A DNA stretch of 47,609 bases from Deltaproteobacteria bacterium (GTDB lineage: Bacteria; Desulfobacterota; Desulfobaccia; Desulfobaccales; 0-14-0-80-60-11), in contig VGSJ01000013.1 in NCBI GenBank assembly GCA_016875015.1, positions 1-47,609 of the forward strand, given 5' to 3'. Position numbers and translations under genes: made by a program. Positions 1 through 47,609 of the stretch are shown here, one piece after another (the stretch's first letter is position 1; each line of letters opens with the position of its first letter). Under the pieces are notes generated by a model. It did no database searches. It was given only the letters and a program-made list of their open reading frames with translations, and was not told the DNA's origin.

Positions 1-1
1 T

Positions 2-103
2 TATCAACTGCGCACCGACCTGGTGGGTTCGGCCCACCACGCCTTCGCCGCCGCCGGGGTGCGGCCGCCGTCGGCGGTCACCCCTCTGGGACCGGTCAGT
101 TGA
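2..103 (+). CDS. C-terminal fragment of an unidentified protein, truncated by the window edge
   Basis: Open frame from position 2 reads YQLRTDLVGSAHHAFAAAGVRPPSAVTPLGPVS then TGA at 101-103; no family recognised. Confidence 0.35.
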   Translation, partial: YQLRTDLVGSAHHAFAAAGVRPPSAVTPLGPVS

Positions 104-276
104 AGACCAGACGCCGGACTCCAATAGCATGTAGTGCCAACCCTTTTTTGCCATGGCTTAACTTACTGATAATCCAAAACTATTTTTTTACAACTGTCGA
201 AGATGAGTATCACGCGCCATTCTTGGTGCGTAAGACGCACCCGAAGGGAAATTACCTTTTTGAGCGCAGATTGGTA

Positions 277-3200
277 TCAGGCCCCAGGTCCCTCAGCTTC
301 CCGGCCAACCACGCGCTCCGGGCGCCGCCGCCTAAACAGGTTGACCATCTTTTTCTGGAAGGATTCCATGTAGAGGTAAAAGACCGGGGTGATGTAGAGG
401 GTGAGGAGCTGGGAGACCAGGAGGCCGCCCACCACCGCCACCCCTAAGGGCTGGCGGGATTCGGCCCCGGCCCCGAAGCCCAGGGCGATGGGCAGGGACC
501 CCATAAGGGCCGCCATGGTGGTCATCATGATGGGCCGGAAGCGGACCAGGGCCCCGGAGTAAATCGCCTCCCGGGGGCTTAGGCCCTCGGTGCGCTGGGC
601 GTCCAGGGCGAAGTCGATCATCATGATGGCGTTTTTCTTGACGATCCCCACCAGCATGATCACCCCCACAAAAGCGTAGATGTTCAGGTCCATACCGAAG
701 AGCATCAAGGCCAACAAGGCCCCGACCCCGGCGGAGGGCAGCCCCGAGAGGATGGTCAGGGGGTGGATGAAGCTCTCATACAAGATGCCCAGGATCAGGT
801 AGATCACCAGAATAGACATGATCAACAGGAGCCACAAGCCCTGCATGGAGGCCTGGAAGGCCTGGGCCGCGCCCTGGAAGTTGGTGGTGATGGTGGCCGG
901 CAACATCTGCCGGGCCAGCTTGTCCACTGCGGCCACCGCGTCGCCCAGGGCCGCTCCCGGCTTGAGGTTGAAGGAGATGGTCACCGCCGGCAGCTGGCCC
1001 GCGTGGTTGATGGTCAGGGGTCCCAGGTTCCGGGTCAGGCCGGCCACCGCATCCAGGGGCACTAACTGGCCTTTGCTGGAGCGGATATAGAGCCACTGCA
1101 GGGCCGCGGGGTCCGCCTGGTACCGGGGCGCAAACTCCATGATGACGTCGTATTCGTTGTTGGGGGCGTAAATGGTGGAGATCTGCCGGGAGCCGTAGGC
1201 GTAGTAGAGGGCGTCCTCGACCTGATGGGCCGTGACCCCCAGGGTGGCCGCCTTGTCCCGGTTGATCTCCACGTTGACCTGAGGGTTTTTGATCTGCAGG
1301 TCGCTGGTCACGTCGATCAGCCCCGGCAGGGTGCGCACCTTGGCCTCCAGCAGGGGGGCATGATGGTACAGGTCCTTGATGTCCGGGCTCTGGAGGGTCA
1401 ACTGGTACAGGCTCTTGGTCAGCATGCCGCCGAGGCGGATGGGGGGCAGGTTCTGCATGAAGGCCCGGATGCCCGGTACCGTGGCCAACTGGGGCCGCAA
1501 CTGCTGGATAATTTCTTCCACTCCCGGGCGCTGGTTCCGGGGGATGAGGCGGATGAATATGCGGCCGGTGTTGCCCGCCACGTTAGGACCGCTGGCCCCG
1601 ACGCTGGACATCCAGTTCTTCACATAAGGGTTTTCGGCGACAATGGCCGCCAACGCCTTTTGTTGCCGCACCATGGCATCGAAAGAGATGCCTTGGGCCG
1701 CCTCGGTGAAGGTAAAAATCGATCCCGTGTCCTCGCTGGGGAGAAACCCTTTGGGAATAATCCCCAGCAGGAACAGGGTGAGCACCAGGAGCAGGACGGA
1801 AACAATCATGGTGGACCGCTGGCGCCGGAGCACCCAGGTCAGGGTCCGGTCATAGCCGTGGAGCATCCCCTGAAAGATGCGCTCCGTCAGGTCATACAGG
1901 CGGCCGTGGCGCTCCTCCCGGGGCGGCCGCAGGAACCGGCTGCACAGCATGGGCGTGAGGGTCAGGGAAACAAAGCCGGACACCAGGATGGCCGCGGCGA
2001 TGGTCACGGCGAATTCGTGGAGCAGCCTCCCCAGGATACCGCCCAGAAAGAACACCGGGATAAACACGGCCGCCAGGGACAGGGTCATGGAGAGAATGGT
2101 GAAGCCGATCTCCCGGGAGCCGTTGATGGCCGCCTCGAACGGCGGCTCTCCCATCTCCATGTGCCGGACGATATTTTCCAGCACCACGATGGCGTCGTCC
2201 ACCACGAACCCCACGCACAGGATCAGGGCCATGAGGGACAGGTTGTCCAGGCTGTAGTCCAGGAGATACATCACGGAAAAGGTGCCCACGATGGACAAGG
2301 GCAGCGCCAGGCTGGGGATTACGGTGGCCGAGAAATTCCGCAGGAAGAGAAAGATCACCATGACCACCAGCCCCAGGGCCAACAGCAGGGTGAACTGGAC
2401 GTCGTTCACCGATTCCCGGATGGTGGCGGAGCGGTCGTACAGGGTGACGATGTGCACCGACGCGGGGATCTGGTTCCTTATGGTGGGCAACAACCTATTA
2501 ATGGAGTCCACCACCTCGATGGTGTTGGTGCCCGGCTGTCGCTGGATGGCCAAGACGATGGCCCGGGAAGTTTTGTACCAGGAGGCGATCTTGTCGTTGG
2601 AGACGCTGTTGATCACCCGGCCAATCTCCGACAGGCGCACGGGTTGGCCGCCCCGGTAGGCCACGATGAGGGGGCGGTACGCCTCGGCGGTGGTGAGCTG
2701 CCCCGTGGCCTGCACCGTAAAGGCCTGATGCGCGCCGTAGAGGGTCCCCGTGGGCAGGTTGACGTTTTCTTTCCTGACCGCGTCGGCCACCTCGTTAATT
2801 CCCAGGCCGCGGCTGGCCAGGGCCTTGGGGTCCAGCTGGACGCGCACCGCAAACTTCTGCTCCCCGAAGATCTGGACCTGGGCCACCCCGTTGATCATGG
2901 AAATGCGCTGAGCCATGAGGGTGTCGGCATATTCGTTCACGGTGGACAGGGGCAGGGTCTCGGAGGTCACCGCCAGGTAGAGGACCGGCTGATCCGCGGG
3001 GTTCACCTTCTGGTACACCGGCGGGGTGGGCATGTCCGGGGGCAACTGCTTGGAGGCCTTGCCGATGGCCGCCTGGACGTCCTGGGCCGCGCCATCCAGA
3101 CTGCGGCTCAGATTGAATTGCAGGGTGATCTGGGTGAGTCCCAGGGCGTTGGTGGAGTTCATGGAGTCCAGGCCGGCGATGGTGGAGAACTGGCGTTCCA

Positions 3201-3399
3201 GGGGGGTGGCCACCGAGGAGGCCATGGTCTCGGGGGAGGCCCCGGGGAGATTGGCGGTCACCATGATGGTGGGAAAATCGACGTTGGGCAAATCGCTCAC
3301 CGGGAGGTAGCGATAGCTCATGGCCCCGAAAAGCAGGATCGCCAGCATGACCAGGGTGGTCATGACCGGCCGGCGGATGAAGAGCTCGGTGAAGTGCAT
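277..3399 (-). CDS. RND efflux transporter, inner-membrane permease (AcrB/MdtB/MdtC-like)
   Basis: 1040 aa; N-terminus MHFTELFIRRPVMTTLVMLAILLFGAMSYRYLPVSDLPNVDFPTIMV and the GFVVDDAIVVLENI motif are typical of HAE1/MdtBC RND pumps. Confidence 0.95.
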   Translation of the reverse strand: MHFTELFIRRPVMTTLVMLAILLFGAMSYRYLPVSDLPNVDFPTIMVTANLPGASPETMASSVATPLERQFSTIAGLDSMNSTNALGLTQITLQFNLSRSLDGAAQDVQAAIGKASKQLPPDMPTPPVYQKVNPADQPVLYLAVTSETLPLSTVNEYADTLMAQRISMINGVAQVQIFGEQKFAVRVQLDPKALASRGLGINEVADAVRKENVNLPTGTLYGAHQAFTVQATGQLTTAEAYRPLIVAYRGGQPVRLSEIGRVINSVSNDKIASWYKTSRAIVLAIQRQPGTNTIEVVDSINRLLPTIRNQIPASVHIVTLYDRSATIRESVNDVQFTLLLALGLVVMVIFLFLRNFSATVIPSLALPLSIVGTFSVMYLLDYSLDNLSLMALILCVGFVVDDAIVVLENIVRHMEMGEPPFEAAINGSREIGFTILSMTLSLAAVFIPVFFLGGILGRLLHEFAVTIAAAILVSGFVSLTLTPMLCSRFLRPPREERHGRLYDLTERIFQGMLHGYDRTLTWVLRRQRSTMIVSVLLLVLTLFLLGIIPKGFLPSEDTGSIFTFTEAAQGISFDAMVRQQKALAAIVAENPYVKNWMSSVGASGPNVAGNTGRIFIRLIPRNQRPGVEEIIQQLRPQLATVPGIRAFMQNLPPIRLGGMLTKSLYQLTLQSPDIKDLYHHAPLLEAKVRTLPGLIDVTSDLQIKNPQVNVEINRDKAATLGVTAHQVEDALYYAYGSRQISTIYAPNNEYDVIMEFAPRYQADPAALQWLYIRSSKGQLVPLDAVAGLTRNLGPLTINHAGQLPAVTISFNLKPGAALGDAVAAVDKLARQMLPATITTNFQGAAQAFQASMQGLWLLLIMSILVIYLILGILYESFIHPLTILSGLPSAGVGALLALMLFGMDLNIYAFVGVIMLVGIVKKNAIMMIDFALDAQRTEGLSPREAIYSGALVRFRPIMMTTMAALMGSLPIALGFGAGAESRQPLGVAVVGGLLVSQLLTLYITPVFYLYMESFQKKMVNLFRRRRPERVVGREAEGPGA

Positions 3400-3417
3400 A
3401 GGGCCGCTCCGGGACTT

Positions 3418-4569
3418 TTAGATCCCGGTCTTGATCGAAACCAGGGCTCCCGGCGCCAGCCGGATCTGGCCGTCGGTCACGACCAGTTCCCCGGGCTTGA
3501 GCCCCTTGGTGATAATGACGTCGCCGTCGATGGGGCGCCCCACTTCCACGGGGCGGATCGAAACGGTCAGGTCGGGCTTCACCACGAAGACAAACTGCCC
3601 TTCCTGGCTCGTCTGAATGGCCTGGGAGGGGACCAGAATGGCGTTGGGCTGGGTTGAGAGTTGCACCACCACGTTGACGAACAGCCCCGGCCACAGGCGC
3701 TTGGGCTCGTTGGTAAAGGTGGCTTTGCACAAGATGGTCCCCGTGGTTTTGTCCACGGTGTTGTCGATAAAGCTGAGGACCCCGACCTCGGGGTTGTTCT
3801 CCTGCCCGGCGATGACGGCCGAAACCAGGATCTTTCCCTCCGCCATGTACTTCCGGATCGCCGCCAGGTTTTGTTCTGGGATGGCAAACGAGACGTAGAT
3901 GGGCTGGATCTGGTTGATGACCACCATGGCGGTGTCGGCGTCGGCCTTGATCATGTTCCCCCGGGGCGCGATCAGGCTGCCGGTGCGGCCGTTCATGGGG
4001 GCCTTGATATAACAATAACTGAGATTGAGCCGGGCATTGTGCACCGCCACCTGGCCGGCATTGACCGTGGCGGCCAGAGACTCGGCGGTGGCCTTGGCCT
4101 GGTCGTAATCCTGCTGGCTGACGAACTGTTTCCTGATCAACTCGGCATAACGCCCCGCGTCGGCCTGGGCCTTGTTGGCCAACGCTTTATCCCGGGCCAG
4201 GTTGGCTTCCACCTGTCTGAGAGCCGCCTCATACGGGCGCGGATCAATAACGAAGAGGAGGTCGCCCTGTTTCACGTCCTGGCCTTCCTTAAAATTGACC
4301 TGGACCAGCTGGCCCGCCAGGCGGGACTTGATGGACACGGTGGAGTAAGCCTCGACGTTGCCGATGACCTTCAACTCCACGGGCACGGTCTTCTTCGTTA
4401 CCGTGGCCACCAGGACTGGCGCCGGCGGGGGCGGGGGCGGCTTTTTGTCGCCGGAACAGGAGGACGTCAGGAGGAGAACGGTGAGAAACAGGGAGAACCA
4501 GACCGTGGCCCTAAAACCGAGATAATCTTTAGAATTGTCCATGGATGATTGAGGGTTCACGTTTTTCAA
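3418..4569 (-). CDS. RND efflux periplasmic adaptor (membrane fusion protein)
   Basis: 383 aa; lipobox-like LLLTSSC, biotinyl-lipoyl-like GQLVQVNFKEGQDVKQGDLLFVIDPRPYEAALRQ; directly upstream of the RND permease on the same strand. Confidence 0.93.
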   Translation of the reverse strand: MKNVNPQSSMDNSKDYLGFRATVWFSLFLTVLLLTSSCSGDKKPPPPPPAPVLVATVTKKTVPVELKVIGNVEAYSTVSIKSRLAGQLVQVNFKEGQDVKQGDLLFVIDPRPYEAALRQVEANLARDKALANKAQADAGRYAELIRKQFVSQQDYDQAKATAESLAATVNAGQVAVHNARLNLSYCYIKAPMNGRTGSLIAPRGNMIKADADTAMVVINQIQPIYVSFAIPEQNLAAIRKYMAEGKILVSAVIAGQENNPEVGVLSFIDNTVDKTTGTILCKATFTNEPKRLWPGLFVNVVVQLSTQPNAILVPSQAIQTSQEGQFVFVVKPDLTVSIRPVEVGRPIDGDVIITKGLKPGELVVTDGQIRLAPGALVSIKTGI

Positions 4570-5101
4570 GAACCAGGCTTACATGGAGTATATCAGGATG
4601 GCATGAAGCTCCCTCTCGGCTAAAAAAATCCGAGTGCGCTCCCCCAGCCCAATTTGGTAATTATAATAAATCTCGCTCCCTAAATCCAGGAGAGATCGTT
4701 TTCCCAATGCCGGCAATTCATCCCATACACGACCTTCTAATACCATGGCATTTGGGCGGCACCGTACCGGATTTCATACGACCGCCGGGTGCGACGCTAC
4801 GGAAACCAAGCGGTTGTGTCCCGGCAAACCAATGAGACAGAAGCGGCACAAATTCCGCCGAAAAGGCGCGAAAAAGGCGTTTCCGCAACTTAACTTATTT
4901 ATATTGCCACAATATTTTTTTGACCAGGTTTTTCTGGGGGAAAAGGTCTGGAGGAGATGGCCTTCCTGTGGTAATATTCACGTCGTATGGCCAGGTTAGC
5001 AAACCCGGGGGCGATTTTCCCTCTCACATATCATCGCGCCCCATACCCCGGTTTTTCTGCTAAAAGGCCTCCATCTTTTCCCCAAGGAGCACTTCCAGAA
5101 T

Positions 5102-6466
5102 ATGGATTCCTACAAGATACATCTGAGCGAAGCCGAGATGCCCCAGGAGTGGTACAACATCATCCCGGATCTGCCCTCCCCGATGCCGCCTTATCTCCAC
5201 CCGGCCACCGGCGACCCCATTACCCCTGACGACCTGGCGCCCATCTTTCCCCGGGCCTTAATCGAGCAGGAAGTGAGCCCGGAGCGTTGGCTCCCCATTC
5301 CCGACGAGGTGTTGCGTATCTATCAGTTGTGGCGGCCCAGCCCCCTGCACCGGGCCCGCAACCTGGAGGCGGTCCTGAAAACCCCGGCCCGCATCTATTA
5401 TAAGAACGAATCCGTCAGCCCCGCGGGCAGCCACAAGCCCAACACCGCGGTGGCCCAGGCCTATTACAACAAGGCGGCGGGCATCAAACGGCTGGCCACC
5501 GAAACCGGCGCCGGCCAGTGGGGCTGCGCCCTGGCCCTGGCCTGTAACTTTTTCTCCATAGAATGCACCGTGTATATGGTCAAGGTGAGCTATCATCAGA
5601 AGCCCTACCGCCGGTCGCTCATGCACATCTGGGGGGCCAGCGTCCACCCCTCGCCCACGGACCGCACCCAGGCCGGCCGGTCCATTCTGGCGAGGGCCCC
5701 GGAGACCTCCGGGAGCCTGGGCATGGCCATCTCCGAGGCGGTGGAGGACGCCGCCACCCACGACGACACCAACTATGCCCTGGGCAGCGTCCTCAACCAC
5801 GTGATGCTGCACCAGACCATTGTGGGGCTGGAGACCAAGAAGCAACTGGCCCTGGCCGGGGAGTCCCCGGACGTGCTCATCGGCTGCGTCGGCGGCGGCA
5901 GCAACTTTGCGGGGTTCTGCTTCCCGTTCGTCCCGGACAAACTGAAGGGCCAGGATATCCGTTTTGTGGCGGTGGAACCCACCGCCTGCCCCACCCTGAC
6001 CAAGGGGACCTACACCTATGACTTCGGGGACACCGCCGGCCTCACCCCCCTGATCATGATGTACACCCTGGGGCACTCCTTCGTGCCGTCAGGAATCCAT
6101 GCCGGAGGCCTGCGCTACCACGGGGACGCCCCGCTTTTGTGCCAACTGGTGCACGAGAAGGTCATTGAGGCCCGGGCCTACCCCCAGAACCCGGTCTTTG
6201 AGGCGGCCCGCCTATTCGCCGCAACCGAGGGGCTCATCCCGGCCCCGGAGACCGCCCACGCCGTCAAGGCCGCGGTGGACGAGGCCCGGCTGTGCAAGGA
6301 GACCAATCAGGCCAAGTGCATCGTCTTTAATTTTTCGGGCCACGGCCACTTCGATCTGGCGGCCTACGACGCGTTTCTAGAAGGCCAGCTCCAGGATATC
6401 GAGATCGACCCGGAAGAAATGATCCAGAAGGCCCTGGCGGAACTGCCGAAGATCAAGGGGCAATAA
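5102..6466 (+). CDS. trpB2: TrpB2-type tryptophan synthase beta-like PLP-dependent protein
   Basis: 454 aa; [30 protein letters not shown]-lysine region, GCVGGGSNF phosphate-binding loop; N-terminal extension typical of TrpB2. Confidence 0.9.
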
Positions 6467-6557
6467 TACCGTTTTCCGTTTTCTGTTTTCTATAAAGCAG
6501 TCGCCCCGGCGGTGGTGCTCCGTGTAGGGCGGGCGCTGCCCGCCATAATTACGGTCC

Positions 6558-6740
6558 GAAAAGTTCTTTAAATCCCTGGCGCAGGCTTTCCAGCCTGCGC
6601 CAGGGAAACGGATTAGTAATGCACAGGCTGGAAAGCCTGTGCCACCGGCTTATAGGGCGGCCCGTGGCCGCCATGCCTGGCGCCCCAGACGCACTCTACG
6701 GCTGGATAGCCGGGGGAGCTGTCCCGCATTAGGACTTTTC
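6558..6740. repeat. Composite REP/MITE-like element copy 1
   Basis: Begins CCGAAAAGTTCTTTAAAT, ends ACTTTTC; contains the 14-bp perfect hairpin CCCTGGCGCAGGCT-TTCC-AGCCTGCGCCAGGG (6574-6605) and a second palindrome at 6621-6642. Confidence 0.75.
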
Positions 6741-6780
6741 ATGCTTTACGGGTGGGCCAAAGGCCCATGAATGACCGCCC

Positions 6781-7272
6781 TCAAATTTTCATGAGAGGCG
6801 AACCGGCGCCTTGACGCTTCTGGTCCCAGGCCCGGCGGATGACGTCCGCGGTGAACTCGGGCAGGTCGAAGCAGGCAAGCTCGCTCAGAGAAACGAACCG
6901 GGCCGCGGTGATGTCCGAGCCGACGGTCAACTCCCCCCCTAAATAGTCGCAGAGGTAATCCACCAGGACATAGTGATAGGCGATGCGGCCGTCGGGGTCG
7001 GGAAAGATGCGCTCGGCTACCGCCGCGATGCCCAGGAGGGTCACGGTCAGCCCGGTCTCTTCCGCCAGTTCCCGCTTAATGGCGGCCGCCAGGGTCTCCC
7101 CCAGCTCCACCAAGCCGCCGGGCAGGCTCCAGGAGCCCAGGGCCGGCTCCTGGCCCCGGCGCACCAACAGAACCTCATCGCCCTTAAAGACCACGGCGCC
7201 AACGCCCACCAGGGGTTGTTGCGGGTAGCGGCGTTTGATACCGGAGTTTTCTCCACCAGGCATCTTAATCAA
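6781..7272 (-). CDS. NUDIX hydrolase
   Basis: Nudix box GGLVELGETLAAAIKRELAEETGL. Confidence 0.92.
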   Translation of the reverse strand: MIKMPGGENSGIKRRYPQQPLVGVGAVVFKGDEVLLVRRGQEPALGSWSLPGGLVELGETLAAAIKRELAEETGLTVTLLGIAAVAERIFPDPDGRIAYHYVLVDYLCDYLGGELTVGSDITAARFVSLSELACFDLPEFTADVIRRAWDQKRQGAGSPLMKI

Positions 7273-7332
7273 TTCTGAAATCCCAAGGGTCGCTTGCCAG
7301 GATGAACTCAGGAACAGGGCGGCTTATTCCGC

Positions 7333-8892
7333 TCACATTTCAACCCGCAATGACCGCTTCACCCGGATGGCCGCGGCGCCGCCCACGGGACAGACGTGTT
7401 CGCAGTGGCCGCAGCCGATGCAGCGGTCCGGGATCACCATGGGCAGTTTCACCTTCACCCGTTCCCCCTGGACATTGACGACCTCCTGCTCGGAAAAGGT
7501 GATGGCCTTGGGGGAGACGGGGCAATGTTCTTCGCACACCAGGCAATCGGCGCCTTCGGTGTAAGGAATGCACCGGGTGCGGTCGATGGCGGCGGTCCCC
7601 AGGACAACGGCCTGTTTGACCTTCAGTTTGAGGTGGGGGATGGCGCCGGTGGGACACACCTGGCCGCACAGGTTGCAGGAGTAAGAGCAATATCCCATCC
7701 GCGGTATGAGCCGCGGGGTGTAGAGCCCCTCCAGCCCCGCTTCCCACAGGACCGGCTGCAGGCCGTTGGTCAGGCAGACCTTCAGGCACTGGCCGCAGCG
7801 GATGCAGCGGGAGAGAACCTCCGCCTCGGTCTGGGCCCCGGGGGGCCGGACGAGAAATTCATCGGGCCGCCGGGCCAGGGAACCCAGGCGGATGAAGGGC
7901 GCGGCCACGGCCCCCGAGGCCACCGCGGTGATGAGTTGGCGCCTCCCCAGGTCCAGGGGGGTCCGGGGGGCTTTGGAGGTCCAGGTAAAGCTCACCCGGT
8001 CCTCTTTGTCGCAGGCCTCCAGGCAGCGGAGGCAGAGTTGGCATTCGGCCGTGGAGTGGCGGGCCGGTTTCCCCGGGGCAAACGCGGCCATCTTACACAC
8101 CTGGGCGCAGTCGCCGCAGTCGGGGCAGAGGGCGGTAGGCCGCCGCCTCAGCCGGGAGAAGCGGGCGATGAGGCCGTAGAGGGCCCCCAGGGGACAGAAG
8201 GCCCGGCACCAGAAACGCCGGTCGAAGCGTTCCCCAGCCACCACCAGGGCAAAGAGCATCAGGGTGAAAAACGGCAGGAGATAGACCAGGGGCCGGAAGG
8301 GCAGCGCCGTGGCCTTGAAGAATTGATAGAGCGGCTCGCTCACGTAGGTGAAGGGCGGACCCAAACGGTAGAAGGTCAGCCCGGCCTTTTCCACCCCGTA
8401 GCCGAAGGCGGGGTAAAAGACGATGGCCAGGGTGCGGTAGAGCAGGGACAATGGGTCGAACAGCCCCACCAGATTCAAGGAAAAGAGGGACCCCGCCAGC
8501 AGTCCTGCCAGCAGGTAGTACTTGCCCCGGCGCCACCGGGCCGCCGCGCCGCGGTCCGGGCGCGGGGTAAAAAGCAGCCGGCGGGCCCCGTCCAGGGTGG
8601 TGCCCAGGGGGCAGACCCAGCCGCAGAAAAACCGGCCCAGAATGAAGGTCAGGGCCACCATGACCAGGGACCAGAACAGCCCGGCCACCAGGGGGCTGAA
8701 GGTCAGGAGCTGGGCCGCCAGGATCAGGGGGTCGAACCGAAAGAACAGGTCCACCGGCCAGGCCAGGTTTTCCTGCCCCCCGAATTCGGCTTTCAAAAAC
8801 AGCCACCCAAACAGCGCCAGGAAGAGGATCTGGGTGGCCCGGCGTAGGCGCGCGTAGGCGCGGCCGGTTAAGGAGAAACTGGTTTTATCCAT
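7333..8892 (-). CDS. Membrane-bound 4Fe-4S polyferredoxin, NapH/NosR-like N-terminus with NapG-like C-terminus
   Basis: 519 aa; N-terminal TM helices, then several Cys clusters (CPDCGDCAQVC, CQLCLRCLEAC, CIRCGQCLKVC, CSYSCNLCGQVCP, CLVCEEHCP, CIGCGHCEHVCP); internal RRQLITAVASGAVAA. Confidence 0.85.
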   Translation of the reverse strand: MDKTSFSLTGRAYARLRRATQILFLALFGWLFLKAEFGGQENLAWPVDLFFRFDPLILAAQLLTFSPLVAGLFWSLVMVALTFILGRFFCGWVCPLGTTLDGARRLLFTPRPDRGAAARWRRGKYYLLAGLLAGSLFSLNLVGLFDPLSLLYRTLAIVFYPAFGYGVEKAGLTFYRLGPPFTYVSEPLYQFFKATALPFRPLVYLLPFFTLMLFALVVAGERFDRRFWCRAFCPLGALYGLIARFSRLRRRPTALCPDCGDCAQVCKMAAFAPGKPARHSTAECQLCLRCLEACDKEDRVSFTWTSKAPRTPLDLGRRQLITAVASGAVAAPFIRLGSLARRPDEFLVRPPGAQTEAEVLSRCIRCGQCLKVCLTNGLQPVLWEAGLEGLYTPRLIPRMGYCSYSCNLCGQVCPTGAIPHLKLKVKQAVVLGTAAIDRTRCIPYTEGADCLVCEEHCPVSPKAITFSEQEVVNVQGERVKVKLPMVIPDRCIGCGHCEHVCPVGGAAAIRVKRSLRVEM

Positions 8893-8972
8893 TGATTTTT
8901 CCGGGTTGAGGCCATGTTCAGGAAACGAGAGGGATAGTTATTGCAAAAAGCTCCTTCCCATTGATGGTTCTT

Positions 8973-9066
8973 AAATCCCCCTAAAGTCCCCCTTTTTCAA
9001 AGGGGGACTTTCAAAGGATTTCCGTTAAGTTCCCCCGTTGGAAAAGGGGGGGTAGGGGGGATTTAG
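8973..9066. repeat. C5/G5-rich interspersed repeat, copy A (inverted orientation)
   Basis: AAATCCCCCTAAAGTCCCCC...GGGGGACTTT...CCCCCGTTGGAAAAGGGGGGGTAGGGGGGATTTAGG. Confidence 0.7.
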
Positions 9067-9134
9067 GTTCTTGGAGCATGTGCCATAACGGAAAAAGCTT
9101 TTGGCATTCCCTATAATTAGCCCAAAAATCTCGC

Positions 9135-9158
9135 AGGGGCGGTGAGTTCACCGCCCCT
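9135..9158. repeat. Palindrome AGGGGCGGTGA-GT-TCACCGCCCCT, possible bidirectional terminator
   Basis: 11-bp perfect arms flanked by AAAAATC on the left and ACTTTTTG on the right. Confidence 0.6.
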
Positions 9159-9216
9159 ACTTTTTGCCTGGTTATATCTCAAGAGGCCACCGGGGCCCTG
9201 ACCCGGGGTTTTCCGG

Positions 9217-10128
9217 TTACAGTATCTTGATCTTGCTCAGGTCCATTTCACCCCGGCCGGCCTGGTGGGACCTGGTGATATAGCCGATATCCGCGGGTTT
9301 CAGGCCGAACAGTTCGGTGCCCAGGGCGTCCAGGGCCACGGGGTCGGCGCCGGCGAACACCAGGTTTTTCACCGCCACATCCTCGATCCGGCCCCCGGAA
9401 GGGCCGTTTCGCAGCATGATCCGGGTGGCGTCCAGGACGTGAAGATCGGGGCGCAAAATCAGGTTCATATCCGCGATGTTCTGGTGCAGGCCCACGTGGA
9501 TGCGGCCCCGCCAGCCGCCGATGGCCCCCATCATGTTCTTCAGGCACATGGTGAGGCGGGCTTCGGAGTGATTCTTGGCGATGGGAATGTTGATGAAGCG
9601 GTCGGCTTCCAGAATCTCTTTATAGAAATACCATTTCTTCAGGGCCTTGCCCTTCTCGATTTGGAGTTCAACGAAGCCGCGGTCATCCACGTACTCCACC
9701 ACTACCCGGGGATCTTTGATGGCTTCCACCGCGGCCTTGATGCCCGAGTTGGCGTAGGCCTTGCGGGCGTCGTGGCAGGTGTTGTCCAGCACCTTGACCT
9801 TTTTGGCCCCGGCCTCCAGGCACAATTCCACCACCTGGCGCACCACCAGCGGATTGGCGTTGGCCGCCATCTCCGGGGTGCGGTCCCAGGCCATGTTGGG
9901 CTTGACCACCACCACTTCGCCGGGATTGACGAATTTTTTCATGCCGCCCAGGGCCTGGATGGTATCTCCCACCAGTTGGGCGTAATTGGCCCCCTGGGCT
10001 TTGGCCACGAGGGGTTGAGGCGTTTCCTGAGGGGCCATGGCCCACACTTCTTCGGGCAACACCAGCCGCCCGGCCCCGCTTGCCAATCCTAAGGCTGCCA
10101 TATACCTGAGGAAATCACGACGGTGCAT
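9217..10128 (-). CDS. DUF362 domain-containing protein with Tat signal
   Basis: 303 aa; N-terminal RRDFLRYMAALGLASGAG Tat motif; body GEVVVVKPNMAWDRTPEMAANANP and IPIAKNHSEARLTMCLKNMMG typical of DUF362. Confidence 0.88.
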   Translation of the reverse strand: MHRRDFLRYMAALGLASGAGRLVLPEEVWAMAPQETPQPLVAKAQGANYAQLVGDTIQALGGMKKFVNPGEVVVVKPNMAWDRTPEMAANANPLVVRQVVELCLEAGAKKVKVLDNTCHDARKAYANSGIKAAVEAIKDPRVVVEYVDDRGFVELQIEKGKALKKWYFYKEILEADRFINIPIAKNHSEARLTMCLKNMMGAIGGWRGRIHVGLHQNIADMNLILRPDLHVLDATRIMLRNGPSGGRIEDVAVKNLVFAGADPVALDALGTELFGLKPADIGYITRSHQAGRGEMDLSKIKIL

Positions 10129-10218
10129 TATCGCCTCCTGTCAACCCTCCAGATATTTTCCAGTCTAAACAGAGCCCTGTGAGTTTGCAAGTTTTTCTTG
10201 ACAAGCCCACGAAAACCT

Positions 10219-10260
10219 ATTATTGACTTAATAGTCATTTTAATGACCCGGTAGTCATAA
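10219..10260. promoter_or_regulatory. Overlapping GTCAT/ATGAC palindromes, candidate TetR-family operator
   Basis: TGACT-TAAT-AGTCA (10224-10237), GTCAT-TTTA-ATGAC (10234-10247), ATGAC-CCGGTA-GTCAT (10243-10258). Confidence 0.55.
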
Positions 10261-10285
10261 TATCGGACTTGGCGCACGCGGTCCC

Positions 10286-10524
10286 GAAAAGTTCTTTAAA
10301 TTGGTAGCACAGGCTTTCCAGCCTGTGCCAAAGTAGCAGGTTAGCCTGGCACAGCCTGGAAAGGCTGCGCTACTGAAATTGAGTTTCTGGTTTTTTCAAC
10401 AAGATTTTGCTTTAAACAGATTGATTTGACTAAGGAATTAGTTCATTTTTTGTTTGGTTGCGGCCCTATGCCGCGATGTGCCACCAAAGGCGGCGGGCAC
10501 GGAGGCCCGCCCCACCGACTTTTC
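10286..10524. repeat. Composite REP/MITE-like element copy 2
   Basis: Begins CCGAAAAGTTCTTTAAAT, ends ACTTTTC; palindromes at 10307-10328 and 10352-10367; 3' flank ACGGGTGGGCCACAGGCCCATGAATGAC shared with copy 1. Confidence 0.75.
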
Positions 10525-10626
10525 ATAGTTACGGGTGGGCCACAGGCCCATGAATGACTGTTTGGAAATTTGTGGGACCAGCCCGGACAGCAGCCCTCGC
10601 GACCAGTTTAACAAATTTTATAAAAA

Positions 10627-11280
10627 ATGCCAGCTTCCCCCAAAGCCACTAAGAAAGAACTGGTCACCGCGTTTCGCACCCGGGAGATCCTGGCCGCGGC
10701 CCGGCAGCTGTTGGAGGAGCGCGGCCTGGAAGTCATGACCATGGAAGAGATCGCCGCGGCCGCCGGGGTGGCCAAGGGCACCCTGTACCTCTATTTCCAG
10801 AGCAAAGACGATCTGATCCTGGCCCTCATCACCCAGGTGGGGAAAAACCTCCTTCAGGACGTGGAGGCCTCTATAGAGGCCCTGGGGACGCCTCCGGAGA
10901 AGTTGAGCCGGATGGTGTCCGTCCTCCTGGAGTATCTCAACCGGGAGCGGCTGTTGTTTCCCATGTATGCCCGGGAACTGCTCCGGGGGGAGGGGGAATC
11001 CCGGGAAGGATTCCGGCGCCCCTACCAGGAATTGGAAGAGAAATTTGTTACCCTGGTGACCCGCCTGTTTGCCGAAGGCATTGCCGCCGGCCAGTTTATT
11101 CCCGCCAATCCCCGCCTCCTCACCTTTTTGATTCGGGGGTTGGTCCGGGCCACCGGCTACTACCAGAAGGCCGAAGGACAGGCTGATGCGGCCAAAGAGG
11201 CCTTACCGGTTATTCTCACCCTGCTCTCCTCCGGTTTGATCCGGGAAAAGCGATCTTTAGCAGAGGAAGCGGCGCGATGA
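10627..11280 (+). CDS. TetR/AcrR family transcriptional regulator
   Basis: N-terminal HTH ILAAARQLLEERGLEVMTMEEIAAAAGVAKGTLYLYFQSKDDLILAL; first gene of an efflux operon. Confidence 0.95.
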   Translation: MPASPKATKKELVTAFRTREILAAARQLLEERGLEVMTMEEIAAAAGVAKGTLYLYFQSKDDLILALITQVGKNLLQDVEASIEALGTPPEKLSRMVSVLLEYLNRERLLFPMYARELLRGEGESREGFRRPYQELEEKFVTLVTRLFAEGIAAGQFIPANPRLLTFLIRGLVRATGYYQKAEGQADAAKEALPVILTLLSSGLIREKRSLAEEAAR

Positions 11281-12638
11281 CGGCCAGAAACCTCGGGCTC
11301 GGGCTCGCACTGATACTGTGGGGCGCCTCGGTCTTCCCAGGCGGGACTGCCGAACCCCCGGCTCCCCACCTCGATTTAAGGGAAGCCCTGCGCCTGGCCT
11401 TTAAGGCCAACCCCAATTTGCAGATCAGCCGCCTCCAGGCCCTCATCGCCGGCGAGCAGGTGGTGCGGGCCCGGTCGGGGCTGCTGCCCCAGGTCAAGAC
11501 CCAGGTGGGCCAAACCATTTACGATGATCCCCTGAAGTTTAAAATCGGCGGCGGCCTGCCGGGCGCTTCCGGCGGGATCAGCTTTCCCCAGACCAACCGG
11601 AACTTCTGGAGCAGCCAGACCTCCGTGAACCAGTTGGTGTTCGACTTCTGGGGCACCCCGGCCAAATATATGGCGGCCATCAAGGGACATCAGGCCAGTC
11701 TGCTGGACACCGCCCAGACCCGGGACAACGTGTTTCTGACCGTGGCCCAGGGGTACTTCAAGACCCTCCGGGCCCAAAAAATGGTGGAAGTGGCCAAGCA
11801 GAATGTCTTTGACCTCAAGGAGCATCTTCGCATTGCCCAGGACCAGCACCAATTCGGGATCGTGACTTTTAACGACGTGCTGCAGGCCAAGGTCTCGTTG
11901 GCTGACGCCCAGCAGAACCTGATCGTGGCCCAGACCGATTTTATCGACATCCGGTCGTCGCTGAACAAGGTCCTGATGCTGCCCGTGTCCGCCCCCACGG
12001 TCCTGAAGGATGAGAAAGTCGACCTCAAAGCCTGGGCCCTGGGAGATGCTACGGACGCGGCCTTGAAGCGCCGGAGCGATCTCAAGGCCTCCCAGGAGCG
12101 CATCCATGCACAGGAAAAGCAGGTGGTGGAGACCCGGGCCCGGCTATTTCCCCAGTTTGCCGTCCAGGCGGGGCACAACTATCAGGTAAACAATAGCCTG
12201 CTGCACAATCACCAGTGGTTTGTCATCTTTGGCATGAACTGGAACATCTTTTCCGGGTTGGACACCAAGGCCGCGATCTCCCAGGCCAGGCTCAAGGTGC
12301 AGCAACTGCAGGAGCAGCATAAGGATATGAACGAGCAAGTCCAACTGGATGTCCAGACCGCTTACCTGAAGATCAAAGAGACCGTGGACCGGATCAGGAC
12401 CACGGAAACCGCGGTGACCCAGGGCGAGGAAAACCTGCGCCTCAACGAAGAGCGCTATAAAGAAAGCGTGGGGACCGCCACCGACGTCATCGACGCCGAT
12501 ACCCTCTTGACCAGGACCCGGGTCAATTACTGGACCGCGGTGTACGACCATCAGATGGCCAAGGCCCAGATGCTCTGGGCCATCGGCGGCATCAATGAAC
12601 TCCTCCCCCAGGAGAACCAGCCGCGCCATGGCCCGTAA
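11277..12638 (+). CDS. TolC family outer membrane efflux protein
   Basis: 453 aa; ATGA overlap with the TetR stop; repeated coiled-coil OMF pattern LRLAFKANPNLQISRLQALIAGEQVVRARSGLLPQV. Confidence 0.9.
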   Translation: MTARNLGLGLALILWGASVFPGGTAEPPAPHLDLREALRLAFKANPNLQISRLQALIAGEQVVRARSGLLPQVKTQVGQTIYDDPLKFKIGGGLPGASGGISFPQTNRNFWSSQTSVNQLVFDFWGTPAKYMAAIKGHQASLLDTAQTRDNVFLTVAQGYFKTLRAQKMVEVAKQNVFDLKEHLRIAQDQHQFGIVTFNDVLQAKVSLADAQQNLIVAQTDFIDIRSSLNKVLMLPVSAPTVLKDEKVDLKAWALGDATDAALKRRSDLKASQERIHAQEKQVVETRARLFPQFAVQAGHNYQVNNSLLHNHQWFVIFGMNWNIFSGLDTKAAISQARLKVQQLQEQHKDMNEQVQLDVQTAYLKIKETVDRIRTTETAVTQGEENLRLNEERYKESVGTATDVIDADTLLTRTRVNYWTAVYDHQMAKAQMLWAIGGINELLPQENQPRHGP

Positions 12639-13686
12639 ACTTCTCGTCAACATCGGCATAGGCCTTCTGGTCCTGGTCATGGTTGGGGCCGGAATCGCCT
12701 ACTGGAGGCACATCCAGATTTTCGTCAGCACCGACGACGCTTATGTGGCCGGCTATGTAGGCGTCATTTCGGCCCGGGTGCCGGGGCGGGTGGCCAAAAT
12801 TCTGGTGGACAACAACCAGCACGTCACTCCCGGCCAGGTCCTGGTGACCCTGGAGCCCCAGGACTATGATACCGCGGTGGCCCGGGAGGCGGGGAACCTG
12901 GGCCGCCTGCGCCAGGAAGTGGCCCAGGCCTACGTCCGGGTCTCCACCGCCAAAACCCGGGTGCCCCAGGCGGAAGCCAATTTCAAGATGGCCAGCCTCG
13001 ATAAGACCCGCTATACCAGCCTGTTTGAACGCCGCACCATCCCCAAACAGACCCTGGACCAGGTGGAAACCCGCTACCGGATCAACCAGGCGGAGTTGAA
13101 CAAAACCCAGCGGGAACTCAAGGAAGCCTTGGCTGCCATCGGCGGGTCCACCGACATCCCTCTGGACGAGCAGCCGGCCATCAAGGAAGCCAAGGCCAGA
13201 CTGGAGCAGGCCCGCCTCAACCTGGGCTATGCCAGGATCACCGCCCAGATCGAAGGCTACATCACTAGGCGGCAGGTGGAAGTGGGCAACTGGGTCCAGC
13301 CCGGACAGCCCATGATGATGCTCGTGCCTCTGGGCACGTCCCAGCTGTGGGTCCAGGCCAATTACAAAGAGACGGAACTCAATCACCTGTATATCGGCCA
13401 GCCCGCCAGGGTCCGGGTGGACAGCTACCCCGGGGTCGAATTTCCCGGCCGGGTGGATTCCATCATGGCCGGCACCGGCTCGGCCTTCTCGCTTCTGCCC
13501 CCGGAGAACGCCACCGGCAACTGGGTGAAGGTGGTCCAACGCGTCCCGGTCAAAATCACGCTGATGCCGCCCTTCCCCGCCAACCGCCCCCTGCGCCTGG
13601 GGATGTCCACCGAGGTTACCATCGACACCCGGGAACGCACCGGCAAACGGCTATCGGGGCCGGAGTGGCAGTCGTCTTCTCAATAA
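12628..13686 (+). CDS. HlyD/EmrA family membrane fusion protein
   Basis: Start moved to ATG at 12628 (MARKLLVNIGIGLLVLVMVGAGIAYW), 11 bp inside the TolC end; STDDAYVAGYVGVISARVPGRV is EmrA-like. Confidence 0.93.
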   Translation: MARKLLVNIGIGLLVLVMVGAGIAYWRHIQIFVSTDDAYVAGYVGVISARVPGRVAKILVDNNQHVTPGQVLVTLEPQDYDTAVAREAGNLGRLRQEVAQAYVRVSTAKTRVPQAEANFKMASLDKTRYTSLFERRTIPKQTLDQVETRYRINQAELNKTQRELKEALAAIGGSTDIPLDEQPAIKEAKARLEQARLNLGYARITAQIEGYITRRQVEVGNWVQPGQPMMMLVPLGTSQLWVQANYKETELNHLYIGQPARVRVDSYPGVEFPGRVDSIMAGTGSAFSLLPPENATGNWVKVVQRVPVKITLMPPFPANRPLRLGMSTEVTIDTRERTGKRLSGPEWQSSSQ

Positions 13687-13825
13687 GTTTTGAGGCCCCC
13701 TGGCCGCCTCCCGGTAGCGCCGGACCCCATGAGGCCTTCCGGAGCACTACATGGCGCCGGAAAAGCCGGGGCAATCCCTGGGGCGTCGAAGTTATTGCCC
13801 GGATCAATCAGGCTGTGAACCAGAG

Positions 13826-15412
13826 ATGACCACTCCTAACAGCGGCTCCCCGGTGGCGGTCAACAAATGGCTGGTCACCATCGCGGTGATGGCCGGCACC
13901 TTCATGGAAATCGTGGACACCACGGTGGTCAACGTGGCCCTGCCCCAAATCGCCGGCAGCCTGGCCGCCTCGGTGGACGAAACCACCTGGATCCTGACGG
14001 CCTATCTGGTCTCCAACGCCATCATCCTGCCCATCACCGGCTGGCTCTCGGCGCTCTTCGGCCGCAAGCGCTTTCTGATTCTCTGCATGGCCCTGTTCAC
14101 CGTCAGTTCCATGTTGTGCGGCATGGCCACCAGTCTGGGGATGCTCATCATCTTCCGCATCATCCAGGGCGTCGGCGGCGGGGCGCTCCAGCCCATCTCC
14201 CAGGCCATCCTATTGGAAACCTTCCCGGTGCAGGAGCGGGGCATGGCCATGGCCATTTGGGGCATCGGGGTGATCATCGCTCCCATTGTGGGGCCGGTCA
14301 TGGGGGGCTGGGTCACCGACAACCTCACCTGGCGCTGGGCCTTCTACATCAACCTGCCCGTCGGCCTGTTGTCCCTGATTCTCACCTGGCTGTTCATTTT
14401 CGACCCCGATTACATCCGGCGCCAGCGGGCCGGCAGCATCGACTACTGGGGGCTGGGGTTCTTGATCGTGGGTCTGGGAGCCCTCCAGGTGGTGCTGGAC
14501 AAGGGGGAGCGGGAAGACTGGTTCTCTTCCGCCTTCATCACCCAACTGGCCATCATCGCGGTGGTGGCCTTAGGTGTCCTGATCTATCATGAACTCAAAA
14601 CCAGGCACCCCGTGGTGGACCTCCGGCTCTTCAAGGAGCGGAACTACGCCGCCGGGGTGACCATCATGTTTTTTTTCGGGTTTGTCCTCTATGGCAGCAT
14701 CATGCTCCTGCCCCTGTTCCTCCAAACCCTCATGGGCTACGACGCCACCCTGGCGGGCTGGGCCCTGGCCTTCGGGGGCATCGGCTCCCTGCTGATCATG
14801 CCGGTGGTGGGCCGGCTGACCATGGTGATGGACAGCCGCAAAATAGTCTTTGTCGGCCTGTTAATCAACGCCTATGCCGTTTATCTCATGAGCGGCTACA
14901 CCACCGGCATTGATTTTTATCACGCCTGGTGGCCCAGGTTCGTCCAGGGGTTTGGCCTGGGGGCCACCTTCGTGTCCCTCACCACCCTCACCATGTCCCG
15001 CATCCCCCAGGAGAAAATGGGCAACGCCGCCGGCATCTTCAACCTGAGCCGCAATCTGGGGGGGTCTTTCGGCATCGCCACGGCCACCACCCTCCTGGCC
15101 CGGCGGAGCCAGTTCCATCAAAGCCGCCTGGTGGAGCACCTCACCCCCCTGTCCCAGCCTTTCAACGATTGGCAGCAGCGCCTGTCCCAAGTCTTGCCGG
15201 ATTTGGGGACCGACTGGCAGTGGTGGAACACCCCCGAGGCCATGGCCGGGCTATACCAGGAAGTGCTGCGCCAGGCGAAAATGCTGGCCTTCTGCGACGA
15301 TTACTGGTTCTTTACCATCGTTTTTCTCTGCCTGCTGCCCCTGGTCTTTCTCATGCGTCGCGGCCCCAAGCCTGCCGTCGCCGAAGAGCCGGGGATAGAA
15401 CCCCTTCCTTGA
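13826..15412 (+). CDS. DHA2 family MFS drug transporter (EmrB/QacA-like)
   Basis: Likely start ATG 13826 (MTTPNSGSPVAVNKW); FMEIVDTTVVNVALPQIAGSL, TAYLVSNAIILPITGWLSALFGRKR; 14-TM EmrB signature. Confidence 0.95.
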   Translation: MTTPNSGSPVAVNKWLVTIAVMAGTFMEIVDTTVVNVALPQIAGSLAASVDETTWILTAYLVSNAIILPITGWLSALFGRKRFLILCMALFTVSSMLCGMATSLGMLIIFRIIQGVGGGALQPISQAILLETFPVQERGMAMAIWGIGVIIAPIVGPVMGGWVTDNLTWRWAFYINLPVGLLSLILTWLFIFDPDYIRRQRAGSIDYWGLGFLIVGLGALQVVLDKGEREDWFSSAFITQLAIIAVVALGVLIYHELKTRHPVVDLRLFKERNYAAGVTIMFFFGFVLYGSIMLLPLFLQTLMGYDATLAGWALAFGGIGSLLIMPVVGRLTMVMDSRKIVFVGLLINAYAVYLMSGYTTGIDFYHAWWPRFVQGFGLGATFVSLTTLTMSRIPQEKMGNAAGIFNLSRNLGGSFGIATATTLLARRSQFHQSRLVEHLTPLSQPFNDWQQRLSQVLPDLGTDWQWWNTPEAMAGLYQEVLRQAKMLAFCDDYWFFTIVFLCLLPLVFLMRRGPKPAVAEEPGIEPLP

Positions 15413-15501
15413 TCCGCCGCACTCTGGTATTGTTCCTAGATAACGCCCATTACCCGGCCGGGTGATGATCTCCGCCGCCCCAGGGCGAGAAGGATACGTG
15501 G

Positions 15502-16461
15502 TTGCGCCTCGTCAATCTTATTCTCCTGCTGATCGCCTCGATTTTCTTCGCCTGGATTCTCAACGAAGTGGGGTGGGATACCCTGGGGCATTATCTCTGG
15601 CGGGTAGGATGGTACTGGCCGCTGCTTCTGCTGCCCTATGGGGTGGTCAACTGGCTGGAAGCCTGGTCCTGGAAGTATATCCTGGTCCACCCGCCGGCCA
15701 AGACCACGGTGGGCCGCCTCTTCTGGCTGCGTCTCGGGGGGGAATCCCTGAACCAGCTCACTCCCACCGCCGGCCTGGGGGGCGAGCCCTTTAAAGCCAC
15801 CCGCCTCCAGGCCGACGGCGTGCCTCTGGAGGTGGCCAGCGCCTCGGTGGTGATCATGAAGGGCATCCTGGTCCTGAGCCTGGCCTTGTATATCTTTGCC
15901 GGGCTGGTCCTGGCCCCCTTCTTTCTGCCGGAGGCGGGCAGGCAAATGCTGTTCTTATGCCTGGCGGCCCTGGGTCTGGCGGCCGTCGGCATCATTTTCG
16001 TCGTTGTTCAGCGGCGGGACCCATTCGGCAACAGCTTCCGCTTCCTCTCCCGGCGCGGCTGGCTGCCCCGCTTTCTCAGGGATCAGGAGGGCTTTTTAGA
16101 GGGTCTGGACACGGCCATGTCCCAGTTCTACCGGCAATATCCGTCCCGGGCCCTGCTGGCCTTTTCCCTGTTTTTCCTCAGCTGGCTGCTCCATTCGGTG
16201 GAGGTCTACCTGATTTTCTGGCTCCTGGGCCACCCCATCAGCTGGGGCATGGCCGTCTGCCTGGATGCCCTGGCCATGCTCTTCACGGCCCTGGGGTTTT
16301 TTATCCCCGCGGCCATGGGGGTGCAGGAGGGCGGCAACATTCTGTTGGCCCTGGGCTTTAACCTGGGTTTTACCCTGGGCGCAGCCTTCAGCATCCTCAG
16401 GCGCATCCGGGAAGCCTTCTGGCTCTGCCTGGGCCTCGTGGTAGTATGGCGGGAGAAGTGA
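15502..16461 (+). CDS. Lysylphosphatidylglycerol synthase TM/flippase-like domain protein
   Basis: 319 aa, poly-TM; LFWLRLGGESLNQLTPTAGLGGEPFKA typical of this family; TTG start assumed. Confidence 0.85.
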   Translation: MRLVNLILLLIASIFFAWILNEVGWDTLGHYLWRVGWYWPLLLLPYGVVNWLEAWSWKYILVHPPAKTTVGRLFWLRLGGESLNQLTPTAGLGGEPFKATRLQADGVPLEVASASVVIMKGILVLSLALYIFAGLVLAPFFLPEAGRQMLFLCLAALGLAAVGIIFVVVQRRDPFGNSFRFLSRRGWLPRFLRDQEGFLEGLDTAMSQFYRQYPSRALLAFSLFFLSWLLHSVEVYLIFWLLGHPISWGMAVCLDALAMLFTALGFFIPAAMGVQEGGNILLALGFNLGFTLGAAFSILRRIREAFWLCLGLVVVWREK

Positions 16462-16563
16462 CCGTGAGCCGCAAGAATAGCGGTTACCGAGCGACTCTTT
16501 AAGATAGCCTGACCATATCAAATAATTTTCTCGCTTAATGGTCCCCTTGTCTCCCTGAAGTTC

Positions 16564-17499
16564 CTAAATTGCGTTCAAAAACTTCGTCAAACTCTCCCGG
16601 TTTTCCACGTTGTGAAAACTCTCGGGGGATTCCTGGGGCAGGATCTTCTTTACCAGGCCCGTGAGGACGTTTTTGGGCCCCACCTCCACCCAGGTGTCCA
16701 CCCCGGCGGCCTTCAGATTGAGGATGAGTTCGGCCCAGCGCACCGGGCTGGTGAGCTGGGCGCCCATGGCCGCCCGCAGGGCGCCCGGGTCCGTCTCCGT
16801 CGCCGCGGTGGCGTTGAGATAGAGAGGCAGCCGGGGGGCCCTGAAGTCCAGCTTCGCCATGCACGCGGCGAAATCCCGGGTGGCCTCCTCCATCAACGGC
16901 GAGTGCCAGGCCCCGGAGACCTTTAAAGGGATGACCTTGGCTCCTTCGGCTTTCGCCAGATTCCCCGCCCGGGCGACCATTTCCGGGGAGCCGGAAATTA
17001 CCGTCTGCTCCGGGGTATTGAAGTTGGCCAGGGCGATGGGGCCTTCTTTGGTCACGGGATGGACCAGCCCCTTCAGTTTCTCCGGGGTCAGCCCGATGAC
17101 CGCGGCCATGGCCCCGGGATATTTTTCGGCCTCACGGTGCATGAGGCGGCCGCGCTCGGCCACCGCGGCGATGGTGTCATTGGCGCTCAACACCCCCGCG
17201 GCATACAGGGCGCTGTACTCCCCCAGGCTGTGGCCGCACACCGCGACTGGCGTAACCCCGGCTTTGGTGAGGGCCCGGTAGAGACAGAGGTTGACCACGG
17301 TCACCGCGGGCTGGAGATTCACCGTCAGGGTGAGTTCCTCCATGGGCCCGGTGAAGCAAAGCCTTTTTAAGGGCAGCCCGGTGGTTTCCTCCGCCAGGCC
17401 GAACAACTCCCGGGCCCCGGGGTCGGCTTCAAAAAGGTCCTGGCCCATGCCCACGTACTGGGAACCCTGCCCGGGAAACAAAAACGCGATGTGAGACAT
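16564..17499 (-). CDS. fabD: Malonyl-CoA-[acyl-carrier-protein] transacylase
   Basis: MSHIAFLFPGQGSQYVGMGQDL; active-site GHSLGEYSAL. Confidence 0.97.
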   Translation of the reverse strand: MSHIAFLFPGQGSQYVGMGQDLFEADPGARELFGLAEETTGLPLKRLCFTGPMEELTLTVNLQPAVTVVNLCLYRALTKAGVTPVAVCGHSLGEYSALYAAGVLSANDTIAAVAERGRLMHREAEKYPGAMAAVIGLTPEKLKGLVHPVTKEGPIALANFNTPEQTVISGSPEMVARAGNLAKAEGAKVIPLKVSGAWHSPLMEEATRDFAACMAKLDFRAPRLPLYLNATAATETDPGALRAAMGAQLTSPVRWAELILNLKAAGVDTWVEVGPKNVLTGLVKKILPQESPESFHNVENRESLTKFLNAI

Positions 17500-17558
17500 G
17501 CTGTACCTCGATAATCAAAATTATTTGTAAGAGAAACGACAATTCCTGTTACGAATAC

Positions 17559-17690
17559 GAAAAGTTCTTTAACTCCTTGGCACAGGCTTTCCAGCCTGTG
17601 CCAAGGAAGCAGGTTATTCGGGCGCAGCCTGGAAAGGCTGTGCCACCGGCATCTTGCCGGTGCGAATGCACAGGCTGGAAGCCTGTGCCA
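17559..17690. repeat. Composite REP element copy 3 (3' end degenerate)
   Basis: ACGAAAAGTTCTTTAACT then CCTTGGCACAGGCT-TTCC-AGCCTGTGCCAAGG (17575-17606), CAGCCT-GGAA-AGGCTG (17625-17640), GCACAGGCTGGAAGCCTGTGC. Confidence 0.75.
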
Positions 17691-17803
17691 CTGATGCAAC
17701 CGCGCCCCAAAGGCAGGCGCCAAGGTCCTGCCCAGCCATGGCAATCATCCGGCAGGCCAAGGAGGAACCCTGGAGGGGATGGCTCGTCCGGCCGGACTGT
17801 TCC

Positions 17804-18445
17804 TCAGGAGATGATCGTCTCCCTTAAGGCCCGGGCCGCGGCGATAACATCCGCGGCGGCCGTGACCGCGCTCATTACCGCGGGGTGCTTGGCTCCCCGG
17901 GCCACCACCTGGGCAATGTTGCCCTGATTGATGCCGCCCATGGTACTCCAGGGAATCCTGAGATGCGGCGTCATGCGTTGGATGGCCTCAACCCCCAGAA
18001 TAGCGGCGTTGGGCTTGGTGGCGGTGGGGAAGATGGGGCCGAGATTAACGTATCCGGCCCCGGCCTCCTGGGCCGCCAGCGCCTCTTCCAGGGAATGGGT
18101 GGAGGCGCCGATGACCAGGTTCGGGGCGATCCTATGGGCCGCGGCCACGGGGAGGTCCGCCTGGCCCAGGTGGACCCCGTCGGCGTCCGCGGCCAGGGCG
18201 ATGTCCACCCGGTCATCGATAATCAGCAAAGACCCGGCTGCCTCAGTCCGCCGGCGGAATTCCACCGCCAACTCATAAAGAGGGCGGTCTTCCAGGTCCT
18301 TTTCCCGGAGTTGGACGATTTTTACCCCGGCGGCCAGGACTTGGTCCAAAACTTCCAGCGCGGTGCGGCCGGCGCAAAAGGCTTCAGTGATGACCACGTA
18401 GAGGTCGGCTTGCTCAAAGGCGGCCAGGCGCCGGGCGAGGTCCAT
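17804..18445 (-). CDS. thiE: Thiamine phosphate synthase
   Basis: VQLREKDLEDR, LLIIDDRVDIALAADADGVHLGQADLPV, GPIFPTATK motifs. Confidence 0.95.
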   Translation of the reverse strand: MDLARRLAAFEQADLYVVITEAFCAGRTALEVLDQVLAAGVKIVQLREKDLEDRPLYELAVEFRRRTEAAGSLLIIDDRVDIALAADADGVHLGQADLPVAAAHRIAPNLVIGASTHSLEEALAAQEAGAGYVNLGPIFPTATKPNAAILGVEAIQRMTPHLRIPWSTMGGINQGNIAQVVARGAKHPAVMSAVTAAADVIAAARALRETIIS

Positions 18446-18642
18446 CAGCCGCCCCCCACCAGGCGCACCAATTCCAGGACGTCGCCCTCGGCCAGCCGCG
18501 TTTCCTGGTAGGCATCGCGGTCCACGATCTCCCGGTTGCGCTCCACGATGGTGCCCTGGGGGTGCAGGCCCAGTTCGGTGAGCAGGTCGAAGACCGTAGT
18601 CGCGCTTACCTCCCGGTATTCCCCGTTAACCTTTAACTTCAC
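18445..18642 (-). CDS. thiS: Sulfur carrier protein ThiS
   Basis: 65 aa beta-grasp protein ending VRLVGGG; stop overlaps the thiE start by 1 nt. Confidence 0.95.
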   Translation of the reverse strand: MKLKVNGEYREVSATTVFDLLTELGLHPQGTIVERNREIVDRDAYQETRLAEGDVLELVRLVGGG

Positions 18643-18740
18643 TGAGCAGCTCCCTTGTTAGACCTTGGGGAAAAAGGGATAAAGGGGAAGAGGGGAAAGG
18701 GTAAAACAATTTTTTTTTTCTCCTTTTACCCCTTTTCCCC

Positions 18741-19883
18741 TTATTCTATAAAGGCCCGGTCAAAATCCTTCCACACCGGGTCGTAACCGGCCCGGCGGAT
18801 GGCGGCGGCCACCTCAGCGGGGCTGCGGCCATCCTCAATCTCAAACTGCTCCAGGGCGCCGTCGTCCAGGTGGGAATAACCGCCGGGACGGGTGGACGAC
18901 CCGGCGCTCATCATGGTCACCCCCAAGGGGATCAAGCGGTCTCGCAGGCGGGAACTTTCCCGGGTGGAGAGATTGAAGCCCACTTCCGGGAGAAATATCC
19001 TCAAGGCCAGCATCAACTGCACCAACTCCCGGTCGGCCAGGGGATATTGCACCGGGTGCCGGTGGGGCGCGTGGCGCAGCCGCGGGAAGGACAGGGAAAT
19101 GGCGCTCTGCCAGCACTCCTTCTGGAGATGGCGGGCGTGCAGTCCCAGCCGAAACCCGTCGGCCCACCAGTGGTAGAGGCCCAGGAGCGCGCCGAGGCTG
19201 AGCCGGCGGACTCCGGCCCGGCCCGCCCTGACCACGCCCTCCAGGCGATAGGCGAAATCACGTTTCCGGCCCCGGGGGTGCACCCGGGCGTAGGTCTCCC
19301 GGTCATAGGTTTCCATGTACAGGGTAACCCCTTCCAGACCCTGGCCCACCAGCAGGCGGTAGTCCTCCTCATCCAGGGCGTAAACCTCCACGGCCACGGA
19401 GGCAAAGTACTCCCGGGCAATGGCCACGGCCTGGGCCAGGTACGACACCGGCGCGGCCTTGGGGGCTTCGCCGGTGAGGAGGAGGACGCTCTGGAACCCC
19501 TGACCGGCCAAGACGGCGCACTCGGACCGGATTTCCGCCGGCGTCAGGGTGCGCCTGTCCCCCTGGCTCCCGGAGTGCACCGCGAAACCGCAGTAGGTGC
19601 AGTCGGAGGTGCAGATATTGGACAGATAAATGGGGACGTACAGCCCGATGGTCCGCCCGAAGTGCTGCCGGGTGAGGCGATGGGCCGCCTGGGCCATGTC
19701 CTCCAGAAAAGGCGCCGCGGCCGGCGACAGCAGGGCCGCCAGATCTTCCGGATGCAGAAGCTCCCGGCCCAAGGCCCGCTCTACGTCTCCCGGCCCGGCC
19801 CGGTAAATCCCCTCCCGCAGCCGCGCCTCCGGCCAGGCAGTTAAGATTTTGGCGAAGGGGGAATTTTTTGATGATGTTTTCAT
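18741..19883 (-). CDS. thiH: 2-iminoacetate synthase ThiH (radical SAM)
   Basis: NICTSDCTYCGFAVHSG carries the CxxxCxxC motif; located in a thi cluster. Confidence 0.93.
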   Translation of the reverse strand: MKTSSKNSPFAKILTAWPEARLREGIYRAGPGDVERALGRELLHPEDLAALLSPAAAPFLEDMAQAAHRLTRQHFGRTIGLYVPIYLSNICTSDCTYCGFAVHSGSQGDRRTLTPAEIRSECAVLAGQGFQSVLLLTGEAPKAAPVSYLAQAVAIAREYFASVAVEVYALDEEDYRLLVGQGLEGVTLYMETYDRETYARVHPRGRKRDFAYRLEGVVRAGRAGVRRLSLGALLGLYHWWADGFRLGLHARHLQKECWQSAISLSFPRLRHAPHRHPVQYPLADRELVQLMLALRIFLPEVGFNLSTRESSRLRDRLIPLGVTMMSAGSSTRPGGYSHLDDGALEQFEIEDGRSPAEVAAAIRRAGYDPVWKDFDRAFIE

Positions 19884-19903
19884 TAGGTGAAACCTTTGGT
19901 GGC

Positions 19904-19945
19904 ACAGGCTTCCAGCCTGTGCGGGCGCAGGCTAAAGCCTGCGAC
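19904..19945. repeat. REP-type palindromes between thiH and thiG
   Basis: GGCACAGGCTTCCAGCCTGTGC and GCAGGCTAAAGCCTGC. Confidence 0.7.
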
Positions 19946-19994
19946 GACCTTTGAAGTTTTTCTGGTTCCCAAGCAGCTACATGATAAAGGAAAT

Positions 19995-20011
19995 GGTGGG
20001 CAGTGCCCACC
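19995..20011. repeat. Palindrome GGTGGGCA-G-TGCCCACC, copy 1
   Basis: Perfect 8-bp arms; second copy at 25876-25892. Confidence 0.6.
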
Positions 20012-20031
20012 CTGATATGCTAAAAACGACC

Positions 20032-20808
20032 CTACTCCAAAAACCCCGTCAAGGGGGAGGAGGCCTCGGCCGCGTCCCGCTCCGGGCCCAGGCCGGCCAG
20101 GTAGGCCAGGCGTCCGGCCGTAACCGCCAGGGCGAAGGCTTTGGCCATGGCCGCGTGGTCCTGGGCGTCGGCCAGGGCGGTATTCACCAGCACCGCGTCC
20201 GCGCCCATCTCCATGGCCTCCGCGGCGTGGGAGGGCGCGCCCAGGCCCGCGTCCACCACCACCGGCACCGTGGCCTGCTCAATGATGATGCGGATCATAT
20301 CCCGGGTTCTCAACCCCCGGTTGCTGCCGATGGGCGCGCCCAGGGGCATGACCGTGGCGGTCCCCAGCTCCTCCAGACGCTTGGCCAGAACGGGATCGGC
20401 CTGGATGTAAGGCAGCACCACAAAGCCTTCTTTAATCAAAATTTCTGCGGCTTTCAGGGTTTCCACCGGGTCCGGCAGCAAATACTTGGGCTCCGGGGTG
20501 AGTTCCAACTTCACCCAGGGCGGCAGACCCATGGCCCGGGCCATTTTGGCCAGGCGCACGGCCTCGTCCGCGGTGCGGGCCCCCGAGGTGTTGGGCAGAA
20601 TCAGGTATTGCTTCGGGTCCAACACCGAGAGGATGCTGTCGCCGGCCGGTTGGCCCAAATCCACCCGGCGCAGGGCCACGGTGACGATTTCCGCGCCGGA
20701 GGCGTCCAGGGCGGCTTTCAGGGCCGCGGCGGAGGGGAACTTCCCCGTGCCCACCATGAGACGGGAGCGGAACCGGCGTCCAGCGATGATCAAGGGTTCG
20801 TTTGGCAT
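20032..20808 (-). CDS. thiG: Thiazole synthase
   Basis: [68 protein letters not shown]. Confidence 0.97.
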
Positions 20809-20884
20809 TATTGACTCATAAGAGTGAGCAGTAAAAGCGTGAGTGACCCCGGGTATTTCGGTTTATGGTTCACGGTTAGCGGCT

Positions 20885-20965
20885 CCGAAAAGTTTAGTCC
20901 GCACAGGCTGGAAAGCCTGTGCCACCAAAGGCGGCGGGCGAGGACGCCCGCCCTACCGACTCATT
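20885..20965. repeat. REP element copy 4 upstream of thiG
   Basis: CCGAAAAGTTTAGTCC, GCACAGGCTGGAAAGCCTGTGC, AAAGGCGGCGGGCGAGGACGCCCGCCCTACCGACT, the last also found in copy 2. Confidence 0.7.
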
Positions 20966-20989
20966 GATTATGATTCCGAGCAAGGGGTC

Positions 20990-21077
20990 AAGTCCCCCTT
21001 TCCTAAAGGGGGATTTCGGGGGATTATCGAGAGGTTCTTATAATCCCCCCTGCCCCCCTTTAGAAAAGGGGGGAATT
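20990..21077. repeat. C5/G5-rich interspersed repeat, copy B
   Basis: AAGTCCCCCTTT...AATCCCCCCTGCCCCCCTTTAGAAAAGGGGGGAATTT. Confidence 0.7.
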
Positions 21078-21102
21078 TCCCTCCGGCTGTTGCTTTCACT
21101 GC

Positions 21103-21879
21103 TCACTTTCCTGGCCCGCACAGGGGACAGTCCGGCCTTTTCACCCGGGCCAGGGATTGAAACCTCCCCTGAAGCCCGTCATAGGCCAGGAGCCGGCGGT
21201 TTAGGTCCGATTCGAGGCCCAAAAGCAGCTTTAGGGCTTCCACCGCCTGGAGGCAGCCCATAGCCCCGGCCACCGCGCCCAGAATGCCCACTTGGGTGGA
21301 GGAGGGCACGGCCCCCGCCGGCGGCGCCTCCGGCACCAGACAGCGGTAACAGGGATTCTCCGCCCCGGGCCGCGCCACCAGAAGCTGCCCATGCCATCCT
21401 GTGGCCGCGGCGGACACCAGGGGAATCCTTTCTTGCCAGCAGCACTCCGCCACCAGGAACCGGGTGGGGAAATTGTCGCTGGCGTCCAGCACCAACTCAA
21501 AGCCTCGCACCACTTCCCGAACGTTGGCCGGGTTCAGGCGCAGGTCAAAAGCTTCCACCTGGCAGTGCGGGTTAAGTCCCGTCAGGGACCCTTCAGCCGA
21601 TTCCACCTTCCGCCGTCCCAGGTCCGCCGACCGGTGGAGAATCTGGCGCTGAAGGTTGGACAGCTCCACCGCGTCGCCGTCCACCAGGCCCAGGCGCCCA
21701 ACTCCGGCCGCGGCGAGATACAACAGGGCGGCAGAGCCGATGCCACCGGCCCCCACCACCAGGACCCGGCTGGCTCGCCAGCGAGCCTGTCCTTCCCAAC
21801 CCACCTGGGTCAGGAGGGCGTTCCGGGAATAGCGTTGGGTCTCCTGGGGGGAAAAGTCCACCCGGGGTTCGGTCCTCAT
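21103..21879 (-). CDS. thiF: ThiF/MoeB/HesA family sulfur-carrier adenylyltransferase
   Basis: QTRYSRNALL-like QRYSRNALLTQVG, VLVVGAGGIGSAALLYLAAAGVG, zinc CxxC pairs CYRC and CPLC; next to thiGHSE. Confidence 0.9.
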   Translation of the reverse strand: MRTEPRVDFSPQETQRYSRNALLTQVGWEGQARWRASRVLVVGAGGIGSAALLYLAAAGVGRLGLVDGDAVELSNLQRQILHRSADLGRRKVESAEGSLTGLNPHCQVEAFDLRLNPANVREVVRGFELVLDASDNFPTRFLVAECCWQERIPLVSAAATGWHGQLLVARPGAENPCYRCLVPEAPPAGAVPSSTQVGILGAVAGAMGCLQAVEALKLLLGLESDLNRRLLAYDGLQGRFQSLARVKRPDCPLCGPGK

Positions 21880-22071
21880 CAGGCTTCCTTGACTTTGCGG
21901 CCATGGCGGCCGGGAAAATTACGCCTTCCAACTATCTAATGCAAATTATAAACTTCTGCAAGTCATCAAACAACCTGGGATGGGCGGGTTTTCCCGGTCA
22001 AACCCTTGAAAGCGTTGCCTTGACAGACTTTCTCTATTTAGATAACCTTCCATAAGTTCAGGAGGAAGAAA

Positions 22072-23475
22072 CTGGAATACGAAGCCGTTATCGGGTTGGA
22101 GGTCCACGCTCATCTGCTCACCGCCAGCAAGATCTTCTGCGGCTGCGCCACCGGCTTCGGGGCCCCGCCCAACACCCAGGTCTGCGAGGTCTGCCTGGGG
22201 ATGCCCGGGAGCCTGCCGGTCCTGAACCATAAAGCGGTGGAGTTCGCCCTGAAAATGGCCCTGGCCACCAACTGCCGGGTCAATCCCGAGTCGGTGTTCG
22301 CCCGGAAAAACTACTTTTATCCTGACCTTCCGAAGGGTTACCAGATCTCCCAATACGAACTTCCCCTGGCTGAGCACGGCTTCCTGGATATCAAGGTTGA
22401 AGGCCACGCCCGGCGCATCGGCATCACCCGCATCCATATGGAGGAAGATGCGGGGAAGTTGATCCACAGCGAATCCCGGCCCGTGAGCTGCGTGGACTTT
22501 AACCGCACCGGGGTGCCCCTCATCGAAATCGTCAGTGAACCGGACATGCGCACCCCCGAAGAGGCGGTGGAGTACCTCAAGGGCCTGCGCAATATCCTTT
22601 TATATTTAGAGATTTGCGACGGCAACATGGAGGAAGGCTCGCTCCGGTGCGACGCTAACATCTCGCTCCGTCCGGTGGGGCAAACCGAGTTAGGCGCCAG
22701 GGCCGAACTCAAGAACATGAACTCCTTCCGGTTCGTCAAAGCGGCCCTGGAGTACGAAATCAAGCGGCAGCGGGCCCTGTTGGCCGCGGGGCGGGAAATC
22801 GTCCAGGAGACCCGCCTGTGGGATACGGCCGCCAACCAGACGGTGTCCATGCGGGGCAAGGAAGAGGCCCACGACTACCGCTACTTTCCCGACCCGGACT
22901 TAGTGCCCCTCAGGATCGAAGCCGACTGGTTGGAATCCTTGCGGAAAAACCTGCCGGAGCTACCCGCGGCGCGTCTTAACCGCTTCCAGGCTGAATTTGG
23001 TCTTCCCGAATACGACGCCGAGGTGCTGACCTCGGATAAGACTCGGGCCGATAATTTCGAGGCCACGGTCAAGGACTTCCCCCACCTCTCCCCCAAGCAG
23101 GTGAGCAATTGGTTCCTGGATGATCCCACTTCAATGTCAACTATTACGCCTGCGACCTCAGGAAGTTTGCTGACTTTAGTTGAAAAAGGCACAATCAGCC
23201 GCAATCAGGCTAAGGAAGTGTTGAAAGAAGTGGTCGCTACCGGCAAAGACCCGGAAACCATTATCAAAGAAAAAGGCCTGACCCAGATCAGCGACGCCTC
23301 TGCCCTGGAAGTCGCAGCCCAGGAGATCATCAACGCCAATCCCAAGGAGGCGGCGGACTATCGGGCCGGCAAGACCAAGGTCATGGGCTTTTTCGTGGGC
23401 CAACTGATGAAACAGACCAGGGGCCAGGCCAACCCGCAGTTGGCCAATGAGATATTTCAAAGATTGTTAGGGTAA
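22072..23475 (+). CDS. gatB: Asp-tRNA(Asn)/Glu-tRNA(Gln) amidotransferase subunit B; probable CTG start
   Basis: [24 protein letters not shown]; the ORF-track TTG at 22096 would remove the conserved EYEAVIG; GGAGG at 22061-22065 precedes CTG 22072. Confidence 0.95.
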
Positions 23476-23509
23476 TTTGAGGAGAGGGCCGGGGAAGGTG
23501 AAGCCTTCT

Positions 23510-23590
23510 AAGTCCCCCTTTGGTAACGGGGAATTTAGGGGGATTTTCATTGAACTCATAATCCCCCTGCCCCCCTTTAGAAAAGGGGGG
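23510..23590. repeat. C5/G5-rich interspersed repeat, copy C
   Basis: AAGTCCCCCTTTGG...AATCCCCCTGCCCCCCTTTAGAAAAGGGGGG, near-identical to copy B. Confidence 0.7.
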
Positions 23591-23636
23591 TAATAAACCG
23601 AAAACCGAAAACGAAAAACCCAAAACCGGAGAAAAA

Positions 23637-24686
23637 ATGATCCCGTATTGCAGCATCTGTTGGGATGTAGATAAGGTCAAGCTGTTGGACCAGCGGCGTC
23701 TGCCCGCGGAAGAGCTCTATCTGGAGATCAAGGATTATCGCGAGATCATCGAGGCCATCCGCACGTTAGCGATCCGGGGAGCGCCGGCCATCGGGGTGGC
23801 CGCGGCCATGGGCGCGACTTTGGGAGCTTTGGCGCTAGAGACTAAGGACCCGGGCGAGTTTCAGTCGCGCTTTCAAAAAATTTGCGCCGAAATCGCCCAG
23901 GCCCGTCCCACCGCGGTGAACCTCTTTTGGGCCCTGGAGCGCATGCAGCGGCTGGCCCGGACCCACGCCGGCGAACCGGTGGCGGCCGTCAAAGAGCGGT
24001 TGGTGGCCGAAGCCCAGACCATGCTGAAGGAAGATGACACCACCAACCGCCGCATGGCCCAGGCGGGGCAAGTCCTGATCCGCGACGGCCAGCGGGTGCT
24101 CACCCACTGCAACACCGGGGCCCTGGCCACCGGGGCCTACGGCACCGCCCTGGGGGTATTGCGGGCCGCCTGGGAGGCGGGGAAGCGCTTTTCCGTGTGG
24201 GTGGACGAAACCCGGCCCCTCCTCCAGGGGGCCCGGCTCACCACCTGGGAGTTGGGGAAATTGGGGATCCCCTACACCCTCATTCCCGACGGGGCCGCGG
24301 CCACCCTGATGCACCAGGGCAAGGTGGACCTGGTCATCCTGGGGGCGGACCGCATCGCCGCCAACGGCGACACCGCCAACAAGATCGGCACCTACAGCGT
24401 GGCGGTCCTGGCCCACCATCACGGCATCCCCTTTTACGTGGCCGCGCCCTTGTCCACCTTTGATTTTTCCATCCCCGACGGCGGCCACATCCCGGTGGAG
24501 GAGCGTGACGCCGAGGAGGTGACCCATCTCTGGGGCCAGGCGGTGGCCCCAGCCGGGGCCCCCGCCCTGAACCTGGCTTTTGATGTCACCCCCCACGACT
24601 TTATTGCCGGCATCGTCACGGAGAAGGGCATCATGGAGCCGCCCTTCTCGTCCAGCCTGAAACCCTACCGACCGTCCCAGGAGTAG
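23637..24686 (+). CDS. mtnA: S-methyl-5-thioribose-1-phosphate isomerase
   Basis: TLAIRGAPAIGVAAAMG, LTHCNTGALAT, VDETRPLLQGARLTTWEL, GADRIAANGDTANKIGTY. Confidence 0.96.
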   Translation: MIPYCSICWDVDKVKLLDQRRLPAEELYLEIKDYREIIEAIRTLAIRGAPAIGVAAAMGATLGALALETKDPGEFQSRFQKICAEIAQARPTAVNLFWALERMQRLARTHAGEPVAAVKERLVAEAQTMLKEDDTTNRRMAQAGQVLIRDGQRVLTHCNTGALATGAYGTALGVLRAAWEAGKRFSVWVDETRPLLQGARLTTWELGKLGIPYTLIPDGAAATLMHQGKVDLVILGADRIAANGDTANKIGTYSVAVLAHHHGIPFYVAAPLSTFDFSIPDGGHIPVEERDAEEVTHLWGQAVAPAGAPALNLAFDVTPHDFIAGIVTEKGIMEPPFSSSLKPYRPSQE

Positions 24687-24690
24687 CGCG

Positions 24691-25638
24691 ATGCTCACCG
24701 TAATCCGATTCCTGCTGGTGGTGTGCTGCGTGGGGCTGGCCCAGCCCGTTATGGCGGCCGGGCCTTACAACATCCGGTTGCCGGCCTCTCCCCAAGGCGT
24801 CGATCCCCAGGCCCTCACCCTGGTGGGGGCCATCCAGCATTACCGCATCAAGAAAGGCGACGATCTCCTGGAACTGGCCCGCCACTATGGCCTGGGCTAT
24901 TCGGAGCTCGGGGTCCTGTACCGCCATTGGGACCCGTTTCTCCCCCCCGCGGGCGCCGAGATAACCATTCCCACCCTGTGGATCGTGCCCAACCATCACG
25001 GCAACCAGATCATCGTCAACACCGGGGAGATGCGTCTCTACTATTACATCAAGAACAATTCCCAGGTCTACACCTTCCCCATCGGCATGGGGGTGTTGGA
25101 TTTCAGGACCCCCCAGGGGAAGTTTCGGGTGGTCGAGAAAAAGGTGAATCCGGCCTGGCACATCCCCAAGTCTTTGCAGGCCAAGTACGGCATGGCGGTG
25201 ATGCCGCCGGGGGGAGAAAACCCCATGGGGGCCTTTAAACTTACCCTGTCCTGGGGCGATTACGGCATCCACGGCACGGCCATGCCCCTGGGGGTGGGAC
25301 GGCTGGTGAGCCACGGCTGCACCCGCATGTATCCGGAACACATCAAACAGTTGTTCCCCATGGTGCCGGTGGGCACCTCGGTGGAATATATCTATGAGCC
25401 GGCCAAGATCGGCTTCCGCCAGGGGCACATCTACCTCTCGGTGCACGAGGACGTGTACTTCAAAATCCGCTCCATGATCCTCCACGTGCTCAACCTGTTG
25501 GAGCAGCGGGGCCTGGCGGACCAGGTGAACGTTCGTAAGGTGATGCAGGCGGTGGAGGAGCAAAATGGCCTGCCGCTGGACGTCACCCGGGGAGCCGCCG
25601 GGGCCGACGGCCTGGCCCTGAATGCGTCTTCCCCATAA
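24691..25638 (+). CDS. L,D-transpeptidase (ErfK/YbiS/YcfS/YnhG-like) with LysM-like segment
   Basis: Signal peptide, YRIKKGDDLLELARHYGLGYSELG LysM-like, catalytic IHGTAMPLGVGRLVSHGCTRM (YkuD SHGCxR). Confidence 0.94.
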   Translation: MLTVIRFLLVVCCVGLAQPVMAAGPYNIRLPASPQGVDPQALTLVGAIQHYRIKKGDDLLELARHYGLGYSELGVLYRHWDPFLPPAGAEITIPTLWIVPNHHGNQIIVNTGEMRLYYYIKNNSQVYTFPIGMGVLDFRTPQGKFRVVEKKVNPAWHIPKSLQAKYGMAVMPPGGENPMGAFKLTLSWGDYGIHGTAMPLGVGRLVSHGCTRMYPEHIKQLFPMVPVGTSVEYIYEPAKIGFRQGHIYLSVHEDVYFKIRSMILHVLNLLEQRGLADQVNVRKVMQAVEEQNGLPLDVTRGAAGADGLALNASSP

Positions 25639-25875
25639 GGTCCTGTTCTCCGGCGAGCAGTATCCGATAATCTGCCTGATAATCTTATCAATGCCATTCG
25701 CCAGGCCGCCGCGCTTGGCCCTGCGGAGCAATCCCGCTCCCTCGCCGGAATGGACGTCCCTGCCGCCTCCCGGCCAACGCCCGGCCCGCCGCCAGAAATT
25801 TGATTTTCAAAAAGAAGAGCGCCTGCAGCTCGCTTAGGACAACCGTTAGAACCGGTTTTAGCTTAGAATGAAGAT

Positions 25876-25892
25876 GGTGGGCAGTGCCCACC
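25876..25892. repeat. Palindrome GGTGGGCA-G-TGCCCACC, copy 2
   Basis: Perfect 8-bp arms, identical core to 19995-20011. Confidence 0.6.
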
Positions 25893-25966
25893 CCGACATT
25901 TTCCCCTGACCACTGGCAACTGGCAACTTTTCAGGACGGAGAGGTGATGGACAAGCGATGGTCCCC

Positions 25967-26013
25967 AAAAAAAACAGAAGGTGTGGTGAGCAACGCTCTA
26001 CCCACACCTTCTG
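25967..26013 (-). terminator. Rho-independent terminator of the tandem lipoprotein genes
   Basis: 12-bp perfect stem CAGAAGGTGTGG / CCACACCTTCTG (25975-25986, 26002-26013); on the minus strand followed directly by T8 (AAAAAAAA at 25967-25974 on +). Confidence 0.9.
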
Positions 26014-26059
26014 AATCTGGGTACTACAGGGGTTAACCCCAGATAACTTCAGTAATGCC

Positions 26060-26419
26060 TTACGGAGCCTTTTTGGCCTTAGGGGCTTTTTTGACTTTAG
26101 CAGCAGCCTTTTTGCCCTTTTTGGCCTTTCCCTTCTTAACCATGGCGCACACTTTTGCTGCCGCGTCTTCGGCCCGAGCTGCAGCCGCTTCAGCCTTGTT
26201 GGCTGCAGCGGAAGCACGCGGTACGGGGACTTTGGCCTCTAGTGCGGCCGCTTCAGCCTTTACTGCCGACGCAGCTGCCCGATCTGCAGAAGCTTTAGCT
26301 TGCTGTGAGTACATTGAACACTGATCATAGTACTTTTGGCAGCAGCCAGCACCTCCCAGCACCAGGGCAAAGACCGCGAGGAGAGCCAAGGCATAGCCTT
26401 TTCTCAATACCTTCCTCAT
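26060..26419 (-). CDS. Small alanine-zipper (Lpp/OprI-like) envelope lipoprotein with long Lys-rich tail
   Basis: Signal peptide ending GGAGCC; heptad-like Ala-rich repeat; C-terminus VKKGKAKKGKKAAAKVKKAPKAKKAP; paralogous to 26480-26773. Confidence 0.75.
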   Translation of the reverse strand: MRKVLRKGYALALLAVFALVLGGAGCCQKYYDQCSMYSQQAKASADRAAASAVKAEAAALEAKVPVPRASAAANKAEAAAARAEDAAAKVCAMVKKGKAKKGKKAAAKVKKAPKAKKAP

Positions 26420-26479
26420 CGATTACCCCCTTTCGGAGAGAATTTTTCACTCCCCATTAGCTGATCAACCCTAGGTGCT

Positions 26480-26773
26480 TTACTTCCGCATCTTCTTCAT
26501 CAGGCAGGCCTCAGCTTTCGCTGCTGCTGCCTCAGCCCGATCAGCCGCGGCCTCAGCCTTATCAGCCGAAGCTTTCGCGTCTGCCGCCGCCATTTCGGCG
26601 TTCCGCGCCGCGCTGTCCGCCTTCGCAGCCGAAGCCGCCGCCTGATCGGCGTACATTTTGGCGTCGTCTACGCTCTTCTTGCAGGCGTCGCAGCACCCCA
26701 TTCCCAAGGCGGCAACAAACGCCAAGAGAATGGCCAGTGCAAAGCCTTTCCTTACTAAAGCTTTCCTCATCAT
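26480..26773 (-). CDS. Small alanine-zipper (Lpp/OprI-like) envelope lipoprotein ending in MRK
   Basis: Signal peptide ending GMGCC; DQAAASAAKADSAARNAEMAAADAKASADKAEAAADRAEAAAAKAEACLMKKMRK. Confidence 0.8.
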   Translation of the reverse strand: MMRKALVRKGFALAILLAFVAALGMGCCDACKKSVDDAKMYADQAAASAAKADSAARNAEMAAADAKASADKAEAAADRAEAAAAKAEACLMKKMRK

Positions 26774-26821
26774 CTATCCCCCCTTCTCAAAGAGATGGTT
26801 TAAGGTAAGTAAGATGCCCAC

Positions 26822-26850
26822 ATTTAATAATAATGGGCTAAAAATATCAA
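26822..26850 (-). promoter_or_regulatory. Possible sigma70-type promoter for the lipoprotein genes
   Basis: Minus strand TTGATA (26845-26850), 17-nt spacer, TTAAAT (26822-26827); upstream of the first lipoprotein gene. Confidence 0.3.
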
Positions 26851-27024
26851 GAAAAATTATGGCCTCCCGCATTTTTTTTTTAGGACTCCGGGGGAGGAGC
26901 CCTGAGACCTTAATTTTGATTAACTATAGGGGTTGTCTGAAAGATTTCAAGTAAAAACTTTCCTTCCTGAAACTTTTTTTTCAGGACCCCCGGCGCTATC
27001 CACCCAACATATTGTTATTGCTTG

Positions 27025-29724
27025 TTAATATTGGTTGCCGGCTGATCCCCCCGGCGCATAAAAATTCATCTCTCCCCAGTTTTCCCCCACCCGCAGGTCC
27101 ACCGTTAGGGGAACTTTCAGCCGGACCACCCCCTCCATGACCCGCCGCACCAGGCGGGCGGTGTCTGCCAATTCGCCCCGGGGCACTTCAAATAAAAGCT
27201 CGTCATGGATCTGGAGGAGCATCGGTCCGGACAGACCCGCCCCTTGCCGCGCGGCTTCCACCTCCAGCATGGCTCGCTTGATGATATCCGCGGCCGTCCC
27301 CTGGAGCGGGGTGTTGATGGCGCTGCGCTCCGCCTCCTGCCGGACTATGCGGTTGCTGCTGTTGATCTGGGGGGTCTGGCGCCGGCGCCCCAGGAGCGTG
27401 GTCACCCACCCCTGTTCCCGGGCCTGCCGCAAGGTCTCCTCCAGATAGGCTTTGACTCGGGAGTATTTGGCAAAATACCGCTGGATGAATTCATTGGCCA
27501 TGCGGTTGTTCACCCCCAACTGTTTGGCCAGGCCGAACCCGCTCATGCCGTAAAGGATGCCGAAGTTGACCACCTTGGCCTGACGGCGCATATCCGGACT
27601 CACCAGTTCCGGGTGGATGCCGAACACCACCGCCGCGGTCTGCCGGTGGATGTCGATCCCGTCCTGGAAGGCCTTGAGAAGCGCGGGGTCCTCCGAGAAA
27701 TGGGCCAGGATGCGCAGTTCCATCTGGGAATAATCGGCGCTGAGGAAAATCTGTCCGGATGCCGGCACAAAGGCCTGGCGAATCTGCCCGCCTAGCTCCC
27801 CCCGGACCGGGATGTTCTGCAAATTGGGGTCCCGGCTGCTCAAACGCCCGGTGGCCGCCACCGACTGGACAAACGTGGTGTGCACCCTTCCGGTGGCCGG
27901 GTCTGCCAGCTTCAGCAGGGCATCCACGTAAGTTGATTTGAGTTTGCCCATGCTGCGGTACTCCAGGACCTTGGCGGCGATGGGACTCTCCGGGCCCAGA
28001 GACTGGAGGACCTCCAAGTCGGTGGAGTAGGCGGTTTTGCCCCGGGTCTTCTTCTGGGGCGTGAGTTTCATTTTCTCAAAGAGGATGCGGCCCAATTGCT
28101 GGGGCGACTGGATGAGAAATTCCTCGCCCGCCAGGGCATAAATTTCTCGTTCCAGGCGCTGCATCGCCACTTCCAGGTCCTGACCCAAGCGCTGGAGAAA
28201 TCCCTGGTCCAGGAGAACCCCCCGGGCCTCCATGCGGGCCAGGATGCCCAGCAGCGGCAATTCCAGGCCGGCATAGAGCTCCCAGAGGCCTTCCTTTTCC
28301 AGTTCGCTCTTCAACTGGGGCCAGAGCCTGAGCGCCGCCTCGGCCCGCTGGACGGCATACTGACAGGCCAGGTCCCGGTCCAACCCCACCGACGTGGCGG
28401 GCCGGCCCGCCAACTCCCGGGGACCCGGCAGGTTGAGCCCCAGGTAGTGGAGGGCCACATTTTCCAAAGTCTGCTCATACCGGGCCGGGTTGAGGAGATA
28501 CGACGCCAGGAGGATGTCGCCGGTGATCCCCCGCAATTCCGGCCCGAACCGCTGGGCCAGGAGCAGGGCGGTCTTGAGATCCGCCCCGACTTTGGCGACG
28601 CCCGCATCGGACCACACCGGGGCCAGCTTCTCCCAGACCGCGCGGTTTGACTCCCCGGAGGCCAGGGGGATATACGCCCCCTCCCCGGTCCGCCACGCCA
28701 GGCCGACCCCGGCAACCTCGGCCAACACCGGGTGCTGCTCGCTCATGACGAAGCTCAGGCCCAGGTGGCACAGGTTTCCAACCTGTGGGTCCCGGATGGC
28801 TTGGACCACCCGGTCCAGGTCCTCGGGGGCGTGCACCAGGGATCCGGTCACTCCGGATTGGTGGTCAATCCCCAATTCCTTGGTCAATTTGGTGAATTCC
28901 AGTTCCACAAACAACCGGCGCAGGGCTTCCCGGTCCGGGGGGCCGGGATGGAGCGCCTCCAGGTCCACCGTCAGGGGCACCTGGGCCTCGAGCTCGGTCA
29001 ACTGCCGGCTGAGCCGCGCCTGATCGGCATGTTCCTGTAATCGGGCCTTCAACGCCTTTTCTTTAATTTCCTCTATATGGGCCAGCAGATTTTCCAGGCT
29101 GTGATACCGGGCGATCAACTTGAGCGCGGTTTTCTCCCCGATGCCCGGCACCCCCGGGATATTGTCGCTGGCATCCCCCGCCAGGGCCCGCACCTCCACC
29201 AGTTCCCCGGGGGAAAGGCCATATTTCTCCCGGATGGCCGCCGGGTCATAGCGCACCTCTTTCATGGGATCCCACATGTCCACCCCGTCTTGCACCAGGG
29301 GCAGGAGGTCCTTGTCCCCGGAGATGATCTCCACCGCGAAGCCCTCTTCCCGCGCCCGCCGCACCAGGGTGCAGATGAGATCATCGGCTTCATACCCCTC
29401 GTGCACCAGGGAGGGCAGGTTGAGGGCGTCGATAATCTTCTTTATATAGGGGAGTTGGGTCGCCAGGGCCTCGGGCATAGACGGCCGGTGCGCCTTGTAT
29501 CCGCCATAGAGTCCGTGCCGGAAGGTGGGGCCTTTGGCGTCGAAGACCAGGGCCAGGTGCCGGGGCTGCCGCTCCCGGAGCACCTTGAGGAGCATGGTGG
29601 TCACCCCTAAAGTGGCGTTGGTGGGCACCCCCCGGGTGTTGGACAGAGGCGGCAGGGCATGAAAGGCCCGGTAAAAATAGGAGCTGATGTCGATGAGATA
29701 GAGGACGCGGGGGAAGGTTTCCAT
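27025..29724 (-). CDS. polA: DNA polymerase I (5'-3' exonuclease + polymerase; 3'-5' exonuclease motifs degenerate)
   Basis: Start moved to ATG at 29724 (METFPRVLYLIDISSYFYRAFHALPP); DYSQMELRILAH, motif RRQAKVVNFGILYGMS, LQIHDELLFEVP. Confidence 0.97.
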   Translation of the reverse strand: METFPRVLYLIDISSYFYRAFHALPPLSNTRGVPTNATLGVTTMLLKVLRERQPRHLALVFDAKGPTFRHGLYGGYKAHRPSMPEALATQLPYIKKIIDALNLPSLVHEGYEADDLICTLVRRAREEGFAVEIISGDKDLLPLVQDGVDMWDPMKEVRYDPAAIREKYGLSPGELVEVRALAGDASDNIPGVPGIGEKTALKLIARYHSLENLLAHIEEIKEKALKARLQEHADQARLSRQLTELEAQVPLTVDLEALHPGPPDREALRRLFVELEFTKLTKELGIDHQSGVTGSLVHAPEDLDRVVQAIRDPQVGNLCHLGLSFVMSEQHPVLAEVAGVGLAWRTGEGAYIPLASGESNRAVWEKLAPVWSDAGVAKVGADLKTALLLAQRFGPELRGITGDILLASYLLNPARYEQTLENVALHYLGLNLPGPRELAGRPATSVGLDRDLACQYAVQRAEAALRLWPQLKSELEKEGLWELYAGLELPLLGILARMEARGVLLDQGFLQRLGQDLEVAMQRLEREIYALAGEEFLIQSPQQLGRILFEKMKLTPQKKTRGKTAYSTDLEVLQSLGPESPIAAKVLEYRSMGKLKSTYVDALLKLADPATGRVHTTFVQSVAATGRLSSRDPNLQNIPVRGELGGQIRQAFVPASGQIFLSADYSQMELRILAHFSEDPALLKAFQDGIDIHRQTAAVVFGIHPELVSPDMRRQAKVVNFGILYGMSGFGLAKQLGVNNRMANEFIQRYFAKYSRVKAYLEETLRQAREQGWVTTLLGRRRQTPQINSSNRIVRQEAERSAINTPLQGTAADIIKRAMLEVEAARQGAGLSGPMLLQIHDELLFEVPRGELADTARLVRRVMEGVVRLKVPLTVDLRVGENWGEMNFYAPGGSAGNQY
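28764..28790. repeat. REP-type palindrome inside polA coding sequence
   Basis: GGTGGCACAGGTTTCCAACCTGTGGGT; arms CACAGGTT/AACCTGTG at 28769-28787 match the intergenic copy at 33117-33135. Confidence 0.75.
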
Positions 29725-29824
29725 CACGGGTATCCTTCTCCCCCTTATAGCCGCTACCGTCGGCCCTGTCAACTTGAGAAGGATACTTGGGGGCCTGTTC
29801 CTGGATAAATCCGCACCTCTGCCC

Positions 29825-30394
29825 TCACACCCGGGGCTTGCCCCAGATCTCCAGGACCGAGAGCTGCAGGAAGCGTTTGGACGCGGCGCTCTTGATAATC
29901 GACACGGTGTCCCAACCCCGGGCGGTGCCGCCGACGGCCACGACCTCTTCTCCTTCCGGGATGAGGCCCGCATCCACCGCCTCCATGACGATCTCGCAGC
30001 ACACCTTGAGCCCCTGCCCCAGGCGCCGCAAGGTATTAGCGATGAGCAGGGTGGGGGCGCTGCCCTTGAATTGATCCGCCAGGCTCGTCTCCAGGGAGTG
30101 GGTGAGGATGGTGGCCTTGAGCACCTTGCCTCCCAGGCGGGCGATCTCCTGGTAATGCTCCACCAGAAACTCGTCGAGATTGGGCCCCTTAAACCCCACG
30201 GAGTGCCCTACCACCACCAGGTTAAGGTCTTTGCCCTGCAAGCGCCGGGCGGCCTGGGCCCCGGAATCGCCGGTGGTGGACGCCACCACCAGGTGGCGAA
30301 ACCCCTCGGCCACGGCCTTCTCCATCAGTTCCAGGCAGGCCGGGGTGTTCTGCGGACCCACGCTCCGGAAATACCACACCTCTCTCTTAATCAT
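29825..30394 (-). CDS. Pyruvate kinase C-terminal (PK_C)-like stand-alone domain protein
   Basis: HLVVASTTGDSGAQAARRL, LVVVGHSVGFKGPN, VVAVGGTARGWDTVSII. Confidence 0.75.
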   Translation of the reverse strand: MIKREVWYFRSVGPQNTPACLELMEKAVAEGFRHLVVASTTGDSGAQAARRLQGKDLNLVVVGHSVGFKGPNLDEFLVEHYQEIARLGGKVLKATILTHSLETSLADQFKGSAPTLLIANTLRRLGQGLKVCCEIVMEAVDAGLIPEGEEVVAVGGTARGWDTVSIIKSAASKRFLQLSVLEIWGKPRV

Positions 30395-30644
30395 CAGTTC
30401 ACCTCATGGATCTTTATGGAGATGAAAAACTTGGCGGATTATATCAAATGGCGCATAGGGTCGGAAAGTCAGACCGGGCCCCGGGCTGTATTCGGCTGCT
30501 CATCCGGCCGTCGGCCACATTCATGTTGCCGGCAAATCTGCCGATAAGATAAGGGGGGCCAGGGGGAGCTGGACCCGTCCGCCCATCGCCGGGCGCCAAG
30601 AACGTCTGGAGGCAAGGACATGGGCCTAGAAAGCGAGCCACCTC

Positions 30645-31568
30645 ATGGGCATGAAGCATAATCCGGTTGATTCAGATAGAAAACCCGAGGTCCCGGCGGG
30701 CGTGGCCGGGCCGCATCCCGGGCCGGAGACCCCGCCGGGGCGTCGGCACTCCGTCACGGTATCGTCCTCGCCGCCTTATGCCTCGGAGGATAACGATGTC
30801 CTGGAGCGGAGCTTTAAGGAGCTGGGGCGCTACTATCGCCACTCCAGCGCCGGCCGCCGCTGCCTGGGCATTGTTCATCAGATGAACACGCCGATGCAGG
30901 TCCTCTCGTTCCAGTTGGACCTCCTGGAGCAGAAAGCCCAGGAGGAGTTGGACCTGCTCACCGGATCCCCCCTAACCGACGCCGAACCCCTCATGACCCT
31001 GGCCCACTACCGCCAGGCGAAATTCAGCCAATTACGCCGGGAGATCGACCGGTTGCAAGGCATGGCCCGCAGCCTGGTTCTGCAAGGGGTGCATGAAGAC
31101 GCTCAGGAGAAGTTCCCCCTGGATCTCAATGAGATCTGCCGGCAGGAACTGGAACTCTATCAGGCCCAGCCATTTTTCAAACACCGGGTAACCGGTGAAT
31201 TTCACTTCCAGGAAGCCCTGCCATTATTTTCCGGGCACTATATCGATTTCAGCCAGAGTTTACGGAATCTCATCGACAACTCCCTGGAGGCCATGGCCGG
31301 GACGGATCGCCGGCGCCTGACGGTGGTGACGGCCTGCCAGGACCGGCGGATCATGCTGCGCATCGGCGACACCGGCGCGGGCATCCAGCCGGTTTCTTTA
31401 CCCCGGATCTTCCAACCATTCTTCACTACCAAGCAAACCCCCGGCGGGGACCGGGCCGGCCTGGGGTTGTTCATGGTGCGCCGGCTCCTGGCCCCCTATC
31501 AGGCTGAGATCCGGGTGGACAGCGATTCCGGCGGGACGTGGGTGACCGTCTCGTTCCCGGTGGCTTGA
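30645..31568 (+). CDS. Orphan sensor histidine kinase
   Basis: H-box-like GIVHQMNTPMQVLS, N-box QSLRNLIDNSLEAM, G1 IGDTGAGI, F/G2 FFTTKQTPGGDRAGLGLFMVRR; no response regulator nearby. Confidence 0.85.
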   Translation: MGMKHNPVDSDRKPEVPAGVAGPHPGPETPPGRRHSVTVSSSPPYASEDNDVLERSFKELGRYYRHSSAGRRCLGIVHQMNTPMQVLSFQLDLLEQKAQEELDLLTGSPLTDAEPLMTLAHYRQAKFSQLRREIDRLQGMARSLVLQGVHEDAQEKFPLDLNEICRQELELYQAQPFFKHRVTGEFHFQEALPLFSGHYIDFSQSLRNLIDNSLEAMAGTDRRRLTVVTACQDRRIMLRIGDTGAGIQPVSLPRIFQPFFTTKQTPGGDRAGLGLFMVRRLLAPYQAEIRVDSDSGGTWVTVSFPVA

Positions 31569-33032
31569 GCCTCTGGAGCGAAGGGAACCACCCTCTCCGG
31601 GGGGCGCCGGTAGCGGCGGCGCGGACACGGCGCCAAGGGCGGCGGGCATCGGGGGCGGCGGCCGGCGGTTCAAATCCGCGGTTTGCAGAAAAACCTCTGC
31701 CGCCCGGCCGGCCTTGAAGTATTGACCGACCAGCTTCAGGCGGGCCAACCGTTCCGTGGGCGCCGGGTGGGATTTAAGAAAATAGTTGTCTTCAAACGGG
31801 TCATGATGAACCACCGCGGCCATTCTCTCCCAAACGGCTGCCCCCTTCTCAATATTATAGCCGGCCTGGAAAGCATACCAGGCCCCATAAATATCCGCTT
31901 CCCGCTCATCCTCCTGGGAAAAAACGCTCACCACGGCATTTGGGGCTACCCGGCGAACGTCCGGCGACACCATGACATGCCGCCAGTCCAGGAGGTGGTT
32001 TAAAGAGAGGGTGCTGAAGGCGGTGATGGCCTCGCCCATAAATTTCCCCAGTTCCCGATGCGCCGCCCCTCTTATGAGATGGCCCAGGACCTGATGCGCC
32101 ATCTCGTGCCCCACGATCAGGGCCAGCTCATCGTCATTGAGGCAGAAACTGACCATCCGCCGGGTCAGGATGATTTTCCCAGGAGCGGCGAAGGCATTAA
32201 CGCTATTGCCTTTAGTGTCCACCAGGATGGCATATTCCGCCGGGAGCAGTTGGGGATAAATGGTCGCCAGCATTTTTTGGTCGTCCCGCTGAATGAGCAA
32301 CTCTACCGGCCCGGTAAGATAACGTCCCCGGGCTTCAATGTTGATATGCTTTAAGTCCAACATGATGGCGGGCAATAGTTCGCCGGGAAACCACATGTAG
32401 ATAAACTTCTGGACGCTTCTATATTTGTACCTTTGCTCATAACTAGATATGGGTAAGATAAAGAGGAAATCTTTAAAAATATCCCGCGTGGTTTTAATGG
32501 CCTCATCCCAGGCCGCCACCTCGGTGGGGATGGGCCAATTATTCACTGCCAGAATAATATCTCCTTGTTTCAGACCGCGTTCCTTCAGAATAATATTTCC
32601 TTGCCGCAGTTCGGCCTCCCGGGCCGGGGAGGGACGCCAGACCTGGTCCACCGCCACCCGGCCGGTGGCGGTGATCCACCAGTTGAAACCCAGGAAGGGA
32701 TAGGTGCGGCCTTGAGTCTGGGGCAGCCACGGCATCAGGCGGAGAAATACCCGGGAAACCCGCTCCCAGTACCAGCTCTGATAAGGGTGGCGCCGGGCGG
32801 TGTCCAGTTGGGCGGCTTCAATCTGGGGCGCCGTGGGGGTCGGCTTGGTCACCTCGGCACAGCCGGCAAGGATTAAAAGACTGGGGATCAGGAAGATAAT
32901 TAAGGGCAGCCGCAGGGAGAAGCCAAGATTGGTTTGACTCCTGGTTCCCAATCTCCTGCTTGGGAACCCCCTTGTCCGCCAAGCTCCGGCTTGGCGAAAG
33001 AAATCAAGCAAATTTAGCAGGTTGTGCATCAT
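31398..33032 (-). CDS. M48 family metalloprotease lipoprotein with PDZ-like segment; start uncertain
   Basis: IVGHEMAHQVLGH zinc motif, lipobox SLLILAGC, LKQGDIILAVNNWPIP; stop TAA at 31398-31400 lies inside the convergent histidine kinase gene. Confidence 0.8.
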   Translation of the reverse strand: MMHNLLNLLDFFRQAGAWRTRGFPSRRLGTRSQTNLGFSLRLPLIIFLIPSLLILAGCAEVTKPTPTAPQIEAAQLDTARRHPYQSWYWERVSRVFLRLMPWLPQTQGRTYPFLGFNWWITATGRVAVDQVWRPSPAREAELRQGNIILKERGLKQGDIILAVNNWPIPTEVAAWDEAIKTTRDIFKDFLFILPISSYEQRYKYRSVQKFIYMWFPGELLPAIMLDLKHINIEARGRYLTGPVELLIQRDDQKMLATIYPQLLPAEYAILVDTKGNSVNAFAAPGKIILTRRMVSFCLNDDELALIVGHEMAHQVLGHLIRGAAHRELGKFMGEAITAFSTLSLNHLLDWRHVMVSPDVRRVAPNAVVSVFSQEDEREADIYGAWYAFQAGYNIEKGAAVWERMAAVVHHDPFEDNYFLKSHPAPTERLARLKLVGQYFKAGRAAEVFLQTADLNRRPPPPMPAALGAVSAPPLPAPPGEGGSLRSRGSSHRERDGHPRPAGIAVHPDLSLIGGQEPAHHEQPQAGPVPAGGLLGSEEWLEDPG

Positions 33033-33135
33033 ATCAAGATGTCCCCAAGCAGAGCTTGGGGTTAGATTTGCGGCTCCCAAGCAGGAGCTTGGGAGCCAGG
33101 AAAGAATCATTGTCCGCACAGGTTGGAAACCTGTG
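32943..33135. repeat. Cluster of five short palindromes (TTCCCAAGC...GCTTGGGAA-type and CACAGGTT...AACCTGTG)
   Basis: Perfect arms at 32943-32968, 32978-32995, 33043-33061, 33072-33097 and 33117-33135. Confidence 0.85.
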
Positions 33136-33157
33136 CCGCCAATGGCCAATAATCTTC

Positions 33158-36100
33158 TTAAAACCTCCAGCGCAACGACGCCCCCGCGGTAAAGAGCCGA
33201 TAGTTATCCACCCACTCCCGGAAATAGAAGGCATGCACGTCCATGTAAAAATTCTGGACGAACTCCCATTCCAGGGCCGCCAGACCCTGGAGGCTCGGAC
33301 CCCAATTCCCGTGCTGGCTCACGGCCTGCACCGTGCCCTGGAGGATCAGGGTGGGCAGGCGGAAAATCTGCCGGTCGAAATCCACCCCCAAGCCGATGGC
33401 CTGGTAGGCCGCCGGGCTGAAATAGGCGTCATGGCGCTGGCTATAGGAGGCCAGGAAGTAGTGGGGGGTGAACTCCAGGCGCATGCGGGGTTGGCTGACG
33501 GCCTGCCACTTCAAACCCTGGTACAGGGTGAGGCGCCGGTTTTGATCGGAATAGAAGGCGCCGCCTAAGTTCCCCCGCCAGTCCAACCCGGGGCGGAACT
33601 GGTGATTGTACGAGAGATCCACCTGCTGATAGGTGGTGATGCGGGCTTCCGTGAGATTGAGCACCGACTGGTAGAGGCGGGGGAACAGGTAAGCCTCCTG
33701 GTCGAAGATATCCCGGCGGCTGTACCTCAGAGTGGCATCGGTCTTGGGCGTTGGTGAAAAACCCAGCTCCAGAGTGCCCAGGAGGCGGTTCTGGGAGTCT
33801 TTGGCAGTAAACTGCGTACCTCGGGCCACATCGGTGACGGTCCGGGGGATGATAAAAACCGGAAAAAAACCGCCGGTCCAGTAACCGGGAATCGTGTACT
33901 CCCCCCGTTGGCCGATGGAAAAGTCGTCCCGCCGCCAATACCGCCGCAGAATGATTTCGCCGCTGAGCTTCAGGCGGTCATCCACTGCCAGGGGCCCCAG
34001 GCCCAGGTTGACTTCCGCCCGGCGCAGGCGGCTGGCCGCCGCGGCCTGCTGCTCATAAACCTTGTCCAGGCCCAGATCGAAGGTCCCCATTTTGACATTC
34101 TTGGTATTCTGATTGTATTCCCGGTATTCCAAGCCCAGTTGGGCCGGCAGCACCTTGGTGATCCAGAAGCCGCCGCCGATCCGGAAGATGACGCCAGAGA
34201 GCTTGTTGCTGTCGGTGAGATAGAGGGATTCGGGTTGGATGATGGGCAGCACCCCGGAGAGAAAGGCGGGCAGATAATTGCTGAGGCCTAGCCCCCGGGG
34301 TTCCCGGCCCAACCGGGAGAATTGTAAGGGGCGCTGCGCCTCTTCGGGGCGGCGCTCGCCCCGGGAGCCGGGAAAGCCCCGGGAGGCCATCTCGGGCCGC
34401 ATCTGCTGGCGGACATCCTCCAGTTCATTGAGTAACTCAAGGTCCTGGGGCGCCTCCTTCAGGGCCTGGGCAAATTCCTTATAGGCCGCCCCCCAATTGC
34501 CCCGGGACCGGGCTTGACGGGCCCGGGCCACCTGCGCCGCCTGGGAATCGGGTTGAAGATTGATGATCTCCTGGTAGAGCGTCACCGCGTTTTTATCCCC
34601 CATGGCCTCCAGGGTCCTGGCCTTTTCCCTGAGAAAGTCAGCCGGAGGAATTTTCCCCTCCAGTTGGGCCAGGGTGCGGAGCGTCTCCGGATAGTTCTGC
34701 TCCCCCCGGTACGCCTGTGCCAAGAGAAGCAGCCCCTGGGAGTAATCCGGAGAATCCGCCGGGATTTTGGCCACCACGGCCTTGACCCCTTCATATTGGC
34801 GCCGCATAAGATAAAGCCGGGCCATCTCCAGGGGCGCGGCGGGATTGCCCTGTTTCTCCATGAGATGCAGGGCCTGGCCAAAATTCTTCTGGGCCATCTG
34901 GCATTGCAGGAGGAGTTTGGCGATGGATTGATCCTGGGGCCGGCGCTTCAAGGCCTGCTCATAGTATCTTACCGCCGCGGCCCCATTGTCCAACTCCATG
35001 GCCAGCCCGGCCAGGGCCAGGAGCTCCCCGGGGCTGTCCGGCTGCCGGTGGCGCCGATACTCCTGGAGCACGTGCAGCAGATAATCGAGTTTGCCGCCTT
35101 GCCGCCCCAGCTTTCCGGCGAAAAAGGCCAGGGCGGCGACATATTCGGGACCACCCACCCGGATGCCGGGCAGGCGATTCATCACGCGGTCCAGGTCCTC
35201 ATAGCGCGGCAGCCGGGGCAAGATGGAGGCCATAATGAGGAGAGAGGCGTGATGGTAACGGTTTTTCCGGAGATTCACCACGAGCAAATCAACGGCCTTG
35301 GAGAGATGGGATGGATCCGCCGAATGGGCGTAGCCGCGGGCCAGCAGGGCCCGTCCGTCTATGCTCAGGTCGGGCAAGGGTTCCAGTTCCTTCTGGGCCA
35401 GGGCCAGGGCCTTGGGAAAATCCCGGAGGCTGAGATAGGCTTCCACGGCCGCCATCCGCACCCCCTGGTCCTCGGGCTGCTCCATCCGCAGGCGGTTCAG
35501 GAGTTCCAGGGCCTCGGAACCCCGCTCCAGGTAAGTCAGGACCCGGGCCTTCTCCAGACGGGCGGCGCGGTCCTCCGGGGCCTTCTTCAGGGAGAGATCA
35601 TAGTTTTTCAGGGCTTCCGGCAGGTTGCCCAGCCACAGGTAGAGGTGGGCCTGCTCCCGGAGGAGGCGGGGGTCTTCCGGAGTCGGGCATTTTTGCAATT
35701 CCTGGGCCGCCTGCTCCCAGCGCCGGTCCTCCAGAAGGAGACTGATGCGCCGCAGACGCAGATTGACGTCATCCTGAATTTTCAGGACCTCGCCGTATTG
35801 GCTCAAGGCTGCATCGCGGGTGGCGGGCTCGAAAGATAAGACCTCGGCCAGCTGTCTTCTGACCTCCACGTCCTGAGGGTTCTGTTCCAGATAGGTGGAA
35901 AAGTAGTGCGCCGCCTGGCCCCAGTGCTTCTGGTAGAAATGGAGTTGTCCGGAAAATAGCAGCAATTTTGGGTCCTTGGAATTCTGCTGGCGCAGCGGTG
36001 CGATGATTTCCAGGGCATCCTGATAACGGCGGGCATAGGAATAGGTCAGGGCCGCTTCCCAGCGCAACTCGCCTTTGATGAGCTGCCGCCGGGATGCCTC

Positions 36101-37270
36101 ATCCCACAAGCCTGCGGCCTTGGTGAAGCGGTTTTTCCGGGCGTAGAGGCGGGCCAGGTTGATAATGGTTTCCTGGTGGGTGTCGCCCTCCTCCCAGGCT
36201 TTGTGGTATTGGGTCTGGGCCTTGTCGAAATCCCCGATGAGCAGCAGCTCCAGGGCATACCAGCGCCGCAAGGCGGGATCGGGCTGGTGTTGCATCAGAG
36301 GGCCCAGGACCCCTGCGGCTTCCGCGTGATTGCCCTTTTGGGCCCAGAGCCGGGCCAGGTCCAGGGCGTATTCCTTCTGGCCCCGGTTACGGGCGTAGAG
36401 CCAGAGATACTGATGCAGGGCCCGGTCGTAATCCTTGGCGGCAGCCGCGGCCTTGGCCGCCTCCAGGCGGAGTCCGGAATTCTCGGCGCTCTTCTCCAGC
36501 AGGCGCTGGTAAATATCGCTGGCCGCCCGGTAATCCCGCTGCCAATAATGCAGCAGGGCCAGGGAGTGGAGGGCCTCCTGGTCCTCGGGAAACTCGGCCG
36601 CTTCCTCTTCCTGGAGGGGAATGGCTTCTTTGTAGCGATTCAGGGAGACCAGCAGCTTTACCAGCCGCCGACGCACCTGGGGGTCCCGGTCCAGGCCGTA
36701 GAGCCGCTGATAATAGGTAGCCGCCAGGGGAAAATACTGCTCATGGCCGGCGGCGATGCCGGCCGCACTCGCCAGGATGCTCCGATCATCGGGCTGGCGC
36801 TGGAGGTACCAGGCCAGCGTGTCCAACGCCTCCTTGGGCTCCCCCAGCCGATCCAGGGCCTGGGCATGAATGATCAAGGCCCCGGGTCCCGGGTCCCGGT
36901 CCATCATCTGGCGGGAAAGCTCCAGCGCCGCCTTGAACTGGCCGGCATCGAGATAAATCCGGCCCAATAAAACCCCATACTCAGAATTATTCGGGTCCCT
37001 GGCCCAGGCCTTCCGGGCCAGTTCCAAGGCGCGAGCCTGATCGCCTCGGGCTGCGGCCTCCTGGGCGCCCCGGTATAATGAATGGGTTGACCGCCAGAAG
37101 TCATGATCCTGACTCCAGGCGAGGCAGAAGATCCCCCCGATGAAGAGAAATGGCAGAATCCACATCAGCCAGCGGATTTTGTCGGCCTTCCAGAGGAGAT
37201 AACAGATTAGCCCCAGGAAGAAGAGGGATAGAAACAGTATCAGAATAAAGCCGTATGGGGTACTACCCAT
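33158..37270 (-). CDS. Large TPR protein with N-terminal TM segments and C-terminal outer-membrane beta-barrel (PelB/BcsC/PgaA-like exopolysaccharide exporter)
   Basis: 1370 aa; two hydrophobic N-terminal helices, about 20 TPR-like units, C-terminal beta-rich region ending GASLRWRF with terminal Phe; overlaps the GT2 end by 8 nt. Confidence 0.82.
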   Translation of the reverse strand: MGSTPYGFILILFLSLFFLGLICYLLWKADKIRWLMWILPFLFIGGIFCLAWSQDHDFWRSTHSLYRGAQEAAARGDQARALELARKAWARDPNNSEYGVLLGRIYLDAGQFKAALELSRQMMDRDPGPGALIIHAQALDRLGEPKEALDTLAWYLQRQPDDRSILASAAGIAAGHEQYFPLAATYYQRLYGLDRDPQVRRRLVKLLVSLNRYKEAIPLQEEEAAEFPEDQEALHSLALLHYWQRDYRAASDIYQRLLEKSAENSGLRLEAAKAAAAAKDYDRALHQYLWLYARNRGQKEYALDLARLWAQKGNHAEAAGVLGPLMQHQPDPALRRWYALELLLIGDFDKAQTQYHKAWEEGDTHQETIINLARLYARKNRFTKAAGLWDEASRRQLIKGELRWEAALTYSYARRYQDALEIIAPLRQQNSKDPKLLLFSGQLHFYQKHWGQAAHYFSTYLEQNPQDVEVRRQLAEVLSFEPATRDAALSQYGEVLKIQDDVNLRLRRISLLLEDRRWEQAAQELQKCPTPEDPRLLREQAHLYLWLGNLPEALKNYDLSLKKAPEDRAARLEKARVLTYLERGSEALELLNRLRMEQPEDQGVRMAAVEAYLSLRDFPKALALAQKELEPLPDLSIDGRALLARGYAHSADPSHLSKAVDLLVVNLRKNRYHHASLLIMASILPRLPRYEDLDRVMNRLPGIRVGGPEYVAALAFFAGKLGRQGGKLDYLLHVLQEYRRHRQPDSPGELLALAGLAMELDNGAAAVRYYEQALKRRPQDQSIAKLLLQCQMAQKNFGQALHLMEKQGNPAAPLEMARLYLMRRQYEGVKAVVAKIPADSPDYSQGLLLLAQAYRGEQNYPETLRTLAQLEGKIPPADFLREKARTLEAMGDKNAVTLYQEIINLQPDSQAAQVARARQARSRGNWGAAYKEFAQALKEAPQDLELLNELEDVRQQMRPEMASRGFPGSRGERRPEEAQRPLQFSRLGREPRGLGLSNYLPAFLSGVLPIIQPESLYLTDSNKLSGVIFRIGGGFWITKVLPAQLGLEYREYNQNTKNVKMGTFDLGLDKVYEQQAAAASRLRRAEVNLGLGPLAVDDRLKLSGEIILRRYWRRDDFSIGQRGEYTIPGYWTGGFFPVFIIPRTVTDVARGTQFTAKDSQNRLLGTLELGFSPTPKTDATLRYSRRDIFDQEAYLFPRLYQSVLNLTEARITTYQQVDLSYNHQFRPGLDWRGNLGGAFYSDQNRRLTLYQGLKWQAVSQPRMRLEFTPHYFLASYSQRHDAYFSPAAYQAIGLGVDFDRQIFRLPTLILQGTVQAVSQHGNWGPSLQGLAALEWEFVQNFYMDVHAFYFREWVDNYRLFTAGASLRWRF

Positions 37271-38837
37271 AAACCTGCCTCGGATCCATGGCGGGACGCC
37301 ATTTCGGTCTGGTCATGGCCGCCAACACCAGGTCCCCCATGATCCAGATAATCAGGGCGGAAAATATGGAGTTGAAAAAAATCAGCCGGGGCTCACCCCA
37401 TCCTTGCAAAAGGGCCAGCACCGGCAGGCTCACGTGCAGGAAAATGAAGCCCAAATGGAGCGCCAGATGCCACCATGATCCCTGAGAAGCGAAGGGCTGA
37501 AGATTGTTGACCCGGTAAACGGGTTTGCGACCCGGAGGATAAAGCAGGGCCGCAAGGATGGCCACGGCGTGCACCGGAAACAGGCTGCAGAGCGTTTTGA
37601 ACTGCCGGAGAGGCTCGTTGCCGAAAAAGAGATAACGGAACATCAAGATGGTGGCCAAAAGATAGGCGCCCCGGAGGGCCCCGTAGGTCAGTTCATCACC
37701 CAGGACGCAGGATTGACCGCGCCAATAAACCAGGAGCGGGGCGGTGTAAAACACGGGGAATGCCAGGCCACTGGTCAGATAACTCATCATAATGATGAGA
37801 AAATGAATCTTCTGGGTCCAGGAGAGACCTGATTTGAACAGGGGGTTATCCCAAAAAAAGAGGCGCATGGTATCCAGGCACCACTGAAAGCGCTGGCGAT
37901 AGACCCCGGCCAGGGTCGCGGGGGCCAGGCCCCGGGACAGGGCGTGGGGATAGTAAATTCCCCGCCAGCCCCGGCTGGCCAATTCATAAGACGAAGTGAA
38001 ATCTTCCAGCAGATTCCAGGAGGCGAATCCCCCCATCTCCTCAAGAGCCTGGCGGCGGTACACCACCCCGGAACCACAGGAGACCACGGCATTGGCCCGA
38101 TTATTATTCAACTGGATGGTCTCGTAAAACACCTTATCGCTGTTGTAGAACGGATCACCTTCCGGCAAGAAAAAGTCTTGCTTGCTCTGGACATAGCCCA
38201 CCTGCGGCTGGAGGAAAAAACTTGCCAGCCGGTTCAGGATTTCCGGCGCCGGCACCTGGTCAGCGTCCAACACCAGGATCAATTTCCCGCGGCTGCGGCT
38301 TAAACCGAAATTGAGGTTACCGCTCTTGGAATCGGCCCGCGGCAAACCTGCCTTCGGCCGCGAGAGGTAATGAAATCCCAAGGATTGGGCCAAGGCCGCC
38401 ACTGCCTGGGACTCGCCATCGTCCAGGACATAGACCTCCAGGGGATGGTAGGCAATCCGCCGGACGGCTTTGAGAGTGGTCGTGATGATTGCCAAAGGTT
38501 CGCCGCAGCACGGCACAAAGACGTCCACGGAGAGACGGGTCTTGGACTCCAGGTTTCCCGGGAGAGGGCTCAGGAGACGCCAGGCACTGTAGCTTAAGAG
38601 GCAGAGGAGAAGGTAGGACAGGATTTCGGCGACGAAGAAAAAGATATCCGGCGATCCTCGGCTGGCGAGCACCAGCCGGCCCAGCCAGATCAGGTAGGCC
38701 AGCCCTAACGTCAAGGCCATCAGGGAAAAAATCTGGGCCTCGCGGCGGCGCGCCGGTTCCGTCGGGCCGCTGACAGGCTCAACCACTACGAGGCGCGGCG
38801 CCGCCGCTCCCCAAAGCAAACGGGGATTCTTACGCAT
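37263..38837 (-). CDS. Processive family 2 glycosyltransferase (BcsA-like, no PilZ domain)
   Basis: 524 aa; VYVLDDGES, LVLDADQVPAPEI, LEDFTSSYELASRGWRGIYYP (TED-like), YRQRFQWCLD (QxxRW variant), multiple TM helices. Confidence 0.88.
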   Translation of the reverse strand: MRKNPRLLWGAAAPRLVVVEPVSGPTEPARRREAQIFSLMALTLGLAYLIWLGRLVLASRGSPDIFFFVAEILSYLLLCLLSYSAWRLLSPLPGNLESKTRLSVDVFVPCCGEPLAIITTTLKAVRRIAYHPLEVYVLDDGESQAVAALAQSLGFHYLSRPKAGLPRADSKSGNLNFGLSRSRGKLILVLDADQVPAPEILNRLASFFLQPQVGYVQSKQDFFLPEGDPFYNSDKVFYETIQLNNNRANAVVSCGSGVVYRRQALEEMGGFASWNLLEDFTSSYELASRGWRGIYYPHALSRGLAPATLAGVYRQRFQWCLDTMRLFFWDNPLFKSGLSWTQKIHFLIIMMSYLTSGLAFPVFYTAPLLVYWRGQSCVLGDELTYGALRGAYLLATILMFRYLFFGNEPLRQFKTLCSLFPVHAVAILAALLYPPGRKPVYRVNNLQPFASQGSWWHLALHLGFIFLHVSLPVLALLQGWGEPRLIFFNSIFSALIIWIMGDLVLAAMTRPKWRPAMDPRQVYG

Positions 38838-38851
38838 TGTAAGAATCCCCG
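38821..38851 (-). promoter_or_regulatory. Perfect 13-bp hairpin with the GT2 start codon in its loop
   Basis: Minus strand CGGGGATTCTTAC-AATGC-GTAAGAATCCCCG; ATG at 38837-38835 is in the 5-nt loop. Confidence 0.85.
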
Positions 38852-38852
38852 C

Positions 38853-38903
38853 TTACCCGTGCCGGATTGTGACCGTAAAGTTACAACAGCCAAGGTGTGT
38901 CAT
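38853..38903 (-). CDS. Putative leader peptide uORF, MTHLGCCNFTVTIRHG
   Basis: AAGGAGG Shine-Dalgarno 8 nt upstream of ATG; 16 sense codons then TAA, 1 nt before the start-codon hairpin. Confidence 0.5.
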   Translation of the reverse strand: MTHLGCCNFTVTIRHG

Positions 38904-38904
38904 G

Positions 38905-38967
38905 AACATTCCCTCCTTGGAATGTTGAGCCGTAGCTGGCAAAATAGCCCGGCAAGACTTTTTTGCC
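38905..38967 (-). promoter_or_regulatory. Structured leader upstream of GT2 (SD-loop hairpin and alternative upstream stems)
   Basis: AACATTCC-AAGGAG-GGAATGTT (38905-38926) and GGCAAAA...TTTTGCC (38938-38967) with the competing TTGCC at 38951-38955. Confidence 0.45.
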
Positions 38968-39222
38968 AATGGTGCTGTCGTTACCCCTATTTTAAATAAT
39001 TGTCAATATAATAATTACTTATTTAGAAGTTTTTTAATCAACCGTTAAACTACTTTATATTTGATCTCGGTTGCCAGGGCCGGCTCACCCAAAAATCCCT
39101 TAGACCCAAACGATCTGAGAAAAATTCCCGGGCCCTGAATTTTACGGCAACCGACGTCACCCCTGAAAAGTAAGGATAGATTGGTCAATTGGGCGAACCC
39201 CTCTTTGCCGTCCCTCGTCCCC

Positions 39223-40011
39223 TTAAATCGCCCCTCTTAGCCAGGCCCAGGCCAGACCCAGGTACTCATGCACCGCGGCATTCACCTCCTCCAAAGATGA
39301 GGTCCTGGGGAAAAACCTGCCTGAGGAAAACCTCTGGGCTTCCGGGGCCCGAAAATCGGCGGGCGCCGGGATGGGCTGCAGGCCGCACTTTTTGAACAAG
39401 GCCATGGACCGCGGCATATGGGCGGCGGAGGTGACCAGGATAAATCTTTCCCTGCCGAGCATTTTGGCAATAAGTTCGGCTTGATCCGCCGTGTCCCGGG
39501 AGTCTGGCTCCAACCTGACATCCTGAGGCCTTACCCCCAGGAGCACGGCAATCCGGGCCATCACTTCGGCCTCCGGCACGGGGTCGAAGCCTCTTCCGCC
39601 GGATAACAGCAGCTTGCTTCCCGGGATGGTTTTGTACAGCCGCACCCCTTCGACCACGCGCCCCAGGGCGGCTGGACTGATTTGACTGTTAGCCGGGAGG
39701 CTGGGGTCCGACCGGTGACCGCCCCCCAGCACCACAATCCATTTGGGAGAGGTCCCGCTTTTTTCCCCCTCCCAGGAAATCTTTTCGGGATGCAAGAGAG
39801 CCGGATAGCGTTGTTCCAGGGGAACCAGTAACTTGGTGGAGATGAAGGGCATACTCAACAGCAGCAGGAGCCCGGTCCCCAGGGTCGCCAACACCCTGCC
39901 CAGGCGCTGCCTCCGGGTGGCCCAGAGGCAAAATAGCCCCAGGATCAAGATCCCCAGGCAGAGAGCGACCGGGTAAAAGAATGACGCCACAATTTTTTTC
40001 ACGACGAACAT
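39223..40011 (-). CDS. YdcF/SanA family (DUF218) membrane protein
   Basis: WIVVLGGGHRSDP, LLLSGGRGFDPVPEAEVMARIAVLLGV, SRDTADQAELIAKMLG, LVTSAAHMPRSMALFKKCGL. Confidence 0.9.
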   Translation of the reverse strand: MFVVKKIVASFFYPVALCLGILILGLFCLWATRRQRLGRVLATLGTGLLLLLSMPFISTKLLVPLEQRYPALLHPEKISWEGEKSGTSPKWIVVLGGGHRSDPSLPANSQISPAALGRVVEGVRLYKTIPGSKLLLSGGRGFDPVPEAEVMARIAVLLGVRPQDVRLEPDSRDTADQAELIAKMLGRERFILVTSAAHMPRSMALFKKCGLQPIPAPADFRAPEAQRFSSGRFFPRTSSLEEVNAAVHEYLGLAWAWLRGAI

Positions 40012-40146
40012 GGTCGGACCGCCTCATCCGGAGTTGCCCCGGAGGAACTCGCGGCACAGTTAAACAGGGGGCCTTAACCGGCAGGTCCCCCGCGCCTCGG
40101 GGGGGCGGATAAAGGACGGGACCGACCGCCGTGAGGCCGCCGGGGA

Positions 40147-41010
40147 CTAGGCGATCAGATTCCTGGCCGCGAGGAGAGGCCGGGGATCCACCAGGTGGCG
40201 GGTAAACCAGCCCTCGTAATCCTCCGCTCCCAGAGCCAGGGCCAATATTTCGGAAAAGTGAAAGATGGGTAACCGGGGCTCCAAGGTGCAGCGGATTTCC
40301 AGGTTGAGCTGGCACATGGCGCAGGAGGTCACCAGGCACTCCGCGCCCTCGGCTACGGCGCTCGCCATAATCTCGTTCACCAGGGGGGTGACCACGTCGG
40401 CCCGGGCGGCGCTCAAAAAACTGCCGCAGCAGCGGTGGGTGAGGGCCCGGGTGAGGGGGACGCCCCCCAGCATGGTCAGGACATGGCCCAGCTCCCCCTG
40501 ATAATAGGTCCCCTGACGCAACGCCGGGGGCCGGAATACGGTGCAGCCGTAATAAGGCACGAACTTCAAGCCGTTCAGGTTTCGGACCAGGCCCTGCTTC
40601 AGGCGCGCCGGCCCCAGGCGCACCAGAACTTCCAAAAAGTGGATGATTGAAAGGTCCGGGGAGATGGGCCGGCCCCAGCGGCGTTCCTGGGCCCGGAGGG
40701 TTTCCGGCTCTCGCACTAGGCGCTGATGGGCTTCCCGCAGGTGGTAGAGGCAGCGGGGGCACATGGCCATAAGGGGGCGGTGCGGGGGGGCCAGGGACAG
40801 GTTCCGCACCGCCAGGGAGAAGGCGATCTCCTTATCCAGGATGTTGACGGAAGAGGAGCCGCAGCAATTCCAGTCCTCCAGTTCGATGAGGTTGAGGCCC
40901 AGAATCCCGGCGGCCTCCATCAGGGAGATATTGCTCTCCCGGGCCGAACTCTCCAGGGAACAGCCGGGAAAGTACGACAGGTCCGTCAGGTGGTGGCCGC
41001 TGCCGGGCAT
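40147..41010 (-). CDS. Heterodisulfide reductase subunit B-like protein (two CCG domains)
   Basis: YFPGCSLE...NCCGSSS...CPRC and YYGCTVF...RCCGSF...CAMCQ. Confidence 0.9.
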   Translation of the reverse strand: MPGSGHHLTDLSYFPGCSLESSARESNISLMEAAGILGLNLIELEDWNCCGSSSVNILDKEIAFSLAVRNLSLAPPHRPLMAMCPRCLYHLREAHQRLVREPETLRAQERRWGRPISPDLSIIHFLEVLVRLGPARLKQGLVRNLNGLKFVPYYGCTVFRPPALRQGTYYQGELGHVLTMLGGVPLTRALTHRCCGSFLSAARADVVTPLVNEIMASAVAEGAECLVTSCAMCQLNLEIRCTLEPRLPIFHFSEILALALGAEDYEGWFTRHLVDPRPLLAARNLIA

Positions 41011-41012
41011 GG

Positions 41013-41603
41013 CTATCTCTTCCAGTCAGGGATGAACAGACGGGTGATTTCGTCAATGGCCTTGACCCGGGAGGCCGTAAGGTCCATCTTGCGTTTGGCC
41101 AACATTCTCAGGCCCACGTCCAGGTCGGCGAACCACTGCCGGACCCGGACCTTGTAGCGCAGCATGATCCCCAGCTTGTGGGTCCGGCCGTATTGATTGA
41201 TGGAATGAAGGACCTCCCGGTGAAAATCCAGGATGTTGGACTCGGCGATCACCACCCCCTCCTCCAGGGCCAGGTGCCGTAAGGTGCCCATGACCGCGGC
41301 GATGTCAATGGCCATGGGACACTGCACGGAACAGGTGTGGCAGCCCACGCAGATCCAGATGGCATGCGACTCCAGGGCCTGCCGGCGCAAGCCGTACTGC
41401 ACCAGGCGAATGATCCCGTTGGGCGGGTAGTCCATGCCCCGGATGAAAGGGCAGCCGTTGCCGCAGGATCGGCAGTGGTAGCACCGGCTCAGGTCGGTGC
41501 CGCTGAGCCGCTTAATATCCCCGGCCAGGAAGCGATCCTGTTCCGCGAGCACGATGCGGTTGGCGGCGTCCCGGGGTTTGAGATCGGGTGCGGCTGGGTT
41601 CAT
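41013..41603 (-). CDS. Heterodisulfide reductase subunit C-like 4Fe-4S dicluster protein
   Basis: CYHCRSCGNGCP and CVGCHTCSVQCP; start placed at ATG 41603 (MNPAAPDLKPRD). Confidence 0.9.
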   Translation of the reverse strand: MNPAAPDLKPRDAANRIVLAEQDRFLAGDIKRLSGTDLSRCYHCRSCGNGCPFIRGMDYPPNGIIRLVQYGLRRQALESHAIWICVGCHTCSVQCPMAIDIAAVMGTLRHLALEEGVVIAESNILDFHREVLHSINQYGRTHKLGIMLRYKVRVRQWFADLDVGLRMLAKRKMDLTASRVKAIDEITRLFIPDWKR

Positions 41604-41698
41604 ATCCTGGCCATGGCCTTTTGGGGATTTCGTCGATTCGATTCTAATCTTTATAGACCATCGTTTGATGTAGATCAAGGCATAGCGATTATGGGTGG

Positions 41699-42460
41699 TT
41701 ATCCCCACTTCAGGGTCTGTAAATCATCCAGACTGCGGTAATCAGTGAGGTCGTGGTGGATGGGGGTGACGGAGACATAGCCCTGGGCCAGGGCTCCGTA
41801 GTCCGTGTCCGGGTCCGTCGCCGGGCGGGCGTTGATTTCCGCCAGCCAGTAGTAGACGTGCCGCCGGGGGTCTACCCGGCGTTCGAAGTGCTCCACCAGG
41901 GGCCCGGTGTCCTGGCGGGTAACCCTGACCCCCTTGACCTCGGCCCGGGGCAGGTTCGGCAGGTTGACGTTGAGACAGACCCCATGGTTCCAGGCGGCCC
42001 AGCCCCGGACCTGCTCCAGCACCTCTCGGGCCAGGCGGGCGGCGGCGGCAAAATCGGCGTCCTTGTCATAGGAGTCCAGGGAGAAGGCCACGGCCTTCAC
42101 CCCCAGGATGGCGGCCTCGGTGGCCGCGGACACGGTGCCGGAGTACAGGACGTTGATGCCCACGTTGGGGCCCAGGTTGATGCCCGAAACCACCAGGTCC
42201 GGCCGGCTGGGGAGCAGTTCCGCCATGGCTATTTTAACGCAGTCGGCGGGGAAGCCTCTCACCGCAAAGCCTTCGACGCCGCCGTTGAGGGACACTTCTT
42301 TCACCCGCAACGGGGTCATCAGGGTAATGGCGTGTCCCACGGCGCTCTGCTCGCTCTCCGGGGCCACCACCACCACGTCGCCCAGATGCTTGAGTTCCCG
42401 GTAAAGGGCCGCCAGCCCCGGGGCGTAAATACCGTCGTCATTGGTCAGCAATATGTTCAA
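41699..42460 (-). CDS. surE: 5'/3'-nucleotidase SurE
   Basis: MNILLTNDDGIYAPGLAALYREL, VVSGINLGPNVGINVLYSGTVSAATEAAI. Confidence 0.97.
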   Translation of the reverse strand: MNILLTNDDGIYAPGLAALYRELKHLGDVVVVAPESEQSAVGHAITLMTPLRVKEVSLNGGVEGFAVRGFPADCVKIAMAELLPSRPDLVVSGINLGPNVGINVLYSGTVSAATEAAILGVKAVAFSLDSYDKDADFAAAARLAREVLEQVRGWAAWNHGVCLNVNLPNLPRAEVKGVRVTRQDTGPLVEHFERRVDPRRHVYYWLAEINARPATDPDTDYGALAQGYVSVTPIHHDLTDYRSLDDLQTLKWG

Positions 42461-42613
42461 AGGGGGTTTCTCCTTACTTTTCCCGACTTACTGGCGCGGT
42501 GCAAAACCCCAAGGGGGCATCTGTTCGGATGGCGGCCAGAGACGGCCGCCCCACCGTGTAATTCCAGCGGTGGGACGGGCCTCCGTGCCCGCCTCTAGTG
42601 CGTGAACCTCGAT

Positions 42614-43999
42614 TCACGGCTTGCCGCCCTTACCGCTCTCGCCCTTCTCCCCGGACGGCCCGGCTGGTTCGGCAGACGCCGTCAGCCGGCGCATTTCTTC
42701 CTGCCACTGGCGGAATAGCGCCTGGGGTATGAGGGCCAACACGGTTTTGTCTCCCGCCCGGCTGAGGATCTTGAGGGCGCCTTGCCCTACGACTCCCACC
42801 TCCGAAAGGTGCAGGAGGGGTTTCCCCTCCTGGTCCAGGAGTTCCAGGACAAAGGCCGGGGGACCCTTCGGGGCGCCGCCCGGGGGCAGGATCTGGTCGC
42901 TTTCCAGCTTCTGGAAATTCCACAGGGCCAGCTCCAGCCGCGCCGCGGGCTGCTGCGTGGCCTTCTGGTCCGGCCCGGTGATCTTCCAGGCATCCTGGTC
43001 TTTCCGGGCGGTCCAGGTCTTGCCCGGGGGGCCCCAAACGACCTGGTGGACGGCGGGAATGGCCCCGGACCACAGGCGGCGGTCTTCTAAAGACGCCAGG
43101 GTCTTGGCGACCTCGTCGGCCAAGGCTGCATCCGCCAGTACCACGGGCCCTCCCGTCCCCAGGCGGGCGTAAACCGCATCGTCTTTTTTGGCCCCCAACC
43201 AGAGGGTCTGGTCCCCGGCCGGCGTCGCCACCGTGATTTCGGTCTGGCGGTCCGGAACCAGGTCCAGGGCCGCTAAATTCTTGGGGGGGGGCTCCAGAAA
43301 GTTCCTGGCCCGGGCAATATGGAGGTCCCGCAAAAGTTTTTCCGCCCGGTCGCCCCTTACCCGGAAGTCCGGGCGTCCCACCCAGCTCCAGGTCTGGGGG
43401 CCGGCCTTCTCCAGGGCCACTGCGGTTGTGCGGCTCTTTACCCTGAGGCCCTTGACTTCGCCAATGATAAACGCCAGCAGGGTCTTGTCCCTGAGGGCCA
43501 GGAGCTGGCGGTCCAGGGAATCTTTGCTTCCCGTGCTGATCGTGAGCAGGCGGGGGTCCTGGTCCCTGAGGACGTAATAATTCTGGTCTCCCGGAACCTT
43601 GGCGCCGACGGCCAGTTGGTGCGGCTGCCCCTGGGCCGTGAATTTCACCACCAGGGCGGGTTTATCCAGCCCGAAGGGCTTGAGGTCCTTTTCCTCCCCC
43701 AGATCCCGCTCCTTCTGGAGCCGGGCCAGGGTGGTAAGCATGGAGTCCACGATGGTCTGGTCGGCCCTGGCGTTCAGGGGGGCGGTGAGGCGCCAGACCT
43801 GGTCTTTTTTGACCAGGCGCACTTCGTCTTTACCCCGGACCAGGCTCAGGTCGCTGAGGTCGGCTTCTTTGAGGTGGAAGACTTTTTTAGCCTGTTCGTC
43901 CCGGGCGACCTGTTGCTCCTGGCGCCACCGGAGGCCGGCGTAGGCCCCCGCCAGGATCAGGAAAATCACCAGATAAGGGATCAGCCGCCGGGGAGTCAT
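42614..43999 (-). CDS. DUF4340 domain-containing protein
   Basis: 461 aa; N-terminal TM, KVFHLKEADLSDLSLVRGKDEVRLVKKDQVWRLTAPLNARADQTIVDSMLTTLARLQ; end of Gld-type ABC operon. Confidence 0.85.
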   Translation of the reverse strand: MTPRRLIPYLVIFLILAGAYAGLRWRQEQQVARDEQAKKVFHLKEADLSDLSLVRGKDEVRLVKKDQVWRLTAPLNARADQTIVDSMLTTLARLQKERDLGEEKDLKPFGLDKPALVVKFTAQGQPHQLAVGAKVPGDQNYYVLRDQDPRLLTISTGSKDSLDRQLLALRDKTLLAFIIGEVKGLRVKSRTTAVALEKAGPQTWSWVGRPDFRVRGDRAEKLLRDLHIARARNFLEPPPKNLAALDLVPDRQTEITVATPAGDQTLWLGAKKDDAVYARLGTGGPVVLADAALADEVAKTLASLEDRRLWSGAIPAVHQVVWGPPGKTWTARKDQDAWKITGPDQKATQQPAARLELALWNFQKLESDQILPPGGAPKGPPAFVLELLDQEGKPLLHLSEVGVVGQGALKILSRAGDKTVLALIPQALFRQWQEEMRRLTASAEPAGPSGEKGESGKGGKP

Positions 44000-45438
44000 C
44001 GCCGGGCCCGCCGCCGCCGGTAGGCCCAGATGCCAGCCGCCAGCATCACCAGGGGAACCCCCACCAGGCTGACCAGGAACAACGCCCAGATCTGCCCGCT
44101 TTTGAGGGTCAAGAGCTGCGCCTTGCCGGTCCCCCGCACCGTAATCTGCTCCATGGCCCGAGCCAGGAAGTTCGTGGTGTTCAAAAACAGGTCCCCATTG
44201 CCAAAGAGGTTAAAGAAGCTGTTGGCCGCGAAGTCCACATTCCCGAAAACCACCAGATAGGTTTTCGATCCTTCCGGGGGCGCGGGCTGCTTCTCTCCTG
44301 CCTGGCCCGGGCCGCGCTTCGGGGCCGGCTCGCCCTTTATAGGCGTCAGCTTGATTTCGACCTGGGCGGCCATGGTGAAGGGGCCCTTCTTGTCGGTCTT
44401 GGCATCGAAGGCGGCTTTCTCGTCCTTGATCCACTCTTTCCCCAGCTTCTCGTAGCTGGTGGACATGGTGGTGGCCAGGGCCAGCAGGGAGACGTCCGGA
44501 TGGTCCTTTCTCAAGATCAGGGGCCGGGCCATGGGATAAATGGTAACCAGGTTCTTAAAATCCTGGGTGATCTTGGAGGGGCCGTACTGGGACACGATGG
44601 GCATGACCGCGCTGAGCCCCAGGGACTGGCTTACCTGATTGACGTCCAGGATGAGGCCGTTGTCCAGGTCCACGCCGTAGCCCGCCAAAAAGCCCTTCAG
44701 GCCGCCGTCCTCAAAGGCCTCCAGCATGATGAGGAGCCGCCCGCCCTTCTCCAGGAAGGCCTTCAGGGCCTGCACCTCGGTGGATAAGAGCGGCTTTTTG
44801 GGGGCCGCCACGATGACCACCGCGGCATCCTCGGGGACCGCCCCCCGGCTCAGCAGATTGAGGGACTCGACTTCGTAGCCTTCGTTGTCCAGGGCTTTTT
44901 TAGCGACCCCAAACCCGCCGGGCTTAGGATCATCCAAGTCCCGCTCGCCGTGCCCGGCGAGAAAATAGACCTTCTGGCGCTCCTTCTTCAGGACCTTGCG
45001 CAGGGCATTGGTGATGGCGTTTTCGTCGGTCTGGTCGGCCATCTGGCGCCGGCCCTGGTAGTCCAGCAGCACGTTGCCGGCAAAGCGATACCCCGCCTGC
45101 TGGGCCTTGAGGGGCTCCCGCTCGGGGTCCACGAAGCGATAGCTGACCTGGGGGTTGTGGTACACATAGAGCTGCAAGACCTCTTTGGCGCTTTGGCGTT
45201 CCCCGGCGCCTTCGGCTATGAAGACCGTCAGGGCGAGAGGTTTGGTGACCTCTTTGAGCAAGGCCTTGGAGACAGGCGACAAAGACTGGGTCTGCTCGGA
45301 GGTGATGTCCCAGCGCATCGGGCGCCAGGTGGCCAGCAAGGACGCCAGGACCAAAATCCCCAGCACCAGCAGCACCGACGCCGCGGAGCCGGCGCCATAC
45401 ATCACTCGGCGTTTTTGGAATCGATCTCTCCAACTCAC
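43996..45438 (-). CDS. GldG family ABC-type substrate-binding/accessory protein
   Basis: RWDITSEQTQSLSPVSKALLKEVTKPLALTVFI, KVYFLAGHGERDLDDPKPGGFG; C-terminal TM. Confidence 0.87.
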   Translation of the reverse strand: MSWRDRFQKRRVMYGAGSAASVLLVLGILVLASLLATWRPMRWDITSEQTQSLSPVSKALLKEVTKPLALTVFIAEGAGERQSAKEVLQLYVYHNPQVSYRFVDPEREPLKAQQAGYRFAGNVLLDYQGRRQMADQTDENAITNALRKVLKKERQKVYFLAGHGERDLDDPKPGGFGVAKKALDNEGYEVESLNLLSRGAVPEDAAVVIVAAPKKPLLSTEVQALKAFLEKGGRLLIMLEAFEDGGLKGFLAGYGVDLDNGLILDVNQVSQSLGLSAVMPIVSQYGPSKITQDFKNLVTIYPMARPLILRKDHPDVSLLALATTMSTSYEKLGKEWIKDEKAAFDAKTDKKGPFTMAAQVEIKLTPIKGEPAPKRGPGQAGEKQPAPPEGSKTYLVVFGNVDFAANSFFNLFGNGDLFLNTTNFLARAMEQITVRGTGKAQLLTLKSGQIWALFLVSLVGVPLVMLAAGIWAYRRRRARR

Positions 45439-45440
45439 GG

Positions 45441-46229
45441 TTAAGCTCTCCAGCGTCGAGATTCCAACTGCCTCTTGGTGAGAAAGAGGAAGAAGTAGAT
45501 GAAACTCAGGCAGTACACCAGGTCGCGGGTGTCGATCACCCCTTTGGTAAAGTTTTCGTAGTGGTCCAACAGCGACAGGTACTGGAAAACCTTTCCCAGA
45601 TCGCCGGCCCCCAGCTCATTGACCCAGCCGATGATCCAGAAGAGGAGCAGCAGGGCAAAGGCCACCACTCCGGCGACGATCTGGTTTTCGGTGAGGCTGG
45701 AGGCAAACAGCCCCAGGGACAGGCAGGCGGCCCCCAACAGGGCCAGACCCAGGTAGCCGGCGCCCAGGGCGCCCCAATCCAGCCGGGTGATCAGGCCCAA
45801 CCCCAGGGGGTAGCTGGCCGTAAAAGCCAGCAGGATGAGATAAATCAACAAGGCGGCGCCGAACTTGCCCGTGATCACCGCCCAGTCCGTCAACGGGTAG
45901 GTGAACAGCAGCTCCGCAGTCCCGGACCGCCGTTCTTCCGCCAGAAGCCGCATGGTGATGAACGGCACCAGAAACAGCAGGATGATAGCCAGGACCGCAA
46001 ACAGGGGTCGAAAGACCATTTGCAGGGGATTGAGCTGGGCGGCAATCTGGGGGTTGGACGCCTGCTGGGCCGCCTGGAAGCTGATGATGCTGTAGTAAAC
46101 GACGTTGGTGTAGAAAAAATATCCCGCCAGAAGCAGAAAGCAAAACCCCGTGATATAAAAAATCGGAGTGCCGAAATAGATGGTCAATTCTTTCCGCACC
46201 ACCGCCAGCCAACCTCTTATCTGCATCAT
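45441..46229 (-). CDS. ABC-2 type transporter permease (GldF-like)
   Basis: ELTIYFGTPIFYITGFCFLLLAGYFFY, LTMRLLAEERRSGTAELLFTYPLTDW. Confidence 0.9.
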   Translation of the reverse strand: MMQIRGWLAVVRKELTIYFGTPIFYITGFCFLLLAGYFFYTNVVYYSIISFQAAQQASNPQIAAQLNPLQMVFRPLFAVLAIILLFLVPFITMRLLAEERRSGTAELLFTYPLTDWAVITGKFGAALLIYLILLAFTASYPLGLGLITRLDWGALGAGYLGLALLGAACLSLGLFASSLTENQIVAGVVAFALLLLFWIIGWVNELGAGDLGKVFQYLSLLDHYENFTKGVIDTRDLVYCLSFIYFFLFLTKRQLESRRWRA

Positions 46230-47173
46230 GACTCTTCTTCCGTGGTTTCTTCCGTTACCAGATTAATGAACACTTCTTCCAGGGTGAACTCCAGGGACTT
46301 CAATTCCAGGAGTTGCCAGCCCCGCTCCACCACCACCCGGGCCAACTGCGGGCGCAGTTCGTGGCCGTTGTCGGCCTCCACCAGGTATTTGCCCTCTCCC
46401 TGGCTGAGCACCCGGTTCACCCCGGCAACCGCGGTAAGGGCGGCCGTCACCTGCTCATCCGGTCCGGCCACCGTCACCAGCGCCCGGGCCCCCTGGCCCA
46501 GCTGCCGGGAGAGATTCTCCGGGGTGTCGCTGGCCACGATCTGGCCCCGGTTGATGATGATCACCCGGTGGCACAACTGACTCACCTCCGGCAGGATGTG
46601 GCTGCTCAGCATCACCGTGTGGGCGCCCTCCAGGTTCTTGATCAACTGGCGGATTTCCACGATCTGGGAGGGGTCCAGGCCGATGGTGGGCTCGTCCATG
46701 ATGAGCAGCGGCGGCCGGTTGATCAGGGCCTGGGCCAGCCCCAGCCGCTGGCGGAAACCCTTGGACAGGGCCGCCACCATTTTGCTCCGGACCTCTTCCA
46801 GGCCGCAGGCCGCCGCCACCCGGTCAACTTCGCCGGTTTCGGCTTTGGCCGCAACCCCCTTGGCCCGGGCGGCGAACCGCAAGAACTGGGTCACGGTGAG
46901 GTCGGGGTAAATCGCCACGCTCTCCGGCACGTACCCCAGGGAGCGCCGCACCGCCAGGGAGTCGGTGACGCAGTCGTAGCCGTTGATCCGGGCCGTGCCC
47001 GCGGACGGCGCCAAAAATCCCGCCAAAATCTTCAAGGTGGTGGTCTTCCCGGCGCCGTTGGGGCCCAGGAAGCCCACGATCTCCCCGGCCGCCACCTGGA
47101 AATCCAGGCGGCTGACGGCCAGTTGCGGACCGTAGTATTTGGTCAGGTCCTGTACTTCGATCATGGTCTGCAT
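46226..47173 (-). CDS. ABC transporter ATP-binding protein (GldA-like)
   Basis: Walker A GPNGAGKTT, signature LSKGFRQRLGLAQ, Walker B LLIMDEP. Confidence 0.96.
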   Translation of the reverse strand: MQTMIEVQDLTKYYGPQLAVSRLDFQVAAGEIVGFLGPNGAGKTTTLKILAGFLAPSAGTARINGYDCVTDSLAVRRSLGYVPESVAIYPDLTVTQFLRFAARAKGVAAKAETGEVDRVAAACGLEEVRSKMVAALSKGFRQRLGLAQALINRPPLLIMDEPTIGLDPSQIVEIRQLIKNLEGAHTVMLSSHILPEVSQLCHRVIIINRGQIVASDTPENLSRQLGQGARALVTVAGPDEQVTAALTAVAGVNRVLSQGEGKYLVEADNGHELRPQLARVVVERGWQLLELKSLEFTLEEVFINLVTEETTEEES

Positions 47174-47265
47174 ACGGCAATCCGTCCAATGTCCTTGGCT
47201 GACTGGTTATACCGTGTTCCCTTTGAAATGAAACAAACCATCCAGATAACCTATTGATATCTCTC

Positions 47266-47294
47266 GTAGGGGCGGGTTTCAAACCCGCCCCTAC
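47266..47294. repeat. Perfect palindrome GTAGGGGCGGGTTT-C-AAACCCGCCCCTAC
   Basis: 14-bp arms with 1-nt centre, upstream of the gldA-like gene. Confidence 0.75.
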
Positions 47295-47609
47295 AAAACG
47301 AACACGGTATTAGAGCAAGATGCCCTCAAAAGCTAATTATCATCGGGAGGCCAGGCGTTACCGTGAAAACTCAAATCCTCCTGAATCCCCCTAAATCCCA
47401 GCAGTGTCCGGTTTGGTTTTTGCAAAGAAGGCTGCTCGTTATACGTAGTCCAAAAGTTCATAAATTCACTAAAGCACTTCTTGCTCCGAGAAGATTACTT
47501 CCCCCTCACCCCAGCCCTCTCCCCCATTGGGGGAGAGGGGGAAAAGTGGAACTGATTTAATGCGTTATGGTTACTAGACCCGGAGACCTCCTCTACCCCC
47601 TCTCCCCCC

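Follow-up and report, generated by a model that had tools for sequence, protein, structure and literature searches.

The window analysed here, a stretch of 47,609 nucleotides, comes from a contig of a 3.1-Mb metagenome-assembled genome (MAG) of the Desulfobaccales, and the features described below lie on its minus strand. The central gene of the locus (37263..38837) encodes a GT2 synthase of 524 aa that is cellulose-synthase/PgaC-like. Its best NCBIfam match is CelA (TIGR03030) at 200.6 bits, under the cut-off of 699 for that model, and no PilZ domain was found in it by Pfam. The next gene of the operon (33158..37270) overlaps GT2 by 8 nt and encodes a TPR protein of 1370 aa with a PgaA-like barrel (PF21197, weak; TIGR03939, 92 bits, under its cut-off). 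The adjacency of the GT2 and TPR genes is kept in nearly all relatives and a DUF218 gene lies upstream of GT2 in only 4 of 13 contigs; the leader thus travels with GT2. A literature search on exopolysaccharide in the Desulfobaccales returned no papers.

Upstream of GT2, the sequence together with the genus alignment suggests a possible sigma-70-like promoter (TTGACA-17 nt-TAACGA, 38978..39006); it is weak, and a consensus promoter scan gave no match for it. The TTGANA element at 39006 is conserved in the genus alignment and would put the transcription start upstream of the two hairpins that flank the leader ORF. A third hairpin, TTGGCAAAAAAGTC..GGGCTATTTTGCCAG (38936..38969), occurs in this genus only and lies at what is likely the 5' end of the leader. 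The leader is present once in the genome, which rules out a dispersed repeat or mobile palindrome. A c-di-GMP riboswitch, the first guess for a GT2 leader, was discarded when an Rfam search of the leader matched no riboswitch or known leader family. Also rejected was a large multibranch fold pairing GGGGUAACGACAGC with GCUGUUGUAACUUU: it could form only if transcription covered the likely promoter region, and the genus alignment does not preserve it.

The leader ORF and its two hairpins

The leader cistron, or uORF (38853..38903), has 16 codons (MTHLGCCNFTVTIRHG). It begins with AAGGAGG (38918-38912), an 8-nt spacer, and ATG (38903-38901), and it ends with TAA (38855-38853), exactly where an earlier, sequence-only reading of this DNA had placed these elements. 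Its Shine-Dalgarno (SD) sequence forms the loop of a hairpin, AACATTCC-AAGGAG-GGAATGTT (38905..38926), in which an ANGGAN hexaloop (38918-38913) caps an 8-bp stem. This candidate CsrA site, absent from the sequence-only reading, points to a specific regulator that could act on uORF translation.

The start-codon hairpin (38814..38858), identified from folding, covariation, and comparison within the genus and family, holds the GT2 ATG (38837-38835) inside a 5-nt loop, AATGC, between the arms CGGGGATTCTTAC (38851-38839) and GTAAGAATCCCCG (38833-38821). The perfect stem described earlier was exact in its 13-bp Watson-Crick core (38821-38833 with 38839-38851), which a single nucleotide, G38852, separates from the uORF stop, and in its loop; the stem found by RNAfold, however, is longer, reaching 20 bp with G-U/A-U pairs (38858-38839 with 38833-38814), so that the uORF stop codon lies inside the 5' arm. 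The 5' arm also carries the only SD-like G run nearby, which had rightly been assigned to the stem, and the 3' arm consists of GT2 codons 2-8. For the 50 nt surrounding the GT2 start the fold energy is -31.6 kcal/mol, versus -10.2 ± 2.4 kcal/mol for dinucleotide shuffles (z -8.8, 0/300), the lowest value among the 30 ORF starts of the window, and the 221-nt leader as a whole has a folding z of -5.9. A search for the exact pattern of a hairpin around a start codon, run across 395 genomes of the phylum, found it in 4, every time at the GT2 start. Elsewhere in the window, on the plus strand, another predicted hairpin (13 pairs, -17.7 kcal/mol) carries in its loop the start of an ORF at 13751-15412.

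A start codon and SD-like run buried in a stem could also reflect simple occlusion of the start by an RNA thermometer, or by a structure relieved by another RNA or a protein, with no coupled uORF. Such an arrangement is highly improbable, as the hairpin appears too stable for a thermal switch and its presence across the family follows that of the uORF.

Conservation and covariation across the family

The family set comprised 22 genomes of 9 genera (here g1 to g9), with 20 readable leaders. The other three genomes of the window's genus keep the uORF, the SD hairpin, and the start hairpin. Of the 20 family leaders, 13 show a clear start hairpin and one (G015) a weaker one, but all genomes are MAGs and related, and these 14 leaders do not amount to 14 independent observations. 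Its z ranges from -2.3 to -8.8 in 13 of the 17 leaders examined. The hairpin is absent from G017, G008, the three g4 genomes, and G010, which has a short GGAA-GTGGC-TTCC palindrome in its place. Because both major groups of the GT2 tree contain hairpin-bearing genera, the family probably inherited the start hairpin from its ancestor, with probable losses in g4, g6, and G017. In one genome (G002) the leader lies on three contig ends (L038, L034, L039), one of them after a GDP-mannose dehydratase-like gene, and may be duplicated; the GT2 frame there is shortened beside an IS200/IS605 transposase-like ORF (L039:75-566) and may be disrupted.

The two arms of the start hairpin change in concert. 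The pair GGATTCTTAC/GTAAGAATCC is replaced by GGATTCCGGC/GCCGGAATCC in G021, by GGGTTCTC/GAGAACCC in G004, and by GAGGGGA..CCTG/CAGG..TCCCCTC in G011. When the arms of one leader per genus were cross-folded, the own combination of 5' and 3' arms paired best among 40,320 permutations. Compensatory changes were found in 7 of 13 pairs in a MAFFT alignment not fitted to structure; 92% of alignment cells are paired, 17 cells carry double changes versus 6.4 expected, and the covariation score is 0.380 versus 0.236, with 0 of 500 shuffles reaching the observed pairing or covariation. Covariation is far above that of slid controls, and RNAalifold independently recovers the same start-codon helix. In the whole-leader alignment, MAFFT put the 5' arm wrongly in 3 of 7 rows.

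This pattern bears on whether the palindrome might instead serve as an operator, bound at the DNA level by a transcription factor, with an incidental uORF beside it. A 13-bp inverted repeat is the usual form of an operator, but the arms vary while their pairing is kept (GGATTCTTAC, GGGTTCTC, GGATTCCGGC, GAGGGGAACCTG), the distance between them varies (4 to about 10 nt), and in every case the repeat flanks the start codon on both sides, all of which leaves an operator with very little probability. A transcription attenuator, in which the hairpin would be an intrinsic terminator within early GT2 and uORF translation would stop its formation behind RNA polymerase, is unlikely. It would account for the 9-12 T found in the 15 nt after the stem in g7, g2, and g3 (L007, L008, L010-L012, L014, L015, L021) and for the preference of early Phe codons for TTT (22:7 versus 282:276 in the remainder of the genes, p 0.008). 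In the window's genus, however, GTTTGCTTTGGGG comes after the stem and is itself partly paired in it, and a terminator scan makes no call at the window hairpin; nor would a terminator need to enclose the start codon, as the hairpin always does. The U run in g7, g2, and g3 could add transcriptional attenuation there.

An upstream reading frame is as regular a feature of these leaders as the stem. An SD sequence with ATG, GTG, or TTG lies 38-83 nt before the GT2 start in all 15 leaders that have a separate GT2 start, and in each the upstream frame ends between -19 and +5 of the GT2 start or enters GT2 in frame (15/15 versus 9.6 expected, p 0.0008 by shuffling, from related leaders that are dependent observations). 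The uORF ranges from 9 to 25 codons across the family, and its stop position varies between genera, always near the GT2 start. In g7 the uORF stops overlap the GT2 start as ATGA or ATGAGTAA, and the frame switches between overlapping and in-frame among close relatives. Overlaps of these forms are textbook coupling junctions. The upstream start and GT2 share one frame in G014 and G019, so coupling is not needed for synthesis there. In the three g4 genomes the start at the SD hairpin is the GT2 start itself, in frame, and the downstream hairpin is missing; on comparative grounds, this arrangement shows that the start at the SD hairpin is a real initiation site.

These in-frame leaders (g4, G014, and G019) would also fit an upstream GT2 start in the window, where the uORF would be a frameshifted or mis-assembled N-terminus. 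That is very unlikely: the four genus members, with leaders 79-85% identical, agree in stop and frame, the stops of different genera fall at different positions yet always near the GT2 start, and protein similarity to other genera begins at MSKNP/MRKNP.

Whereas the start, frame, 16-codon length, and stop of the uORF are kept without an indel in all four genus members, its peptide is not. No peptide residue is common to different genera, the variable columns within the genus number 8/6/5 at codon positions 1/2/3 with no third-position excess, and nearly all codon differences within the genus are nonsynonymous; the genus comparison thus revealed no purifying selection on uORF codons. With no selection at the codon level, the case for uORF translation rests on start, frame, and position. 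The sequence-only reading had proposed checking related genomes for covariation of the stem and for conserved uORF codons; the stem covaries and the uORF is present, but neither its codons nor its peptide are conserved.

A regulatory nascent peptide, with the Cys-Cys pair or the TVRHG end stalling the ribosome on a signal, is the least credible of explanations for such a frame. The ATVRHG/TIRHG end is indeed conserved within the genus, but this is because it adjoins, and in part falls within, the 5' arm. The family comparison revealed no conserved arrest sequence, and the spread of uORF lengths tells against one as well. Stalling at Cys-Cys, suggested earlier, is not supported, as CC is private to the window genome and the other three genus members have RC, RC, and RF. 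The accompanying idea that a stalled ribosome acts as the control by keeping the stem closed is likewise unsupported: a ribosome modelled at Cys-Cys does leave the GT2 start region closed, but on a peptide that is not conserved. Since the peptide is unconserved and the frame flips in g7, what is kept would be the passage of the ribosome and not the peptide product.

The uORF and start hairpin are also lost jointly. G017 and G008, which are without the uORF start, and the three fused g4 leaders are all without the start hairpin (hypergeometric 0.0004, kinship ignored). In G017 the 3' arm, which is coding, is present, the 5' arm is missing, and ATA stands at the position of the uORF start; no csrA gene was found in this 98% complete genome. 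Joint loss of the uORF start and hairpin is what coupling would predict.

Probable translational coupling and CsrA as a candidate regulator

In the free RNA, the SD-like run of GT2 and codons 2-6 are paired, with an unpaired probability of 0.001. With a ribosome modelled at the uORF stop, the mean unpaired probability of +4..+16 rises from 0.001 to 0.27. The earlier proposal that uORF translation melts the stem and permits GT2 initiation thus gains from the joint retention of hairpin and uORF, the compensatory changes, and a stop codon so placed, in every case, that a ribosome finishing there would sit over the 5' arm, and translational coupling of the uORF and GT2 is quite likely on these comparative grounds.

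The upstream hairpin points to a possible input. The segment TTCCANGGAGGGAA is unchanged apart from N in 7 leaders from 6 genera and is single-copy in the window genome. An ANGGAN hexaloop closed by C-G lies over the uORF SD in g1, g2, g3, g4, g5, and g9, where A, G, C, or T stands at N. Any SD, however, can be expected to contain GGA. Given the core ANGGA, the chance of a stem of 5 to 8 pairs is about 0.001 to 0.00007 with equal base use. The motif TTCCANGGANGGAA occurs in 33 copies in the 22 genomes, 12 of them being the family leaders examined here, whereas its reversed control occurs 9 times. In form the hexaloop matches the high-affinity CsrA/RsmE element, in which ANGGAX sits immediately atop a stem (PMC4005645).

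Of the 22 genomes, 20 encode CsrA, with the RNA-binding residues Leu4 and Arg44 kept. In the window genome one frame of 263 aa (L058:396-1187, minus strand) is a CsrA-FliW fusion (Pfam CsrA 12-61, FliW 121-241), and CsrA-carrying frames of 244-269 aa occur in the other genus genomes and in G010 (L067, L072, L074, L075). FliW is the usual antagonist of CsrA; no papers on CsrA-FliW fusions were found in the literature. In Geobacter, a member of the same phylum, biofilm is doubled when csrA is deleted, and exopolysaccharide falls when FliW is lost (PMC13407953). In two g4 genomes (L087, L088) a hexaloop of this type, TTCCACGGAGGGAA, supplies the SD for a gene encoding a LuxR-type response regulator (MKTRIIIADDHMIVRQGL...), another candidate CsrA target.

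A block of the uORF by CsrA is proposed on the basis of the hexaloop form, the presence of CsrA, and the Geobacter biofilm data, and whether CsrA regulates the coupling is close to an even call. In g7 and g8 the hexaloop is missing or changed, and G021 has the start hairpin and no GGA loop. With g7 and g8 lacking the intact site, CsrA cannot be the ancestral or the only input; g7 shows, at the level of its leaders, the coupler persisting where the hexaloop has been lost.

Taken together, these features suggest a two-stage translational gate, with a probability of roughly 0.7, in which leader-cistron coupling of the exopolysaccharide operon would be gated by CsrA. In the first stage, ribosomes would load on the SD that the upstream hairpin exposes in its loop and would translate the short leader cistron, whose amino-acid sequence would be irrelevant. 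In the second, a ribosome ending the leader cistron would cover the 5' arm of the start-codon hairpin, and the GT2 start would thereby be freed for initiation, whether by that ribosome or by a later one. If the leader were not translated, the GT2 start would remain in its 5-nt loop on a 13-20-bp stem. The control point would be the amount of uORF initiation, and the input would most likely be CsrA, which by binding the ANGGAN hexaloop would hide the uORF SD and leave GT2 silent. A broader generalization is more tentative and somewhat doubtful: a family-wide leader, new to the Desulfobacterota, in which CsrA (FliW-fused in this genus) would act on the synthase solely via a sequence-neutral, freely evolving coupler ORF that may be separate, overlapping, or in-frame.

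In E. coli, CsrA represses the 27-codon ORF27/idlP, whose stop overlaps iraD (Park et al. 2017, PMC5574718). Translation of idlP opens the iraD ribosome binding site, and this CsrA-controlled leader-ORF coupling was described as a novel mechanism (PMC5574718). The present leader is similar in its short uORF with its own SD, a CsrA-type site over that SD (a candidate here), a uORF stop at the downstream start, a structure hiding the downstream ribosome binding site (predicted here), and a downstream gene that would likewise be read via coupling. The two are unrelated in sequence and lineage and are not homologous: iraD encodes an antiadapter and GT2 a polysaccharide synthase, iraD has four CsrA sites in contrast to the one hexaloop hairpin here, and here the start codon itself lies in the hairpin loop. 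CsrA binding and coupling are known for iraD, whereas conservation across genera and covariation are shown for the GT2 leader.

In the case of pgaA, CsrA works through the SD of the gene itself and through Rho termination (review PMC7652899). The pgaABCD operon resembles the present one as an exopolysaccharide synthase/exporter operon with GGA sites at the start region; here, in contrast, the candidate CsrA site lies over the leader ORF and not over the gene's own SD. In tap-repA of IncFII plasmids, the downstream gene depends on a short leader ORF being translated. The same requirement holds in the B12 riboswitch-uORF of M. tuberculosis (PMC11260477). Both differ from the GT2 leader, in which no riboswitch or antisense RNA was found by Rfam. 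The leader would thus be a variant of leader-cistron coupling, for which membership in the CsrA regulon is proposed.

The GT2 leader would place the logic of iraD/idlP in an unrelated lineage and on a biofilm-polysaccharide operon. Covariation, joint loss, and frame flips separate the view that ribosome passage matters from the view that the peptide matters, and the leader would show that a uORF can be functional even when its peptide is not conserved. For the uncultured Desulfobacterota, the leader gives an easily tested model of possible CsrA control over exopolysaccharide.
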